64,000 bases of DNA from Fulvimarina pelagi HTCC2506 (GTDB lineage: Bacteria > Pseudomonadota > Alphaproteobacteria > Rhizobiales > Rhizobiaceae): the NCBI RefSeq assembly GCF_000153705.1, contig NZ_DS022272.1:1929839-1993838 (forward strand). The letters are read 5' to 3'. The notes below the pieces were generated by a model. The model was not told the DNA's origin, did not search any database, and saw nothing but the letters and a program-made list of their open reading frames with translations. The position numbers were made by a program, and so were the translations under genes. Shown piece after piece: positions 1-64,000 of the stretch; the first letter of the stretch is position 1; every line of letters begins with the position of its first letter.

Positions 1-200
1 CAGATCGCCGTAACCCCCAGTTCCTGGATGTAGTCGAGCTTCGAAAGAAGGCCGGGAAAATCGCCGACACCGTCGCCGTTCGTGTCGGCGAACGTCTTGA
101 CGTGCAGTTGGTAGATGATCGCATCCTTGTACCAGTCCGGGGCGTCTGGATCGATTCCGCCCGAAGGGTCGAGCGCTGCGGCGGTGACGATTTCATTCAT
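1..200 (-). CDS. treS: Trehalose synthase (maltose alpha-D-glucosyltransferase), N-terminal part
   Basis: The reverse strand from an ATG at 198-200 encodes about 66 residues that run off the left edge. The opening of a GH13 domain is readable ([15 protein letters not shown], then [10 protein letters not shown] and [13 protein letters not shown]), which is typical of TreS, the enzyme that interconverts maltose and trehalose in the cytoplasm. It lies 77 bases downstream of glgE on the same strand, a usual pairing because TreS feeds maltose (then maltose 1-phosphate) into the GlgE route. No strong Shine-Dalgarno sequence is seen before the ATG, and no other ATG or GTG start is in frame nearby. 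Whether a maltokinase domain is fused at the C-terminus cannot be seen. Confidence 0.85.
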
Positions 201-277
201 CGAGCAAGAGGTCTTTCGAGCGTTCTTGAGGATCGTTGCGCGAAGGGTCGGATACCGGACGGACCGGCGTCGAGGCG

Positions 278-2326
278 TCAGGCCGAACTCAGCTTGAAGA
301 CGGCGTAAGGGCATTCGGATGGGTCCAGCCACCAGTGCTGAACCTTGCCGTGCCAAGCGACAACCTGCCCGCTGGCCAAATTCTCCGCCTGGATCAGACC
401 GTCGTCGCCCATGCCGAACTCCCAGAGCGGAACCTCGAAATGGCCACCCTGTGGGTGGTGCGGGTCGAGGTTGACCATAATGAGGAGATAGGACGAGCGG
501 TCTGCTGTGCGCTTGCCGTAATAGAGCACCTGATCGTTCCAGAAATTGAAGAACGCGAGTGACCGAAAGTCCTGCATCGCGGGCTCGTTGTTCCGAAGCC
601 GGTTGAAGAAGGCGATGTCGTCGCGGATGTTCCCTTCAGCCTTCCAGTCAAAGGCACGGATCTCGTACTTTTCGGAATTGAGATATTCCTCCTTGCCCGG
701 TACGGGCAGGAATTCGCAAAGCTCGAAACCCGAGTAGACGCCGTAGTTGCCGCCGAGCGACGCGGCGAGCGCCAGCCGCGTGCGAAACCCCGGCCGACCG
801 GACGTCTGGAGATAGATCGGGTTGATGTCCGGCGTGTTCACGAAGAAGTTCGGCCGCATGTATTCGGCGCATTCCTCGGTGGTAAGCTCCGTCAGATATT
901 CCTGCAGCTCCCACTTCTTGTTCCGCCAGGTGAAGTAGGAATAGGACTGGTTGTAGCCCACCTTCGCGAGGCGCTTCATCACCTTCGGCCGCGTGAAGGC
1001 TTCGGCGAGAAAGATCACGCCCGGATCGACCTTACGGATTTCCGCAATGACCCATTCCCAGAACGGGAACGCTTTCGTGTGTGGGTTATCGACCCGGAAG
1101 ATGCGCACGCCCTTTTCCAGCCAGAACAGGAAACTGTCGCGCAGCTCGTACCAGAGCGTTGGGAGAGCCCCGCGATAGAAGTGTACGTTGACGATGTCCT
1201 CGTATTTCTTCGGCGGGTTCTCGGCGAACTTGATCGTCCCGTCAGGCCTCCAGTCGAACCATTCTGGATGCTCCTTGATCCACGGATGATCTGGCGAGCA
1301 CTGGATGGCGTAGTCGATAGCAATCTCAAGGCCATGCTCCTTCGCCTTCGCAATCAGGCGTGCAAGGTCCTCGAAACTACCGAGTTCGGGATGGAGCGCA
1401 TTGTGCCCGCCCTCGGGCGAGCCAATCGCATAAGGGCTGCCCGGATCGCCTTCGTCAGGCGTCAGAGTATTGTTCTTGCCCTTCCGGTTCGTCTTGCCGA
1501 TCGGGTGGATCGGCGGGAAATAAAGGACGTCGAAACCCATTTCCTGGATGTCCGGCAAGCGCTTCTCGACATCGGCGAAGGTGCCGTGCCGCCCCGGATC
1601 GCCGGATTGGGATCGTGGGAAGAGTTCGTACCAAGCGGAGAAGGCGGCCACCGTCCGGTCGACCCAGACCGGAATATCGCCGGGAAAGCGCGAAAGGTTC
1701 GTCCTGTTGCCAGCCCGTTCAAGGAGCGCGATCGTTTCTGCGTTCATCATCAGCGAATATTGAGCTGTGGAATCGCCGTGCCCCGCCGCCTTTTCTAGCC
1801 GCTCGTGCAGTGTGACGAGCGCTTTCTGGTCCGCCTTGCTCCCGCGACCGGAGTTTTGTGCCGCTTTGACGAGCTCGCGCGCTTCAGTGAGTTCGAGATC
1901 AGTCAGCTTGCCGGCATCAAGCTTCTTCTTCGCCTCGTCCCGCCACGTCGCGTAAAGATCGCGCCAAGCGATGATCGAATAGCGATATGGGCCGGGCTGC
2001 TCGAACCGGATTACCGCTTCCCAGCGATCGTTGACTAGAAAGGTAAGCGGCGTCTCGGTCCAATTGCTCGCACCAGCCCCGCCATAGACGACGGCGGCCG
2101 CGATCTTGTCGTGACCGTCGGAGAAGACGTCGGCCGAAATTGTCAGGTCCTCGTTCTCGACCCGCTTCACCGCAAAACGCCCGCCGTCGATCATCGGCGT
2201 GACCCCTTCGATTGCGAGCCGGTTTTCGGCCAGCTGCATAAGGTCGGCTTCGAACGGGCTCTTCATGGGCACTTCGGCCTTCTTCGCCTTCCTTTTTTTG
2301 GGTTCGGACGTTTTCGCTTCAACCAT
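278..2326 (-). CDS. glgE: Alpha-1,4-glucan:maltose-1-phosphate maltosyltransferase
   Basis: The 682-residue protein has the normal length for GlgE (GH13 subfamily 3), which transfers maltose from maltose 1-phosphate to the non-reducing end of an alpha-1,4-glucan. After a lysine-rich N-terminus come the GlgE N-domain, the WYELFPRS motif (about 232-239) and the catalytic barrel, with [16 protein letters not shown] near 271-286. The GH13 nucleophile is Asp413 in RVDNPHTK and the acid/base is probably Glu442 in FLAEAF. It is followed by treS, so the two probably form an operon for trehalose/glucan metabolism. An internal Met21 is an alternative start; the charged first 20 residues may be a non-conserved tail. 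Confidence 0.95.
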
Positions 2327-2537
2327 GGGCGATGCCTTCCGATTGCCGTTTCGAGGGAACGAGACCTACGCCGGCCTACGAAAGCCGGACATCGAAGATT
2401 GTTGAGAAGGGATAGGCGCGCGCCGCCCCATGTCCAGCGGTTGCGGCCGCTTTAATCCTCGCGACAGCCACGACAGGACGAACGCCGTTCGACCGAACCG
2501 GGTTCTGCCGGGTTCCAAGTCGCAAGACGAGGCGCGT

Positions 2538-3389
2538 TCAGCTTGCAGCCGATCTAACGACGACCTGGCGCTGCTCGCCAAGGCCGCCGATGCCGAGCGT
2601 GAGAATATCGCCCTCCCTCAGAAACTGCGGCGGCGTCATACCGGCGCCTACCCCCGACGGAGTTCCTGTGGTGATCACATCGCCGGGCTCGAGGATCATG
2701 AATTTGGAGAGGTAGGAGACGATGAATGCCGCCGAAAAGAGCATGTCACGTGTCGTCCCGCGCTGCCGGATCTCGCCGTTAACGCTCAGCCACAGGTCGA
2801 GCTGTTGTGGGTCGCCCAACCGGTCGGGCGTGACGAGCCAGGGCCCGAGCGCGCCGGTTCGCGGCGAACTCTTGCCCTTGATGAACTGGCCACCGCGCTC
2901 TTTCTGGAAGGCGCGTTCGGAGACATCGTTACACAGGCAGAAGCCGGCAACATGGTTCATCGCCTCCGTTTCATTGATGTTATAGGCCCGCTCGCCGATG
3001 ACCACCGCGAGTTCGACCTCCCAGTCGAGCTTCGTCGATCCCGGCGGTATCGGTAGTTCGTCGTGCGGACCGCATATCGAGGAGGGCGCCTTCGAAAAGA
3101 CCAGCGGCTCGACCGGCAGATCAGCACCGGTTTCCGCAGCATGATCCGCATAGTTGAGCCCAATCGCGATAAAGTGACCGACGCGGGCGATTGGCGCACC
3201 GAGCCGATGGGAGGGGTCGATCTTCGGTAAGCTCTTCGGATCGATCGCCGCGAGCCGCTTGAGGCTGTGACGTGACAGGTTGTTGCCGGATAGGTCTTCG
3301 ATTTCCATCGAAAGGTCTCGAATGACCTGCTCGTCGTCGATGAGCCCGGGCTTCTCGGCGCCCATCTCCCCATATCGCAGCAAGCGCAT
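2538..3389 (-). CDS. Fumarylacetoacetate hydrolase (FAH) family protein
   Basis: This 283-residue protein belongs to the FAH superfamily of metal-dependent C-C hydrolases, decarboxylases and isomerases. Family landmarks are GLNYADHAAE (77-86), FSKAPSS (98-104), the metal ligands Glu124 and Glu126 in DWEVE and Asp155 in CNDVSER, and TTGTPSGVG (240-248). The ATG at 3387-3389 is preferred over upstream in-frame starts because GGGGAGAA lies just before it and the family alignment begins there (MRLLRYG). The substrate cannot be told from sequence; relatives include ureidoglycolate lyase and acylpyruvate hydrolases. It is divergent from the BA14K-like gene and appears to be a single-gene unit. Confidence 0.85.
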   Translation of the reverse strand: MRLLRYGEMGAEKPGLIDDEQVIRDLSMEIEDLSGNNLSRHSLKRLAAIDPKSLPKIDPSHRLGAPIARVGHFIAIGLNYADHAAETGADLPVEPLVFSKAPSSICGPHDELPIPPGSTKLDWEVELAVVIGERAYNINETEAMNHVAGFCLCNDVSERAFQKERGGQFIKGKSSPRTGALGPWLVTPDRLGDPQQLDLWLSVNGEIRQRGTTRDMLFSAAFIVSYLSKFMILEPGDVITTGTPSGVGAGMTPPQFLREGDILTLGIGGLGEQRQVVVRSAAS

Positions 3390-3659
3390 GAAATTCTCCC
3401 CGCCTGAACTCTCGTCGGTTTTTCCAGTCCCGCACGAGACACATTGCACGGCGACGGCTTCAGTCCAGCGCTTTTCGAACAAAAAGAACCGCTTAGAGCT
3501 AGCCCACACATGCGCGTTGGCGGAGAAACCGAGCGCTACGCGCTTGACCAAAGCGCAAAAATGGCGGCTAGATTTTCAACAATGTTCAAAGGAGGCCGTT
3601 CACCTGCTGTTCAGGTCTTGGAGCGCTTTGTCGAGCTCTCCCTTGGATGAGGAAATCCG

Positions 3660-4148
3660 ATGTCTTTCTTGAAAGCCTTCAGCGTCAAGATCCTGGCGCT
3701 GACCCTCGCCTTTTCGCTCGCTCCCGCGACGATCCCCGCTGGCGTCTCTCTCCCGGGTATCAGCGTAACTGCGGCTAAGGCCGACCCCTATTATCGTCAT
3801 TACCGCGGCGGACACTACTATCGCGGCGATCGCTACTATCGCGGCCCACGGCACTATCGCGGCCACCGCCGCTATGGTCATCGCCGCCATCGTGGCGGCA
3901 ATGCAGCGGCCGCGGCAGTCATCGGCGGAATCGTCGGCCTCGGACTTGGCGCCGCGCTCGCCAGCCAGCCGCGCTATTACGAACCGCGCCCCGTTTACCG
4001 TACCCGCCCTGTGGCTCGCAGCTATGGCGGTGCACCACGTCCGTGGACTGGAGCCTGGTATCGTTACTGCGCAGCCCGATATCGCTCGTTCGACGCCCGC
4101 TCGGGCACGTTCCAGCCCTATCACGGCCCGCGTCAGCTCTGCCGGTAA
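3660..4148 (+). CDS. BA14K-like secreted or membrane protein, Tyr/Arg/Gly-rich
   Basis: The 162-residue protein opens with a long signal-like hydrophobic segment (about 8-40), followed by a low-complexity stretch (about 43-80) in which YRG, HYRG and YYRG units recur. A glycine/alanine-rich hydrophobic segment (about 82-104) follows, and the C-terminus has the BA14K pattern W..YC..RYRSFD...GTF..Y.G.R..C with its cysteine pair. The family is named after a Brucella immunoreactive 14-kDa protein with lectin-like properties and is common in Hyphomicrobiales; the role in this organism is unknown. GAGGAAA precedes the ATG, and a strong terminator follows at 4178-4209, so it is probably a monocistronic unit. 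Confidence 0.75.
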   Translation: MSFLKAFSVKILALTLAFSLAPATIPAGVSLPGISVTAAKADPYYRHYRGGHYYRGDRYYRGPRHYRGHRRYGHRRHRGGNAAAAAVIGGIVGLGLGAALASQPRYYEPRPVYRTRPVARSYGGAPRPWTGAWYRYCAARYRSFDARSGTFQPYHGPRQLCR

Positions 4149-4177
4149 GCGGTGGACCGAGTGCCCGAGACACAAAG

Positions 4178-4209
4178 CGCCGCCGACCCGAAAAGGTCGG
4201 CGGCGTTTT
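4178..4209 (+). terminator. Intrinsic terminator of the BA14K-like gene
   Basis: An 11-bp perfect stem (4178-4188 with 4195-4205) and a 6-base loop are followed by TTTT at 4206-4209. It lies 29 bases after the stop codon of the plus-strand BA14K-like gene and faces the convergent ligA. Confidence 0.85.
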
Positions 4210-4232
4210 CGCTTCACGTCGATAGAGAGCAC

Positions 4233-7455
<3,223 letters not shown>

Positions 7456-7465
7456 TCGCCGAAGC

Positions 7466-8572
7466 TCAAAGCCACACGGGTTGCGGCAAATCGAGCGCAA
7501 GTAGACGGTTCGCGATCCGCCTGCGGACCAGTGGCAGTTTCAAAGCCGCGGGAAGTGCGAAGCGAAGGACAGCGCCGGTCCACCTTGGAGGAGCAGTGAC
7601 GGTGTCTGTCATTGAGCGGGTCTGTTCGAGCACTTTCTTCACGCTCGGCATACGACGCATCTCGTACTCGCTGGCACGCTTCTCGCTGAGAAGATAAGCC
7701 AGCCAGGCTGCATCCCAGATCCCGAGATTCATGCCGCGCCCACCGACCGGGGAATGCTCGTGCGCGGCATCACCGGCCAGAAAGACCATGCCGCGCGACA
7801 TCCGCTCGGCGCGGTGGAAGGCTACCTCGAAGCTCGATGTCCAACCGACCGATGCGATATCGTTGCGCTCGTCAACGAGCGTCTGAGGATCGTCCACCAC
7901 GCCGATCAGCCGGCCGAAATCAGGGCAGAACGGCAGAAAAGCGCGCGTACCGTTTGGGCCGCCCAGCGAAAGCTGGACACAATCAGCTTCGATCGGCGTC
8001 CTGAGACGGATATCAGCTAGAGCGAACTTCGTCGGATAACGGTCGCCAACCCAAGGCAAATCGAGATGTGCGCGCACGGCAGAATGAATACCGTCGCAGC
8101 CCGCGAGAGCGTAGGCCGCGAGCCGCTCGCCCGTCGACAGGATCGCGGTCGGAGAGCGAGTATCTTCCAAGCCCGTCAGTTCGACACCCCATTCGACTTC
8201 GACCCCGCGCCCGGAGAGCCAGTCGATCATCGCGCGTTCGGTGCGCCCCTGCGGCAGAGAAAGGATGAACGGTGTCGGGGTGCTGGCCGCCTCGAGCGAG
8301 AATTCGGCCGCCGGCCGGCCGGCCCACGCGATCTTCACACGGCGGATGGGTTGGCCTTCCGCCAGAAGCCGTTCGGAGACACCGGACGCGCGCAGCACGG
8401 CGAGGGTCGTCGGTAAGATTCCCAGCGCGCGGGATTCTTCTGGCGCGGTCGGTCCCTCGTCCCGGTCGACAATCCGCACGTCAAGGCCACGCCGCACCGC
8501 CTCGACGGCAAGCGCCAAGCCGACCGGGCCTGCCCCTGCGATGACGAGCGGTTTGTCGGCGGGCACTATCAT
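7466..8572 (-). CDS. FAD-dependent monooxygenase (PheA/TfdB type)
   Basis: The 368-residue protein is a class A flavin monooxygenase. It has an N-terminal dinucleotide-binding motif (GAGPVGLALA, 13-22), the acidic residue ending strand 2 (VDRDEG), the second FAD/NAD(P)H motif GCDGIHS (158-164) and the FAD-ribityl motif GDAAHEHSPVGGRGMNLG (267-284). Relatives hydroxylate aromatic rings or polyketide-like substrates; no substrate can be assigned. At 368 residues it lacks the C-terminal thioredoxin-like domain of phenol hydroxylases. Its ATG abuts the recN stop with no gap, so it is probably translated from the recN message. Confidence 0.85.
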   Translation of the reverse strand: MIVPADKPLVIAGAGPVGLALAVEAVRRGLDVRIVDRDEGPTAPEESRALGILPTTLAVLRASGVSERLLAEGQPIRRVKIAWAGRPAAEFSLEAASTPTPFILSLPQGRTERAMIDWLSGRGVEVEWGVELTGLEDTRSPTAILSTGERLAAYALAGCDGIHSAVRAHLDLPWVGDRYPTKFALADIRLRTPIEADCVQLSLGGPNGTRAFLPFCPDFGRLIGVVDDPQTLVDERNDIASVGWTSSFEVAFHRAERMSRGMVFLAGDAAHEHSPVGGRGMNLGIWDAAWLAYLLSEKRASEYEMRRMPSVKKVLEQTRSMTDTVTAPPRWTGAVLRFALPAALKLPLVRRRIANRLLALDLPQPVWL

Positions 8573-10243
8573 TCAGGCCCTCATTCCGATCAACTGGTCG
8601 GCGGCGGCTCGGGCCTCGTCGGTCACGGTCTCGCCCGCCAGCATGCGCGCGATCTCCTCGCGCCGGGTGTCGCTCTTTATCTCAGAAACGCGGGTCGCTA
8701 CCCTATCGGCCTCAGCCGTATCGGCCTTGGAAATCAGGAGATGCGTCGCCGCCCGCGCAGCGACCTGCGGCGCGTGGGTGACGGCAAGCACCTGAACGGT
8801 CTGGGAAAGCCGTGCTAGCCGCCGCCCGATCGCATCGGCAACAGCACCGCCCACGCCAGTGTCGATCTCATCGAAGACGAGCGTCGGTGCGGAGCCGCGA
8901 TCGGCGAGCGCAACCTTTAAGGCCAGCAGAAAACGCGAGAGTTCGCCGCCGGAAGCAACCTTCATCATCGGGCCTGCCCGCGTTCCGGGATTGGTACGCA
9001 CGTGGAACTCGATATCGTCGATCCCGCTCGCGCTGCCTCTATCCTCAGTCCGAACGATATTGACGATGAACGCGGCGCGTTCGAGCTTCAGATCGGGTAG
9101 TTCCCCCATGACCGCCTCGGTCAGCGTTTCAGCCGTCTCGTACCGGCGTTCCGAGAGCCGCGATGCAAGGCCATCATAGGTCTTCCGACGCTCGGCAACC
9201 TCGGCTTCCAGCGTATGGACACGCTCCTCGCCGGCATCGAGTTCGGCGAGATCGCCGACCATCTTCGCCGTCAGATCAGGCAATTCGTCGACAGGCACGG
9301 AAAACTTGCGGCTCGCAGCACGCAGGGCAAAGAGGCGCTCCTCGGCCTCCTCCAAAGCGCGCGGGTCGAATTCGAGCGAACGCATGGCCGTTTCCAGCGC
9401 CATTTGAGCGTCCGAGAGTGCGTCGACGCCCGTACCAAGCCGCTCGATCACCTCGTCGAGGAGGCCCGGAACCTCGTCGCGTTTTCGGTCGAGCCGCTTC
9501 AGCAGATTGACGAGAGATGGCATTGGCGAGGTTGGGCCTGAGAGCTCGTCGTTCGCGTCGTTGACGTCGGTCGCGATCTTTTCCGACTTCATCATGATCG
9601 CGCGACGCTCGGCGAGTTCCTCCTCTTCGCCGGCGACCGGTGCAAGTTCGGAGAGTTCGTCGACACTCGCGCGCAGATAATCGGCCTCGCGGGCCGCCGC
9701 CTCAACTTTCTTCAGGTACTGATCGAGTTCAGCGCGCGCCCGGCGCCAAGCGCTAAAAGCAGTGCTGACCTCGGCCACCAATGGCTGGAGACCGCCGAAG
9801 GCGTCGAGAAGATCGCGGTGGGCGCCGGCATCGACGAGCGCGCGGTCGGCATGCTGACCGTGGATTTCAACCAAGGCTTCACCGAGTTCGCGCATCAGGC
9901 CGACGCTGGCTGGACGGTCATTGACAAAGACCCGCGTACGACCGTCAGCGTTCTGAACTCGCCTGAGAATGACGTCGCTGTCATTGTCATAGCCGTTCTC
10001 GCTGAGCACCTCCCGCACCCGGTGGGTGCCTGGCACATCGAAGACCGCCGTCACCTCGCCGCGTTCGGCGCCATGGCGCACCAGCGAGCCGTCACCACGC
10101 CCACCGAGGGCTAGAGACAACGCGTCGAGCATGATGGACTTGCCTGCACCCGTCTCGCCGGTCAGAACGGCGAGACCCTCGCTCAGCGACAGGTCGAGCC
10201 GTTCGATGAGGACGATATCGCGAATTGCGAGGTGAACGAGCAT
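8573..10243 (-). CDS. recN: DNA repair protein RecN
   Basis: This is a 556-residue SMC-like ATPase that acts early in recombinational repair of double-strand breaks. The Walker A motif is GETGAGKS near residues 30-37 after the AIRDIVLIERLDLSL opening. Long coiled-coil arms with many Glu, Arg and Leu residues occupy the middle, and the C-terminal ATPase half holds the ABC-like signature (SGGELSRFLLALK) and Walker B DEIDTGVGG. The length is normal. It follows bamD after 181 bases, and bamD-recN-ligA is a conserved order in Hyphomicrobiales, but here a monooxygenase gene and a toxin-antitoxin pair separate recN from ligA. Confidence 0.96.
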   Translation of the reverse strand: MLVHLAIRDIVLIERLDLSLSEGLAVLTGETGAGKSIMLDALSLALGGRGDGSLVRHGAERGEVTAVFDVPGTHRVREVLSENGYDNDSDVILRRVQNADGRTRVFVNDRPASVGLMRELGEALVEIHGQHADRALVDAGAHRDLLDAFGGLQPLVAEVSTAFSAWRRARAELDQYLKKVEAAAREADYLRASVDELSELAPVAGEEEELAERRAIMMKSEKIATDVNDANDELSGPTSPMPSLVNLLKRLDRKRDEVPGLLDEVIERLGTGVDALSDAQMALETAMRSLEFDPRALEEAEERLFALRAASRKFSVPVDELPDLTAKMVGDLAELDAGEERVHTLEAEVAERRKTYDGLASRLSERRYETAETLTEAVMGELPDLKLERAAFIVNIVRTEDRGSASGIDDIEFHVRTNPGTRAGPMMKVASGGELSRFLLALKVALADRGSAPTLVFDEIDTGVGGAVADAIGRRLARLSQTVQVLAVTHAPQVAARAATHLLISKADTAEADRVATRVSEIKSDTRREEIARMLAGETVTDEARAAADQLIGMRA

Positions 10244-10356
10244 GTGCGGGCTTGGATCGGCGCAAAAAAATGGCGAGTAGCCCCATGCGGAGGACGGTCC
10301 GCTTGAAGCCCGCCCGTAGATAGGCGAAACCGGCTCACTTGCCTATCCTCCGAATG

Positions 10357-10381
10357 CAAACGGCCCGCAATGGGCGGGCCG
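10357..10381 (-). terminator. Possible intrinsic terminator after bamD
   Basis: An 8-bp stem (10361-10368 with 10374-10381, arms of the type CGGCCCGC/GCGGGCCG) has a 5-base loop and is followed on the minus strand by GTTTGC. The T-tract is short, so termination may be partial, allowing some read-through into recN. Confidence 0.5.
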
Positions 10382-10424
10382 GTCGATGCTCGCAACTCCT
10401 CGACGGAACGTCAAAAAGCTGATG

Positions 10425-11222
10425 TTAGCCGCGTCCCAGAAGGAGCGCGTAAGAATCCTGATACCACTGCGAGTCCGGATAGTTCTGGCCGAGCACGGAA
10501 GCAGAGGCCTGGGCTTCTCGGACGAGCCCCATCGCAAGATAGGTTTCCGTCAGGCGAGCCAGCGCCTCCTCGACCTGCCGGGTTTCCGGATAGACGTCAA
10601 CGACATTCTTGAAGCGATTGATTGCCGCTACGTATTCGTTGCGCTCCTGATAGTAGCGTCCGACCTGCAGTTCCTTGCCGGCCAACTGGTCACGAGCAAT
10701 TCGAAGCTTCGTTTGAGCGTCCGGTACGTATTCGGAGTCGGGATAGTTGTCGATCACGCCCCGCATCGCCTGGGCCGTTCGACCAGCGGCCGTCTGGTCA
10801 CGGGTGATGTCGGGAATCTGACGCCAGTAGGAAAGGCCCATGATGTATTGGGCGTAGGCCGCGTCCTCGGTGCCCGGATAGAGCGAAAGGTAGCGCTTCG
10901 AGGAGTTGATGGCCTCCTCGTAGGCGCCCGAACGATAGCTGGTAAAGGCGCCCATCACGAGGGCCTTGCGTGCCCAGTCCGTGTAGGGATGCTGCCGGTC
11001 GATCGCCTTGAACTTGGCTGACGCCTCCCCGAGGTTTCCGCCCTCCAGATTGGCAAGACCCTGATTGTAGAGGACCTCCGGTCGCTCGGTCTGGGCGGCG
11101 AGAGCGAGTACGTCCACATCCGAGCCGCCGTCCGACATGCAACCGGAAGCAAGCCCGGCGGTCGCAGCGACGAGAACGGTCAACGAGGCCTTGCGCATGA
11201 ATGCGCCGAACGTCGTCATCAT
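10425..11222 (-). CDS. bamD: Outer membrane assembly lipoprotein BamD
   Basis: BamD is the essential lipoprotein of the BAM complex that folds beta-barrel proteins into the outer membrane. The 265-residue product carries a signal peptide with lipobox LASGC (lipidated Cys28 from the first Met), then tetratricopeptide helices such as [16 protein letters not shown] and [17 protein letters not shown]. The start could be either of two adjacent ATGs or Met9 ([12 protein letters not shown]), which would give a more standard signal peptide. It is downstream of lpxC with 174 bases between, so lipid A synthesis and outer-membrane assembly sit together. Confidence 0.95.
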
Positions 11223-11396
11223 TGCCTGATCATCCCCCTGTCGGTTTCCCCTGCCCGAACGCGGTCACATCCTCTTGGGAAAAACTCAATACCCCGACCC
11301 GTCTCAGATCGGTGCGAGAAGGCGTTTTTATGGCGGTGTGACGTTGCGTGGACATGGATGACGGCAGGAGCGTTGCGCCGAAGGCGCAGTCCGCCG

Positions 11397-12350
11397 TCAA
11401 AGCATCTGCGGGCCGTAAGCGGGCGCTGCGACCGCGACCAGCGGCGCGTGCCGGACCGGATCAACACGACGGACCGGAAGCTCGACGATCTCGTAGGCAG
11501 TTGGGTCGGCGAGAAGCGCTCGAAGCGCCATTGCGTTCAGGCGGTGACCACCCCGATAGGACGAATAGCAGCCAAGGATACGGGCGCCGGCAAGCGCCTG
11601 ATCGCCTACGGCATCCAAGGCTTTGTGCCGCACGAACTCGTCCTCGTAGCGGAGGCCATCAGGATTGACGATGCCGCCGTCCACATCGATGACGACGGAA
11701 TTCTCCAGCGAAGATCCGAGCGCGTAGCCGGCGGCCCACAGCCGCTCCACATCCTTCATGAAACCGAACGTGCGTGCCCTGGCGAGATCGCGCTTGAATC
11801 GATCCGGCGTGAGGTCAGCAGCGTAAGACTGGCGGCCGATGGCATCGCAATCGTATTCGATTTCGACCTCGAAGCGCGTCGTGTTATACGGACGATATTC
11901 TGCGCGGGCACCGTTGTGCTCAACCGTGACCCTCTTCAGAATCTTGATATACCGGCGCTTGACTGGCTGGCTGACGAGACCCGTCTCATCGATCGCGGAA
12001 GTGAAAATTGCAGAGCAACCGTCCATGATCGGCGTCTCACCGGCGTTGATCTCGACGACAGCGTTGTCGACGCCAGCTGCATAGAGAGCCGCCATGAGGT
12101 GCTCGATGGTGGCGATCATGACGCCGTCGTTATCGCCGATCATCGTGGACAGGTCGCCGAGCGGCGCATTGGTTGCGATCGCCTGAATATCGCGGACCGC
12201 ACCGTCGTCGAGGCGACGTCGGAAAACGATACCGGTATCTGCGTCTGCGGGAATGAGATTGAGTGAGACCGGCATGCCGCTGTGGACACCAACGCCGTCG
12301 AACGTAATCTTTGCGGCGATCGTCTGCTGGTACATCAACACTTGGCGCAA
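11397..12350 (-). CDS. lpxC: UDP-3-O-acyl-N-acetylglucosamine deacetylase LpxC
   Basis: LpxC catalyses the committed zinc-dependent step of lipid A synthesis in the cytoplasm. The 317-residue protein has the expected two-domain fold. Zinc ligands are His84 in IEHLMAA and, in the second domain, His242 and Asp246 in HKALDAVGD. Glu83 is the likely base and His269 in RGGHRLN the catalytic histidine. The hydrophobic-tunnel region has LARARTFGF. Met7 (MYQQTIAAK) is an alternative start. It follows ftsZ after an intrinsic terminator and about 290 bases, so it probably has its own promoter within 12351-12580, which is relatively AT-rich. Confidence 0.97.
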   Translation of the reverse strand: MRQVLMYQQTIAAKITFDGVGVHSGMPVSLNLIPADADTGIVFRRRLDDGAVRDIQAIATNAPLGDLSTMIGDNDGVMIATIEHLMAALYAAGVDNAVVEINAGETPIMDGCSAIFTSAIDETGLVSQPVKRRYIKILKRVTVEHNGARAEYRPYNTTRFEVEIEYDCDAIGRQSYAADLTPDRFKRDLARARTFGFMKDVERLWAAGYALGSSLENSVVIDVDGGIVNPDGLRYEDEFVRHKALDAVGDQALAGARILGCYSSYRGGHRLNAMALRALLADPTAYEIVELPVRRVDPVRHAPLVAVAAPAYGPQML

Positions 12351-12581
12351 CCTTTCCCACCATGCTTATGAAGCAGCGAGGCGCTTCATGGAGCGATCGG
12401 TGGATTTCCCCTCAGATCCCGGAGCTGTTTTGGCTTGGCACCCCCATGCTTCGCCGATTCCGGTGTCGTGTCTGATTACCTAAATTGCGGCATGCAAATA
12501 ACCAAATCACGCTTCTTTACTCCGTGTTACCGGGAAAGCTTGGCTCAAGAATAGAAAACCTTGATTTACAAGTGCTTACGA

Positions 12582-12615
12582 CAAAGCAGGCCCGCCGGAA
12601 CGTCCGACGGGCCTG
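12582..12615 (-). terminator. Intrinsic terminator of ftsZ
   Basis: On the minus strand a 12-bp stem (12604-12615 with 12587-12598, one G-U pair in the RNA) and a 5-base loop are followed by CTTTG. It lies 26 bases after the ftsZ stop and separates ftsZ from lpxC. Confidence 0.8.
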
Positions 12616-12641
12616 TGTCCGATCTGCAATAGATATTGGAT

Positions 12642-14195
12642 TTAGTTTGCCTGACGTCTGAGGAAGGCAGGAATCTCGAGATGGTCCTCTTCGGCCAGTG
12701 CCCGCGGTTGCGGCGCCGGCCGGGCAGAGGACTCGGCGGCTTGGCGACGGGGTGCCGGCTGCGCTGCCGTCTGTTTCGACGCTTCGGCCTTGCGCGCTTC
12801 CGGCGCTGCGGACTCCTCGGTCTCCTCGCGGCGAGACAGGCCCGTCGTCAGGCGACGCAGGAGGCCCATCGGTCCCTTGTCGTCATGCGCATACTCGGCT
12901 TGGGCGGCACGGTTCTCGATCTCGGTCTTCACCACAGGCGGGAAGTCCTCGATCTTGGGCATGCGGACCTGACCAGGCTGGCTTCCCGCTTCCGGCTTCA
13001 CTTGTGCGATCTCGGCAGCAAGGGCGGCCGTGAAATCGTCGTCCATGTCGAGGTCGTCGTTCGTAGCGCGCGGCTGTGGCGCCGGCATAGCGGGCTTGGC
13101 AGCAGTAGCCTCGACCCGCTTCTTCTCGGCGACCGGCGCTGCGGCGGGAACGGGTTTGGCAGGAACCGAAGGCGTCGAGGCGGCAGGACGCTGTGCCGGC
13201 TCGGAGCGGGGCATCGGCTTGTCTTCGACGATCTTGTCGATGCCAGTCGCAACCACCGAGACGCGGATGACGCCTTCGAGATTCTCGTCGAAGGTCGCGC
13301 CGAGGATGATGTTGGCGTCTGCGTCCACCTCTTCGCGGATGCGCGTCGCCGCCTCGTCGACCTCGAAGAGGGTCAGGTCGCGGCCGCCGGTGATCGAAAT
13401 CAGGAGACCCTTGGCACCCTTCATCGAGGTCTCGTCGAGCAGCGGGTTCGCGATCGCAGCTTCCGCGGCGGCGAGCGCACGGCCCTCACCCGAAGCTTCA
13501 CCTGTACCCATCATGGCCTTGCCCATCTCGCGCATCACGGAGCGGACGTCCGCAAAATCGAGGTTGATGAGGCCTTCCTTCACCATCAGATCGGTGATGC
13601 AGGCGACGCCCGAATAGAGCACCTGGTCGGCCATGCCGAAGGCGTCGGCGAAAGTGGTCTTGTCGTTGGCAATCCGGAACAGATTCTGGTTCGGGATGAC
13701 GATGAGGGTGTCGACGTTCTTCTGCAGGTCCTCAATGCCCTGATCGGCGATCCGGAGACGGCGCTGGCCTTCGAAGTGGAACGGCTTGGTGACGACGCCG
13801 ACGGTGAGAATGCCTTTCTCACGGGCCGCCTTGGCGACGACCGGCGCTGCGCCGGTGCCGGTGCCGCCACCCATGCCGGCGGTGACGAAGCACATGTGCG
13901 AGCCGAGCAGGTGGTCGCAGATCTCGTCGATCGATTCCTCGGCGGCCGCCCGGCCGACCTCGGGCTGCGAACCCGCGCCGAGACCTTCGGTGACGGCGAC
14001 GCCCATCTGGACGACGCGTTCGGCCTTGGACGAGCGAAGTGCCTGCGCATCGGTATTGGCGATGACGAATTCGACGCCTTCAAGCCCGGCGGTGATCATG
14101 TTGTTGACGGCGTTGCAGCCACCGCCGCCGACACCGAAGACGGTGATGCGTGGCTTCAGCTCGGTGATGTCGGGCTTGTTGAGTGTGATGCTCAT
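12642..14195 (-). CDS. ftsZ: Cell division GTPase FtsZ
   Basis: FtsZ is the tubulin homologue that polymerises into the division ring. The 517-residue product has the N-terminal nucleotide motif [12 protein letters not shown], the tubulin signature [10 protein letters not shown] and the T7-loop region ([11 protein letters not shown]). A long Pro/Ala/Lys-rich linker follows, typical of Alphaproteobacteria, and the protein ends with the conserved peptide [12 protein letters not shown] that binds FtsA. The chosen ATG (14193-14195) begins [15 protein letters not shown] and has GGAGAGAGGA upstream; an earlier in-frame start would add nine non-conserved residues. It is the last gene of ddlB-ftsQ-ftsA-ftsZ and is followed by a terminator. 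Confidence 0.98.
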
Positions 14196-14337
14196 TGCCT
14201 TGATCCTCTCTCCAGGTTTCAAAGGCCGTTCTTGCCGCGCGGCCGAATGATAAAATTCTAGTCTCGGGCGACGCGCGGCACGCGCCGTTTCTTTTGTCAG
14301 GTGCCGGTCCGCCGCTCCGGGGTCGAACCAGCGGTGT

Positions 14338-15663
14338 TCAGATGCTTCGTCTCAGCCAGGTTCCGAATCGGCCCGCCTTTGTCGACTGGTCGAACATGCG
14401 GGCCGCGATCGATGTCGTCGCGACGGTCTCGCGATGTACCACCTGCGGATAGATCAGCAGGCCGACGGCCGCCGAAAACGCAGGCGATTTGTGCGCGGTC
14501 GTCAGTCCAGCGACGCCGACCGGGCGGCCGAGGCGGACATTGCGCTGAAGAATGGCCCGGGCGGTGTCGGGCAGGCCCGACAGCTGGCTCGCACCGCCCG
14601 TAAGGACGACGCGTTTGCCGATCACGTGACCGAGATTGGAGGCGTTCAGGCGATCGCGGACGAGTTCGAGGATTTCCTCGACACGAGGCCGTACGATCTT
14701 GGCGATCGTCGCCCTCGAGACGGTCACCGTCTCGTCGTTGCCCGCTTCCCCGAGCGAAGGAATGGTGATGACATCGTCCTCGTCGGCGATCTGCGGCAGG
14801 ATCGAGGCGTTCACCACTTTCAGCCGCTCGGCATCCGCCGGATGGATCGACAGCCCACGAGCGAGATCCATTGTTATATGGCTTCCGCCGATCGCCACCT
14901 GGTCGGCATAGACGAAACGGCCGTTATGAAAGATCGCGATCGTCGTCGTGCCCGAACCCATGTCGATCGCAGCCGAGCCCATTGCGGCCTCGTCTTCGAC
15001 GAGCGTCGCAAGCGCGCTGGCATAAGGCGTCGCGACGAAGGCCTCGACCTCAATATGCGCCTCGTTGAGAGCCGCTTCGAGGTTGCGCAGCGGCGCTTCC
15101 TCGGCAGTCAGGACATGCATGTCGGCGCTCAGCGTTCCCGCCGTCATGCCGACCGGGTTCTCGACGCCGCCCTCGCCGTCGATCGCAAGATCGAAGGGCA
15201 CGGAATGGAGAGCGAGACGGTTCGGTTCGAACTGGATGCGCGCCGCCTGGGACTCCACGAAGTCGACGTCCGACTGGGTAATGGCTGCGAGTGGTTCGAG
15301 CGAGGCGCTGCCGCGATAGCTTTTGAGCCGCCCGGCCGTGAGCGAGACGATGAGCGAACCGACCGAGAGGCCTGCTGCGGCTTCGGCCGCATCGACGGTA
15401 GCGCGGATTGCCTTGGCGGCTGCCTCGATGTCGATGACGTTGCCGGACTTGACGCCGCGCGATCGCTGATGTCCGACGCCGAGCACCTCGATCGTATGCG
15501 TGCGGTCGCGCAGCACCTCGCCCTCAGGACGCGGACGCAGCCGGCCGATCATGCAGGACATCTTCTCCGAGCCGATGTCGAGGACGGAGACGATCTGCGT
15601 ACGGCGGGAAGACAGGGGCTTCATGCGCGGCACGTCGGAGGGTCTGCGGAAGAGGAAACTCAT
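14338..15663 (-). CDS. ftsA: Cell division protein FtsA
   Basis: FtsA is the actin-like protein that tethers FtsZ to the membrane and recruits later division proteins. The 441-residue product shows the ATPase fold: phosphate-1 motif ([12 protein letters not shown], near 28-39), the SHS2/1C insertion ([11 protein letters not shown]), phosphate-2 motif ([14 protein letters not shown]), adenosine motif ([13 protein letters not shown]) and a basic amphipathic C-terminal tail ([11 protein letters not shown]) for membrane binding. The ATG at 15661-15663 was chosen because homology starts there, 5 bases after the ftsQ stop; the frame is open further upstream over ftsQ. It is cotranscribed with ftsQ and ftsZ. 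Confidence 0.97.
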
Positions 15664-15668
15664 GACCC

Positions 15669-16553
15669 TTAACCCTTCGACTGCTGCTTGAGGATCTTCT
15701 TGCGCTCCTTCAGCGCAGCGTCCCGGCGTTCCAGCGCCCCCGGCGTCAGCTTGACGACCACACGATCGGCAACCCGCATGTCGACCGACAGAATGTCTCG
15801 GCCCAGCAAGCTCTGCTCTCGATCCATGCGCGCGACCTCCGCCAGTGCCGCGATCGGCTCTCTCTCCGGAAGACGGATCGTGACGCCGTTTTCGAGCGCG
15901 AGATCCCATCGCCGGTCCCCGACCCGAACGTAGGCTTTCACGCTTGCGCGAAGCTCGGGAAACTCTTCCATTTCATCGAGAATTCGAGCCGCGGCGGTCG
16001 GCGCGCCCTCGCCGACAACAACCGGCAAGACGTCGAAACGGCCAGGCGTGAAAGGCACAATTGAGGTCCCTTCCCGATCGACGATCGTGAAATTCTCGCT
16101 GCTCTGCCAGACTGCGTAAGGGCGATGCTCGATGAGATCGATTCCGATGCGGTTCGGATAGTATTTCGAAACCGAGGCGCGCTCGATCCATGGCATCGCC
16201 TCGATAGTCTCTTGGGCGATCGCCGGATCGAGACTGATGAGCGTCTGCGCCCCAGTGCCCCAAAGCGCCTGCAGGATGTCGATCTCGGAGGTCTCCGAAT
16301 TGCCGGAAACCTCGATCGTCTCGATCGAGAAGCCGAGCGGTATAGCGATACTGTCGATGACGGCCGTCGTGTGCCCGCCAAGGACGACGCCATAGGTAAT
16401 GGAACCGGCGACCAATCCCCCTGCGACGAGGCCGAAGCGCGGCAGCCGAAGTTCGGCAAGCCGGCCCGCGAACTGTTCGATTCCGGCGGCCGAACGGCGC
16501 GCCATCGCCAGCAGCGATCCGATCGGGTTGAGAGCGCGCCTCACCTCTCGCAT
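15669..16553 (-). CDS. ftsQ: Cell division protein FtsQ
   Basis: FtsQ is a bitopic inner-membrane protein connecting cytoplasmic and periplasmic division factors. The 294-residue protein has a basic cytoplasmic N-terminus, one membrane segment (about 40-60, [20 protein letters not shown]), a POTRA domain ([21 protein letters not shown]) and the FtsQ beta domain ([28 protein letters not shown], given here only as the recognisable landmark around 120-145, and [14 protein letters not shown] further on). A Lys/Arg-rich tail closes it. It overlaps the end of ddlB by 13 bases and lies 5 bases before ftsA, so translation is probably coupled. Confidence 0.95.
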
Positions 16554-17464
16554 GATGCATCCTCCACCATCCAGCGAACAAGATCGGCGAAGCTGTGTCC
16601 GGACTTGGCAGCGATATCAGGCACGAGCGAGACCGGCGTCATGCCCGGCTGGGTGTTGACCTCGAGCCACGCGACCTCGCCACCGGACCCGAAGCGATCA
16701 TCGTAGCGGAAGTCGGAACGCGTAACGCCCCGGCAGCCGATCGCCCGGTGGGCAAGCAGCGACCATTCCTGGATCTTACGCGCGACATCGCCCGGAATCT
16801 CGGCCGGAACGATGTGGACCGAGCCGCCGTCGGAATACTTGGAGTCGTAGTCGTAGAAGGCGTGGCCCTCCGTCGTGATCTCGCAAACGTCGAGCGCGAC
16901 ATCGCCCATCACCGCGCAAGTGAGTTCGCGCCCGTGCACGAACTGCTCGACCAGCAGATCCTCGCCGAAGGTCCATTCGGGCGACGAGAGCGACTGCGGC
17001 GGGTGGGGCTGGTCCTCGCGCACGATGATGACGCCGAAACTCGAGCCTTCCGCGATCGGCTTGATCACGTAAGGCGGCGAAAACGGGTGCGTATCGGCTA
17101 TCTCCTGCCGCTTCATCACGTGGCCTTTGGCGACCGGAACCCCGGCCGAGATGACGACGGTCTTTGCCAGAAGCTTGTTCATCGCAAGAGCCGAAGCCGT
17201 CACACCGGAATGGGTGTAGGGAATTTGCAGATATTCGAGGATCCCCTGGATGCGGCCGTCCTCGCCGTAGGGTCCGTGCAGAGCGTTGAAGGCGACGTCC
17301 GGCTTCAAGGTCGCAAGCGTCTCGGCGACCTTTCGGTCGACGTCGACTCGGGAGACCTGAAAGCCCTCGCCTTCAAGCGCGGCCGCGCACGCCTCCCCCG
17401 AGCGCAGGCTCACCGGCCGCTCGGAGGATAAACCGCCCATCAGTACCGCGACGTGCTTGGCCAT
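16541..17464 (-). CDS. ddlB: D-alanine--D-alanine ligase
   Basis: This ATP-grasp enzyme makes D-Ala-D-Ala for peptidoglycan precursors in the cytoplasm. The 307-residue protein shows [15 protein letters not shown] near the N-terminus, the substrate loop [25 protein letters not shown] in the ATP-grasp domain, the omega-loop region [11 protein letters not shown] and the Mg-binding [10 protein letters not shown]. It is the first gene of ddlB-ftsQ-ftsA-ftsZ here; in many Hyphomicrobiales murC and murB come directly before it, but here the upstream gene is glyS. A full CtrA-type site lies 54-68 bases upstream of the start codon. Confidence 0.96.
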
Positions 17465-17517
17465 CGGTTACCAAAACCTCTGCATTCAAGTTCCGGCCGA
17501 CCATCGCAGGGATTTGG

Positions 17518-17532
17518 TTAAACGGTGGTTAA
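17518..17532 (-). promoter_or_regulatory. CtrA-type binding site upstream of ddlB-ftsQAZ
   Basis: The sequence TTAA-N7-TTAA (TTAAACGGTGGTTAA) matches the full CtrA consensus exactly. It lies 54-68 bases before the ddlB start codon. In Caulobacter and rhizobia CtrA regulates division genes including ftsQAZ; the link here is inferred from the site and its position. Confidence 0.65.
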
Positions 17533-17766
17533 CGCGCGCAATTTGTAGAAAGGTCTAGGAAACGATCCTCAACGAAATCTTATGACGCCGCTTTCCTGTG
17601 GCGGTTGCGCCGCACTGTGGCGGATGGGCCATAGGGGGGTTGGTGGCATTTGGGGGAGCTCGCGAACGCCTTGCGCGGAAGGCGGGATGCAATGGGCCAA
17701 TGTCCCTCGACACGCCAAATAAGCACGGCACGCCAGATTCCGACGGCACGCTGATGCCCCCGCGGC

Positions 17767-17894
17767 TCGTCGTCCTCGGGCGCCGTCCCGAGGACCCAGC
17801 GCGATGCCGGCACATGGGGCGGATGGTCAAGGGAGATCAGGCGCCCAGCGGCAAGACCGCCTGGATGCTCGGCACGTGGGCCGAGCATGACGAC
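17767..17894. repeat. Inverted doublet of a palindromic repeat (copies A and B)
   Basis: Copy A (17767-17798, minus orientation) has a perfect 9-bp stem GTCCTCGGG/CCCGAGGAC at 17072+700 offset, i.e. 17772-17780 with 17787-17795. Copy B (17862-17894, plus orientation) has the 8-bp stem ATGCTCGG/CCGAGCAT at 17865-17872 with 17881-17888. Both match the pattern TGGATCCTCGGG...CCCGAGGATGACGA and resemble copies C and D at 55201-55333. The two copies face each other about 63 bases apart, as in REP doublets. Confidence 0.75.
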
Positions 17895-17913
17895 GCTTGG
17901 GGTGTTAAGGCCC

Positions 17914-20193
17914 CTACCCCGAAATCTTCGAGAAATCCGCCACCTTCTCGCAGGCCGCGCGAATACGGGCGAGAAGTGCGAGGCGGTTGGCGCGGACGGT
18001 CTCGTCCTCGGCGTTGACGAGCACCTTGTCGAAAAAGGAGTCCACCGGCGCCCGCAGCTTCGAGAGGCCGGCCATGGCCTGCCCATAGTCGCGGGTTTCA
18101 AGCGCCTCGGCGACCTCGATCTCGGCGCGATCGATCGCCCCGGCGAGCACCTTCTCCTCGTGCTCGCCCTTTGCGGCGATCCAGTCGGCATCGACGGACG
18201 CGGCGATCGTGGTCCCCTTCTTCTCTTCGGCGGCAAGGATGTTCGCCGCGCGGCGATAGCCCGCGAGAAGGTTCTGCCCGTCCTCGGCGCCGAGGAACTG
18301 TCCCAGCGCCTCGACGCGGCGGGTGATGTCGAGGAGGTCGTCGTTCGACTGTTCGCCAGAGCCAGAGAGGACGGCATCGACGAGATCGTGCCGAGCACCG
18401 GAATCGCGAAGCTGAACCATCAGGCGGTCATGGAAGAAGGCGAGGAGATCGCTGGAAACATCGAAATTCCCGAATTTCAGCACCAAACGGTTATCGACCA
18501 AAATACGGATCACCCCCAAAGCCGCACGTCTCAACGCATACGGATCCTTGCTCCCCGTCGGCTTCTCGTCGATTGCCCAGAAGCCGACCAGCATGTCCAG
18601 CTTGTCGGCCAGTGCGACGCAGATGGCGACCGGATCGCGCGGCACCTGATCGCCGGGGCCGAGGGGCTTGTAGTGTTCCTCGATCGCCGCCTGAACCGAC
18701 GGATGCTCGCCCTGAAGCTTCGCGTAATAGCGGCCCATCAGGCCTTGAAGCTCGGGAAACTCGCCGACCGCTTCCGTCGGCAGATCGGCCTTCGACAGCA
18801 CCGCCGCACGGCGAACCGTGCTTCTCAATTCGCCCGCCGCGAACGCATCCTCGCTGGTCGCCACGCCATTGCCGGTGACCTGTGCCGCGATCTCCCCGGC
18901 GATCGCTTCCGCCAGCGCCGCGATGCGCTGGACGCGCTCGCCCTGCGTGCCTAGCTTGGCGTGGAAGGTGACGCCCTGCGCATCGAGCTTTGCCATCCGC
19001 TGGTCGAGAGGTTTCGTCAGGTCGAGCCCGAACTTTTCAGCCGACGGTTCGAGGCTCTTCAGATCGGGAAGATCGGCCTGATCGGTCTTCCAGAAATAGA
19101 GCGCGTCCGACAGCCGGGCCCGGACCACCTTGCCATTGCCCCGCGCGATTTCCTCGCCGCCATCGCTCGCCTCGATGTTCGAGATGAGTACGAAGTGGTT
19201 GGAGAGTCGGTTGTTTTCGCTCACGCCAGTCTGCTGCGCAGACGGCTCCGCGGGGGCGCCCTGACCGGGCGACGGCCGTTCGGCCTTGCGAGCCTGCGGC
19301 TCGGACCCGACGGGCCGCGTGACGAAGCACTTCTGGTTCACCTTGATGGTGAGCTGGATCACTTCGGGCGGGATTGCGAGGAACGCCTCGTCGAAACTGC
19401 CCATCAGCACCACCGGCCATTCGACCAGCCCGGACACCTCTTCCAGCAGCCCCTCGTCCGGCACGACTTCCAGCCCCAGCGCGAAGGCGCGGTTTTCCGC
19501 ATCGGTGCGGATCATCTCCTTGCGCCGCTCGGCATCGAGAATGACGTGGGCCTTTTCCAGCTTGTCGACATAGTCGTCGAAGCGGCGCACCATGAAACTC
19601 TCGGGCGCATGGAAACGATGGCCGACCGTCGTGTTGCCCGAGCGGATGCCGGACACCTCGAAATCGACCACCACAGGCTCCTCGGTCTCCGGCCCGAAGG
19701 TGCAGAGGATCGACTGAAGCGGTCGCACCCAACGCATCGAGCCCGGCTCGCGCGAGGCCGGGCCCCAGCGCATCGATTTCGGCCACGGGAAATTGCGGAT
19801 GATGCCGGGCATCACTTCCGCGATGATCTGCTCGGCCGGCCGGCCGGGTTTACGGATCACCGCGACATAAAAATCGCCCTTCTTCGGGTCCGAGCGCGTC
19901 TCGGCTTCCTCGATCGAGGAAAGCCCCGCCCCGCGCAAAAAGCCCTGTATCGCCTTCTCCGGCGCATCCGTGCGCGGGCCCTTGCGCTCCTCGTTCACGT
20001 TCTTGGAGGAGGCATCGACACCGCGCACATCGAGCGTCAGCCGGCGCGGCGTCCAGTATTCCCGCGCCCCCTCATAGGTGAGCCCCGCCTCCACCAGCGC
20101 ATCGGTGACGAGCTTTTTGAGGTCCCCCGCCGCCTTGCGCTGCATGCGGGCAGGAATTTCCTCGGAGCGGAGTTCGAGAAGAAGGTCGGGCAT
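17914..20193 (-). CDS. glyS: Glycyl-tRNA synthetase beta subunit
   Basis: GlyS is the beta chain of the bacterial alpha2beta2 glycyl-tRNA synthetase and binds tRNA. The product has 759 residues, slightly longer than in E. coli (689) owing to a charged insertion near 320-350 ([17 protein letters not shown]). Landmarks are [14 protein letters not shown] at the N-terminus, [33 protein letters not shown] and [11 protein letters not shown]. The ATG at 20191-20193 is chosen because the upstream in-frame extension is made of the intergenic repeat. It is separated from glyQ by a DUF559 gene and a peptidase gene, and probably shares their message. Confidence 0.95.
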
Positions 20194-20209
20194 GGGCTCG
20201 GCAGATTTC

Positions 20210-20325
20210 CACCCTCCCCTTGATGGGGAGGGTCGCGATCGGAACGATCGCGGGGTGGGGTGATGTGACGTCGTCTCCCCCCACCCGCACCTTCGGTGCG
20301 ACCTCCCCACGAGGGGGAGGTGGGC
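20210..20325. repeat. GC-rich compound palindromic repeat between the DUF559 gene and glyS
   Basis: Several nested palindromes lie in 116 bases: ACCCTCCCC/GGGGAGGGT (20211-20233), CGCGATCG/CGATCGCG (20234-20252), GCACC/GGTGC (20287-20299) and an outer CCACCTCCCCC-type arm near 20318. This resembles a family of dispersed intergenic repeats often seen in rhizobial genomes. It fills most of the 138 bases between the two genes. Confidence 0.6.
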
Positions 20326-20331
20326 AGAGCT

Positions 20332-20709
20332 TCAACGATCGCCCTTGAATAGCCGACGCTCTTCGACCACCGCATAGATCGTGTCAAGAACCGCGTTGAT
20401 TTGGTGTTTTACGTCGTCGTTGGTAAAGCGCACGACCCGATATCCTTGCGACGACAGCCATCGATCACGCTCTGCGTCCCGCTGCAAGTTTGCGTCCTGA
20501 TTATGCTGGGCACCATCAATCTCGATAACGAGTTTGAGCGTATGGCATGCGAAGTCTACGATGTATTTTCCAATCGGCGCTTGACGACGGAAATGCCCGT
20601 GTTTGAGCGGAATTCTCCAAAGATGCGCCCAGAGCTTGCGCTCCCAATCCGTCGAATCTGAACGGAGCCTTCGACTTGCATTCCGCCTGAAACGATCGAG
20701 CGATGCCAT
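20332..20709 (-). CDS. DUF559 (Vsr-like endonuclease fold) protein
   Basis: The 125-residue protein has the DUF559 pattern: a basic N-terminus (RRNASRRLRSDSTDWERKLW), FRRQAPIGKYIVDFAC and LVIEIDGAQH, then RDAERDRWLSSQGYRVVRF. These give the D-(E)xD/Q residues of the restriction-endonuclease-like fold shared with Vsr nucleases. The biochemical role of the family is not established. The ATG at 20707-20709 gives MASLDRF and is preferred over an upstream in-frame start that overlaps the neighbouring gene. It sits between the glyQ side and glyS on the same strand. Confidence 0.7.
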   Translation of the reverse strand: MASLDRFRRNASRRLRSDSTDWERKLWAHLWRIPLKHGHFRRQAPIGKYIVDFACHTLKLVIEIDGAQHNQDANLQRDAERDRWLSSQGYRVVRFTNDDVKHQINAVLDTIYAVVEERRLFKGDR

Positions 20710-20717
20710 CGGACCAG

Positions 20718-21623
20718 CTATAGCCTTCCCTCCAGCGTATCGCACGCCCCGAAATCGCCTGTCTCGTAACCGCGCCGGAACCACTCCTGCCGCTGCTCGG
20801 ACGTGCCGTGTGTGAAGCTGTCCGGGACCACCGTGCCCTGGCTGCGCCGTTGCAGAGTATCGTCACCGATCTGGAAGGCGGCGTTCAGCGCCTCGTCGAT
20901 ATCGCCCGGTTCGATATAGCCGGCGGACCGCGTCTCGTGCGCCCAGATGCCGGCATAGCAGTCGGCCTGGAGCTCGACCCGCACTGAGAGGGCGTTTGCC
21001 TCGTCCTGCGGCAGCGTTCGGCGGGCTTCGTTCAGCCGGCCGAGAACGCCGGTGAGGTTCTGGATGTGATGGCCCACCTCATGCGCCACGACATAGGCCT
21101 GCGCAAAGTCGCCCGGCGCGTTGAGTTGTTGCTGGAGCTGCTCGAAAAACGTCAGGTCGATGTAGAGTTGCTGGTCTCCCGGACAGTAGAACGGCCCGGT
21201 CGCGGAACCGGCGATGCCACAGGCCGACTGGACACGGTCGTTGAACAGGACCAGCGTCGGCTCTGGATAGATCTCGCCGGCTTCCTCGAAGCGACGACCC
21301 CAGACATCTTCGGTGTCGGCGAGAACCGTCGCGACGAAATCGTCCGTTTCGCCCGGCGTCGATTGAACACCGCCTCCCGCGCCGGTCTGGCTCGTCTGAT
21401 AACTGCCCTGCCCGCCGATGTCGCCGCCAAAAAGCGCAATCGGGTTGATCCCGAAAACGAACCAGGCAATGGCGCCGACGATCAGGAGAGTGACGAGCCC
21501 GCCGCCGGACTTGACCGGTAGCCGCAAGCCGCCGCCCGGTCGCAATCCGCCGCGGGAAAACCCGCCGCTACGGCCCCGCCGATCCTCGATATTGCTCGAT
21601 TGCCTGCGTCCGCGCCAGCGCAT
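20718..21623 (-). CDS. YpfJ-family neutral zinc metallopeptidase
   Basis: The 301-residue protein begins MRWRGRRQSSNIEDRRG, a characteristic opening of YpfJ-type proteins, followed by an Arg/Gly-rich region, one membrane segment (about 42-66) and a C-terminal metallopeptidase domain outside the membrane. The zinc motif HEVGH is at 181-185 (YVVAHEVGHHIQNLTG), with ELQADCYAGIWAHE supplying the third ligand region. Cysteines at about 135, 147 and near the end are typical of the domain. Its substrate is unknown. It ends 8 bases before the DUF559 start, so the two are probably in one message. Confidence 0.85.
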   Translation of the reverse strand: MRWRGRRQSSNIEDRRGRSGGFSRGGLRPGGGLRLPVKSGGGLVTLLIVGAIAWFVFGINPIALFGGDIGGQGSYQTSQTGAGGGVQSTPGETDDFVATVLADTEDVWGRRFEEAGEIYPEPTLVLFNDRVQSACGIAGSATGPFYCPGDQQLYIDLTFFEQLQQQLNAPGDFAQAYVVAHEVGHHIQNLTGVLGRLNEARRTLPQDEANALSVRVELQADCYAGIWAHETRSAGYIEPGDIDEALNAAFQIGDDTLQRRSQGTVVPDSFTHGTSEQRQEWFRRGYETGDFGACDTLEGRL

Positions 21624-21765
21624 CGTCTCATCTTTCCCGTTGTTCGGAGAGAACTTTGCGTAAGAGGAGATAAGTCAATATTTAGATCGCACGCTTTCGG
21701 GTTCACCCGCCCGGAGTTCGCTCGACAACGAACGAACTTTTCTCATTACGCGATCTAGATGGACG

Positions 21766-22749
21766 TCAGGCCGCGGCTTCGCCCGTCTTCGCATTCGCAC
21801 CCCCAGCATCCGTCATTAGGAATGCTTCACCGCACTGGCGAGCGAGGTTGCGGACACGCAGGATGTAGCTCTGGCGTTCGGTTACCGATGTGACGCCTCG
21901 GGCATCGAGCAGATTGAAGGCATGGGACGCCTTGATGCACTGGTCATAGGCCGGCAGCACACATTTGTGCAGCGAGGCCGCCGTGCCGGGAGCGTTGTCG
22001 TTGCCGGCCTTAGCCGGCGTGCCGGCTGTCAGGATTGCCGCGCATTGGCGCTCTGCCTCGTCGAAATGCCGATGGAGGATCTCGGTATCGGCCATCTCGA
22101 AGTTATAGCGGGAATACTCCTGCTCGGCCTGCAGGAAGACATCGCCATAGGTGACTTTCTCATCACCCTCTCGGCCGTTGAAGTTGAGATCGTAGACGTT
22201 GTCGACGTTCTGGACATACATGGCTAGGCGTTCCAGCCCATAGGTCAATTCACCCGACACCGGCGCGCATTCGATGCCGCAGACCTGCTGGAAGTAGGTG
22301 AATTGCGAGACCTCCATGCCGTCGCACCAGCACTCCCAGCCGAGGCCCCAGGCACCCAGCGTCGGGCTTTCCCAATCGTCTTCAACGAAACGAATATCGT
22401 GTAGCAGCGGATCGATGCCGATCGCCTTAAGGGAGCCGAGGTAGAGCTCCTGCAGGTTCGAAGGATTCGGCTTCAGAATCACCTGGTATTGGTAATAATG
22501 CTGGAGCCGGTTTGGGTTTTCACCGTAGCGCCCGTCCTTCGGTCGCCGGGATGGCTGGACATATGCCGCATTCCAGGCCTTTGGCCCGAGCGCACGCAGG
22601 GTCGTCGCCGGATGGAAGGTGCCAGCCCCAACTTCCATGTCGTAAGGCTGCAGCACCACGCAGCCGTAATCGGCCCAATAGCGGTGAAGTGTCAGGATCA
22701 GCGCCTGGAAGGAACGGCGCGGGTCCATGTGAGGGGTCATGTCGGGCAT
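21766..22749 (-). CDS. glyQ: Glycyl-tRNA synthetase alpha subunit
   Basis: GlyQ holds the class II catalytic core that forms glycyl-adenylate and charges tRNA-Gly with GlyS. The 327-residue protein shows [32 protein letters not shown] (motif-1 region), [19 protein letters not shown] and [18 protein letters not shown] (motif 2), and [10 protein letters not shown] (motif 3). The C-terminus has a non-conserved Ala/Thr/Gly tail ([13 protein letters not shown] inserted near 252-265). Starts at Met4 or Met8 are possible. It is upstream of the peptidase, DUF559 and glyS genes on the same strand. Confidence 0.96.
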
Positions 22750-22904
22750 GAAGAGGAACTTTCGTCGAGCATCATGCGCAACGAGATCGAACGCCGCGCG
22801 GTCGATCAGCGAGTTGCCACGGCGCAGCGCCGAGGGTCAAGCGCGGTGCGCGACCATGCTGGGCGGGCGGACAGAAGCGGATCGATGACCTCCGCTCGGC
22901 GCGC

Positions 22905-23087
22905 TCAGTCCTTCTTCACGCGGTAGACACCGTCCTGTCCACGCACCAAGGTGCCCTGCGCGCCGGTGCGCGTTTCGGCTTCCGCGCGACGGTTTCGTTC
23001 AGCCAACTGTTCAGCATCACGCTTCATCTGCTTATAGCCGTAAAGCGCGGCGGCCCCGACGAGGCCGAGAAGGAGAAACTGGGGCAT
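22905..23087 (-). CDS. Small single-pass membrane protein, conserved in Hyphomicrobiales
   Basis: A 60-residue protein starts MPQFLLLGLVGAAALYGY, one membrane segment near the N-terminus, then a charged helix (KQMKRDAEQLAERNRRAEAE) and a C-terminal TGAQGTLVRGQDGVYRVKKD. This pattern (membrane segment, basic helix, TGAQGTLV...YRV.KD) resembles short uncharacterised proteins known from rhizobia at the glyQ-S49 locus; that is from memory, not a search. The start at 23085-23087 fits those relatives; two earlier Met codons are in frame and the Shine-Dalgarno signal is weak. Function unknown. Confidence 0.65.
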   Translation of the reverse strand: MPQFLLLGLVGAAALYGYKQMKRDAEQLAERNRRAEAETRTGAQGTLVRGQDGVYRVKKD

Positions 23088-23215
23088 CAGATCGATCACG
23101 TGACGGGTTCCGAACGTCATGTAGTATGCGCGCTCGCCGTACCGCGGACAAGCGTTCATTTATTGATATGGGCACGCCGAACGTCGCTGGTGATCAAGGC
23201 GGGCTGAACTCTTCG

Positions 23216-24112
23216 TCATAGGCCGTAACGCCCCCAAAGCGCACGCTCCTCTGCCAGCGCGTGAATGCGGTCTACGACGCCTGCGCCGATCGCCTCGCCC
23301 ATCCCGGCCTGCGATCCGAGCTCGATGCCGACGCCGACGCCGACGCCGGGCTTGGTTCGTCCCAGAAAACCGGTCTTCGGCGTGTATAGTTTCGGCTCGG
23401 CCTTTTCGCCGTACAGCTCGCGGACGACGCTATGAAGATCGCCTAGTCGATCGATCAGCCCGAGATCGAGGGCCTGCCTGCCTGACCAGAAAAGGCCGGT
23501 GAAAAGGTCGTCGTTCTCAGCCAACTTGTTCTTGCGGGAGGCCTTTACGAGATCGATGAAAGTGTCGTGAACATCGAGCTGAAGAGCTTTCAACCGCTCC
23601 ACGTCTTCGGGCTTTTCGGGCTGAAAAGGATCCAACGTCACCTTGTTCTTGCCCGCTGTGTGGACCCGCCGCTCGATGCCGAGCTTCGAGATCGCCTCGA
23701 CGAAACCGAACGAGCCCGAGACGACGCCGATCGATCCGACAATGGAGGACGGATCGGCGATGATCTCGTCGCCGGCGCAGGCGATCATGTAGCCGCCGGA
23801 CGCCGCGACGTCCTCCACGAAGACCAACACCCTCTTCTTCTTGTCTTCGGCCAGATCGCGAATGCGCTTGTAGATCAGCCGCGACTGGACCGGCGAACCT
23901 CCCGGCGAATTGACGATGACCGCCACCGCTGGCGAGCCTTTCTGCGAGAACGCTTTCTCCAACATCGGGGCGACCCCCGCCATCGAAAGCACCTGGCGCT
24001 CGATCCCCCCGCCGGTTGCCATGATCGCACCCGAAAGCCGCACGGTCGGGATTTCAATCTTATCCTTGCGCAGGCGTTTCGGCACGTATCTCGTCAATGG
24101 GCTTGTCACCAT
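23216..24112 (-). CDS. S49-family (SppA-like) signal peptide peptidase
   Basis: The 298-residue protein is a short-form S49 serine protease. The nucleophile is probably Ser105 in VAASGGYMIACAGDEI and the general base Lys157 in GKNKVTLDPF, with the 52-residue spacing known from Bacillus SppA. VNSPGGSP (67-74) is the oxyanion/substrate-binding region, and SSIVGSIGV follows the nucleophile. There is no clear N-terminal membrane segment, so it may be cytoplasmic or peripheral; family members degrade cleaved signal peptides. The C-terminus has an odd Gly/Val repeat (GVGVGVGIELG). It is divergent from the usp gene. Confidence 0.88.
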   Translation of the reverse strand: MVTSPLTRYVPKRLRKDKIEIPTVRLSGAIMATGGGIERQVLSMAGVAPMLEKAFSQKGSPAVAVIVNSPGGSPVQSRLIYKRIRDLAEDKKKRVLVFVEDVAASGGYMIACAGDEIIADPSSIVGSIGVVSGSFGFVEAISKLGIERRVHTAGKNKVTLDPFQPEKPEDVERLKALQLDVHDTFIDLVKASRKNKLAENDDLFTGLFWSGRQALDLGLIDRLGDLHSVVRELYGEKAEPKLYTPKTGFLGRTKPGVGVGVGIELGSQAGMGEAIGAGVVDRIHALAEERALWGRYGL

Positions 24113-24740
24113 CGGTCACTCTTCTGGTGCGGATTGCATCGCAACGGATGTATGATGGGCCCTCGCGTTCGCAAAGGGACAGCAGCGTTCACGAGACCTT
24201 CATCGGTAGGTTTCGTCGCACATGCCGATCTATCGTCGACATTCCGACGTTTATCCGCGCATTTTGAATGGATCGCCCGCGTACGGCGGTGCTTCGAAGC
24301 GGACGGTCGCGAGCCGATACCATGCCTTCGTTTCGGCCGCCCACTCCGCTCTCGCTGATGGCACGTCGACGATCCATCATTCAAATCGATGAAATCATCA
24401 AAAAAGTGGATGTAAGTCCGAAAAAATTCCGTAGCCGGCTTGACCGGCACGGATTTTGAGCATCCAATTCAAGTGACGAAAATTTGTCCTCGTAGTGCTT
24501 TATCGTTTTTCGATGTCGATCGAACGGTGGCTTATGACCGCGCGAAGTCATGACAAGCATTTGACGTCAATTCGAAAGTCGGAATCGGCCTCCAAAGGTC
24601 GTGCGCCTTTCAGAACGCTCGGGGTTAAACTTTAAACTGCTGCGAACCAAGGGGTCGCGATCTCTTTGACGCTGAACAAGGCGATACAATTACCGCCTGT
24701 TCCGCGCAAGAGTGCTCGAATACTGTCGGAAGGAGCCTGC
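24113..24740. other. Intergenic region between the S49 peptidase and usp genes (628 bases)
   Basis: No supported gene. The open frames on both strands show no family likeness. It must contain the divergent promoters. A 10-bp perfect palindrome TTGACGTCAA is at 24561-24570, and GGTTAAACTTTAAAC at about 24625 is AT-rich; neither matches a regulator site closely enough to name. Confidence 0.5.
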
Positions 24741-25178
24741 GTGACAACGACATTGGTAATTGGGATCGATGGGAGTCCCGCGAGCAAGAGGGCGCTCGCT
24801 CATGGTCAGAGGCTGTCCAAGCTGATTGGCGATTGTACGCTCATGCTGGTCTACGTCATCGAATGGTCGCCCTACACCTTCCAGAGCGCCGAGGAGAACG
24901 AGCAGCGCCACAATCGTCGCGAGGAGGAAATTCACGTCGCGAAATCACGTGTTCTGGACCCGATGATCAAGGAACTGGCGGCTGATGGTTTCAAGGCGGA
25001 ATGCAAGGTCCGGCACGGGAACGCTGCCGAGATCCTGAATGCAGTGGCCGTCGAGAATCACGCCGAGCAGATCATCATCGCACGGGGCTCGGAGGGCGGT
25101 ATCGCATCGCGCTTCTTCGGCACCGTATCCGTCAAGCTTGCGACATCCGCCAGCGTGCCCGTGACAATCGTTTCCTGA
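24741..25178 (+). CDS. Universal stress protein (UspA family)
   Basis: A 145-residue UspA-domain protein starts at a GTG codon (VTTTLVIGIDGSPASKRAL) with GGAAGGAG 6-13 bases upstream. An earlier in-frame ATG at 24666 would add 25 residues before the family start. The ATP-binding loop of the G-2x-G-9x-G(S/T) type is approximated by ARGSEGGIASRFFGTVS near the C-terminus, and the aspartate of GIDGS is present. The stop is 12 bases before the symporter gene, so the two are probably one operon. USP proteins act in stress tolerance; a regulatory partnership with the transporter is only inferred. Confidence 0.85.
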   Translation: MTTTLVIGIDGSPASKRALAHGQRLSKLIGDCTLMLVYVIEWSPYTFQSAEENEQRHNRREEEIHVAKSRVLDPMIKELAADGFKAECKVRHGNAAEILNAVAVENHAEQIIIARGSEGGIASRFFGTVSVKLATSASVPVTIVS

Positions 25179-25190
25179 GGATAGCACCCA

Positions 25191-26780
25191 ATGACACGAC
25201 GGCTCCTGATACCTGTCGCACTTGTCCACCTGTTCGCATTCAGCGTCACCGCCCTTGCCCAGGAGGGTGCGGAAGCCGGCGGCATCGACGCCGCAGTCAA
25301 CGACGTCTTCAGCGTCGCGACCGGCTGGTTTGTCAGTTTTATCTTCTCGAATCTGCCCGGAACCTCCTTCCCTTGGATCGTGCTCTGGCTTGTCGTCGGG
25401 GCGACGATCTTCACCGTCTACTTCGGCTTCATTCAGTTCCGCGCCTTCAAGCATGCCATCCAACTGGTGAAGGGCGATTATTCCGATCCGAACGACGCCG
25501 GTGAGGTCAGCCACTTCCAGGCACTTGCAACGGCGTTGTCGGGTACCGTCGGCCTCGGCAACATCGCTGGCGTGGCCGTCGCGATCGGTATCGGCGGCCC
25601 CGGCGCGACTTTCTGGATGATCCTCGCCGGCCTGATGGGCATGGCCTCAAAGTTCACCGAATGCACGCTCGGCGTAAAATATCGGAATGAATTCCCGAAC
25701 GGCACCGTCTCCGGCGGCCCAATGTATTACATGGAGAAAGGCTTCAAGGAACGGGGGATGCCCGGGGGCAGGTTTCTTGCGGTCCTCTTCGCGATCTTCT
25801 GCATTCTCGGCTCGCTTGGTGGTGGCAATATGTTCCAAGCCAACCAAGCTCACGCCCAGCTCGCCAACATCTTCGGAGACTTTCCGGGCTGGATTACCGG
25901 CATCGTCTTCGCTGCGGTCGTCTTTGCCGTCATCGTCGGTGGCATCAAGTCGATCGCGCGGGTCACGGAGAAAGTGGTTCCTTTCATGGGCGTTCTTTAC
26001 GTGGTGGCCGCGCTCATCATCATTCTCGCCAATATTGACCAGATCGGCGTCGCCTTCGGGCGGATTTTCGAAGGAGCCTTTACCGGTCTCGGCGTCGCCG
26101 GCGGCCTCGTCGGGGCGCTGATCCAAGGTTTCCGACGCGCTGCCTTCTCCAACGAAGCCGGCGTCGGCTCGGCAGCCATTGCTCACTCGGCGGTCAAGAC
26201 CAAGGAGCCGATCACCGAGGGCTTCGTTTCGCTGCTGGAGCCGTTCATCGACACGGTCGTCATCTGCACGATGACCGCCCTCGTCATCATCATTTCGGAT
26301 CAGCTGATCACAGATGCCAACGGCATGTTCATCCTCAACGACGACGGCACGACCATCCAGACAGTTGGCGATACGTCTGGCGTCGCGCTGACATCGGCGG
26401 CCTTCGCGACGGCGTTCTCGTGGTTCCCGATCGTGCTCGCGATTGCGGTGATCCTCTTCGCCTTCTCGACCATGCTCTCCTGGTCCTATTACGGCTTGAA
26501 GGCCTGGACCTACCTCTTCGGCGAGGGCAAGACGAAAGAGATTGTCTTCAAGGTCACCTTCTGCATCTTCGTCGTCATCGGCGCAGCGGCGAGCCTCGGG
26601 CCCGTCATCGACTTCTCCGATGCGGCTATCTTCGCCATGGCCGTCGTCAACATCGCGGCGCTTTACGTCCTGATGCCGATCGTGAAGAGAGAGCTCAACT
26701 CCTACTGGTCGCGGCTAAAATCAGGCGAGATCAAAAGGTATGCCGGCTCGAGCACCAAGCGTACGCAGCCGGCGGAATAA
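25191..26780 (+). CDS. Alanine/glycine:cation symporter (AGCS family)
   Basis: This 529-residue inner-membrane carrier couples uptake of alanine or glycine to Na+ (or H+). It has a cleavable-looking N-terminal signal ([24 protein letters not shown]) before the family domain, and about ten membrane segments. Diagnostic AGCS motifs are [48 protein letters not shown] region, [10 protein letters not shown] and [20 protein letters not shown] (the last at about 315-334). It follows the usp gene by 12 bases and is followed by a hairpin at 26802-26831. The exact amino acid cannot be told from sequence. Confidence 0.93.
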
Positions 26781-26801
26781 ACGGTCTAAACCAAGCGGAC
26801 A

Positions 26802-26831
26802 AACGGCGGGCGCGATAGAAGGCCCGCCGTT
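26802..26831 (+). terminator. Hairpin terminator after the AGCS symporter
   Basis: A perfect 10-bp stem (26802-26811 with 26822-26831, arms AACGGCGGGC/GCCCGCCGTT) with a 10-base loop lies 21 bases after the stop. Only TT follows directly, so it may act weakly or also from the other strand. Confidence 0.6.
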
Positions 26832-26854
26832 CCCATCTATCCGCGTATCTGATT

Positions 26855-27163
26855 TTAGGCCCGTCGGCGTTGAGCTGAGACTAATATCCGCCACGTATCT
26901 TCGAACAGCGAACATGCGATCAGGTCGCTTGAAAACGCACATGCCCCGCATTCCCGCTTTGGAACCGACGGTATCCTTTCCCAAAATTCCTTATCCGCGA
27001 CGTGGCCATCGTGAGATGCGGCCCGGATTTCGCCGTCGCGGAAGAACTTCATTACCCTCAGGACCTGACCGGCTTGCGTCATCTCGATCCACTGCTCGGC
27101 CAATTCCTGGTCGAACTCATGGGCGTATGTGATCTTCAAGCACAGCGGGATCGACTCGCTCAT
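26855..27163 (-). CDS. Hypothetical protein, 102 residues, cysteine-containing
   Basis: No family is recognised. The protein starts MSESIPLCLKITYAHEFDQELAEQWIE from an ATG at 27161-27163 with AGGAAGG upstream. It is mixed in composition with no membrane segment, and its C-terminal half holds CGACAFSSDLIAC (C-x2-C-x8-C), a possible metal-binding or redox arrangement. It overlaps the 3' end of trmN6 by 47 bases on the same strand in another frame, so it is probably translated from the same message. The good ribosome binding site supports it being real. Confidence 0.6.
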   Translation of the reverse strand: MSESIPLCLKITYAHEFDQELAEQWIEMTQAGQVLRVMKFFRDGEIRAASHDGHVADKEFWERIPSVPKRECGACAFSSDLIACSLFEDTWRILVSAQRRRA

Positions 27164-28001
27164 CGGGGCCTTCCTGACGCTCGTTAGTTCGAGGCCAGCC
27201 GAAATGGACCTGACCGCGGGACAGACGGCCCGTAAAGTCGCTCGGCGCCCGCCCGGAATCAAATAGGTAACGTAAAGGAAGAAAAGACAAGCTCTCGCGA
27301 GAGGATTTGCGGCCAGTCAGGATGAGACGGATTGCTGGTTCGCCGCGATGGCCGTGAATCGGTGTTACCGCCGGCCCCCCGATGCGCCCTGACAGTGCGG
27401 GAAGACAGATCGCGAGCGCCGCGGGCGATAGGATTGCGGCGAAGCGGCCACCGTCCTTCAGGAAAGCCAGAGACGTTTGGACCCATCGCCGAAGAAAGTC
27501 GGCATCCGGCGCGACCATTGCGGCTGCACGGACCGGATCGGACGATGGCCGCTGACCCGGCAGGTAAAACGGCGGGTTCGTCACAACGAAATCGAAGAGC
27601 TGATCGCGCATGGGGTGGCCGGCTTTCGCCCGCCGGATCGTAAAGAGATCCGCCTCGATCACCGAAGCACGGTCCGCAAAAGCGGCGTTGCCAGTGTCCG
27701 CGAGACCTTTCCGCGCACATTCGGCCATCAGGACGTCGTTTTCGAGAAGGGCAACGCGCAGCCCCGGCGCCCGGACCGCTGCCGCAAAGCCGACTGCACC
27801 CGCACCCGCGCCGATGTCCAAAAGGTTCCCGCTCGCGTTCTCACCCACCGTAGCGGCAAGAAGCAGCGCATCGAGCCCTGAGCGATAGCCCACACGCTTC
27901 GGCTGCACCAGATGAAACCGCCCGTCGTAGAACGCGTCCGTGCGGGTCTCCAGCGATCCAATCGGGACCGCGCCCGTCTCAACTGCCGGTCGAGAGCTCA
28001 T
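27117..28001 (-). CDS. trmN6: tRNA1(Val) (adenine(37)-N6)-methyltransferase-like protein
   Basis: A 294-residue SAM-dependent methyltransferase of the TrmN6/YfiC type. The SAM-binding motif I is LLDIGAGAGAVGFAAA (about 60-75), and the N6-adenine catalytic motif is NPPFYLPGQ (about 140-148). The opening FYDGRFHLVQPKRVGYRSGLDALLLAA is typical of the family, which methylates A37 of tRNA-Val in gamma-proteobacteria; the tRNA target in this organism is inferred. It overlaps the DUF2007 gene by 23 bases upstream and the 102-residue gene downstream, forming a compact three-gene unit. Confidence 0.8.
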   Translation of the reverse strand: MSSRPAVETGAVPIGSLETRTDAFYDGRFHLVQPKRVGYRSGLDALLLAATVGENASGNLLDIGAGAGAVGFAAAVRAPGLRVALLENDVLMAECARKGLADTGNAAFADRASVIEADLFTIRRAKAGHPMRDQLFDFVVTNPPFYLPGQRPSSDPVRAAAMVAPDADFLRRWVQTSLAFLKDGGRFAAILSPAALAICLPALSGRIGGPAVTPIHGHRGEPAIRLILTGRKSSRESLSFLPLRYLFDSGRAPSDFTGRLSRGQVHFGWPRTNERQEGPDERVDPAVLEDHIRP

Positions 28002-28206
28002 GGCCGAGATCGGAATCGCGCATCAGGCGCCGGGCCTTCTCGATTTCGTCGGACTCGACCATGATCCGGCGCGGCAGGGCGCCGATGGAGCCGTCGAGAA
28101 TGCTCATATGCTGGTCGGCCACGAAGTGGGGAATCTGTGCTTCCTTCAAAAGCGCGTCCACGAACGAGATCAGGACCGCGTCGTTCGAGCGCATCAATTC
28201 CTTCAT
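27979..28206 (-). CDS. DUF2007 domain protein (putative signal-transducing)
   Basis: A 75-residue protein fits DUF2007: MKELMRSNDAVLISFVDALLKEA, then IPHFVADQHMSILDGSIGALPRRIMV and DEIEKARRLM. Such small domains have a ferredoxin-like fold and are sometimes called putative signal-transducing proteins; no biochemical role is known. The ATG at 28204-28206 with AAGGG upstream is chosen over an earlier in-frame start 36 codons away. It overlaps trmN6 by 23 bases and is divergent from the polyprenyl synthase, an arrangement I associate with rhizobial genomes. Confidence 0.75.
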   Translation of the reverse strand: MKELMRSNDAVLISFVDALLKEAQIPHFVADQHMSILDGSIGALPRRIMVESDEIEKARRLMRDSDLGHELSTGS

Positions 28207-28443
28207 ACCCTTGCGTTCCAGTCTTGCTGTCCATCGATCGTCGAGGGCGCGTCCGGCAGGTTTGTTGTTTTTCACGCCGTCCCCATGTTGACGGGCAAGG
28301 CCAGCGAAATGCAAGTGCGACCTGAGGCCGGTGGAACCGACCGTCGGGCTGGCTTAAAGGCGGTTTCGCCCTAGGATGGAACCAGAGCGTCTGAGGTCGC
28401 CGGTCGATGCGCCTCGAACCCTCGGATCAATTGGAGTGAGAGA

Positions 28444-29460
28444 GTGGTTGCTGCGAACCGCGTCGAGCAAACGCAAGCCCGCGCGACGATCGATACGATC
28501 GTAACGCTGACCCAGCGCGACATGGGGCGCGTCAACGACCTGATACTCTCCATGGCGGGCTCGCGGGTCGAGCTCATCCCGGAAATCGCGAACCATCTTA
28601 TTTCCTCCGGGGGCAAGCGACTGCGCCCGATGCTGACCATCGCCTCTGCGCTTGCCCACGGCTACGAGGAGGGCGATGCCCATGTGAAGCTCGCCGCCAG
28701 CGTCGAGTTCATGCACACCGCGACGCTTCTCCACGACGACGTGGTCGACGAGAGCGATCTTCGGCGCGGCAGGCGCACGGCACGAACGATCTGGGGCAAC
28801 CAGGCGAGCGTCCTCGTGGGCGATTATCTGCTCGGCCAGGCCTTCAAGATGATGGTCGATGTCGGTTCCATGGCCGCTCTGGCGATCCTTTCCGACGCCT
28901 CGGCCGTAATCGCCGAAGGCGAGGTCTGGCAACTCGCGGCCGCCAAGCGGATGACCACGAGCGAGGCCGATTATCTTTCCGTAGTCGACGCCAAGACCGC
29001 CGCACTTTTCGCCGCTGCCGCAGAAGTCGGCCCGGTGATCGCGGGCAAGTCGATGCGCGAGCGCGAGGCAATGCGCCGCTACGGACGCAGCCTCGGAATC
29101 TCATTCCAGCTGATCGACGACGTCCTCGACTATGGCGGCGTTGCGACCGATCTCGGTAAGAACACCGGGGATGATTTTCGAGAGGGCAAGATCACCCTGC
29201 CCGTCATTCTGGCCTACGAAGCCGGCAGCGATGAAGAAAAGGCGTTCTGGCGCTCGGCTATGGAGGAGGGACGCAATGACGATCTCGCCCTTGCGAAGGC
29301 CGTCGACCTGATTGATCGCCATGGAACGCTAAAGGCGACCATAGACCGGGCGCGCGCATATGGCGCGGAAGCTTACGAAGCAGCTGCAAGCCTGCCGCCC
29401 TCGCTCGCCCGCGAAGCCCTGCTCGACGTCGTCGAATTCTGCGTCGCCCGGATCCGGTGA
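28444..29460 (+). CDS. ispB: Long-chain polyprenyl diphosphate synthase (octa/decaprenyl type)
   Basis: This trans-prenyltransferase makes the ubiquinone side chain. The 338-residue protein has LISSGGKRLRPML, the first aspartate-rich motif DDVVDES (Asp98, Asp99, Asp102) and the second, LIDDVLDYGG. The two residues before the first DDxxD (Leu-His) are small or medium rather than bulky, consistent with long chains. The start is GTG at 28444, preceded by GGAGTGAG. Ubiquinone-10 is usual in Alphaproteobacteria, so decaprenyl is the likely product, but chain length cannot be read reliably from sequence. Confidence 0.9.
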   Translation: MVAANRVEQTQARATIDTIVTLTQRDMGRVNDLILSMAGSRVELIPEIANHLISSGGKRLRPMLTIASALAHGYEEGDAHVKLAASVEFMHTATLLHDDVVDESDLRRGRRTARTIWGNQASVLVGDYLLGQAFKMMVDVGSMAALAILSDASAVIAEGEVWQLAAAKRMTTSEADYLSVVDAKTAALFAAAAEVGPVIAGKSMREREAMRRYGRSLGISFQLIDDVLDYGGVATDLGKNTGDDFREGKITLPVILAYEAGSDEEKAFWRSAMEEGRNDDLALAKAVDLIDRHGTLKATIDRARAYGAEAYEAAASLPPSLAREALLDVVEFCVARIR

Positions 29461-29662
29461 ATGAGATCACCAAATCCTGCTGCTCTAGGCGGCAGATGAC
29501 GCTTTCGTCCTAATAAGGTCACTGTCGCAGTGCATGTGCACCATAGCGAAATGAACTTGCATTTTCACCTTGCTTGTCGTCCTGTCGCCGCCTGAAACCG
29601 CTCGTTCCGGACAATCTTCGGAAGTCGACCATCAGACGCCGGAAGAAAAGGGCTTTCCCTCC

Positions 29663-31555
29663 GTGTTCTTGAGACGCCTTTCCACCCTGTCCACCGCCTC
29701 GGTTATCGCGCTCGCCCTCTTGGCTCCGCCCGCCACAGCGCAAGAAGAGCAGTCCGCGACCGACCGGGCTGGCATCATTCCGCTCGCGGCCCAGTCGCTG
29801 TCCGGCGCCTATCTTGCCGCTAAACAGGCCCAGCAAGAGGGCGAGCTGGAAGAAGCGACGATCTTCTTCGATCAGGCACTGCGACTCGACCGCCAGTCGG
29901 AGCTGTTGCGACAGGACGCCATGCTCGCCTACCTTGCGGGCGGCCGGTTCGACGACGCGATCGATCTCGCGACCGATCTGCGCGACAGTCCGACGAGCGG
30001 CAAGATCGCCCGCATCGCGCTCGGCATCGATGCCCTGCGCAAGGGCCAGTTCGATCGCGCGATCGCCGAATTCGACATCGTAGATCCTTCGGATCTTGAC
30101 CTTCTCCTCCTCGGCCAGCTTACCGCGTGGGCGGAGATCGGCGCCGGCCGCGTTGACGAGGCACTTCTCCGCATCGATGATCTCGAAGAAGCACCCTGGT
30201 ACGAGACCTTCAATTTCTATCAGAAGGGCCTGATGGCCGAGGTCGCGGGGCGCGACAGGGTAGCCCGCAGTACTTATTCGCAGCTTGTTGACCAGCCCGC
30301 GCTGGCCCGCTCCTCCCCGGACGCCTACCTCTCGGCGTCCGAAAGCCTTGCCCGCATCGAAGCGCGCGCCGGCAACAAAGAAGCGGCCCTCTCTGCTCTG
30401 GAGAAGGGTCTTGATCTTGCACCGAGTTACGATCCCCTCCGCGGCCTGGAGGATCGCATCGAACGCGAAGAAACTATCGAGCCATCCGTTGCGAACGTGC
30501 AGGAAGGTAGTGCTGAGGCTCTTCGCACTCTTGGACAGACCATCAATCGCGGCGACGGCCAGGATGTTGCCCTCCTCTACTTCCAGCTTGCGCGTGTCCT
30601 TGCACCGCGCAATGCGGGCATTCTGACGGCACTCGCTGGCATTGCAGAAGCGGGCGAGCAGTTCGACCGCGCGATTGCCTACTATCAGCAAATTCCGGAA
30701 AGTTCGGCCTATCGCCGCACCGCCGACCTGCAGATCGGGCTCGACTACTGGTATGCCGAACGCAAGAGCGAGGCGATCGACCACCTGCGCCGTGCAACCG
30801 AGACCTATCCGGAAGACATCCAGGCCTATACGGCGCTCGCCGACGTTCTGGCGGCCGACAAGAAGTATGAAGAAGTCACCGCTGCGCTTGACACGGCGAT
30901 CGAGTTTGCGCAGCCAATCACCGATCGCGACTGGAACCTCTTCTATCAACGCGGCATCTCCTTCGAGCGTCGCGGCATCTGGGAAAAGGCCGAAGCCGAC
31001 TTCAAGCAAGCGCTCGATCTCTCACCGGATCAGCCTCAGGTGCTGAACTATCTCGGCTATTCCTGGGTCGACCAGAACGTACACCTCGAAGAAGGGCTCG
31101 ACATGATCCGTAAGGCTGTCGAGTTGCGCCCGAACGACGGATACATTATCGATTCGCTCGGCTGGGCCTATTATAGACTTGGCCGCTACGACGAGGCGGT
31201 TGAGGAGCTGGAACGGGCAGTCCTGCTGACGCCGACGGACCCGACGATCAACGATCATCTTGGCGATGCCTACTGGCATGTGGGCCGAGAGCGCGAGGCG
31301 CGTTACCAATGGGAGCGCGCCCTCAACGGTGATCCAAAACCAGAGCCGGACGCGATCGAACGGATCGAGGCCAAGCTCGAAGGCGGCCTAGACGCCGTCA
31401 ACGACGAAGGCGGCACCTCGGGAGAGGATCAGCCGCAGCAGACCGGAGCAATCGAGGCTGACACCGAGGCGGAAAAGGCTGCCTTTGAAACGACCGATGA
31501 CAGCGCGCCTACACCCGCACAGCCAGCTTCATCTTCGAGCGAGCGGACCAACTGA
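29663..31555 (+). CDS. Secreted tetratricopeptide-repeat protein
   Basis: About 630 residues: a signal peptide (FLRRLSTLSTASVIALALLAPPATAQ), then a solenoid of TPR units through most of the protein. Clear units include LSGAYLAAKQAQQEGELEEA, AIAYYQQIPESSAYRRTADL and the strongly conserved tail FKQALDLSPDQPQVLNYLGYSWVDQ. The C-terminus is acidic and Pro/Ser-rich. The GTG at 29663 after GGAAGAAAAGGG gives a normal signal peptide; an earlier in-frame start would put 31 polar residues before it. The NYLGYSWVDQ region is shared with envelope TPR proteins of Alphaproteobacteria. It probably acts as a periplasmic scaffold; partners are unknown. ispE follows directly. Confidence 0.85.
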   Translation: MFLRRLSTLSTASVIALALLAPPATAQEEQSATDRAGIIPLAAQSLSGAYLAAKQAQQEGELEEATIFFDQALRLDRQSELLRQDAMLAYLAGGRFDDAIDLATDLRDSPTSGKIARIALGIDALRKGQFDRAIAEFDIVDPSDLDLLLLGQLTAWAEIGAGRVDEALLRIDDLEEAPWYETFNFYQKGLMAEVAGRDRVARSTYSQLVDQPALARSSPDAYLSASESLARIEARAGNKEAALSALEKGLDLAPSYDPLRGLEDRIEREETIEPSVANVQEGSAEALRTLGQTINRGDGQDVALLYFQLARVLAPRNAGILTALAGIAEAGEQFDRAIAYYQQIPESSAYRRTADLQIGLDYWYAERKSEAIDHLRRATETYPEDIQAYTALADVLAADKKYEEVTAALDTAIEFAQPITDRDWNLFYQRGISFERRGIWEKAEADFKQALDLSPDQPQVLNYLGYSWVDQNVHLEEGLDMIRKAVELRPNDGYIIDSLGWAYYRLGRYDEAVEELERAVLLTPTDPTINDHLGDAYWHVGREREARYQWERALNGDPKPEPDAIERIEAKLEGGLDAVNDEGGTSGEDQPQQTGAIEADTEAEKAAFETTDDSAPTPAQPASSSSERTN

Positions 31556-31562
31556 CCGGGCC

Positions 31563-32435
31563 TTGAACGCCAACCTGTTCGAGGACTGTATCGCCGCTCC
31601 GGCCAAAATCAATCTCGCATTGCACGTCGTAGGGCGGCAGCAGGACGGCTACCACCTTCTCGAGAGTGTCGCGGTCTTCACCGAACGGGTGGCCGACTGG
31701 TTGAGCGTTCAACCTGCGGTCGAGGACAGGCTGATCGTCGAAGGGCCGTTTGCAGCCGGTGTACCAACAGATCACCGCAACATAGTCCTGCGCGCTCTCG
31801 TCTTCACCAGAGGGCACGCGCGAAAGGCCGGAGTCGACGTACCGCCCCTTCTCATTCGCCTTACCAAGATGTTGCCGCATGGCGCCGGCATCGGCGGCGG
31901 CTCGGCCGATGCCGCCGCGCTTCTCCGCCATCTCGGCACCCTCTCACCCACTCTTCCCGAAACTCTCGCGGAGAGTGCCGCGGAACTCGGCGCAGACGTG
32001 CCGATGTGCCTCCACAGCCGGCCCCTTGTTGCACGCGGGATCGGGGAGGCGCTGGAAGAAATATCGATAAAGCAAATGCCGGCGATGCTCCTCGTCAATC
32101 CGGGCCGCCCGGTTGCAACGCCCTCGGTCTTCGGGGCGTTGCAAAACCGCGAAAATGCGCCCCTCCCCACCATTCCGGACAACGGCTTTTCTTCCGCGAG
32201 CGATCTCCTCGGCTGGCTGCGCAACACCCGTAACGATCTCGAGGAAACCGCGAAGGCTATCGAGCCATCAATCGGCGAAGCTCTCGCAGGTTTGCAACGC
32301 ACCGGCGCCGCCTTCGCCCGCATGTCGGGATCAGGCTCGACCGTGTTCGGCCTCTACGACAACGCGCATGAGGCGCAAGACGCCGCCGCGGCCATCGTGC
32401 GGGATCAGCCGAATTGGTGGGTTGCCGTTGCCTGA
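31563..32435 (+). CDS. ispE: 4-diphosphocytidyl-2-C-methyl-D-erythritol kinase
   Basis: IspE is the GHMP kinase that phosphorylates CDP-methylerythritol in the MEP isoprenoid pathway. The family opening APAKINLALHVVGRQQDGYH and the ATP loop LPHGAGIGGGSADAAALL are clear, with GADVPMCL and the C-terminal MSGSGSTVFGLY. The start is uncertain: TTG at 31563 lies 8 bases after the TPR stop and puts about 12 residues before APAKINL, as in relatives; an in-frame ATG at 31497 would overlap the TPR gene by 59 bases. Product is about 290 residues with the TTG start. Confidence 0.92.
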   Translation: MNANLFEDCIAAPAKINLALHVVGRQQDGYHLLESVAVFTERVADWLSVQPAVEDRLIVEGPFAAGVPTDHRNIVLRALVFTRGHARKAGVDVPPLLIRLTKMLPHGAGIGGGSADAAALLRHLGTLSPTLPETLAESAAELGADVPMCLHSRPLVARGIGEALEEISIKQMPAMLLVNPGRPVATPSVFGALQNRENAPLPTIPDNGFSSASDLLGWLRNTRNDLEETAKAIEPSIGEALAGLQRTGAAFARMSGSGSTVFGLYDNAHEAQDAAAAIVRDQPNWWVAVA

Positions 32436-32534
32436 CCGAAGAGATCGAGTGAATGGAACTCGTGGAACGTGCCTTTTCACCGACAGTTGGGATAGCACTA
32501 GGCGATCATGCAGTCCTCTGGAGAGAACCGAGCC

Positions 32535-33101
32535 ATGCCGGCGACCATCGATCAATCGGATTTCGAGCGCCCCTTCGTTCCCCTTGCCATCGCCGTTCTC
32601 ACCGTCTCCGACACGCGCAAGGAGGGAGAGGACAAATCGGGCGACCGCCTTGCGGCGCGGATCGAGGAGGCCGGCCACAAGCTCGCCGACCGCAGGATCG
32701 TCCGCGACGAGAAGGACGTGATCGCCGAAACCGTGAAAGAATGGGCGGCGGACGAGGCGGTCGACGTGGTGATCACGACAGGGGGCACCGGCTTCACAGG
32801 CCGCGACGTGACCCCGGACGCCTTGGAGCCGCTGTTTGACAAGCGCATGGAAGGCTTTTCCAGCGTCTTCCACCGCATCTCTTTCGACAAGATCGGCGTC
32901 TCGACCATCCAGTCTCGCGCGACCGCGGGCCTCATCGGCAAGACCTTCGTCTTCGTCCTTCCCGGTTCGCCGGGCGCCTGCGCCGATGCCTGGGACCATA
33001 TCCTCGGACGCCAGCTCGACTATCGCCACAAGCCCTGCAACTTCGTGGAGATCATGCCGCGCCTCGACGAGCACATGCGCAGAGGCGGCCGTTCGGTTTA
33101 A
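32535..33101 (+). CDS. moaB: Molybdopterin adenylyltransferase-like protein MoaB
   Basis: A 188-residue MoaB/MogA-fold protein of molybdenum cofactor synthesis, which adenylates molybdopterin before metal insertion. Landmarks: PLAIAVLTVSDTR, VDVVITTGGTGFTGRDVTPDAL (the TTGGTG loop binds the pterin) and FVLPGSPGACADAWDHI. The ATG at 32535 is chosen because the alignment starts there; the open frame begins nine codons earlier. It is convergent with the glycosyltransferase-like gene, overlapping it by 4 bases at the stops. No other moa or mob gene is in the window. Confidence 0.9.
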   Translation: MPATIDQSDFERPFVPLAIAVLTVSDTRKEGEDKSGDRLAARIEEAGHKLADRRIVRDEKDVIAETVKEWAADEAVDVVITTGGTGFTGRDVTPDALEPLFDKRMEGFSSVFHRISFDKIGVSTIQSRATAGLIGKTFVFVLPGSPGACADAWDHILGRQLDYRHKPCNFVEIMPRLDEHMRRGGRSV

Positions 33102-33631
33102 CCCGCGGCGCTGGCGGGTCTCAGCTCGACGTTGAGGCGTTTCGCAGCAAGCCCCTTGGCGAGTTCCGCGAGTGGCTGCTTGCCCCGCTGCCGGATCAGG
33201 CCGATCGCCTGCGCTTTCTTGAGCAGCAGTCCATCCGTAAGCGCGCTGCGGCGCCGCATCAGACTCGAGAGAAAACCCGAACGATCGCGCTTCGAAGGGC
33301 GGAACCGGGCGGCTTGCGGACCGCCAGAAGGTCCGTTCCCATTGCCGATGTGATCGATGATTTCGCTCGTCCAGCCTGCAGTTGGGCGACTGCCCTCCTC
33401 CAGCCAAAGCAGCCACTCCGCCCGGTCCGCTACGATCGTCACTTCCAGTTCGTGAGGCGAGATCACCCGACACCCACACTGATCTGCGATCGACCGCGTG
33501 TCGTCGGTCATGCCGCGATCGATCAGCACGACGCTCTTGACGAGCCCCTCCACAGAGCCGGTGATCAGTTCAGACAGCGTAAGGGCCAAATGGCGGTCGT
33601 TCGCGCCGCCGTCGATGTAGACGCTGAGCAT
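33098..33631 (-). CDS. Glycosyltransferase-like protein (GT-A fold, small)
   Basis: A 177-residue protein starts MLSVYIDGGANDRHLALTLSELI and continues with VVLIDRGMTDDTRSIADQCGC, AEWLLWLEEGSRPTAGWTSEII and a basic C-terminus. The pattern (strand-helix opening, LIDRG...D loop, WLL.LE.G....GW) resembles a truncated family-2 glycosyltransferase or nucleotidyl-diphospho-sugar domain of the kind found beside moaB in rhizobia, but no classical DxD is present. The ATG at 33629-33631 is preferred; an upstream in-frame ATG at 33703 would add 24 residues without likeness. Catalytic activity is doubtful. Divergent from the radical SAM gene. Confidence 0.5.
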   Translation of the reverse strand: MLSVYIDGGANDRHLALTLSELITGSVEGLVKSVVLIDRGMTDDTRSIADQCGCRVISPHELEVTIVADRAEWLLWLEEGSRPTAGWTSEIIDHIGNGNGPSGGPQAARFRPSKRDRSGFLSSLMRRRSALTDGLLLKKAQAIGLIRQRGKQPLAELAKGLAAKRLNVELRPASAAG

Positions 33632-33751
33632 GCCCGGAGATGTAGGCGCTCGAACGTCTGGTCGGCAAGCCCTCCCAAATGTTCTTGTCTTGTTCTCATT
33701 CATACTGTAAAGATTTTGTTCACGTGTTCATGCATTGTTCGAGGACCTGAC

Positions 33752-34909
33752 ATGTTGGATATCGCAGCGGCCGACCGCGCAGCCTTCGACGCTTCGCTCG
33801 GCATCGACATCGCGAATCGGATCATCGACGAGGGTGGTCGGCGTATCGGTCCGGCCCGGCGTCGCGGCCGTGGCGCCGGCATCAACCCGAGCGGCCGTTT
33901 CGAACCGTTCGCTCGCGACAGCTTCGACGACGGGTGGGATTCGCTCGAAAATCTTCCTGCCTTCAAGACCGACGTCCAGGTGGAAAAGCCGCGCACAATA
34001 ATCACCCGCAACACCTCGCCGGACATTTCCTTCGACCGCTCGGTCAATCCCTATCGAGGCTGTGAACATGGCTGCGTTTATTGCTTTGCACGACCAAGCC
34101 ACGCCTATATCGGCCTTTCTGCCGGCATCGACTTCGAAACGAAGCTTTTCGCCAAGCCGAACGCAGCCCAGCTTCTGGAGCGTGAACTCTCGCGACCGGG
34201 CTACGAGGTGCGCTCGATCGCGATCGGCACGAACACCGATCCCTACCAGCCGATCGAGAAGCGCTACGGCCTCATGCGCGAAATCCTGGAGGTTCTGGAA
34301 GCAGCGAACCATCCGGTTGGTATCGTCACCAAGTCGGCGCTCGTCCTGCGCGACGTCGACATACTGTCGCGCATGGCGGACAAGGGCCTTGCCCGCGTCG
34401 CCCTGTCGGTAACGACGATGGACCGCAAGCTCGCCCGCACCATGGAGCCGCGTGCTTCGACGCCGCAGAAGCGGCTCGACGCCATCCGGACCCTGAACGA
34501 GGCCGGCGTCCCGACCATGGTGATGACCGCGCCGATCATTCCTGGTCTCAACGATTCGGAGATCGAGCGTCTACTGGAAGCTGCTGCGACTGCCGGCGCC
34601 AAGGAGGCCGGTTACGTCCTGCTGCGCCTCCCTTTGGAGGTCTCGCAGATCTTCAAGGATTGGCTGTTGCGACACTATCCCGATCGCTACCGCCATGTCC
34701 TTTCGTTGTTGCGCTCGATGCGAGAAGGCAAGGACTACGACGCCGAATGGGGCAAGCGCATGCGCGGAACGGGCCCTTACGCCCACCAGATCAAGCGTCG
34801 TTTCGATCTCGCCGCGAAACGTCTCGGTCTCAATCAGGACCGGCAGTCGCTAAGGACCGATCTATTCGTCCCCCCGCGAGGAAACGGCGTCCAGCTCTCG
34901 CTAATTTAG
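33752..34909 (+). CDS. PA0069-family radical SAM protein (SplB-like)
   Basis: The 385-residue protein contains a radical-SAM cluster motif CEHGCVYC (Cys104, Cys108, Cys111) followed by FARPSHAY, which is diagnostic for the PA0069/Rv2578c group related to spore photoproduct lyase. SAM-binding segments are AIGTNTDPYQPIEK and VGIVTKSALVLRD, and the C-terminus is basic. The family's reaction is not established; the enzyme cannot be called a photoproduct lyase. The ATG at 33752 has GAGG upstream; the frame is open a further 146 codons upstream without family likeness. Confidence 0.88.
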   Translation: MLDIAAADRAAFDASLGIDIANRIIDEGGRRIGPARRRGRGAGINPSGRFEPFARDSFDDGWDSLENLPAFKTDVQVEKPRTIITRNTSPDISFDRSVNPYRGCEHGCVYCFARPSHAYIGLSAGIDFETKLFAKPNAAQLLERELSRPGYEVRSIAIGTNTDPYQPIEKRYGLMREILEVLEAANHPVGIVTKSALVLRDVDILSRMADKGLARVALSVTTMDRKLARTMEPRASTPQKRLDAIRTLNEAGVPTMVMTAPIIPGLNDSEIERLLEAAATAGAKEAGYVLLRLPLEVSQIFKDWLLRHYPDRYRHVLSLLRSMREGKDYDAEWGKRMRGTGPYAHQIKRRFDLAAKRLGLNQDRQSLRTDLFVPPRGNGVQLSLI

Positions 34910-35022
34910 GGAACAAAACGGGATCACCCCGCCCGTCATTTATCAACAGGGTTGTGCGTAGCCCCGTATGAACAACGCGCGACCTTGAGGAGAATCGGAG
35001 TTTGCGCGAGTTTGGCCGCACC

Positions 35023-35823
35023 ATGGCTCGCCTCACTTCCGATTCTCCACCCCCGCACTCTGCATCGGCCTGCCTGCCCGACCCGGTGCAGCGCAAGATT
35101 GCCGGTCCGGCAGGCTCAGCCGCACCCCCAAGACCCACTCCGGATTTCTCCAGGGAGCACGCGCTTCTCGAAGCCGGTGCCGAATGGATCGCTGGGGTTG
35201 ACGAGGTCGGACGAGGTCCGCTGGCGGGGCCGGTCGTCGCAGCCGCAGTGATCTTCGAGAACCCGCGTCGAATTCCGGTCGGGATCAATGATTCCAAGCA
35301 GTTGACTGCCAAGGCCCGCGAACAGTTGTTCGCGGACATTCTGGCCAATGCCCATGTCGCCATCGCTTCGGTCTCGGCGAAGGAGATCGACGCCATCGAT
35401 ATTCGGCAGGCGACCCTCACGGCAATGACCAAAGCTCTCGCGCAACTCGTGATCCGGCCCTGCCATGCCCTCTTCGATGGGCGTGACGTCCCTCCAGCTT
35501 GGACTGCGAACGGCACTGCAATAGTGAAAGGCGATTCGATCAGTGTTTCGATCGCGGCAGCATCAATCGTCGCCAAGGTCCAGCGCGACCGTATGATGCA
35601 GCATGCCTGTGGGCTCTATCCCGGCTACGGCTTCACGACGAATGTTGGCTACGGCTGTGCCGCTCATCTGGCTGCGATTGCGGCACTCGGCCCGACCCCC
35701 ATCCACCGCATGAGCTTCAAGCCTTTGCGCTTACACGACTACCGCGGAAGCGACCACGGTCGCAGGACTCACCACGTAATGAAACAATCGTCGCGCCCGA
35801 ACTTCAGTCTATACCGAGACTGA
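35023..35823 (+). CDS. rnhB: Ribonuclease HII
   Basis: RNase HII removes ribonucleotides misincorporated in DNA. The 266-residue protein carries the motif GVDEVGRGPLAGPVVAAAV with catalytic Asp60 and Glu61, VGINDSKQLTAKAREQL, HALFDGRDVPP (third acidic residue), KGDSISVSIAAASIVAKVQRDRMM and HRMSFKP. The first 40 residues are Pro/Ser-rich and not conserved, as often seen in alphaproteobacterial copies. The ATG at 35023 is chosen; TTG at 35002 is in frame. The DM13 gene follows 10 bases after its stop and may be cotranscribed. Confidence 0.94.
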   Translation: MARLTSDSPPPHSASACLPDPVQRKIAGPAGSAAPPRPTPDFSREHALLEAGAEWIAGVDEVGRGPLAGPVVAAAVIFENPRRIPVGINDSKQLTAKAREQLFADILANAHVAIASVSAKEIDAIDIRQATLTAMTKALAQLVIRPCHALFDGRDVPPAWTANGTAIVKGDSISVSIAAASIVAKVQRDRMMQHACGLYPGYGFTTNVGYGCAAHLAAIAALGPTPIHRMSFKPLRLHDYRGSDHGRRTHHVMKQSSRPNFSLYRD

Positions 35824-35833
35824 GGAGACATTC

Positions 35834-36220
35834 ATGACCCGGCTTCGCAGATCCACTGTAGCTGTTGCCGCATTCGCTGCCGCGTTCTTCGCGACATCGG
35901 CTTTCGCCGAAAGCGCCTCCGGCCGATTTACCGGCGCTGGCGGCCATGTCGCATCCGGCACGGTAACAGTCGTGACCGAGAACGGCAGAACACGCGTCGT
36001 CTTCGGTAACGACTTCAGCCTCGATAGCGCTCCCGATGCCTATGTGGCATTCGGTTCTGCCCGGAGCTACGCTGAGGGCACCGCGTTCGCCGAACTGAAG
36101 AGCCTGAGTGGCGGTCAAACCTATTCGGCTCCGGCAAGCATCGACGGCTCCGACTACGACGCAGTCTGGCTTTGGTGCCGTCGCTTCTCGGTCCCGCTCG
36201 GCGTTGCCCGCCTTCGCTGA
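35834..36220 (+). CDS. Secreted DM13-domain protein
   Basis: A 128-residue protein with a clear signal peptide (MTRLRRSTVAVAAFAAAFFATSAFA) followed by one DM13-type domain: GRFTGAGGHVASGTVTVV, VVFGNDFSLDSAPDAYVAFG and the terminal VWLWCRRFSVPLGVARL with the conserved cysteine. DM13 domains are proposed to take part in electron transfer through that cysteine; this is from the family and not shown here. It is periplasmic or cell-surface. GAGGAGA precedes the ATG. It lies 10 bases after rnhB and faces the atp operon. Confidence 0.75.
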   Translation: MTRLRRSTVAVAAFAAAFFATSAFAESASGRFTGAGGHVASGTVTVVTENGRTRVVFGNDFSLDSAPDAYVAFGSARSYAEGTAFAELKSLSGGQTYSAPASIDGSDYDAVWLWCRRFSVPLGVARLR

Positions 36221-36232
36221 GCGTCAAGCATG

Positions 36233-36262
36233 AAAAAGGGCCCGGCGAAATCGTCCGAGCCC
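36233..36262 (-). terminator. Intrinsic terminator of the F0 ATP synthase operon
   Basis: On the minus strand an 8-bp stem (36255-36262 with 36238-36245, one G-U pair) and a 9-base loop are followed by TTTTT (36233-36237). It lies 28 bases after the atpF stop. The same hairpin may limit read-through from rnhB on the other strand. Confidence 0.85.
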
Positions 36263-36290
36263 TCACTGCTTGATAATTCGGTGTCGCCGC

Positions 36291-36761
36291 TCAGTTAAGA
36301 CGCTGACGCACTGCCGCGATCGAATCCGACATCGACTGGCCGGTTCCTTCCCGCTGCGAGATTACCTTCGCTGCAGCAGCGACGGCAATATCGACGGCGG
36401 TCGTGCGAATGTCCTTGCGAGCATCGGCTTCGGCCTGGGCAATCTGATCTTCGGCCATCGCCGTGCGCCGCTCGACGAATTCTTTGTTCTTCTTCGCCGT
36501 CTCGGCCAGCATCTGCTGGGCTTCGCGCTTGGCCGCCTCGATGATGTCCTGGGCTTCCTGTTCGGCTTCCCGGCGACGGCGCTGGTATTCGGCCAGCTGC
36601 TGCTTGGCTTCTTCCTTCAGCTCCCGCGCTTCTTCGAGTTCCGTCCGTATGCGCTTGGACCGCTCGTCGAGTGACTGATTGATACGCCGGAAGCCTTTGA
36701 CGTAGAAGACCACTCCGAAAAAGACGAGAAGGGCGATCAGTGTCCAGAATGAATTGTCCAT
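36291..36761 (-). CDS. atpF: F0F1 ATP synthase subunit b
   Basis: A 156-residue peripheral-stalk subunit: one N-terminal membrane segment (FWTLIALLVFFGVVFYV, 5-21) followed by a long charged coiled coil rich in Glu, Ala, Arg and Gln that binds F1. The ATG at 36759-36761 gives MDNSFWTL, the expected opening, with GAAGAGAA upstream; an earlier in-frame start would put 20 polar residues before the membrane segment. It follows the b' gene by 10 bases. Paired b and b' genes are typical of Alphaproteobacteria and photosynthetic bacteria. Confidence 0.95.
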   Translation of the reverse strand: MDNSFWTLIALLVFFGVVFYVKGFRRINQSLDERSKRIRTELEEARELKEEAKQQLAEYQRRRREAEQEAQDIIEAAKREAQQMLAETAKKNKEFVERRTAMAEDQIAQAEADARKDIRTTAVDIAVAAAAKVISQREGTGQSMSDSIAAVRQRLN

Positions 36762-36771
36762 TCTCTTCTCC

Positions 36772-37374
36772 TCAGCCTCGCGTCTCGGCGACGGCGGACG
36801 CCACCTCGGTGCGCGAGACATCGACCTTCACGACATCACGCAGGATCGTTTCGGCCACATCGGTCGCCATTTCATTCATCTCGCCCATCGCCGCAGTCTT
36901 CGCCGCCACGATCCGAGCACGCGATTCATCGATACGGGCATCGAGTTCGGCCTCCAGCTTCTCGCGCTGAGCGTCGGCTTCGCTGCGGGCGTCGTTGCGC
37001 GCATCCTGACCTATGCTGTGGGCACGTTCGCGAGCCTCGGCGAGTTCCTGCTCGTAAGCCGCCTGGGCCTCGTCAGCGTCCTGCTTGGCCCGCTCGGCCG
37101 CCTCCATATCAAGGGCGATCCGATCACGGCGGTTCTCAAGTATGCCGCCGACGCGTGGAACCAGAACGTTCTTCAGGACCCAGTAAAAGACCCCGAAGGT
37201 GACAGCCAGCCACAGGAGCTGGGATGGAAAATATTCGGAATTGAACGGCGGGAATCCGGCCTCATGGCCGCCCGCACCGCCCGAGGTCTCGCTGTGCGTG
37301 CCTTCGGTAGGATCGCCATGGCCTTCGCCGGCCGATCCCGCTTCCTGAGCGAAGGCTTCGGTCATGAACATCAA
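36772..37374 (-). CDS. atpG: F0F1 ATP synthase subunit b'
   Basis: A 200-residue second stalk subunit. It has a longer, Gly/Glu-rich N-terminal extension (about 50 residues) before the membrane segment (LLWLAVTFGVFYWVLKNVLVP), then a coiled coil (ENRRDRIALDMEAAERAKQDADEAQ region). Met4 is an alternative start. In the family b and b' form a heterodimer that holds F1 against the ring. Gene symbol usage varies (atpF', atpX or atpG in this context). It lies between atpE and atpF. Confidence 0.92.
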   Translation of the reverse strand: MMFMTEAFAQEAGSAGEGHGDPTEGTHSETSGGAGGHEAGFPPFNSEYFPSQLLWLAVTFGVFYWVLKNVLVPRVGGILENRRDRIALDMEAAERAKQDADEAQAAYEQELAEARERAHSIGQDARNDARSEADAQREKLEAELDARIDESRARIVAAKTAAMGEMNEMATDVAETILRDVVKVDVSRTEVASAVAETRG

Positions 37375-37453
37375 ATCACTCCGCCGAATTCCAAAGACCG
37401 GCGGTCGATGCCGCCGGCCGTTTCATGCCTCAAATCTGCTCTTCTCGTCCGGA

Positions 37454-37681
37454 TCAGACGGCGAAGAGGAGAAGCAGGGCGACGAGGAGCGAGAAAATGC
37501 CGAGCGCTTCCGTCACGGCGAAGCCGAAGATGAGGCGGCCGAACTGGCCGTCGGCTGCCGACGGGTTGCGCAGGGCGCCGGCCAGATACTGGCCGAAGAT
37601 GGTGCCGAGGCCGATGCCCGCGCCGCCCATTCCGAGGCACGCAAGACCGGCGCCGATGAACTTCGCTGCTTCCGCTTCCAT
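37454..37681 (-). CDS. atpE: F0F1 ATP synthase subunit c
   Basis: A 75-residue two-helix membrane protein that builds the rotor ring. Helix 1 is Gly-rich ([20 protein letters not shown]), the polar loop is RNPSAADGQ and helix 2 has the ion-binding Glu58 in [19 protein letters not shown]. No Na+-type ligand set (Gln/Ser pattern) is seen, so it is probably proton-coupled. It lies between atpB and the b' gene. Confidence 0.97.
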
Positions 37682-37767
37682 GTGAGGACTCCTTTTGAAT
37701 AATGTCTCGTGTGCGGATTGTTGCGGCGGCTGACGCCGCCCGGGTTTTCCTGGATGAAGCTGTGACC

Positions 37768-38529
37768 CTAGTGTGCGCCCGGATGGACAGCATCATTGAG
37801 GTAGAGGCAGGTCAGCACCGCAAAGACATAAGCCTGCAGGGCGGCGACCAGGAATTCGAGAGCCGTCAGTGCGACAGCCATGAGGAAGGGCAGGATCGAG
37901 CCGATGACGCCCAGCGCGCCGAACGCGCTCAAGGAGACGACGAAGCCTGCGAACACCTTCAGCGTGATGTGACCGGCGAGCATGTTCGCGAAAAGACGAA
38001 CGGAAAGCGAGACCGGCCGCGACAGAAAGGAGATAATCTCGATCAGAACGACAAGCGGCATCAGGACCGCCGGCACCCCTTCGGGCACGAAGACATTGAA
38101 GAACTTCACCCCGTGCTTCTTAATGCCGTAGCCCACGACCACCGACATCACCATCATCGCCAGGGCAAACGTGACGATGAGATGGCTCGTCACGGTAAAG
38201 AAGTACGGGAACATTCCGATCAGGTTGGCGACCAGGATGAAGGTGAAAATCGAGAACACGAAGGGGAAGAAGCGCATGCCGGCCGTGCCGGCCGCGTCCC
38301 GCAGCATGTTGGCGGTGAATTCGTAGGTCAGCTCCGTCATCGACTGCAGGCGGCTTGGAACGAGGCCCCGGCCGCGCGTCGAGTAGTAGATGAATCCCGC
38401 CGTCACGCCAGCCGTCGCCACCATGAAGAGCGCCGAGTTCGTGAACGAGAAATCAAGACCGCCGATCTGGATAGGAACCAGCGGAAAGATGTCGAATTGG
38501 TGAATCGGATCGGTCGGGTCTGTCGCCAA
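37768..38529 (-). CDS. atpB: F0F1 ATP synthase subunit a
   Basis: The 253-residue stator subunit forms the proton half-channels. It has about five membrane segments and the essential arginine, Arg178 in [17 protein letters not shown], facing Glu58 of subunit c. Further landmarks are [15 protein letters not shown] at the N-terminus, FTNSALFM, and [12 protein letters not shown]. The C-terminus has [18 protein letters not shown]. It is followed by atpE after 86 bases and preceded by atpI after 110 bases. Confidence 0.97.
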
Positions 38530-38639
38530 ACTCTGGGGTCCTTATCGAAACGTCTATCGCGTCCTTGCGAGCCGGCCATGGCAATAGCCGCTGAATTTCG
38601 TCTTCGCAACACCCCATCTGGACCGATAAGGCGCGATAT

Positions 38640-39068
38640 CTAGGAATCCTTGGCGTTTTCCGGCGGGCGTCCGGAATTCTCGCGGCCTTCCAGAGGATTG
38701 GCCGGCTTGGGCCCCACGGACCGCAGGACGTTTCGAATGCCGGCCGCGAATCCGAACATCAGGAACACGATCAGGCCGAAGGGGCTCGTTCCGGCGTATT
38801 TGTCGATAACGAAGCCTATCCCGCCGCCGACGATGATCCCCGCGGCGAATTCGCTGGCGAGCTTCAACCCCTCGGCAATCCCCTTCATGCTGGAGCCGGA
38901 CCCGCTCGATCGTTTCGCCTCTAGCTCACGAGTGGCATTGCGCGCCGCGAGCTTTGCCTCAAGCGCGCTACGCCGTTCGGCCCATTCTTCCGGCGTCCTC
39001 TTTGTCGCTGGCGGCTCGTAGCCAGTCTCGTGATTCGACTTGCTGTCGTCTTCGTTCGCCGGGCTCAT
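38640..39068 (-). CDS. atpI: ATP synthase protein I (AtpI/AtpZ type)
   Basis: A 142-residue protein with a charged N-terminal half (EEWAERRSALEAKLAARNATREL) and two membrane segments (ASEFAAGIIVGGGIGFVIDKY and PFGLIVFLMFGFAAGIRNVLR), the hallmark GGGIGF..D of AtpI/AtpZ. AtpI helps assemble the c ring and may bind Mg2+ or Ca2+. It heads the F0 operon. terC ends 25 bases upstream on the same strand, so the atp promoter probably lies inside the terC coding sequence or transcription continues from terC. Confidence 0.9.
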   Translation of the reverse strand: MSPANEDDSKSNHETGYEPPATKRTPEEWAERRSALEAKLAARNATRELEAKRSSGSGSSMKGIAEGLKLASEFAAGIIVGGGIGFVIDKYAGTSPFGLIVFLMFGFAAGIRNVLRSVGPKPANPLEGRENSGRPPENAKDS

Positions 39069-39093
39069 ATCGACCTCCAGATTCTCGGGTCGC

Positions 39094-40143
39094 TCAATGA
39101 AGCGACTGGTCTCCCTTTTCCTTGGTGAAGCCCGAGATGCCCGTCCGCATCAAGCTGGCGGCTGTCGTTACGATGAGGATACCGATGATCACACTCAGGG
39201 AGAGCTCTGTGGTGATGTGGGGGACCCATTCGATCGGTTGGCCGCCGTTGAGGAAGGAAAGGGTGTTATCCTCCATCGCGTGGAAAACGAGCTTGAGGCC
39301 GATGAAGCCGAGGATGAGTGCGAGGCCGAACCCAAGATAAACCAGACGATCGAGAAGTCCGCCCAACAGAAAGTAAAGCTGAAGCAGGCCGAGCAGAGCG
39401 AAAGCGTTCGTCGTGAAGACGATGTAGGGTGAGTCGGTCAGTCCGTAGATTGCGGGAATTGAATCAAGCGCAAACAACAGGTCCGTCATGCCCAGCGCTA
39501 CGATGACGACCATCATCGGTGTCATCAGTCGCTTGCCGTTCTCTACGATGAAGAGCGCATTTCCGTGAAATTCGGAGGTCGATGGAAAGGTCCTATCGAA
39601 CCACTTCACGATGAAGTTCGGCTCGTATTTCTCGTCGGTCGACTTCTGATGCGTGAAGCTGTCGATAGCGAGCTTGACCGCCGTTGCGAGCAGGAAGAAG
39701 CCAAAGAGGTAGAAAATCCACGAGAACTGGTTGATCGCCGCAGCGCCGAGCGCAATGAAAATGCCGCGCATGATCAGAGCCAGGACGATACCGATGAGAA
39801 GCGCTTTCTGTTGGTCCTCGCGAGGCACCTGGAAGCTCTTCATGATGATGACGAAGACAAAGAGATTGTCGACCGAAAGGCTCTTCTCCGTGATGAAGCC
39901 GGCGAAGAATTCAAGCCCATGCGTGGCGTCCCAGAGGACCCAGAGAACCCCGCCGAAGATCACAGCGAGCCCCACATAGAAAGCGGACCAAATCGCCGCC
40001 TCCCTAAAGCTCGGTTCGTGTGCCTTCCGCACGTGGGTCATGAAGTCGAAGACGAAGAGTCCGGCGATGCCGGCTACAGTCGAGAGCCAGATCCAGAGAG
40101 GAATAGCGTCCCCGCCGCCTGAACCGGTCGATAGACTTTCCAC
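39094..40143 (-). CDS. TerC-family integral membrane protein
   Basis: The protein is about 349 residues with about eight membrane segments. Family motifs are FFAGFITEKSLSVDNLFVFVIIM (with the acidic/Asn metal-site residues) and MTDLLFALDSIPAIYGLT, the paired ExxLSxDN-like and TDxxFAxDS elements. TerC/Alx proteins export Mn2+ or confer tellurite tolerance and help metallate exported proteins; the metal is not determined. The start is GTG at 40141-40143 because AGGGGG lies 8 bases upstream; another GTG is six codons earlier. It is divergent from the copper-type ATPase gene. Confidence 0.88.
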   Translation of the reverse strand: MESLSTGSGGGDAIPLWIWLSTVAGIAGLFVFDFMTHVRKAHEPSFREAAIWSAFYVGLAVIFGGVLWVLWDATHGLEFFAGFITEKSLSVDNLFVFVIIMKSFQVPREDQQKALLIGIVLALIMRGIFIALGAAAINQFSWIFYLFGFFLLATAVKLAIDSFTHQKSTDEKYEPNFIVKWFDRTFPSTSEFHGNALFIVENGKRLMTPMMVVIVALGMTDLLFALDSIPAIYGLTDSPYIVFTTNAFALLGLLQLYFLLGGLLDRLVYLGFGLALILGFIGLKLVFHAMEDNTLSFLNGGQPIEWVPHITTELSLSVIIGILIVTTAASLMRTGISGFTKEKGDQSLH

Positions 40144-40328
40144 TTCATCACCCCCTGGCACAATTTCCGACGTGCCGACTGAGCGTCAGCGCAATCTGTT
40201 GAAGCGATGAAGGTCCGAACGGGCAGTCGTCGCCGGAGCCGTATCTAATCGTTGATATTTCGACCGCAATGCGATGGCTGCGGAGCGAGTCGATGCAAAC
40301 GAAAATGTCATCGCCTCGGAGGTCGAGC

Positions 40329-40359
40329 TTGACCTTCCAGTCGGTGGAAGCCCCATGTT
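40329..40359 (+). promoter_or_regulatory. CueR/MerR-type promoter of the P-type ATPase gene
   Basis: TTGACC (-35, 40329-40334) runs directly into the palindrome ACCTTCC-N7-GGAAG (40332-40350), with a possible -10 element CATGTT at 40354-40359, giving the 19-base spacer characteristic of MerR-family metal promoters. The arrangement closely follows that of the E. coli copA promoter. The -10 match is poor. The ATPase start codon is 37 bases downstream. Confidence 0.65.
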
Positions 40360-40395
40360 CTGCAACGGCTCCTGATACTACGAGCGAGGTGAGGC

Positions 40396-42897
40396 ATGGA
40401 CGAGCGCATTGAAAACGCAGACGAGCACCAGCATCACGATCATCCTGAGCCCGGAGACAGCCAAGAAGTAGCCACCGTTCGTGATCCCGTCTGCGGCATG
40501 ACGGTCGACCCTGAAGCCCGAAAGCCATCGAGCGAACATGACGGCCGGATCTTCCACTTCTGTTGCGAGGGCTGCCGCAAGAAGTTCGAAACCGCGCCAC
40601 AGGACTATCTCACCGCCAAAGACCCGGTGTGCGGCATGAGCGTCGATCGGGCGAGCGCCGAGCATATGGCCAAGCATGAGGGCCAGCGCTTCTATTTCTG
40701 TTCGAGCCACTGCCAAGCCAAGTTCGAGGCTGATCCGGAAGCGCATCTCACCGAGACCGAAAAGCCGAAACCCGCGCCAAAGGGAACTCAGTATACCTGC
40801 CCGATGCACCCCGAGATCATTCGGGACGAGCCTGGGGACTGCCCGAAATGCGGCATGGCGCTGGAGCCTATGGGGGCACCTGATCCGAACGAGGGGCCGA
40901 ATCCCGAGCTCGTCGATTTCACCCGCCGGCTTTGGGTATCCGCCGTCTGCGCGGTGCCGCTACTCGTCATTACCATGGGGCCAATGATCGGCCTGCCCGT
41001 GCGCGACTGGTTGGGCGAAAGCCTCGCGGTCTGGATCGAATTCGCGCTAGCAACGCCCGTCGTTCTCTGGGCCGCCCTTCCCTTCTTCAAGCGGGGCTGG
41101 GCTTCGATCCTCAACAAATCGCCGAACATGTGGACGCTGATCGCCATCGGCGTCGGCGCAGCCTACGCCTATTCGGTCGTCGCGACGATCCTGCCGGGCC
41201 TCTTCCCACCTTCCTTCCGCGAGAACGGCGTCGTGCCTGTCTATTTCGAGGCGGCAGCCGTCATCGTGGCACTGGTCTTCGTCGGCCAGGTGCTGGAACT
41301 GAAGGCTCGCGAGCGCACCGGCTCGGCCATCCGCGCCCTGATGGACCTCGCCCCAAAAACGGCGCGCCGGATCAAATCCGATGGCAGCGAGGAAGACGTC
41401 GAACTCGATGCCCTCAAGGAAGGCGATCACCTGCGTGTTCGGCCGGGCGAGAGCGTTCCGGTCGACGGTACTTTGATCGAGGGCGGCTCGTCGATCGACG
41501 AATCGATGATCACCGGCGAACCAATCCCGGTCGCCAAGGAAAAGGGCGACACCGTCACCGGCGGCACGCTGAACAAGTCGGGCTCCTTCGTGATGGAGGC
41601 GCACGCCGTCGGCGAGGACACGACCCTCTCGCGCATCGTCGAAATGGTGGCGGCCGCCCAGCGCTCGCGTGCACCGATTCAGGGCCTCGCGGACAAGGTG
41701 GCGAGTTACTTCGTGCCGGCCGTGGTCGGCGTCGCGGTGCTCGCGTTCATCGCATGGGGGCTACTCGGCCCGCAGCCGGCCCTTGCCCACGCGCTGGTCG
41801 CAGCCGTTTCGGTGCTCATCATCGCCTGCCCTTGCGCGCTGGGGCTCGCGACACCCATGTCGATCATGACGGCGACGGGGCGTGGCGCTTCGGCCGGCGT
41901 CCTCATCAAGGATGCCGAGGCGCTGGAGCGCTTCGAGAAGATCGACACGCTGGTCGTCGACAAGACCGGCACGCTGACGGAGGGCAAGCCGAAGCTGACC
42001 GATGTCGTGACGGCCGAAGGTGTCGAGGAGGCGAAGCTTCTCACTGCAGCGGCCTCGCTGGAACGCGGCTCCGAACATCCGCTTGCTGAGGCGATCGTTT
42101 CGGGCGCGAAAGAGCGGGACGCGCCGCTCGAGGCCGCGAGCGACTTCGACTCCGTCACCGGCAAGGGCGTGAAGGGGTCAGTCGGGATCGAGAAGGTCGT
42201 GCTCGGCAATAAGGCAATGATGGATGAAGAGGGCGTCGACATCGCGACCCTCTCCGACAAGGCCGAGGCGCTTCAGTCCGAGGGCAAGACAGCGATGTTT
42301 GTCGCGATCGGCGGAAAGCTGGCCGGTGTCATCGCCGTGGCCGATCCGGTGAAGTCGTCGAGCGCAGAGGCGATCCGCTCGCTGCATGACAGCGGCATCC
42401 GCATCGTGATGGCGACCGGCGACAACGAGCGCACGGCTAAGGCCGTCGCCAAGGAACTCGGCATCGACGAGGTCCGCGCCGGGCTCTCGCCGGAGGACAA
42501 GCAGGCGCTGGTCGAGGAATTGCGCTCGAAGGGGGGCAAGGTCGCGGTGGCCGGCGACGGCATCAACGACGCGCCCGCTCTCGCGGCGGCCGATGTAGGC
42601 ATCGCCATGGGAACCGGGGCAGACGTCGCGGTGGAAAGCGCCGGCATGACGCTGGTGAAGGGCGATCTCCGCGGCATCGTTCGCGCCCGACATCTCGCCG
42701 AGGCGACGATCCGAAACATCAAGCAGAACCTTTTCTTCGCCTTCGCCTACAATGCGCTCGGCGTGCCGATCGCGGCGGGCATCCTTTACCCGGTCTTCGG
42801 CCTGCTGCTCTCCCCGATGATTGCGGCAGCGGCGATGAGCCTGTCCTCGGTCTCCGTGATCGGAAACGCACTGAGACTGCGGTCGGTGAAACTTTGA
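40396..42897 (+). CDS. copA: Copper-type P1B ATPase with two YHS domains and a heavy-metal-binding domain
   Basis: An 833-residue efflux ATPase of the inner membrane. It starts with a His-rich tail ([10 protein letters not shown]), followed by two YHS domains (about 30-72 and 76-117, each beginning DPVCGM and with paired C..C) and a small heavy-metal-binding domain with YTCPMHPEI...CPKCGM (133-154). The usual GMTCxxC HMA domain is absent. The core has TGEP (373-376), the copper-translocating CPC (478-480), DKTGTLTEG with phosphorylated Asp522 and [21 protein letters not shown]. Cu+ is the likely ion from CPC and the CueR-type promoter; silver is possible. GAGGTGAGG precedes the ATG. Confidence 0.93.
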
Positions 42898-42964
42898 GCT
42901 TTCTGATGGAAACGCGAAGAATGCAGACGGTCGGCACGCGGTCGAAGATTAGTCCGGCGAAACC

Positions 42965-43627
42965 TCAGCTACAAGCCTCGCGGATCGCCTTCATGTTTGC
43001 CGCGTAGCTCTTCGGCGTGCCGCCCTTGAACACCGCCGAGCCGGCGACGAGCACGTCGGCTCCGGCCGCGACGACAAGCGGTGCCGTTTCGGTCGTAACG
43101 CCGCCGTCGATCTCGATGCGGATGTCGCGGTCGCCGATCATCCGCTTCACGCGGCGTACCTTCTCGACCACCGGATGGATGAACTTCTGTCCGCCGAAGC
43201 CGGGGTTGACGGTCATTAGGAGGATCAGGTCCACCTGATCGATCACATATTCGATGACGCTTTCCGGCGTCGACGGATTGAGCGACACGCCCGCCTTCAC
43301 GCCAAGATCGCGGATCGCGGCGAGCGAGCGCGCGAGATGCGTCGTCGCTTCGGCATGCACGGTAATCACGTCGCAGCCCGCTTCGGCAAAGGCTTGGAGA
43401 TACGGGTCGCAGGGCTCGATCATCAGATGGCAGTCGAACACCTTCTTGGAGGCGCCGCGCACCGCCTTGATGATCGGCGGTCCGAAGGTGATGTTCGGCA
43501 CGTAGTGCCCGTCCATCACGTCGAGATGAATCCAGTCGGCGCCCGCCTCGTCGACGGCACGGATCTCCTCGCCGAGCCGCGCGAAATCAGCCGAAAGGAT
43601 CGAAGGTGCAATCAGGACTTCACTCAT
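42965..43627 (-). CDS. rpe: Ribulose-phosphate 3-epimerase
   Basis: A 220-residue TIM-barrel enzyme that interconverts ribulose 5-phosphate and xylulose 5-phosphate. It shows [16 protein letters not shown], the metal-binding [31 protein letters not shown] and EIDGGV, with [12 protein letters not shown] near the end. Length is normal. It lies 78 bases after tkt on the same strand, but a hairpin terminator (43653-43683) sits in between, so it may have its own promoter. It serves both the pentose phosphate and Calvin cycles. Confidence 0.96.
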
Positions 43628-43652
43628 CTCTCACCTTTCGTCCGGCTCCATG

Positions 43653-43683
43653 AAAAGGGGCGAACGCTTGCCGCGATCGCCCC
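43653..43683 (-). terminator. Intrinsic terminator between tkt and rpe
   Basis: On the minus strand a 7-bp stem GGGGCGA/TCGCCCC (43677-43683 with 43657-43663) and a 13-base loop are followed by TTTT (43653-43656). It lies 23 bases after the tkt stop and would separate fbp-prk-tkt from rpe. Confidence 0.7.
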
Positions 43684-43705
43684 GAATTTTGGTATGGCGC
43701 GCGCC

Positions 43706-45700
43706 TCAGGCGGCAGCGTCCTTCGCGGCCTGGACCACCTTGTCCGGCGTGATGCCGAAGTGCTCGAAGAGCTTCGGCCCGGGCCCGGATGCGCCAAAGC
43801 CGGTCATGCCGACGAAACGGCCGCGATCGCCGAGCCAGCGATCCCAACTCATCCGGACGCCGGCCTCGATCGCGACACGCGGCACCGAGCCCAGCACCGA
43901 GGCGCGATAGGTGTCGTCCTGTTCGGCGAAGAGCTCCATGCAGGGCATGGAGACAACGGCGGCGTTGAGCCCCTCGCCCTTCAACGCTTCAGCCGCCTTC
44001 AGGGCGACCTCGACTTCGGAGCCCGAGGCGATCAGCGTCACGTCCCGCTCGCCGGCTGCTTCCTTCAGAACGTAACCGCCCTTCAGGCTGAGGTTCTCAG
44101 AGATGTCCTCGCGCACCGTCGGCAGGCCTTGTCGCGTCAGCGCGAGAACCGAAGGCCGGTCGTGTTCGAGCAGCGCGGCCTCCCAGACCTCCACCGTCTC
44201 GATCACGTCACAGGGACGGAAGACCAGCAGATTCGGTGTTGCGCGCAGCATGGTCAGGTGTTCGACCGGCTGATGGGTCGGTCCGTCCTCGCCAAGGCCG
44301 ATCGAATCGTGGGTCAGCACGTATATGACCCGCGTCCCCATTAGAGCGGAAAGTCGCATCGCTCCACGTGCATAATCGGAGAAGACCAGGAACGTGCCGC
44401 CGTAGGGGATCAGCCCGCCATAGAGCGAGAGCCCGTTCATGGCGGCCGACATACCGTGCTCGCGCACGCCATAATGGATGTAGCGGCCGGAGAAATCTTC
44501 CGCCGTTACCGGCTGCAGTCCTTTGGTCTTCGTATTGTTCGAGCCGGTGAGGTCGGCTGAGCCGCCGATCGTCGTTTCGATCACATGATTCACGACCTCT
44601 AGCGTCATCTCCGAAGCTTTGCGTGTCGCGACCTTCGGCTTGTCTTGAATAAGCGCGGCGCGGAAGTTCAGCATTTCGCCCTTGAAACCCGCCGGCAGCG
44701 TACCGGAAGAGAACACCTCGTATCGATCGCGCTCGGGATGGTCCGCGAGTTTGCGCTCCCAGGTCTCACGTGAATCTCTGCCCTTGGCCGCGACCTCGCG
44801 CCAGCCCTTTACGACCGCTTCTGGCAGTTCGAAGGGTTCAGACTTCCAGACCAGTTTCTGTCGGGCGAGCGCGATCTCGTCGTCGCCGAGTGCCTCGCCG
44901 TGCACCTTGTGGGTGCCGGCCTTGTTGGGTGCACCGTAGCCGATCACTGTCTTGCAGGCGATGAAAGCCGGCCGGTCGCTCTGGCGCGCGTCTTCGATCG
45001 CCTTTTCGACGGCGTCCGCGTCATGACCATCGACCGAGAATGTCTTCCAGCCGGCAGCTTCGAAGCGTGCGACCTGGTCGGTCTTGGAAGCGATTTCCAC
45101 CTTACCGTCGATCGAGATGCCATTGTCGTCCCACAGAACGATCAGCTTTTTCAGCTTCAGCGTGCCTGCAAGATCGATCGCTTCGTGGCTGATCCCCTCC
45201 ATCAGGCAACCGTCGCCGGCGATCACATAGGTGTAGTGATCGACGAGATCGTCGCCGAACCGCGCGTTCATCAGCCGTTCGCCGATCGCCATCCCGACGG
45301 AGGTCGCAAGGCCCTGTCCCAGCGGACCTGTTGTCGTCTCGATGCCGGCGGCATGTCCGTATTCCGGATGCCCGGCCGTGCGGCTCCCCAGTTGGCGGAA
45401 ATTCTTGATCTGCTCGATCGGCATGTCCTCGTAACCGAGCAGGTGATGGATTGCATAAAGCAACATCGAACCATGGCCTGCCGAGAGCACAAACCGATCC
45501 CGATTGGGCCAGTTGGGCTTCGAAGGATCCACCCGCATGAACTTCTGGAATAGAACGGTCGCGACATCGGCCATACCCATGGGCATGCCGGGATGTCCGG
45601 AGTTCGCCTTCTGCACGGCGTCCATAGCGAGCGCGCGGATGGCGTTCGCCATGTCCCGCGGATTGCGATCGGTAGTCTCGGGCGATGGTTTATCCAGCAT
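43706..45700 (-). CDS. tkt: Transketolase
   Basis: A 664-residue thiamine-diphosphate enzyme moving two-carbon units in the pentose phosphate and Calvin cycles. Recognisable parts: [44 protein letters not shown], the ThDP motif [13 protein letters not shown]...LWDDN (GDG...N), and [20 protein letters not shown] in the pyrimidine domain. The ATG at 45698-45700 gives MLDKPSPE. Directly downstream of prk (33 bases), matching the cbbFPT order of Calvin-cycle operons (cbbT equivalent). Confidence 0.96.
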
Positions 45701-45733
45701 GGCGGTCAGCTTTCTCGGCAAGCGCAAAGGTCA

Positions 45734-46609
45734 TCAGGATGCGCGTCGTTTGCGCTCCATCAGCTTGAGAATCAATGGGGTCAGGATCAATTGCATCGCG
45801 ATATCGAGCTTTGCGCCCGGCGCGACGATCGAATTGGCACGGGACATGAAGCTGTGCGGGATCATCGACAACAAATAAGGGAAGTCGATGCCGCGGGGGT
45901 TTGCGAAGCGGATGACGATCATGGACTCGTCCGGCGTCGGTATCCAACGCGCGATGAAGGGGTTCGACGTATCGACGATCGGAACACGTTGGAAATTGAT
46001 ATCCGTCTGGCCAAATTGCGGGCAGATATATTTCACGTAATCCGGCATACGCCTGAGGATCGTGTCCATCACTGCTTCAGTCGAATACCCTCTTGTCGAC
46101 TTGTCGCGGTGAATTTTCTGAATCCATTCGAGATTGATCACTGGCACGACGCCGATCTTCAAGTCCGGATATCGTGCTAGGTCGATCGTATCTGTCTTAA
46201 CGCAGCCGTGAAGGCCTTCGTAGAAGAGCAAGTCCGAGTTCTCGTGCAGCGGCTTCCACTCGGTGAACTTGCCTTCTGGCAAGCCGTAGCGTTCCATTTC
46301 CCGATCGTCGTGGATGTAGTGCCGGGTGCGGCCCGTGCCCTTCCGGCCATATTCGTCGAACACGTCACGCAGGTCTTCGAGAAGGTTCGCTTCCGGCGAG
46401 AAATGCGAAAACGTCGTATTCCCGCTGGCCGTCTCGGTCGCCATCTTCACCCGCATCGCGTCACGGTCGTAGCGGTGGAACGCGTCGCCCTCGATGAAGG
46501 CGGCGTCGACATTCTCACGCCGAAAGATCTGGTCGAAGATATCTTTGACCGACGTCGTTCCGGCGCCGGACGAGCCCGTTGTCGCAATGATTGGGTGTTT
46601 GGCGGACAT
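45734..46609 (-). CDS. prkB: Phosphoribulokinase
   Basis: A 291-residue class I (proteobacterial) phosphoribulokinase, which makes ribulose 1,5-bisphosphate. It has the P-loop GSSGAGTTSV (12-21), IEGDAFHRYDR, the catalytic Asp region (GDAFH), RTRHYIHDDREMERYG and LLFYEGLHGCV (Walker B-like), and the length is typical of the bacterial octamer. Between fbp and tkt, as cbbP in cbb operons. In this window no RuBisCO gene accompanies it, so the fate of its product is unclear. Confidence 0.95.
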   Translation of the reverse strand: MSAKHPIIATTGSSGAGTTSVKDIFDQIFRRENVDAAFIEGDAFHRYDRDAMRVKMATETASGNTTFSHFSPEANLLEDLRDVFDEYGRKGTGRTRHYIHDDREMERYGLPEGKFTEWKPLHENSDLLFYEGLHGCVKTDTIDLARYPDLKIGVVPVINLEWIQKIHRDKSTRGYSTEAVMDTILRRMPDYVKYICPQFGQTDINFQRVPIVDTSNPFIARWIPTPDESMIVIRFANPRGIDFPYLLSMIPHSFMSRANSIVAPGAKLDIAMQLILTPLILKLMERKRRAS

Positions 46610-46636
46610 GGGTTACGTGGTCTTACACTTCCCGGA

Positions 46637-47674
46637 TTAAGGCCTGAAGAGGGTTCGTTTTCCAAACAGCGGCGAGCGTTCGGCCAGCGCGTCGGGGTCG
46701 GCGATATAGCGCCCGATCCGCTCGACCTCGCGCTTGGACCCGAAGACGAGCGGCGTTCGCACATGCAGCCCTTCAGGCTCGATATCGAGAATGCGTGTCG
46801 TACCATCGGTCGCCGCACCGCCGGCTTGTTCCACCAGCATCGCTACCGGATTGGCCTCGTACATCAGCCGGAGCCGGCCGTTCTGATAGCCCTTGCGTCC
46901 GTCCGACGGATAGAGGAACACCCCGCCGCGCTGCAGGATACGATAGGCGTCCGCAACAAGTGAACCGACATAGCGCATGCCGAAGTCGCGCTCGCGCGGG
47001 CCTTCTTCGCCGGCCAGCAGGTCGTCGACATAGTTCCGAATATGCGTGTCCCAGTGTCGATAATTCGACATGTTCACCGAGAACTCTTTCGCTTTGTCAG
47101 CGATCGTCACGGACGCAGTCTGTTCGACGAAACCGCCGAACTTGGGTGAGAACAGGAAGACATGCGTGCCATCGCCGACGGTCAGAACCAGTTGAAGCTG
47201 TGGTCCGTAGACGAAGAAGCCCGCAGCCAGCTGGTTCGCGCCCTTCTGCATGAATACGGTCTTCGGGTCGGCCCGGTTCGCGTCGGAAACCGGCAGAATT
47301 GAGAAGATGGTGCCGATCGAGACATTGGTCGAGATGTTGGAAGAGCCGTCGAGCGGATCGATGGCGATGGCGAAATCGCCATTCTCGTCGAGCGTGACCG
47401 GGCCTTCCTGTTCCTCTGACCCGAAGAACATAAAGCCGGAGTCCTTCGCGGCCTGAAGGAACGCCCTGTCCGCCAGAACATCGAGCTCCTTCTGAACATC
47501 ACCGTCCGTGTTGGTGTCGCCGCGCTGCTCCCCGAGATTGCTGCCGCCCTCGATGATCTGGTTCCGCACCTTCACCGACGCCGTGCAGAGGTGCCGGATC
47601 GCTTCGGCGATGCGGCGCTGGCCCTCGTCCGCATCGAGGGCGGATCTCAGGTGAGCGTCGAGCGACGATGGCAT
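46637..47674 (-). CDS. fbp: Class I fructose-1,6-bisphosphatase
   Basis: A 345-residue sugar phosphatase of gluconeogenesis and the Calvin cycle. The metal site is DFAIAIDPLDGSSNI (about 98-112), preceded by FGSEEQEGP (Glu ligands), and the substrate site includes NYRHWDTHIRNYV and YPSDGRKGYQNGRLRLMYEANPVAML near 265-290. It is the first gene of fbp-prk-tkt (27 bases to prk), matching cbbF. The upstream gap to fni (137 bases) should hold the promoter; a divergent cbbR, usual in cbb operons, is absent. Confidence 0.95.
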   Translation of the reverse strand: MPSSLDAHLRSALDADEGQRRIAEAIRHLCTASVKVRNQIIEGGSNLGEQRGDTNTDGDVQKELDVLADRAFLQAAKDSGFMFFGSEEQEGPVTLDENGDFAIAIDPLDGSSNISTNVSIGTIFSILPVSDANRADPKTVFMQKGANQLAAGFFVYGPQLQLVLTVGDGTHVFLFSPKFGGFVEQTASVTIADKAKEFSVNMSNYRHWDTHIRNYVDDLLAGEEGPRERDFGMRYVGSLVADAYRILQRGGVFLYPSDGRKGYQNGRLRLMYEANPVAMLVEQAGGAATDGTTRILDIEPEGLHVRTPLVFGSKREVERIGRYIADPDALAERSPLFGKRTLFRP

Positions 47675-47811
47675 GATGGTTCCTCCCGAAGCAGCACGGA
47701 CCTAGTCGAGGCCTCCATACACTATGAGGAGGGCGGGAGGGCAAGGTCCGGATAACGCTACTTGGATGATCAACCGGACGGCGCGGAACCGAGCCGAATT
47801 CGAAGATCGAA

Positions 47812-48915
47812 TTATTTGCCGGCGAGAAAGTTCGGCGGATCGACAAGAGTCGCCGTCTTCAAAGCTTCGATGGAGGCGGACCCGGTACAGAAGCAGACGA
47901 TCCGAAGCGTTCGGATCACATCCTCGAAATGGGCGATGACCGCCTCGGTTGAAGTTTCCGCAGCCTTCAGCGTCGCTGCCGCCTGCCCCGCGAGATCGGC
48001 ACCGCAGCGAATCGCCTGCGCGACCTCGATTCCGTTGCGGATACCGCCAGAGGCTATGATCGGCGTTTCTGGACAGGCCAACCTCGCATCCGCCACCGCC
48101 CGCGCAGTCCCTATTCCCCAACCCGCGAAAAGTTCGGCGATCGCCTTCTGTCGAGGATCAGGTGCGCGTGCCGCTTCGACCTGCGCCCAACTCGTGCCTC
48201 CGGCCCCCGCGACGTCGATGACGGAAACGCCGGCCTCGACCAGCCTTCTCGCGACGGGGCCTGATATCCCCGCCCCGACCTCCTTCACGACGACCGGCAC
48301 GGTCAGGTTCGCACAGAGACGCTCGATCGCGGAAAGGACGCCGCGCCAATCGGTGTCGCCGCCGGTCTGCACCGCCTCCTGCAACGGATTGAGATGGATG
48401 ATCAGCGCGTCCGCCCCGATCATCTCGACTGCTCGCATCGCCTCGTCCTCGCCGTAGCCGAGCACGAATTGCGCCCCGCCGATATTCGACAGAATCGGCA
48501 CGGACGGCGCCCGCTGGCGTAGCGTGAGATCGAGCCCTCTGCCGCCGCGCCCTTCCAGAGCGACCCGCTGGGAACCAACCGCTAATGCGATGTTCAATGC
48601 CTCGGCTGCTTCAGCAAGATGGTCATTGATGCGCGCTGACCGTTCCGGACCGCCGGTCATCGAAGAGATCAGCAGCGGCGCCCTCAGCGTGCGACCGAGA
48701 AAAGGCACGGACAGGTCGATCTCGTCTAGCGCGAGTTCGGGCAGCGCAACATGCTCAAAAATGACCCGATCGAGTCCGGTCGCCGCAAATCTCGCGCGCT
48801 CGTCCTGCGCAAGTACGATATCCAGATGGTCGATCTTGCGTGACCCGATGTCGCTCACTTGAGACTCCGCACTATCGGCTGCCAATGCTATACGCCCGGT
48901 GCTTTCGTCGGTCAC
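47812..48915 (-). CDS. fni: Type II isopentenyl-diphosphate delta-isomerase
   Basis: A 367-residue FMN enzyme interconverting IPP and DMAPP. Landmarks: SRKIDHLDIVL near the N-terminus, LLISSMTGG, LNIALAVGSQR, SNIGGAQFVLGYG, HLNPLQEAVQTGGDTDW, VVKEVGAGIS, VIDVAGAGGTSWAQVE and IIASGGIRNGIEVAQA. The length is normal. It is divergent from the GGPP-synthase-like gene with 138 bases between the starts, a grouping typical of carotenoid or other terpenoid loci, although no crtB, crtI or crtY is in the window. Confidence 0.93.
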   Translation of the reverse strand: MTDESTGRIALAADSAESQVSDIGSRKIDHLDIVLAQDERARFAATGLDRVIFEHVALPELALDEIDLSVPFLGRTLRAPLLISSMTGGPERSARINDHLAEAAEALNIALAVGSQRVALEGRGGRGLDLTLRQRAPSVPILSNIGGAQFVLGYGEDEAMRAVEMIGADALIIHLNPLQEAVQTGGDTDWRGVLSAIERLCANLTVPVVVKEVGAGISGPVARRLVEAGVSVIDVAGAGGTSWAQVEAARAPDPRQKAIAELFAGWGIGTARAVADARLACPETPIIASGGIRNGIEVAQAIRCGADLAGQAAATLKAAETSTEAVIAHFEDVIRTLRIVCFCTGSASIEALKTATLVDPPNFLAGK

Positions 48916-49053
48916 TCAAGCAGGTTTTCCATTTCCCGGTCGAATTTCGCTGTAACCGTGTTAGCATTGGATTTGAACAGGCCGCCAGCAGCCAAGGCCG
49001 GAAGCTCAAGGGAACGAGATCAACTTGTCTCTGCGTATAATGGACGACGCCGC

Positions 49054-50001
49054 ATGAGCCCGACGCGCTTGGAGGAAACTACCCGTCTTCAGAAGCGGAT
49101 CGAGCAGCGCCTCGGAGAAGTTCTGCCAGCCTGCCTCGAAGGCCAGGAGCAACTGCGCGATGCCATTGCTACCAGCGTGCTGGCGCCCGGAAAGCGGCTA
49201 CGTCCATTGCTCGCTGTGCTGACGGCGATCGACCTCAATGGCGATGTCGAGGCAGCGATCGAGGGCGGCTGCGCGATCGAACTCATCCACACCGCCTCGC
49301 TCGTGCTCGACGATCTGCCGTGCATGGACGATGCGACCCTTCGGCGCGGACAGCCCCCGACCCATGTCGCGTATGGCGAGGACACAGCGCTCCTTGCGGT
49401 CATCGCCATGATCTCACGCGCTTTCGAACTGCTGGCTGCGGCGCCGTCGCTCAATCCTGAGCAGCGCACGCGTTCGGTCGCCGCACTCGGCAAGGCCGTC
49501 GGGACCAGCGGCCTTGTCGCTGGTCAATTCGCCGATCTCAAGGGCGGCAGCGGCTCGACCGATGCCGCCGCCCGCACGAATGCTCTCAAGACCGGAGCTC
49601 TGTTCCTTGCGGCAGTCGAGATCGGGATGATCGGCAGCGGAGCGCCACGGGAGACCCGGCGCGAGCTCGAAGCCTTCGCACGCGAACTGGGCCTTGCCTT
49701 CCAGCTTCTCGACGATCTCCTCGATGGCAGCCAGACCGCGGTTTCCATCGGCAAGGACATCGGCCAGGACGCCGGCAAATCGACGATCGTATCGATGATC
49801 GGCCGAGCCTCGACTGAGGACCAGATCGACCGTCACATGCGCACCGCCCTCGCGCATGTCGAAGCAGGTCTCGGTCCCGACAGTCGCCTCGCAGCACTCC
49901 TTCACGTCATCTGGAAGACGGCCCGGCACCGCACCGCCGAACACAGGGCTGGCAAGGTCATTAGCGAGGGCCGCGTCGACGAACCGGCAGGCATGCAGTG
50001 A
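49054..50001 (+). CDS. Short-chain polyprenyl synthase, GGPP/FPP type
   Basis: A 315-residue prenyltransferase. It has LAPGKRLRPLL, the first aspartate-rich motif DDLPCMDDATLRRG (Asp86 to Asp92, with the two-residue insertion of bacterial type) and the second, LAFQLLDDLLDG. This places it with CrtE/IspA-type farnesyl or geranylgeranyl diphosphate synthases; 5-upstream residues (IHTASLV) are small, which leans to GGPP. The ATG at 49054 is chosen; the Shine-Dalgarno is weak and the frame is open upstream. It is divergent from fni, so carotenoid-type terpenoid synthesis is a plausible role. Confidence 0.8.
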   Translation: MSPTRLEETTRLQKRIEQRLGEVLPACLEGQEQLRDAIATSVLAPGKRLRPLLAVLTAIDLNGDVEAAIEGGCAIELIHTASLVLDDLPCMDDATLRRGQPPTHVAYGEDTALLAVIAMISRAFELLAAAPSLNPEQRTRSVAALGKAVGTSGLVAGQFADLKGGSGSTDAAARTNALKTGALFLAAVEIGMIGSGAPRETRRELEAFARELGLAFQLLDDLLDGSQTAVSIGKDIGQDAGKSTIVSMIGRASTEDQIDRHMRTALAHVEAGLGPDSRLAALLHVIWKTARHRTAEHRAGKVISEGRVDEPAGMQ

Positions 50002-50085
50002 TGTCGCGCGCCATCTGTTGATAGCCGCAATCTCGCAGTTCAGCAGCGGTTGATTCGCGGCGCGACTCGGCCCAAGGCTTGTTGC

Positions 50086-50445
50086 ATGGCCGAACCGATC
50101 TACAAGATCCTGACCCACGAAGAATGGAATGCGTTCGCGTCTGCAGGGCGCTTCGAAGGCGCAGCTGTCGATCTTCGCGACGGCTATATCCATTTCTCGA
50201 CTGCCGATCAGGTCCGGGAGACCGCGGCGAAACATTTTTCGGGGCAGGACGAACTCCGTCTGGTCGCCATCGATCCGAACGTGCTCGGCAATGCGCTAAA
50301 ATGGGAGCCGTCACGCGGGGGTGCGCTCTTTCCACATCTCTATGCTGCGCTTTCGATTGATGCGGTTCTTTGGGAGAGGCCCCTCACCCTAGACGATAAC
50401 GGCCGCCATGTCTTTCCGGTCGAATTTACCGGAACCGCCTCGTGA
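50086..50445 (+). CDS. DUF952 family protein
   Basis: A 119-residue protein of DUF952: IYKILTHEEWNAF, GYIHFSTADQVRETAAKHF (the IHxS motif), LVAIDPNVLGNALKWEPSRGG and FPHLYAALSIDAVLW. DUF952 has a glutathione-S-transferase-C-like or ADP-ribosyl-transferase-related fold and no established activity. The chosen ATG is at 50086; an earlier in-frame start is 12 codons upstream. Its stop overlaps the GTG start of pyrD (GTGA), so the two are translationally coupled, an arrangement common in Hyphomicrobiales. Confidence 0.85.
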   Translation: MAEPIYKILTHEEWNAFASAGRFEGAAVDLRDGYIHFSTADQVRETAAKHFSGQDELRLVAIDPNVLGNALKWEPSRGGALFPHLYAALSIDAVLWERPLTLDDNGRHVFPVEFTGTAS

Positions 50446-51542
50446 CGACGCTTTACCGTCTCGCCCGGCCTGCGCTCTTCCGCATGGGCCCGGAACGGGC
50501 GCACGATCTGTCGATCAAGGCCCTCAAGCTCGGGCTTGCTAGAGGCGGGCGCATTCCCGTCGACGACCGCCTTCGGGTGAAGATTTCCGGCCTCTCCTTT
50601 CCCAATCCGCTCGGCCTCGCCGCCGGCTACGACAAGAACGCCGAAGTCCCGGATCGCCTTCTGCGTCTCGGCTTCGGTTTCGTCGAGGTCGGCACGCTCA
50701 CACCCCAGCCCCAGGACGGCAATCCCAAACCCCGGCTCTTCCGCCTGAAGCGTCACGGCGCGGTCATCAACCGCTTCGGTTTTAACAATTGCGGCCATGC
50801 CGATGCGGTGGAGCGGCTCGCCGAGCGCCAGCGTAAGGCCGGCATCGTCGGTGCCAATATCGGCGCCAACAAGAACGCCGCGGACCGTGTCGCCGACTAT
50901 GTGGAAGGCGTCGCGAGCTTCGCGCCGCTGGCCTCCTATCTCACGGTCAACGTCTCCTCGCCGAACACGCCGGGCTTGCGAGACCTGCAGGCGACGAAGG
51001 AGCTCGACCGACTGCTTGAGCATGTCATCGCTGCGCGCAACGGCGAGGCTGCGGTTTCGGCATCCGCCCGAGTTCCGGTCTTTCTCAAGGTCGCACCCGA
51101 TCTCACCAAGACGCAGATCGCGGAGATCGCCGGGACCGCGAAGAAACGAAAGGTCGATGGGCTCGTCGTCTCCAACACCACCCTCTCCCGCACTGGTGTC
51201 GAAGGCCATCGGTCGGCGCACGAGACGGGTGGCCTCTCCGGCAGGCCTCTCCGCGCCCGCGCCACCAGCGTCCTTGCGCATTTTCGCAAAGCGCTCGGCC
51301 CCGAGATGGCGCTCATCGGCGTCGGCGGGGTCTCCGACACGGCGAGCTTGATCGAAAAGGTCGAGGCCGGCGCCGATCTCGTCCAGATCTACACGGCCCT
51401 CGTCTACGGCGGCCCAAATTTGCCGAGCACCATTCTCAACGGCCTCCTCGATCACCTGAAACGAAACGAGATCGAGACCATAACAGCCCTTCGCGACCGA
51501 CGCGTCGAGGAACTTGCCGACAGTTTTCCGCTGGAAGACTGA
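50442..51542 (+). CDS. pyrD: Dihydroorotate dehydrogenase (quinone), class 2
   Basis: A 366-residue membrane-associated FMN enzyme that oxidises dihydroorotate with quinone in pyrimidine synthesis. The N-terminal helix pair (LYRLARPALFRMGPERAHDLSIKAL) marks class 2. Motifs: GLSFPNPLGLAAGYDKNAE, FVEVGTLTPQPQDGNPKPRLFRL, the catalytic serine in YLTVNVSSPNTPGLRDLQ and LIGVGGVSDTASL. The start is GTG, overlapping the DUF952 stop by 4 bases. No terminator is obvious directly after it. Confidence 0.96.
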   Translation: MTTLYRLARPALFRMGPERAHDLSIKALKLGLARGGRIPVDDRLRVKISGLSFPNPLGLAAGYDKNAEVPDRLLRLGFGFVEVGTLTPQPQDGNPKPRLFRLKRHGAVINRFGFNNCGHADAVERLAERQRKAGIVGANIGANKNAADRVADYVEGVASFAPLASYLTVNVSSPNTPGLRDLQATKELDRLLEHVIAARNGEAAVSASARVPVFLKVAPDLTKTQIAEIAGTAKKRKVDGLVVSNTTLSRTGVEGHRSAHETGGLSGRPLRARATSVLAHFRKALGPEMALIGVGGVSDTASLIEKVEAGADLVQIYTALVYGGPNLPSTILNGLLDHLKRNEIETITALRDRRVEELADSFPLED

Positions 51543-51928
51543 AAACCGTTCGGCTGGGTTCAGTAATGGTCGCCGCTGCTGCTGAGAGCCGCTCGAGAAT
51601 CGTCGGCACGAGCCAAACGCACGCAGCAGAGCCCAGGGGTGCACCAGTCTCCGCGCTAGCACCTCACGCTCGGTCGAGAAAAGCGTCCCGGCCCGACGGC
51701 TGCCACCATGGAGAACATCGTCGGGAAGGTGCGGCCAGAATTCCTATGAGCAGGCTGCCTCATAGATCGGTCGACGCTCGAGAAATGGCTTCCGCGGCCT
51801 CTCTGAGCTCGGATTCAGCAGGGTCAGACGCAACAAAGTCCAGTTTTCGGTTGTAATTGCAAAAGATTCAGCGCGGACATACCGCATTTGGGTGATGCGG
51901 CGCGTTCTCGAAAGCGCTTTGATCGACA

Positions 51929-52056
51929 TTGCCTTCGGGCTCCCTCCCGAGGACCGGACGGATCGAACCGCGCCCAAAACGCCCCAACGGCCGCGTCTTC
52001 GAGCCATGGTACATATTGCTCTTCGGCAAGTTCACCTCGGGAGGGACCGAAGGCAG
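51929..52056. repeat. Inverted doublet of a palindromic repeat (copies E and F, divergent)
   Basis: Copy E (51929-51953, minus orientation, TTGCCTTCGGG...CCCGAGGA) and copy F (52034-52056, plus orientation, ACCTCGGGAGGGACCGAAGG) are imperfect inverted copies of each other about 80 bases apart. Both share the TCCTCGGGA...CCCGAAG core of copies A to D, but the palindromes are imperfect. Confidence 0.5.
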
Positions 52057-52107
52057 TGCTTTCGACAAAGATTTTGTTTCGAATGCATTTTCACATCTGA
52101 CTTTGAG

Positions 52108-52144
52108 AAAGAGCCGGCGTCGCTCCCAAGGCGCCGGCTCTTTT
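52108..52144 (-). terminator. Strong hairpin, terminator of the pot operon (possibly bidirectional)
   Basis: A perfect 12-bp stem AAAGAGCCGGCG/CGCCGGCTCTTT (52108-52119 with 52132-52143) has a 12-base loop. On the minus strand it ends CTCTTTCTC, 108 bases after potI; on the plus strand it ends CTCTTTT. It could serve either direction. Confidence 0.75.
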
Positions 52145-52251
52145 GACTCGCCTTCGTTGGCAGTCGATCTGATGTGGATGCTGCCAGCCCCGCCACGTCC
52201 GAATCTTAAAAAGGCAGATGCGATTTGCTGCACGACCTGCGTATGCCCGGG

Positions 52252-53067
52252 TCAGCCGAACGCAACTTGGCTTTCTCGTGCGCGCCGCACCTCACGGCGC
52301 TTGTTCACCAACGTCGCACTCAAAACCCCGACGGTGACAATCGCGATCAGTATCGTGCAAACGGCATTGATCTCTGGCGTCACGCCGAGCCGCACCGCGC
52401 TGTAGATCTTCATGGGCAGCGTCGTCGCCGCCGGACCGGTCGTGAAGCTCGCCACCACCAGATCGTCGAGCGAAAGGGTGAAGGCCAGCAGCCAGCCGGC
52501 CGCAACGGCAGGCCAGATCACCGGCAGGGTGATCGAAAGAAACGTCTTGGCCGGCGTCGCTCCGAGGTCCATTGCCGCCTCTTCCAGCGAGCGGTCAAAG
52601 GACAACAGCTTCGACTGAACGATCACGGCGACAAAACACATCGAGAACGTGATGTGCGCCAGCGTCACGGTCCAGAAGCCCCTGTCGAAGTCGATCGCGA
52701 CGAAGAGGAGAAGCAGCGAGAGACCGGTAATCACCTCTGGCATGACCAGCGGCGCGTAAACCATGCCGGTGAAGAGCACCCGACCGCGAAAGCGCGTGTA
52801 GCGGGTTAGTGCTACCGCCGCGAACGTGCCGAGCAGCGTCGCCACCGTCGCCGAGAGAACGCCGACCCGAAGCGTCACCCAGGCCGCGTCTAGCAGGCCC
52901 TGATTGTTGAAGAGCTGTACGTACCAGCGCGTGGAAAAACCGGCCCAGACAGTGACGAGCTGCGAAGCGTTGAAGGAATAGATGACAAGAAGGACGATCG
53001 GGAGATAGAGGAACGAGAAGCCGATGATCACCGAGACAATGTTGAACGCGGTCCAGCCCTGTCTCAT
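52252..53067 (-). CDS. potI: Putrescine/spermidine ABC transporter permease PotI
   Basis: A 271-residue inner-membrane permease with about six membrane segments. The binding-protein-dependent transport EAA loop is LEEAAMDLGATPAKTFLSITLP, which contacts the ATPase. Further typical parts are FLYLPIVLLVIYSFN and GLSLLLLFVAI. The ATG at 53065-53067 overlaps the end of potH by 4 bases (ATGA). It is the last gene of potF-potG-potH-potI and is followed by a hairpin terminator. Confidence 0.93.
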   Translation of the reverse strand: MRQGWTAFNIVSVIIGFSFLYLPIVLLVIYSFNASQLVTVWAGFSTRWYVQLFNNQGLLDAAWVTLRVGVLSATVATLLGTFAAVALTRYTRFRGRVLFTGMVYAPLVMPEVITGLSLLLLFVAIDFDRGFWTVTLAHITFSMCFVAVIVQSKLLSFDRSLEEAAMDLGATPAKTFLSITLPVIWPAVAAGWLLAFTLSLDDLVVASFTTGPAATTLPMKIYSAVRLGVTPEINAVCTILIAIVTVGVLSATLVNKRREVRRARESQVAFG

Positions 53068-53960
53068 CGCGCAGCTTCCCGGTCCTGAACGCGCTGGAAA
53101 ATCACGATCGGAACGACGAGGATCAGGAGAAGAATGATCGCAACGGCTGAAGAAACGGGCCAGTCGCGATTGTTGAAGAACTCCATCCACAGCGTCTTGC
53201 CGATCATCAGCGTGCCGGAGCCGCCGAGAAGGTCGGGAATGACGAACTCGCCGACCGCCGGAATGAAGACCAGAAAGCAGCCAGCAAGCACGCCGCGGAA
53301 TGAGAGTGGGAAAGTGATCGTCCAGAAGCTCTTCAGAGGTGTCGAGCCGAGATCGGCTGCCGCTTCCAACAGCCGCTTATCCATCCGATCGAGGTTGGCG
53401 AAGATCGGCAACACCATGAAGGGCAGGTACGAATAGACGATGCCGATAAAGATCGCCGTCTCGGTGTTGGTGATGATCAGCGGCTGGTCGATCAGCCCCA
53501 ATGATATAAGGAACTGGTTGAGCAGCCCTTCGGGCTTCAGGATACCGATCCAAGCGTAGACGCGGATGAGGAAGCTGGTCCAGAACGGCAAAATCACCAG
53601 CATCAGAAGGAACGGCTTCCAGCGCTGGGGCGCCTGCGCCATCCCGTAGGCCAGCGGATAGCCGATCAGAAAAGTCAGGACGGTCGAAATCAGCGCGATC
53701 CTGACGCTCGTGACGTACGAATTGAAGTAGAGCGAGTCGTTCGCGATCCACAGATAGTTGTCGATCGTCAGCTGCTTGATCGACGCCCACCATGTCGCCG
53801 GATCGCCGAAGGTCGGCGTATAGGGAGGCATCGCCGTCGCGATCTGCGAGAACGACAGTTTGAGGACGATCAGGAACGGAACGAGGAAGAGGCACGCAAG
53901 CCAGACATAGGGTAGCCCGATGGTGATCGACCGAAACAACCCCTTGCGTGGTTTCGCCAT
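53064..53960 (-). CDS. potH: Putrescine/spermidine ABC transporter permease PotH
   Basis: The 298-residue partner permease, with an N-terminal membrane segment (PYVWLACLFLVPFLIVLKLSFSQ region) and the EAA loop LLEAAADLGSTPLKSFWTITFPLS. LPFWTSFLIRVYAWIGIL is a characteristic PotB/PotH segment. It follows potG by 12 bases and overlaps potI by 4. With PotI it forms the membrane channel that PotG powers. Confidence 0.94.
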   Translation of the reverse strand: MAKPRKGLFRSITIGLPYVWLACLFLVPFLIVLKLSFSQIATAMPPYTPTFGDPATWWASIKQLTIDNYLWIANDSLYFNSYVTSVRIALISTVLTFLIGYPLAYGMAQAPQRWKPFLLMLVILPFWTSFLIRVYAWIGILKPEGLLNQFLISLGLIDQPLIITNTETAIFIGIVYSYLPFMVLPIFANLDRMDKRLLEAAADLGSTPLKSFWTITFPLSFRGVLAGCFLVFIPAVGEFVIPDLLGGSGTLMIGKTLWMEFFNNRDWPVSSAVAIILLLILVVPIVIFQRVQDREAAR

Positions 53961-53972
53961 CCTCGCCTCCCG

Positions 53973-55127
53973 TCAGTTAGCCAAAAGGAGGCCAGCATCC
54001 GGATCGAAAGAGACCCACGCGCGATCGTGCCAGGTGAGTTGAACGGGGCTCTCGCGGCTCGCATTCACCATCGAGACCCGGACGATCTTGCCGTCGTCCA
54101 TCTTCAGGTGGAACGAGGTCATGTCGCCGATATAGGCGATCTCCCAGACCTCGCCGGAGAGGACGTTCGGCCCGGTGAGTTCCTTGGCCGATATTCGCAA
54201 CTTCTCTGGTCGCACCGCATAGGCGGCCTTCTCTCCTGACCGAGCCCGACTGACGCTCTCCTCGTTCGCATCGACCTCAAGCAGATGGCCGGCACCGGTC
54301 TCCAGCTTGAGCCGATCACCATTGCGGGCCGTTACGGTCCCGTCGAAGATGTTCACCGTGCCGATGAAATCCGCAACGAACCGCGAGGTTGGCGCCTCGT
54401 AGATCTCCGGCGGCGTGCCGATCTGAAGGATGCGGCCATCTCCCATCACCGCGATCCTGTCCGCCATGGTCATCGCCTCCTCCTGGTCGTGCGTGACCAT
54501 GATGAAGGTTATGCCGAGTTCGTATTGCAGATCGGTCAGTTCGAACTGCGTCTCCTCCCGCAGCTTCTTGTCGAGGGCTCCGAGCGGTTCGTCGAGAAGC
54601 AGAACCTTCGGCCGCTTGACCAGCGAACGCGCCAGCGCCACCCGCTGCTGCTGGCCGCCGGAAAGTTGGTGCGGTTTGCGCCGTCCATAGTTTTCCAGCT
54701 TCACAAGCTTGAGCACCTCGGCGATCCGATCGTTGCGCTCGGACTTTGCCATGCCGTCCTGCTTGAGGCCGAAGGCGATGTTCTGCTCCACATTCATATG
54801 AGGAAAGAGCGCATATGACTGGAACATCATATTGACCGGCCGCTTGTGCGGCGGAATGCCGGTCATGTCCTCGCCGTCGAGCACGATCCGACCCCTGGTC
54901 GGTGTCTCGAAGCCCGCCAGCAGGCGCAGCAGCGTCGACTTGCCGGATCCCGAGGCACCGAGCAGCGCGAAAAACTCCCTCTCATAGACATCCGCAGACA
55001 GGTCGTCGATCGCGGCGGTTCCGTCGAACGTCTTCGTCACGTTCTCGAACCGGATGAACGGCTTGGCGTCAGGATCGGTCCAGGGGGAGAAGCTCTTTCG
55101 GACGGAGCCAAGGGACTTTGTCTTCAT
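53973..55127 (-). CDS. potG: Putrescine/spermidine ABC transporter ATP-binding protein PotG
   Basis: A 384-residue ABC ATPase: Walker [11 protein letters not shown]-loop [10 protein letters not shown], signature [15 protein letters not shown], Walker [13 protein letters not shown] and H-loop VTHDQEEA, followed by a TOBE domain ([23 protein letters not shown]). The ATG at 55125-55127 is chosen; the in-frame upstream extension lies in the intergenic repeat region. It is separated from potF by 309 bases containing repeat copies C and D. Confidence 0.95.
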
Positions 55128-55200
55128 GCGGCGTGTCCCCCGATGCGATGCGGAGGGCCCGCTTTGCGACAGACGCCTTGCCGGTAGCCACGAACGCACC

Positions 55201-55333
55201 CGTCACCCTCGGCTACCGCACCGAGGATCCAGTGCCGACTCGCCGTATGCGAAATGCCACGACCGTCCCTCAGGTCCGACGGGCCAAAACCCGCCGCCTT
55301 CTGGATCCTCGGGACGAGGCCCGAAGATGACGA
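55201..55333. repeat. Inverted doublet of a palindromic repeat (copies C and D) between potF and potG
   Basis: Copy C (55201-55231, minus orientation) pairs CCTCGG with CCGAGG (55207-55212 with 55221-55226). Copy D (55302-55333, plus orientation) reads TGGATCCTCGGGACGAGGCC then CGAAGATGACGA. They face each other about 70 bases apart and match copies A and B at 17767-17894. Confidence 0.75.
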
Positions 55334-55436
55334 AGTCGCGAGAACGGATGGAAATCGTCGGCTCCGAGCAATACTCGGGCCGACAACACCAGTACCATCC
55401 CGCACGCGCCGAACCACAGCCCGGTTGTCCAACGCC

Positions 55437-56534
55437 CTACTGGCCGGTCACGACCCGCGTCCAAAGCCTGGTTTCAAGGCGCTGTTCACGCGGCCCCTTA
55501 CTCTCGACCGCGAACAGGCGTTGGCGGGTTTCCTCATCCGGATAGATGCTCGGATCATTGAGGATTTCCGGCTTGACGAATTCGTCGGCCGCCGCATTGC
55601 CGTTGGCATAGTTCACGTAGTTCGTCGCCTTCGCGATCACCTCCGGCCGCATCATGTAGTCCATGAATTCGAGCGCTGCCTCCGGATGCGGCGCGTCGGC
55701 CGGGATCGCCATGTTATCGACCCAGATCACCGCGCCTTCCTTCGGGATCACGTACTGGATCTCGACGCCCTGCCCGGCCTCCTTGGCGCGGTCGCGAGAC
55801 TGGAGGATATCGCCCGACCAGCCATGGGCCATGCAGATATCGCCGTTCGCCAGCGCCGTGATGTATTCGGACGAGTTGAACTTACGGATATGCGGCTTCA
55901 CCTGGAGAAGCAGGTCTTCTGCCTTCTGCAGATCGTCCGGGTTCGTCGAGTTCGGATCGAGGCCGAGATAATTGAGCGCCGCCGGCACCACCTCTTCCGA
56001 GGTGTTCAGCATATAGACGCCGCAATCGGCAAGCTTCGAGACGAGTTCTGGATCGAACAGCAGGTCGTAGGTATTGAGCGGCTGGTCCTCGCCGAGCCGT
56101 TCCTTCACCATCTTCGTATTCAGCCCGAGGCCCGTCGTGCCCCACATGTAGTTGACGGCATATTCGTTGCCGGGATCGTAGCGGGCGAGGCGCTCCATCA
56201 CGTCCGGGTCGAGATTGTCCCAGTTCTCGAGCGCTTCCTTATCGAGCTTCCGGAAGACGCCGGCATTGATCTGGCGCTGTAGGAAGGTGCCCGTGGGCAC
56301 CACGATGTCGTAGCCCGAACCGCCCGCAAGCAGCTTGGTCTCTAGAATCTCGTTGGAATCGAAGACGTCATAATTGACCTCGATCCCGGTTTCCTCGGTG
56401 AAATCCTGAAGGATCGATTCGTCGATATAGTCCGACCAGTTGTAGACGTTGACGACCTCGGCCTGCGCGTTCGCCGATCCGATCATCCCGGCGGTGAATG
56501 CTGCGCTTAACGCAAGAAGAAGAGTCCGTTTCAT
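55437..56534 (-). CDS. potF: Periplasmic putrescine/spermidine-binding protein PotF
   Basis: A 365-residue solute-binding protein with a signal peptide (MKRTLLLALSAAFTAGMIGSANA). The mature domain opens VVNVYNWSDYIDESIL, the standard PotD/PotF start with the Trp and Asp that hold the polyamine amines; GYDIVVPTGTFLQRQI, NYMWGTTGLGLN, ICMAHGWSGDIL and EGAVIWVDNMAIP are further family segments. It is the first gene of the operon. The 309-base gap with a repeat doublet downstream may allow it to be made in excess over PotGHI. Confidence 0.95.
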   Translation of the reverse strand: MKRTLLLALSAAFTAGMIGSANAQAEVVNVYNWSDYIDESILQDFTEETGIEVNYDVFDSNEILETKLLAGGSGYDIVVPTGTFLQRQINAGVFRKLDKEALENWDNLDPDVMERLARYDPGNEYAVNYMWGTTGLGLNTKMVKERLGEDQPLNTYDLLFDPELVSKLADCGVYMLNTSEEVVPAALNYLGLDPNSTNPDDLQKAEDLLLQVKPHIRKFNSSEYITALANGDICMAHGWSGDILQSRDRAKEAGQGVEIQYVIPKEGAVIWVDNMAIPADAPHPEAALEFMDYMMRPEVIAKATNYVNYANGNAAADEFVKPEILNDPSIYPDEETRQRLFAVESKGPREQRLETRLWTRVVTGQ

Positions 56535-57066
56535 AAAACAGCTGCCCCGTGTTCGTTCACAAGTAAAGGCCCCTCGCGCGAAGACGGATCAAAGGCGCGA
56601 AGGCGTTTCTCGCCGTTTTTATATGGATTGCCCACCTGTACGTCCATGGCTGTGACTTTGAAATTATGGACGCAGGACGATCAAATCTTGTGCTGTTATG
56701 CGGTCTTAGATGGCTAGGCGAGCGACTGGACCCGCTTCGTCAACAAACCTGTCGGGGTCAAATGTGTAGAACCGCCAAGTGATCAAACTGAAACGTCCGA
56801 CGCTTTGGTAGCACGTTGCCGGCGAGGTTCGCCGAATACGGCAATCGACATTGGAAAGCGATCTCCTGGCGAAAATCGGTCGAAACAGTCCAGCGGCGGG
56901 GATTCCGTCCAGGGAAGCGTCTCAAACGTTGAGCTTCGTATAAGGGGTCGGAAGTTGCTGAAGTGCTGAGCGATGTCGCTTGGACAAGGGGAAACCGTCC
57001 AGATCAACTTCGTTGCCCCTCCAGCCGGAAAGGATGCAAGCGTGAGCGTATACGCTCCGCGGCCCG
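56535..57066. other. potF-GNAT intergenic region (532 bases)
   Basis: No supported gene or named site. It should hold the pot promoter in its left part. Open frames on both strands (for example around 56783-57073) show no family likeness. Confidence 0.5.
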
Positions 57067-57561
57067 TCACCACTCGCGGACCATTAGAGTTGCGTCGTCC
57101 CCATAGCTTGCGAGCTTCTCGCGAGGAACAGCATTCGCAGTCGCTTCGAACCCGTAGCGCGCCCAGAAGACCGTCGTTCCGTACACCGCGACGAGACAGG
57201 TCCGCTTCAGATGCGGCGCCCCCAAATGCAGCATGTTCAACGCTTCGCCGGCACGAGAGCGCCCCCGGGCCTCGGGCATCAGCGCGACATCGTGAACGTA
57301 GAAGGTGTCGCTATCTTCGCATAGCCGATCCAGCACGCAGCCGAGCGCCGGAAGGTTGGGGAAGCGGATCGGATGCCCGATCGCATAGCCGAGAAGCGTC
57401 CGATCACCGTCGAGTACCAGCGCTCCGGCAGGCCAGAGGGCCAATCGGTTGGCAAACACGTCCGGTGGTTCGGGAAGATCGGGGTGAATGCGGTCGGCGA
57501 TCTCGAGTACGGAAGCAAGATCACCCCTTGTCATCCGTCGCCACTTGGCAGTCAGCCTCAC
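57067..57561 (-). CDS. GNAT-family N-acetyltransferase
   Basis: A 164-residue GNAT protein. After RMTRGDLASVLEIADRIHPDLPE comes the core FYVHDVALMPEARGRSRAGEALN, where ALMPEARGRSRAG is the acetyl-CoA pyrophosphate loop, followed by LVAVYGTTVFWARYGFEA, the usual end of the fold (FWxRYGF). The substrate is unknown. The GTG at 57559-57561 is used; the internal ATG at 57532-57534 is also possible. It lies 9 bases after the chain-length regulator gene, so it may be translated with it and might modify a sugar or protein of that pathway. Confidence 0.8.
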   Translation of the reverse strand: MRLTAKWRRMTRGDLASVLEIADRIHPDLPEPPDVFANRLALWPAGALVLDGDRTLLGYAIGHPIRFPNLPALGCVLDRLCEDSDTFYVHDVALMPEARGRSRAGEALNMLHLGAPHLKRTCLVAVYGTTVFWARYGFEATANAVPREKLASYGDDATLMVREW

Positions 57562-57570
57562 CTCGAATTG

Positions 57571-59622
57571 TCAGGCACTCGAGGCTTCACTTCGCCTAGC
57601 ATCAGTGCTCCTGTCCTCGCCGTTCGCAGCAGCCCGCAGGCCCATCAGCCGCTCGCGGATCGTTTCGATTTCCTTCTGCATGTATTCGGCCTCTTCAGCC
57701 GAGCGGGCTGCGGACCGGATCCGTTCGCTGAAACGACCGGTATCCGATTTCCAGTCGTCATGGCGGATCGCCACTTCCGCCTCGAGCCCTGAATGGTTAT
57801 TGCGCGATACGATCGGCTCGGACGCCGGCATGTCATGCGTATCGTCTGCAACATGGTTCGCAAAGCGCCATCCACCAGTTTCGCTGCGCCCCTCTCCCGT
57901 GGAGCTCCATGCGCCGCCAGTGGCGTCGCGCCTATGCTCCGGCGTTCGGTGCGTGCCGTCGGACTCTAGCTTCGCGCGCAACGACAGAGGCTCCCGGTCT
58001 GTCGCATCGTCGGACCATGCGTAATCGTCGCCTCCACCGGAGCGCTCCGGTAGGCTAGTATCGCTCGTGCGTAGACCGGACAACGGTTCCATCTCAGGCT
58101 GCAACGTTTCTGTGCCGCGACGATCGCCAAATCTGCGCCCAGCACTGTTCTCGTCAATCATCATCTTCATCGGCTTCCATAGCGCCCAGGCGAGCGCGAT
58201 GCCGAAGCCGGCTACGAAGCCAGCGAGGAAGCCGATCAGTACCGCGGAGCGACGCGACAGACTGGAAGGATTGAGCGGCGGGGTCGCCGAAGAGATCACA
58301 CGGACATTCGCAGTGTTGAGCCGCTCCTGCTCGGCGATCTCGCGGGCTCTGAGAAGAAACGCTTCGTAGACCGCTCGCGACGCTTCGACCTCGCGTTCGA
58401 GTTCACGAAGCCGCACGAAGGCTTCGCTGGTTTCCAATTGCTTTGTCTTCAGTGTATCGATCTGGGCAGTCAGGTCGCTGTCGGTGCTCTCGGCACGCGA
58501 GAGCTCGGTTTCCGTTGCCGATACGATGCGTCCGACCTCCGAACGAATCGCTGCACGGGCAGAGTTCATCGCCTGCGAATTGGCGATCCGGCGCGGATGA
58601 CGCGGTCCCAGCGAGGTCGATAGAATGGCTTCCTGCTGCTGCAGTTCCTGATAGGAATCGCGGAGGCGGTTGAGCGCCGTCGACGTCAGCTCCTCGGGGA
58701 ATGATCCTTCGACAACGTCATCGACGCTCGCCGCGCGCATCTGCTCGACCTTGTTGCGCAGCGCTGTCACATCGCCGCGCGAACGCGCGAGCTGATCGTT
58801 GATCCTGAGAATGTAATCGTCGTCGACAAGTCGACCCCCGACGCCGACCAGCCGGTTTTCCTGCTTGTAGGCCTCGACCGCACGCTCTGCCTCGCTCACG
58901 CTTGTGCGCAATTCTTCAAGCCGGCTCGAAAGCGCGTCACTGGCGCGGCGCGCCGTCGATGACTGCACACGACCGAGTTCATTGATGAAGGTGTCGGCGA
59001 GAAGGTTCGCGAGACGTGCGGACTTCTGCGGCGAGGTCGTCTCGATGCCAAGATGAAGAACGAAGCTCTTCGACTCGCGCGAAACCGACATCTTGCGGCG
59101 GAGATTGTCGAGGGTGACAAGCTCGATCCGCGAGAGCGGTGCGCCCTCCGGTGAAGACACTTCCCTCTCGCTCAGTCCGAGATAGTCCTTGACGGTATCG
59201 AGTATCGAAAAGCCTCTGCCATTGAATTCCGGGTCGTTGATGAGGTCGGCACTTTCGATCACCGTCATCAGGACATCGTTGGAATCAATGACGGCGGTCT
59301 GGCTTTCGATCAACGCAAGCGTCGCATCGCTCGGCAGGCCGTTCGGCGTGACCTCGTTCTGCACCACCTTGATATCGCGTGGGTCGACGAGCACCTGCGT
59401 CGTCGCCTCGTAGAGCTTCGGGGTCATCAGCGCGTAGCCGGCCGCGAGCCCGGCGCCTGCGAGAGCACAGAACAGGATGAACCACTTCGCCTTGAAAAGC
59501 TTGCCTACCAAGTAGATCGGATCAACGAGTGAGGGCCCTTTGAGCGCCTGCTCTTCGAACCCTTCCCGCTGGTTCCGGGAGGGCGCCAGACTTTCACGTT
59601 GATCGGAATGCGAAGTGAACAT
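57571..59622 (-). CDS. Exopolysaccharide chain-length/transport protein (Wzz/GNVR type) without kinase domain
   Basis: A protein of about 683 residues of the PCP-2/ExoP-Wzc N-terminal type. TM1 is AKWFILFCALAGAGLAAGYALM, then the Wzz domain (LYEATTQVLVDPRDIKVV), a long coiled coil (about 180-440), a GNVR-type segment (ISSATPPLNPSSLSRRSAVLIGF) and TM2 (IGFLAGFVAGFGIALAWALW). After TM2 come about 190 polar, Arg/Ser/Glu-rich residues with no Walker A motif or tyrosine cluster. Family members control polysaccharide chain length and export. The start is uncertain (Met at 59622 or 59640). Confidence 0.85.
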   Translation of the reverse strand: MFTSHSDQRESLAPSRNQREGFEEQALKGPSLVDPIYLVGKLFKAKWFILFCALAGAGLAAGYALMTPKLYEATTQVLVDPRDIKVVQNEVTPNGLPSDATLALIESQTAVIDSNDVLMTVIESADLINDPEFNGRGFSILDTVKDYLGLSEREVSSPEGAPLSRIELVTLDNLRRKMSVSRESKSFVLHLGIETTSPQKSARLANLLADTFINELGRVQSSTARRASDALSSRLEELRTSVSEAERAVEAYKQENRLVGVGGRLVDDDYILRINDQLARSRGDVTALRNKVEQMRAASVDDVVEGSFPEELTSTALNRLRDSYQELQQQEAILSTSLGPRHPRRIANSQAMNSARAAIRSEVGRIVSATETELSRAESTDSDLTAQIDTLKTKQLETSEAFVRLRELEREVEASRAVYEAFLLRAREIAEQERLNTANVRVISSATPPLNPSSLSRRSAVLIGFLAGFVAGFGIALAWALWKPMKMMIDENSAGRRFGDRRGTETLQPEMEPLSGLRTSDTSLPERSGGGDDYAWSDDATDREPLSLRAKLESDGTHRTPEHRRDATGGAWSSTGEGRSETGGWRFANHVADDTHDMPASEPIVSRNNHSGLEAEVAIRHDDWKSDTGRFSERIRSAARSAEEAEYMQKEIETIRERLMGLRAAANGEDRSTDARRSEASSA

Positions 59623-60187
59623 GGTTTGCAGCACAATCATCGAATACGCCGCGCCACCCCGGACGAGCGGCACTTCCCGAGCCCGAAATCTGAACAGACA
59701 TGCTCAATATTTCGTTAATTTCGTGCTGGAATGAGCGCTGACTGCCGAGGTTTCTAACGCTCCGAGCCCGTTTCCAGCGAAGGTGGTCTGCATCCTTGCA
59801 TCCGACACCTACAATTCTGACCAGACATTCGCCGCTCTGAAGCGCCAAATGACTTCGACGATGCACGGTACCGTATCCGCTGGACGCCTCTTTGGCGGCG
59901 GAACAATTCATGCGATATTTTTAACATAGATGCAAAAAACGCTAGAAATATAGTGGAATTCGCAACGACGTATATTTGAGAATATTCCACGCAAAAAATT
60001 TGTTTCGCACATGCATTTTATTATTAAACTAATTATTTTGCGGATCACACGCATGTATTAAGCAGAAAGTGAGCCGGCTATATTCATCTGTGACTGTGCT
60101 TAGAAAGGCGAAGTGCACCTCAACCGAACGCGGAACCGAATTAGATTATTGCGCAGCTTGCTAAAGAATTGAACGACCGATTAGCCT
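59623..60187. promoter_or_regulatory. AT-rich intergenic region upstream of the chain-length gene (565 bases)
   Basis: No supported gene. The part from about 59912 to 60075 is strongly AT-rich compared with the rest of the window, with runs such as TATTTTTAAC and TTTTATTATTAAAC. It has a 7-bp inverted repeat GTGGAAT/ATTCCAC (59953-59959 with 59984-59990). It probably holds the promoter of the exopolysaccharide gene to its left. Confidence 0.6.
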
Positions 60188-61321
60188 CTATGGCGCCATT
60201 CGCCGCTTCAGCATCACCATCCAGTCCTTTTCCGCATAATCCCTTGTCAGCGGCAACGGGCGATGGGGTGAGCCGTCATCGCGGGGCATGACGTCCGGAA
60301 TCCACGTGTACCTGTCGGTGATGCCCCAGACGACGACCATTTCTGGCCTCTTCCAGGCGAAGATGCCGTCGAGGAAATCCTTGACTATGGAATACGCCGC
60401 CTCGTCCATGATCGCGGGGTCGGTGGAGCTTTCAAGGTCGATGACGTCCAGTTCTGTTACCAGCAGCGCTACGCCCAATCGGTCGAGTTCGCGGTGAAAC
60501 GCTTCAAGTCCCTCTTTGTCGATCTCGCGGCCGACATAGAGATGGCCCTGGATGCCTACGCCGCGAATATCGATGCCGCCGTCCTGGAGCTGTCGTACGA
60601 GTTGCAGCATGACCTTGCGGCGTTCGGTGTAAAGCTCTCCCTTCCATTCGAGATCGAAGTCGTTGATCACGAGCCGCGCGCTTGGGTCGGTTCGTGCCAC
60701 TGTTTGATAGGCGAGCGGAATGTGCAGGGGTCCAAGCATTCGCAGCCAGTAAGTGTCACGCAGCGGTCCATCCTCGCGCGGGTCATAGGCGATCACCTCG
60801 TTGACGACATCCCAGCCAGTAAGCCGGCCGCGATAGCGATCCGTCACCCGTTCGATATGTTCGATCAGCACACTCTCGGCCTCACGGCGGCTTGAGATCT
60901 CCTCTACCCAATCCGGCATGGCGCCCCACCAGACGTGGGTGTGGCCTCGCGTCAGTTTGCCGTTCGTTGTAGCGAAATCGACCAGCCGGTCCGCAGGCTC
61001 GAAATTCCACCGATCGCGCTCGGGATGTATCATGCTGAACTTGAGTTCGTTCATCGGCATGACGAGGTCGTAGTGGTCGAGAAATGCTTTGCCGTAACGT
61101 GGATCGGAGTCGAAATAATCGCTCTGGATTGCGCCTCCGAGCGCGACACGGCCGTCCCGCGCTACGGCTCCGGTGGCGCCTCCGAACGTCGCCGCCGTGA
61201 TAGCCATACCAAGCCCCGCCTTGATGGCAGAACGACGCGTTAACGGCTGACGCGTAGAATTCGCGGGACGGAACTTGCCGATCGCCATGGATCGCAGTTG
61301 CTTCTTTGCGTCCTCAGTCAT
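60188..61321 (-). CDS. GH10 family endo-beta-1,4-xylanase-like protein, Tat-exported
   Basis: A 377-residue protein with a twin-arginine signal (LTRRSAIKAGLGMAITAAT) and a GH10 catalytic domain. The acid/base is Glu175 in WDVVNEVIAYD, the nucleophile Glu290 in VTELDVID. GHTHVWWGAMPDWV and VVWGITDRYTW are further GH10 segments. GH10 enzymes cut beta-1,4-xylan-type chains; a role in trimming the cell's own exopolysaccharide is inferred from the neighbours (Wzz/GNVR protein, flippase, WecG). The protein lacks a carbohydrate-binding module. Met12 is an alternative start. Confidence 0.88.
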   Translation of the reverse strand: MTEDAKKQLRSMAIGKFRPANSTRQPLTRRSAIKAGLGMAITAATFGGATGAVARDGRVALGGAIQSDYFDSDPRYGKAFLDHYDLVMPMNELKFSMIHPERDRWNFEPADRLVDFATTNGKLTRGHTHVWWGAMPDWVEEISSRREAESVLIEHIERVTDRYRGRLTGWDVVNEVIAYDPREDGPLRDTYWLRMLGPLHIPLAYQTVARTDPSARLVINDFDLEWKGELYTERRKVMLQLVRQLQDGGIDIRGVGIQGHLYVGREIDKEGLEAFHRELDRLGVALLVTELDVIDLESSTDPAIMDEAAYSIVKDFLDGIFAWKRPEMVVVWGITDRYTWIPDVMPRDDGSPHRPLPLTRDYAEKDWMVMLKRRMAP

Positions 61322-61359
61322 CGTCGACGTATCCCGGAAACGACGGAGCGTAGAGCCCC

Positions 61360-62670
61360 ATGAAAAGGATCTCAGTGTTGCGCCGAACTCTTAAGGCCAA
61401 CCTAAGTATCCTTCGCGACTACGCCTCGCTGATCTCCGGATCACTGGGCAGGCTCGTTCTGTCGCTCGGTTATTTCGTCTGCATCGCCAACGGTCTGTCG
61501 ATCGGCGATTTCGGCCTCTTCGCCACGGCCTCCGCTACTGGGGTCATGCTCTCGCGAATTGCAAGCCTCGGATTTTACTCACCGCTCTACCGGGCAGCCA
61601 CGGTCAAGCCGCATCTGATCGGCACGTACACTGCAGGTTACATTGCCGCCTCTGTACTTTCCCTGCCGCTCGTCCTGTTGGCGGCTTCGATCCTGTATCT
61701 GATGATCTTCGCGGGCGAGATGAGCCTTGCCGCCTTCGGTCTGGTTATCGCTGCGGAAATTGTTGGCTGGCGTACGCTGGAGATCGTCATCATCGTCAAC
61801 AACGGCATCGGTCGGTTCGGGCGAGGTGCCATCGTCACCATATTCGGAGTGGCGGTGAAGGCGCTCGCTGCGATCGGCTTCTGGTTTCTTGCCGACGGAG
61901 CGCTCCTAACTTGGGCGATCTACTATCTCGGCGCAAACATGTTCTCCGCCGCTATCGCTGCAGCAATCACCTATCCGCGCCAACGCCTGCGCTTCCAGCC
62001 GAAACTCTATGTCGCTCGCTGGCGCGATAGCGTTTCGGTCTCAGGTGCGGACATGGTTTTCTATCTCCAATCCGATCTCGACAAGCTGCTCGTCTTGGCA
62101 TTCGGCGGCCCGGCCGCGGCCGGAATCTACGCCATCATCATGCGGCTCGTGGACCTCACTGCGCTACCGATGCGCTCCTTCAACACACTGATCGTCCAGA
62201 AAATCATGAAGGTGCCGGCCTTTCTCGACAGCTGGGCGCGCCGTGTCGGCATAGAAGCCGCGATTGCCTTTGTTTCGACCACTGGTCTTCTCGCCCTCGG
62301 CGGCTTTCTCTGGGTTTTCCCCACTGCCCTCGGAGAGAATGTCGCGGATGCGGCGCCCTTCATCTTGCTCGCTCTGGCCGTGCCGGCCTTTCGTAACCTC
62401 GTCGAATACCAAGCTGAACTGCTCTATGCCCGCGGCAAGACCACGATACGGGTGGCAATCCTGGCTCTCTGCGCTCTACTCAAGGCAGGACTTCTCGCGG
62501 CCGTGCTCGTCTCGTTGGAGGCAGAAATGACCTGGATTGTCATGCTCAACGGGGTCTTCGCGCTGCTTTGGCTCACCTCCGCGACAGCAAGCTACGCTGC
62601 CCTCGACTGGCGCGGTTGGCCCGGCATCGGCGAGCGCCGGACCGAACGCGAAGCGACCGCGCTCTCCTGA
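61360..62670 (+). CDS. Polysaccharide flippase (Wzx/MATE-like)
   Basis: A 436-residue integral membrane protein with about twelve segments and the oligosaccharide-flippase character (MOP superfamily): DYASLISGSLGRLVLSLGYFVC, GDFGLFATASATGVMLSRIASLG, VSGADMVFYLQSDLDKLLVLAFGGP and FGGPAAAGIYAIIMRLVDL. The pattern of a charged residue inside membrane segments (SDLDKLL) fits substrate translocation. It would move lipid-linked polysaccharide units across the inner membrane. It is divergent from the GH10 gene with 38 bases between start codons. Confidence 0.85.
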   Translation: MKRISVLRRTLKANLSILRDYASLISGSLGRLVLSLGYFVCIANGLSIGDFGLFATASATGVMLSRIASLGFYSPLYRAATVKPHLIGTYTAGYIAASVLSLPLVLLAASILYLMIFAGEMSLAAFGLVIAAEIVGWRTLEIVIIVNNGIGRFGRGAIVTIFGVAVKALAAIGFWFLADGALLTWAIYYLGANMFSAAIAAAITYPRQRLRFQPKLYVARWRDSVSVSGADMVFYLQSDLDKLLVLAFGGPAAAGIYAIIMRLVDLTALPMRSFNTLIVQKIMKVPAFLDSWARRVGIEAAIAFVSTTGLLALGGFLWVFPTALGENVADAAPFILLALAVPAFRNLVEYQAELLYARGKTTIRVAILALCALLKAGLLAAVLVSLEAEMTWIVMLNGVFALLWLTSATASYAALDWRGWPGIGERRTEREATALS

Positions 62671-62722
62671 CGCGTCGAGCGCCTGGTAGAGACAGAAGCC
62701 GTTCAGAAAAATGCCTTCTGCC

Positions 62723-63604
62723 TCAGTTGAGGCCGGCCACCCTTCGAAGAAGCGCGCTGTCTGTCCCGGTGAAAGACTGTATCCCAGCCGCGACGTGATG
62801 CGCCTCTAACGACGCGATGAACCGACGGAGGACCGGCTCGGTCATCGCATCGCCGGCCCAATACATCCGGCAGCGCTCAAAGCTGACGGGGTAGTGCCGG
62901 TCAGGCCGGTTCTCGATCTCGTCGACGAAGCGCCCATAGATCGTGCATTCAGAAATCAACCTTGTCCGCGCAAGGGCGTCGATCGCTGAGTGACCCGTCA
63001 CGCTTTCAATCCGAGCGCTCATATCCCGGACTGAGGCGGTGTTCCAGGCTATCAGGGTCCCGATATAGCCTGTGTCCGTCACTTTCGGTTCCGGAATACC
63101 GAGGAATTCGCCCGCTTTACGTGACCAGTCGTAGTGAACCTTTTGATATTCCGCGAGAGCTGTGCGCACGCCACCGGGCTTGCGATAGAACGCGACCCGG
63201 CCTTTTTCGTCCTCGAAGTTCCCGGTCTCGAAATCGCGCAGAAACACGACGTCGGAGTCGACAGTTATCAATGCGGTCTCTTCGAGTTTCGCCCCAAGCA
63301 TGATGCGGCGAAGCTGCTGGGTGTGCCAGCCGCGAAGAGGCAAGCCCACAGGTGTCAGCCAGATACGCCGTTTGCCGAGCCGTGTCGGATCAGGGAAGGC
63401 GCGAAGCCACCATGGGAACAGGTCTCGCTCATCGACCACTTCCCGCTTTGGTCCTTCAAGGACGCGAAACATCGATACGTCGCGCGACTCGACTGCCAGG
63501 ATGTGCCTGGTATGCCCACGCACCCGCGCATCGATCGAATCACAGAGCAGGCGGCAACGCTCGAAATCGCCTCGATAGCTGGAAGTGACGATGGCCTGTG
63601 ACAA
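62723..63604 (-). CDS. DUF6492 family protein (glycosyltransferase-like)
   Basis: A 293-residue protein: MSQAIVTSSYRGDFERCRLLCDSID at the start, ILAVESRDVSMF, LPLRGWHTQQLRRIMLGAKLEE and a DxD-like VDSDVVFLRDF near 118-128, then RVAFYRKPGG and FVDEIENRPDRHYPVSF. The sequence fits DUF6492, whose members sit in polysaccharide loci and resemble GT-A transferases; the sugar donor is unknown. The DxD suggests a nucleotide-sugar enzyme. It runs opposite to the flippase gene and is separated by 52 bases from its stop. Confidence 0.7.
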   Translation of the reverse strand: MSQAIVTSSYRGDFERCRLLCDSIDARVRGHTRHILAVESRDVSMFRVLEGPKREVVDERDLFPWWLRAFPDPTRLGKRRIWLTPVGLPLRGWHTQQLRRIMLGAKLEETALITVDSDVVFLRDFETGNFEDEKGRVAFYRKPGGVRTALAEYQKVHYDWSRKAGEFLGIPEPKVTDTGYIGTLIAWNTASVRDMSARIESVTGHSAIDALARTRLISECTIYGRFVDEIENRPDRHYPVSFERCRMYWAGDAMTEPVLRRFIASLEAHHVAAGIQSFTGTDSALLRRVAGLN

Positions 63605-63707
63605 GGACGGCCTTCTCGCTGGAATGGTCTCAACCGCTGAAAGCGCGGGGCTATCTGACTGGATACCCTGACGGTGTAAGGGTCGCTCAGATCGCCCCTG
63701 TCAAGCC

Positions 63708-64000
63708 TTAGTGTGCCGCGCGCCGAGCCAGCCTCTCGTGCAGGATGTCGGCGAGGAAGATGGGATTTCCCAAGATGTAACGCCGCCAAAGCCGGGAGGG
63801 CTCGAGTGTGAGCCGCCAGATCCATTCGAGCCGGAGCCGGCGTATCGCGAGCGGCGCGCGCGGCACATTCCCGGCGAGGAAGTCGAACAGGGCTCCGACG
63901 CCCACCAAGATCCCCCCGTGCCGGGCATCGAGATGCTCGGTCATGAAGCGCTCCTGCGCCGGCACCCCCATGGCGACAAGGACGACGTCAAAACGTTTCA
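63708..64000 (-). CDS. WecG/TagA/CpsF-type glycosyltransferase, C-terminal part
   Basis: The reverse strand from the right edge to 63708 encodes about 96 residues of an unfinished gene. It reads DVVLVAMGVPAQERFM...GGILVGVGALFDFLAGNVPRAPLAIRRLRLEWIWRL, which is the C-terminal half of the WecG/TagA/CpsF family: the VAMGxPxQE motif and the VGAxFDFxAGxxxRAP motif, then the W.. RLxxEP region. These enzymes add N-acetylmannosaminuronic acid or a related sugar to the lipid carrier. The N-terminal part and its neighbours lie beyond the window. Confidence 0.9.
   Translation of the reverse strand, partial: KRFDVVLVAMGVPAQERFMTEHLDARHGGILVGVGALFDFLAGNVPRAPLAIRRLRLEWIWRLTLEPSRLWRRYILGNPIFLADILHERLARRAAH

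Follow-up and report, generated by a model that had tools for sequence, protein, structure and literature searches.

The only GH10 glycoside hydrolase gene of Fulvimarina pelagi HTCC2506 lies among genes for surface polysaccharide assembly, and we propose, with a probability of about two in three, that its product is a periplasmic hydrolase dedicated to the Wzx/Wzy polysaccharide that the cell itself makes, whose chains it would trim or clear. The enzyme probably trims this self-made polymer and not plant xylan, because its relatives keep the same gene arrangement while the sugar-binding pocket has drifted from that of true xylanases. The family, the catalytic residues, the fold, the twin-arginine motif, the linkage to Wzz, Wzx and WecG, and the divergence of the substrate pocket were all computed. 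Coordinates refer to the window, i.e., the whole 64,000-nucleotide stretch of contig NZ_DS022272.1 that was analysed, unless stated otherwise.

The GH10 gene and its neighbourhood

The gene occupies positions 60188..61321 on the minus strand and encodes 377 aa from an ATG start with no internal stops. PF00331 (GH10) is the single Pfam match of the protein (E 2.3e-65; 221.3 bits versus a curated cut-off of 22.1), and no other GH10 match was found in the 3.8-Mb genome. In an alignment to 1v6y and 1vbr, E175 of the WDVVNE motif (codon 60797..60799, minus strand) and E290 of the VTELDV motif (codon 60452..60454, minus strand) line up with the general acid/base and the nucleophile, respectively, of solved xylanases, and both positions carry Glu in all 82 exopolysaccharide (EPS)-linked and all 12 catabolic-context GH10s that were aligned. 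An AlphaFold2 model for which the window protein was combined with 15 relatives (pLDDT 79.6 on average; residues 1-54 and 342-352, with pLDDT below 50, are unreliable) superimposes on C. fimi Cex and T. petrophila Xyn10B with Z ~36 and an rmsd of 2.4 over 305-310 residues. Membership in GH10 is thus borne out both by the profile match and by the paired catalytic glutamates in a beta/alpha barrel. A degraded or truncated GH10 gene is ruled out by the intact reading frame and the whole catalytic core.

On one side of the GH10 gene is a Wzz/GNVR chain-length regulator gene recognised by Pfam (57571..59673, minus strand), the genome's only Wzz match, whose product showed no kinase domain in a Pfam search. 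On the other side is a Wzx-type flippase gene (61360..62670, plus strand), divergent from GH10, with the two start codons 38 bp apart. The Polysacc_synt match of the flippase (E 2.6e-5, 24.2 bits) falls under the curated cut-off of 28.2, so the name Wzx rests on synteny too. Beyond the flippase are a DUF6492 gene (62723..63604, minus strand; PF20102, E 1.6e-21), whose product is probably a glycosyltransferase of the pathway, and the genome's only WecG/TagA/CpsF glycosyltransferase gene (63708..64523, minus strand), of which the 3' part, 63708..64000, is inside the window and the rest beyond it. A group-1 glycosyltransferase gene (64520-65785) adjoins WecG past the window end and is followed by HisG-like genes, named from reading their translations. 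The original prediction of a GH10 enzyme with both catalytic glutamates, encoded between a chain-length regulator and a flippase, is therefore upheld by Pfam, the alignment and the neighbours. Like other degradative enzymes of EPS clusters, this one is encoded with assembly genes, as Wzz, Wzx, DUF6492, WecG and GT4 are all adjacent, and the GH10 protein would be produced together with the polysaccharide assembly proteins.

The spacer that separates GH10 from Wzz (59674-60187) is AT-rich and 514 bp long, with GC falling as low as 0.46 when read in 500-base windows. Between the end of the GH10 frame and the point where the Wzz frame opens there are 488 bases here versus 4-165 in the 17 other syntenic loci with Wzz. 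Between the genes of this region, there were 2 promoter-like sites, with 1.4 expected, and no terminators, with 2.1 expected.

Genome-wide, profile searches returned one match each for Wzz, WecG and Poly_export and two each for Wzy_C and the initiating transferase; the Wza, Wzy and initiating-transferase genes are sited elsewhere, away from the GH10 block. The polysaccharide pathway looks split in this genome, because a Wzy gene about 88 kb off (C4:1902090) corresponds (E 2.4e-146) to the Wzy that in Aurantimonas aggregata (L035) adjoins the block. The sole Poly_export (Wza-type) match is a short ORF of 196 aa (L151 9635-10225; C4, about 999.6-1000.2 kb), distant from the GH10 locus as well as from the Wzy and initiating-transferase genes.

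Conservation of the locus and distribution of GH10 genes

A search of a genome collection with the window protein, which was pattern-based and non-exhaustive, gave 15 loci in Fulvimarina, Aurantimonas, Aureimonas and Consotaella, the best named match being Fulvimarina endophytica with 64% identity. The co-occurrence of GH10 with Wzx and WecG in related genomes, proposed earlier as a check, was confirmed, as the block GT4-WecG-DUF6492-|Wzx|-GH10 is present in all 15 loci. For residue and signal counts, we assembled a syntenic set of 20 loci (the window, L020, L023, L026, L028-L030, L032, L035-L038 and L041-L048), in which duplicates were counted once; the named loci L034, L039 and L040, whose contigs equal in length those of the unnamed L032, L029 and L028, were dropped beforehand as duplicates. 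This set was picked for carrying the block, so that its 20/20 is partly by definition and the unbiased count is 15/15. Wzz is present in 18 of the 20, and a Wzy marker in 10, with Wzy joined to the block in Aurantimonas, L020 and L026. Three GH10 loci from the window's own family (L019, L027 and L033) are without this gene block.

The position of Wzz bears on another explanation, namely that GH10 sets chain length or releases the finished polymer by cutting high-molecular-weight polymer to size with Wzz, in the logic of ExoK and ExsH. We consider this unlikely. It is consistent with the adjacency of GH10 to the genome's only Wzz on the same strand and with Wzz coming after GH10 in 13 of the 15 close-relative loci; however, in the remaining two, L034 (F. 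endophytica) and L040, GH10 is present but the stretch examined contains no Wzz. In L034 (11113-20506), the block stops at GH10 and is followed by transketolase-like and TRAP-transporter-like genes, as judged from their translations.

GH10 is patchy, since 16 of 61 genomes surveyed carry it, as do 62 of 249 genomes sampled from the order Hyphomicrobiales, the present genome being included in both. Where it occurs in the order, it is mostly near EPS genes. The order-wide sample comprised 72 GH10 neighbourhoods from 66 genomes and 33 genera, which were scored for six EPS-core markers (Wzz, WecG, Wzx, Wzy, Wza and PGT) within a radius of ~9.5 kb; of these 72, the window's own locus alone supplied marker queries. 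At least one marker was present in 59/72 neighbourhoods and at least two in 45/72, and 26 of the 33 genera have at least one EPS-linked GH10 locus; 13 neighbourhoods had no EPS marker, and four of those had a catabolic-type marker. Chance placement beside EPS genes is ruled out by control regions of the same genomes, at hand-picked positions, where an EPS marker was present in 0/19 (one, L108, held a sugar-ABC gene). Among 12 loci from the class outside the order, three were EPS-linked, six had a catabolic-type marker (three of them on a single marker) and three had neither.

For comparisons of context, 113 GH10 rows were sorted into 82 EPS, 12 catabolic and 19 other, a single EPS marker sufficing for the EPS label. 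Four of the 12 catabolic rows likewise rest on a single marker (L087, L091, L145 and L149); rows with sugar-ABC genes only went to the other group (L021, L055, L144, L162 and L164), and 10 EPS rows contain GH3 or a sugar-ABC gene as well. We left out six GH10 matches that were partial or weak (two in G161 and one each in G207, G199, G221 and G222).

We also compared 17 plasmid loci (L129-L136 and L156-L164) chosen from the best 30 of 76 records. As 13 of these 17 furnished part of the marker queries, those loci are not independent of the marker scoring. By annotation, six are EPS-type (Methylosinus C49, Nostoc UHCC 0302, Rhizobium CB3171, CCGE532, R. tumorigenes and R. leguminosarum BT01), seven are catabolic (Sphingobium yanoikuyae, Sphingomonas parapaucimobilis, Caulobacter rhizosphaerae, Runella, Hymenobacter, Paraburkholderia and Thermus), two are neither (Granulicella and Streptomyces) and two are unannotated, both with EPS markers. 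On the plasmid of the cyanobacterium Nostoc sp. UHCC 0302 (L132 8954-13219), the GH10 gene lies between a WecB/TagA/CpsF transferase gene and a polysaccharide tyrosine autokinase gene, so that a comparable layout exists in a different phylum.

A maximum-likelihood tree of 115 rows was built by a quick search; several of its forks are unresolved and five terminal branches are long. In it, the window GH10 falls in a clade of 46 rows (SH-aLRT 100). All 46 have an EPS context, and 39 have two or more core markers. On this tree, a minimum of four changes separates EPS rows from catabolic or PDB ones. As other EPS-linked GH10s fall outside the 46-row clade, the link between GH10 and EPS may have arisen more than once, or may have been lost in between.

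The glycone pocket and the question of xylan

The glycone pocket of the window protein differs from that of xylanases at several aligned positions. We use Cex numbering here, in which Glu43, Asn44, His80, His85, Gln87 and the other residues named below have roles in the glycone subsites; passages of PMC5811086 do not give these roles. The Glu43 position is M90 (61052..61054, minus strand), and Met is found in 19/20 syntenic orthologues; both PDB references and 10/12 catabolic-context GH10s have Glu. By alignment, the Gln87 and His85 positions are A134 and W132 (stretch 60920..60928, minus strand). Trp replaces His85 in 18/20 syntenic orthologues, and 7/12 catabolic-context GH10s have His; Gln87 is Gln in 0/20 syntenic and 5/12 catabolic-context GH10s, in some of which this column is poorly aligned. 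The window protein keeps the Asn44 equivalent and, by alignment, His80 (60941-60943). The latter position is Thr in 15/20 syntenic orthologues, His in 12/12 catabolic-context GH10s and His in 60/62 other EPS-linked ones. Equivalents of E127, E233, N126, Q203, H205, W84, K47 and W273 are kept in all 20 syntenic orthologues. Among the 62 other EPS-linked GH10s, Glu43 is retained in 41 and Asn44 in 10 (Asn44 in 8/12 catabolic ones). The 46-row clade is not uniform, as Glu43 is retained in 20 of its members and His80 in 31. These counts come from related rows and hence are not independent. Taken from sequence alignment, the changes suggest that the glycone pocket no longer fits xylan as such.

It is conceivable that the enzyme works as an ordinary endo-beta-1,4-xylanase on xylan from plants or algae and lies in an EPS locus by chance, and this we hold to be very improbable. 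The protein does belong to GH10, its closest solved structures are GH10 xylanases (among the best 60 of 140 matches), and the catalytic and several subsite -1 residues are retained. With the GH10 endo-beta-1,4-xylanases Cex and Xyn10B it shares family, fold and catalytic pair. However, it differs from both in having Met, Trp and Ala at Glu43, His85 and Gln87, and in an EPS instead of a xylan-utilisation neighbourhood. Partners for xylan utilisation of the GH43, GH67 or TonB/SusD kind did not appear: the 20-kb neighbourhood of the gene (L002) contained no catabolic markers, and a genome search for GH43 and GH67 found neither. Annotated catabolic GH10 loci look different, with GH43, GH3, TonB and xylAB as neighbours in Sphingomonas parapaucimobilis and GH43 and TonB in Sphingobium. 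The suggestion made from the window alone, that the enzyme serves an own polysaccharide and not plant-xylan catabolism, gains support from the EPS synteny conserved across genera, the EPS-only clade, the absence of GH43 and GH67 from the genome search and the altered glycone pocket.

Export, probable function and known systems

A twin-arginine motif, TRRSAIK, was read from the sequence at residues 28-34 (61220..61240, minus strand), with a hydrophobic stretch after it, and TatC was found in the genome. A simple home-made rule, which overlooks some real-looking motifs, recognised a Tat-like signal in 20/20 syntenic orthologues, 73/82 EPS-linked, 8/12 catabolic-neighbour and 12/19 other GH10s. 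In view of these counts across all three groups, Tat export is ordinary for the GH10s of these bacteria, and the original expectation that it would be uncommon for such enzymes was not borne out.

On the mechanism that we favour, the folded GH10 protein would reach the periplasm via Tat and there cut beta-glycosidic bonds of the polymer by the retaining mechanism, with E175 as acid/base and E290 as nucleophile, and it would thereby trim or clear chains that were elongated by Wzy/Wzz but not properly exported. We infer the activity, the periplasmic location, the substrate and the preference for trimming or clearing over length setting or matrix remodelling. Delivery to the periplasm by Tat speaks against the role in length setting or release that was described above. 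The succinoglycan depolymerases ExoK and ExsH are extracellular GH16 enzymes. The likeness to them lies in the idea that a hydrolase acts on EPS made by the same cell; the window protein, in contrast, has a Tat signal and matches only GH10 in Pfam, so that ExoK and ExsH are a functional analogy only. Since the Tat route ends in the periplasm, AlgL-like periplasmic enzymes offer a closer parallel than ExoK/ExsH.

The alginate enzyme AlgL, a lyase, and the Psl enzyme PslG, of GH39, differ from the window GH10 in enzyme family, polymer and assembly system. However, both are degradative enzymes of P. aeruginosa that are encoded in the operon building their substrate, as the window GH10 appears to be, and AlgL rids the periplasm of accumulated polymer (PMC8829089, PMC9075953). 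By likeness to these two enzymes, trimming or clearing of chains is the most likely function of GH10. R. leguminosarum PssW was also considered as a hydrolase parallel and was set aside, since the literature passages on it did not describe a hydrolase.

A more direct comparison is offered by PrmN (BXU08_RS00415) of Sphingomonas sp. LM7, a GH10 enzyme encoded inside the Wzx/Wzy-type promonan EPS cluster. A literature search, with most subscription papers outside its reach, found PMC11340318 as the sole paper that describes GH10 within an EPS cluster. Compared by description, the promonan cluster also contains WecG, Wzz and Wzx, but its gene order is different. According to that paper, promonan consists of Glc, GlcA and Gal, 3- and 4-linked, and xylose is absent from the listed constituents (PMC11340318). 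Deletion of prmN left colony morphology and EPS production unchanged, whereas deletion of prmQ (GH16) in the same cluster led to a rugose colony (PMC11340318). The change in colony texture on loss of prmQ indicates that cluster hydrolases can alter polymer properties, which favours length setting by GH10, while the lack of a gross effect on loss of prmN speaks against it. The absence of a prmN phenotype weakens any essential GH10 role, and the fact that cells can lose prmN with no change in colony form or EPS production is more in keeping with a housekeeping or conditional role.

The LM7 authors suspect that the cluster hydrolases modify the matrix and so permit growth and division (PMC11340318). 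In line with this, GH10 might act outside the cell, where it would remodel or recycle the self-made matrix to allow detachment or growth through it. The genetic linkage to EPS would be the same, but the enzyme would require export past the periplasm, and we regard this role as quite unlikely. Trimming or clearing of chains in the periplasm remains our preferred reading. Besides the prmN result, the points that count against it are the GH10 neighbourhoods without EPS markers inside and outside the order, the three loci of the window's own family that are without the block, and the siting of the Wza, Wzy and initiating-transferase genes away from it.

Degradative enzymes encoded in EPS clusters are already known, and the novelty here lies in how widely GH10 is linked to EPS and in the altered pocket. 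We see even chances for a broader proposal, according to which a GH10 subfamily in many Hyphomicrobiales has shifted from xylan breakdown to the cell's own Wzx/Wzy polysaccharide, with a new non-xylan specificity and a pocket (Glu43, Asn44, His80, His85 and Gln87) that varies by lineage with the polymer; similar cases would exist in a cyanobacterium and in other Alphaproteobacteria. A link between Nostoc commune and a xylanase received no confirmation in the abstract openings that the literature search returned. If the proposal is true, a large branch of GH10 acts on something other than xylan, changes in the pocket could aid the prediction of polymer structure from sequence, and a toolset for cutting bacterial matrix becomes testable. 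GH10s of EPS loci carry the public label endo-1,4-beta-xylanase, as in the Methylosinus, Nostoc and Rhizobium plasmid cases, and therefore EPS-processing enzymes may be tallied as plant-wall degraders.

DUF6492 (PF20102) is a steady partner in EPS loci, being present in all 15 close-relative loci and in nine further GH10 neighbourhoods that are not part of the syntenic set (L053, L067, L071, L072, L077, L078, L079, L083 and L089).
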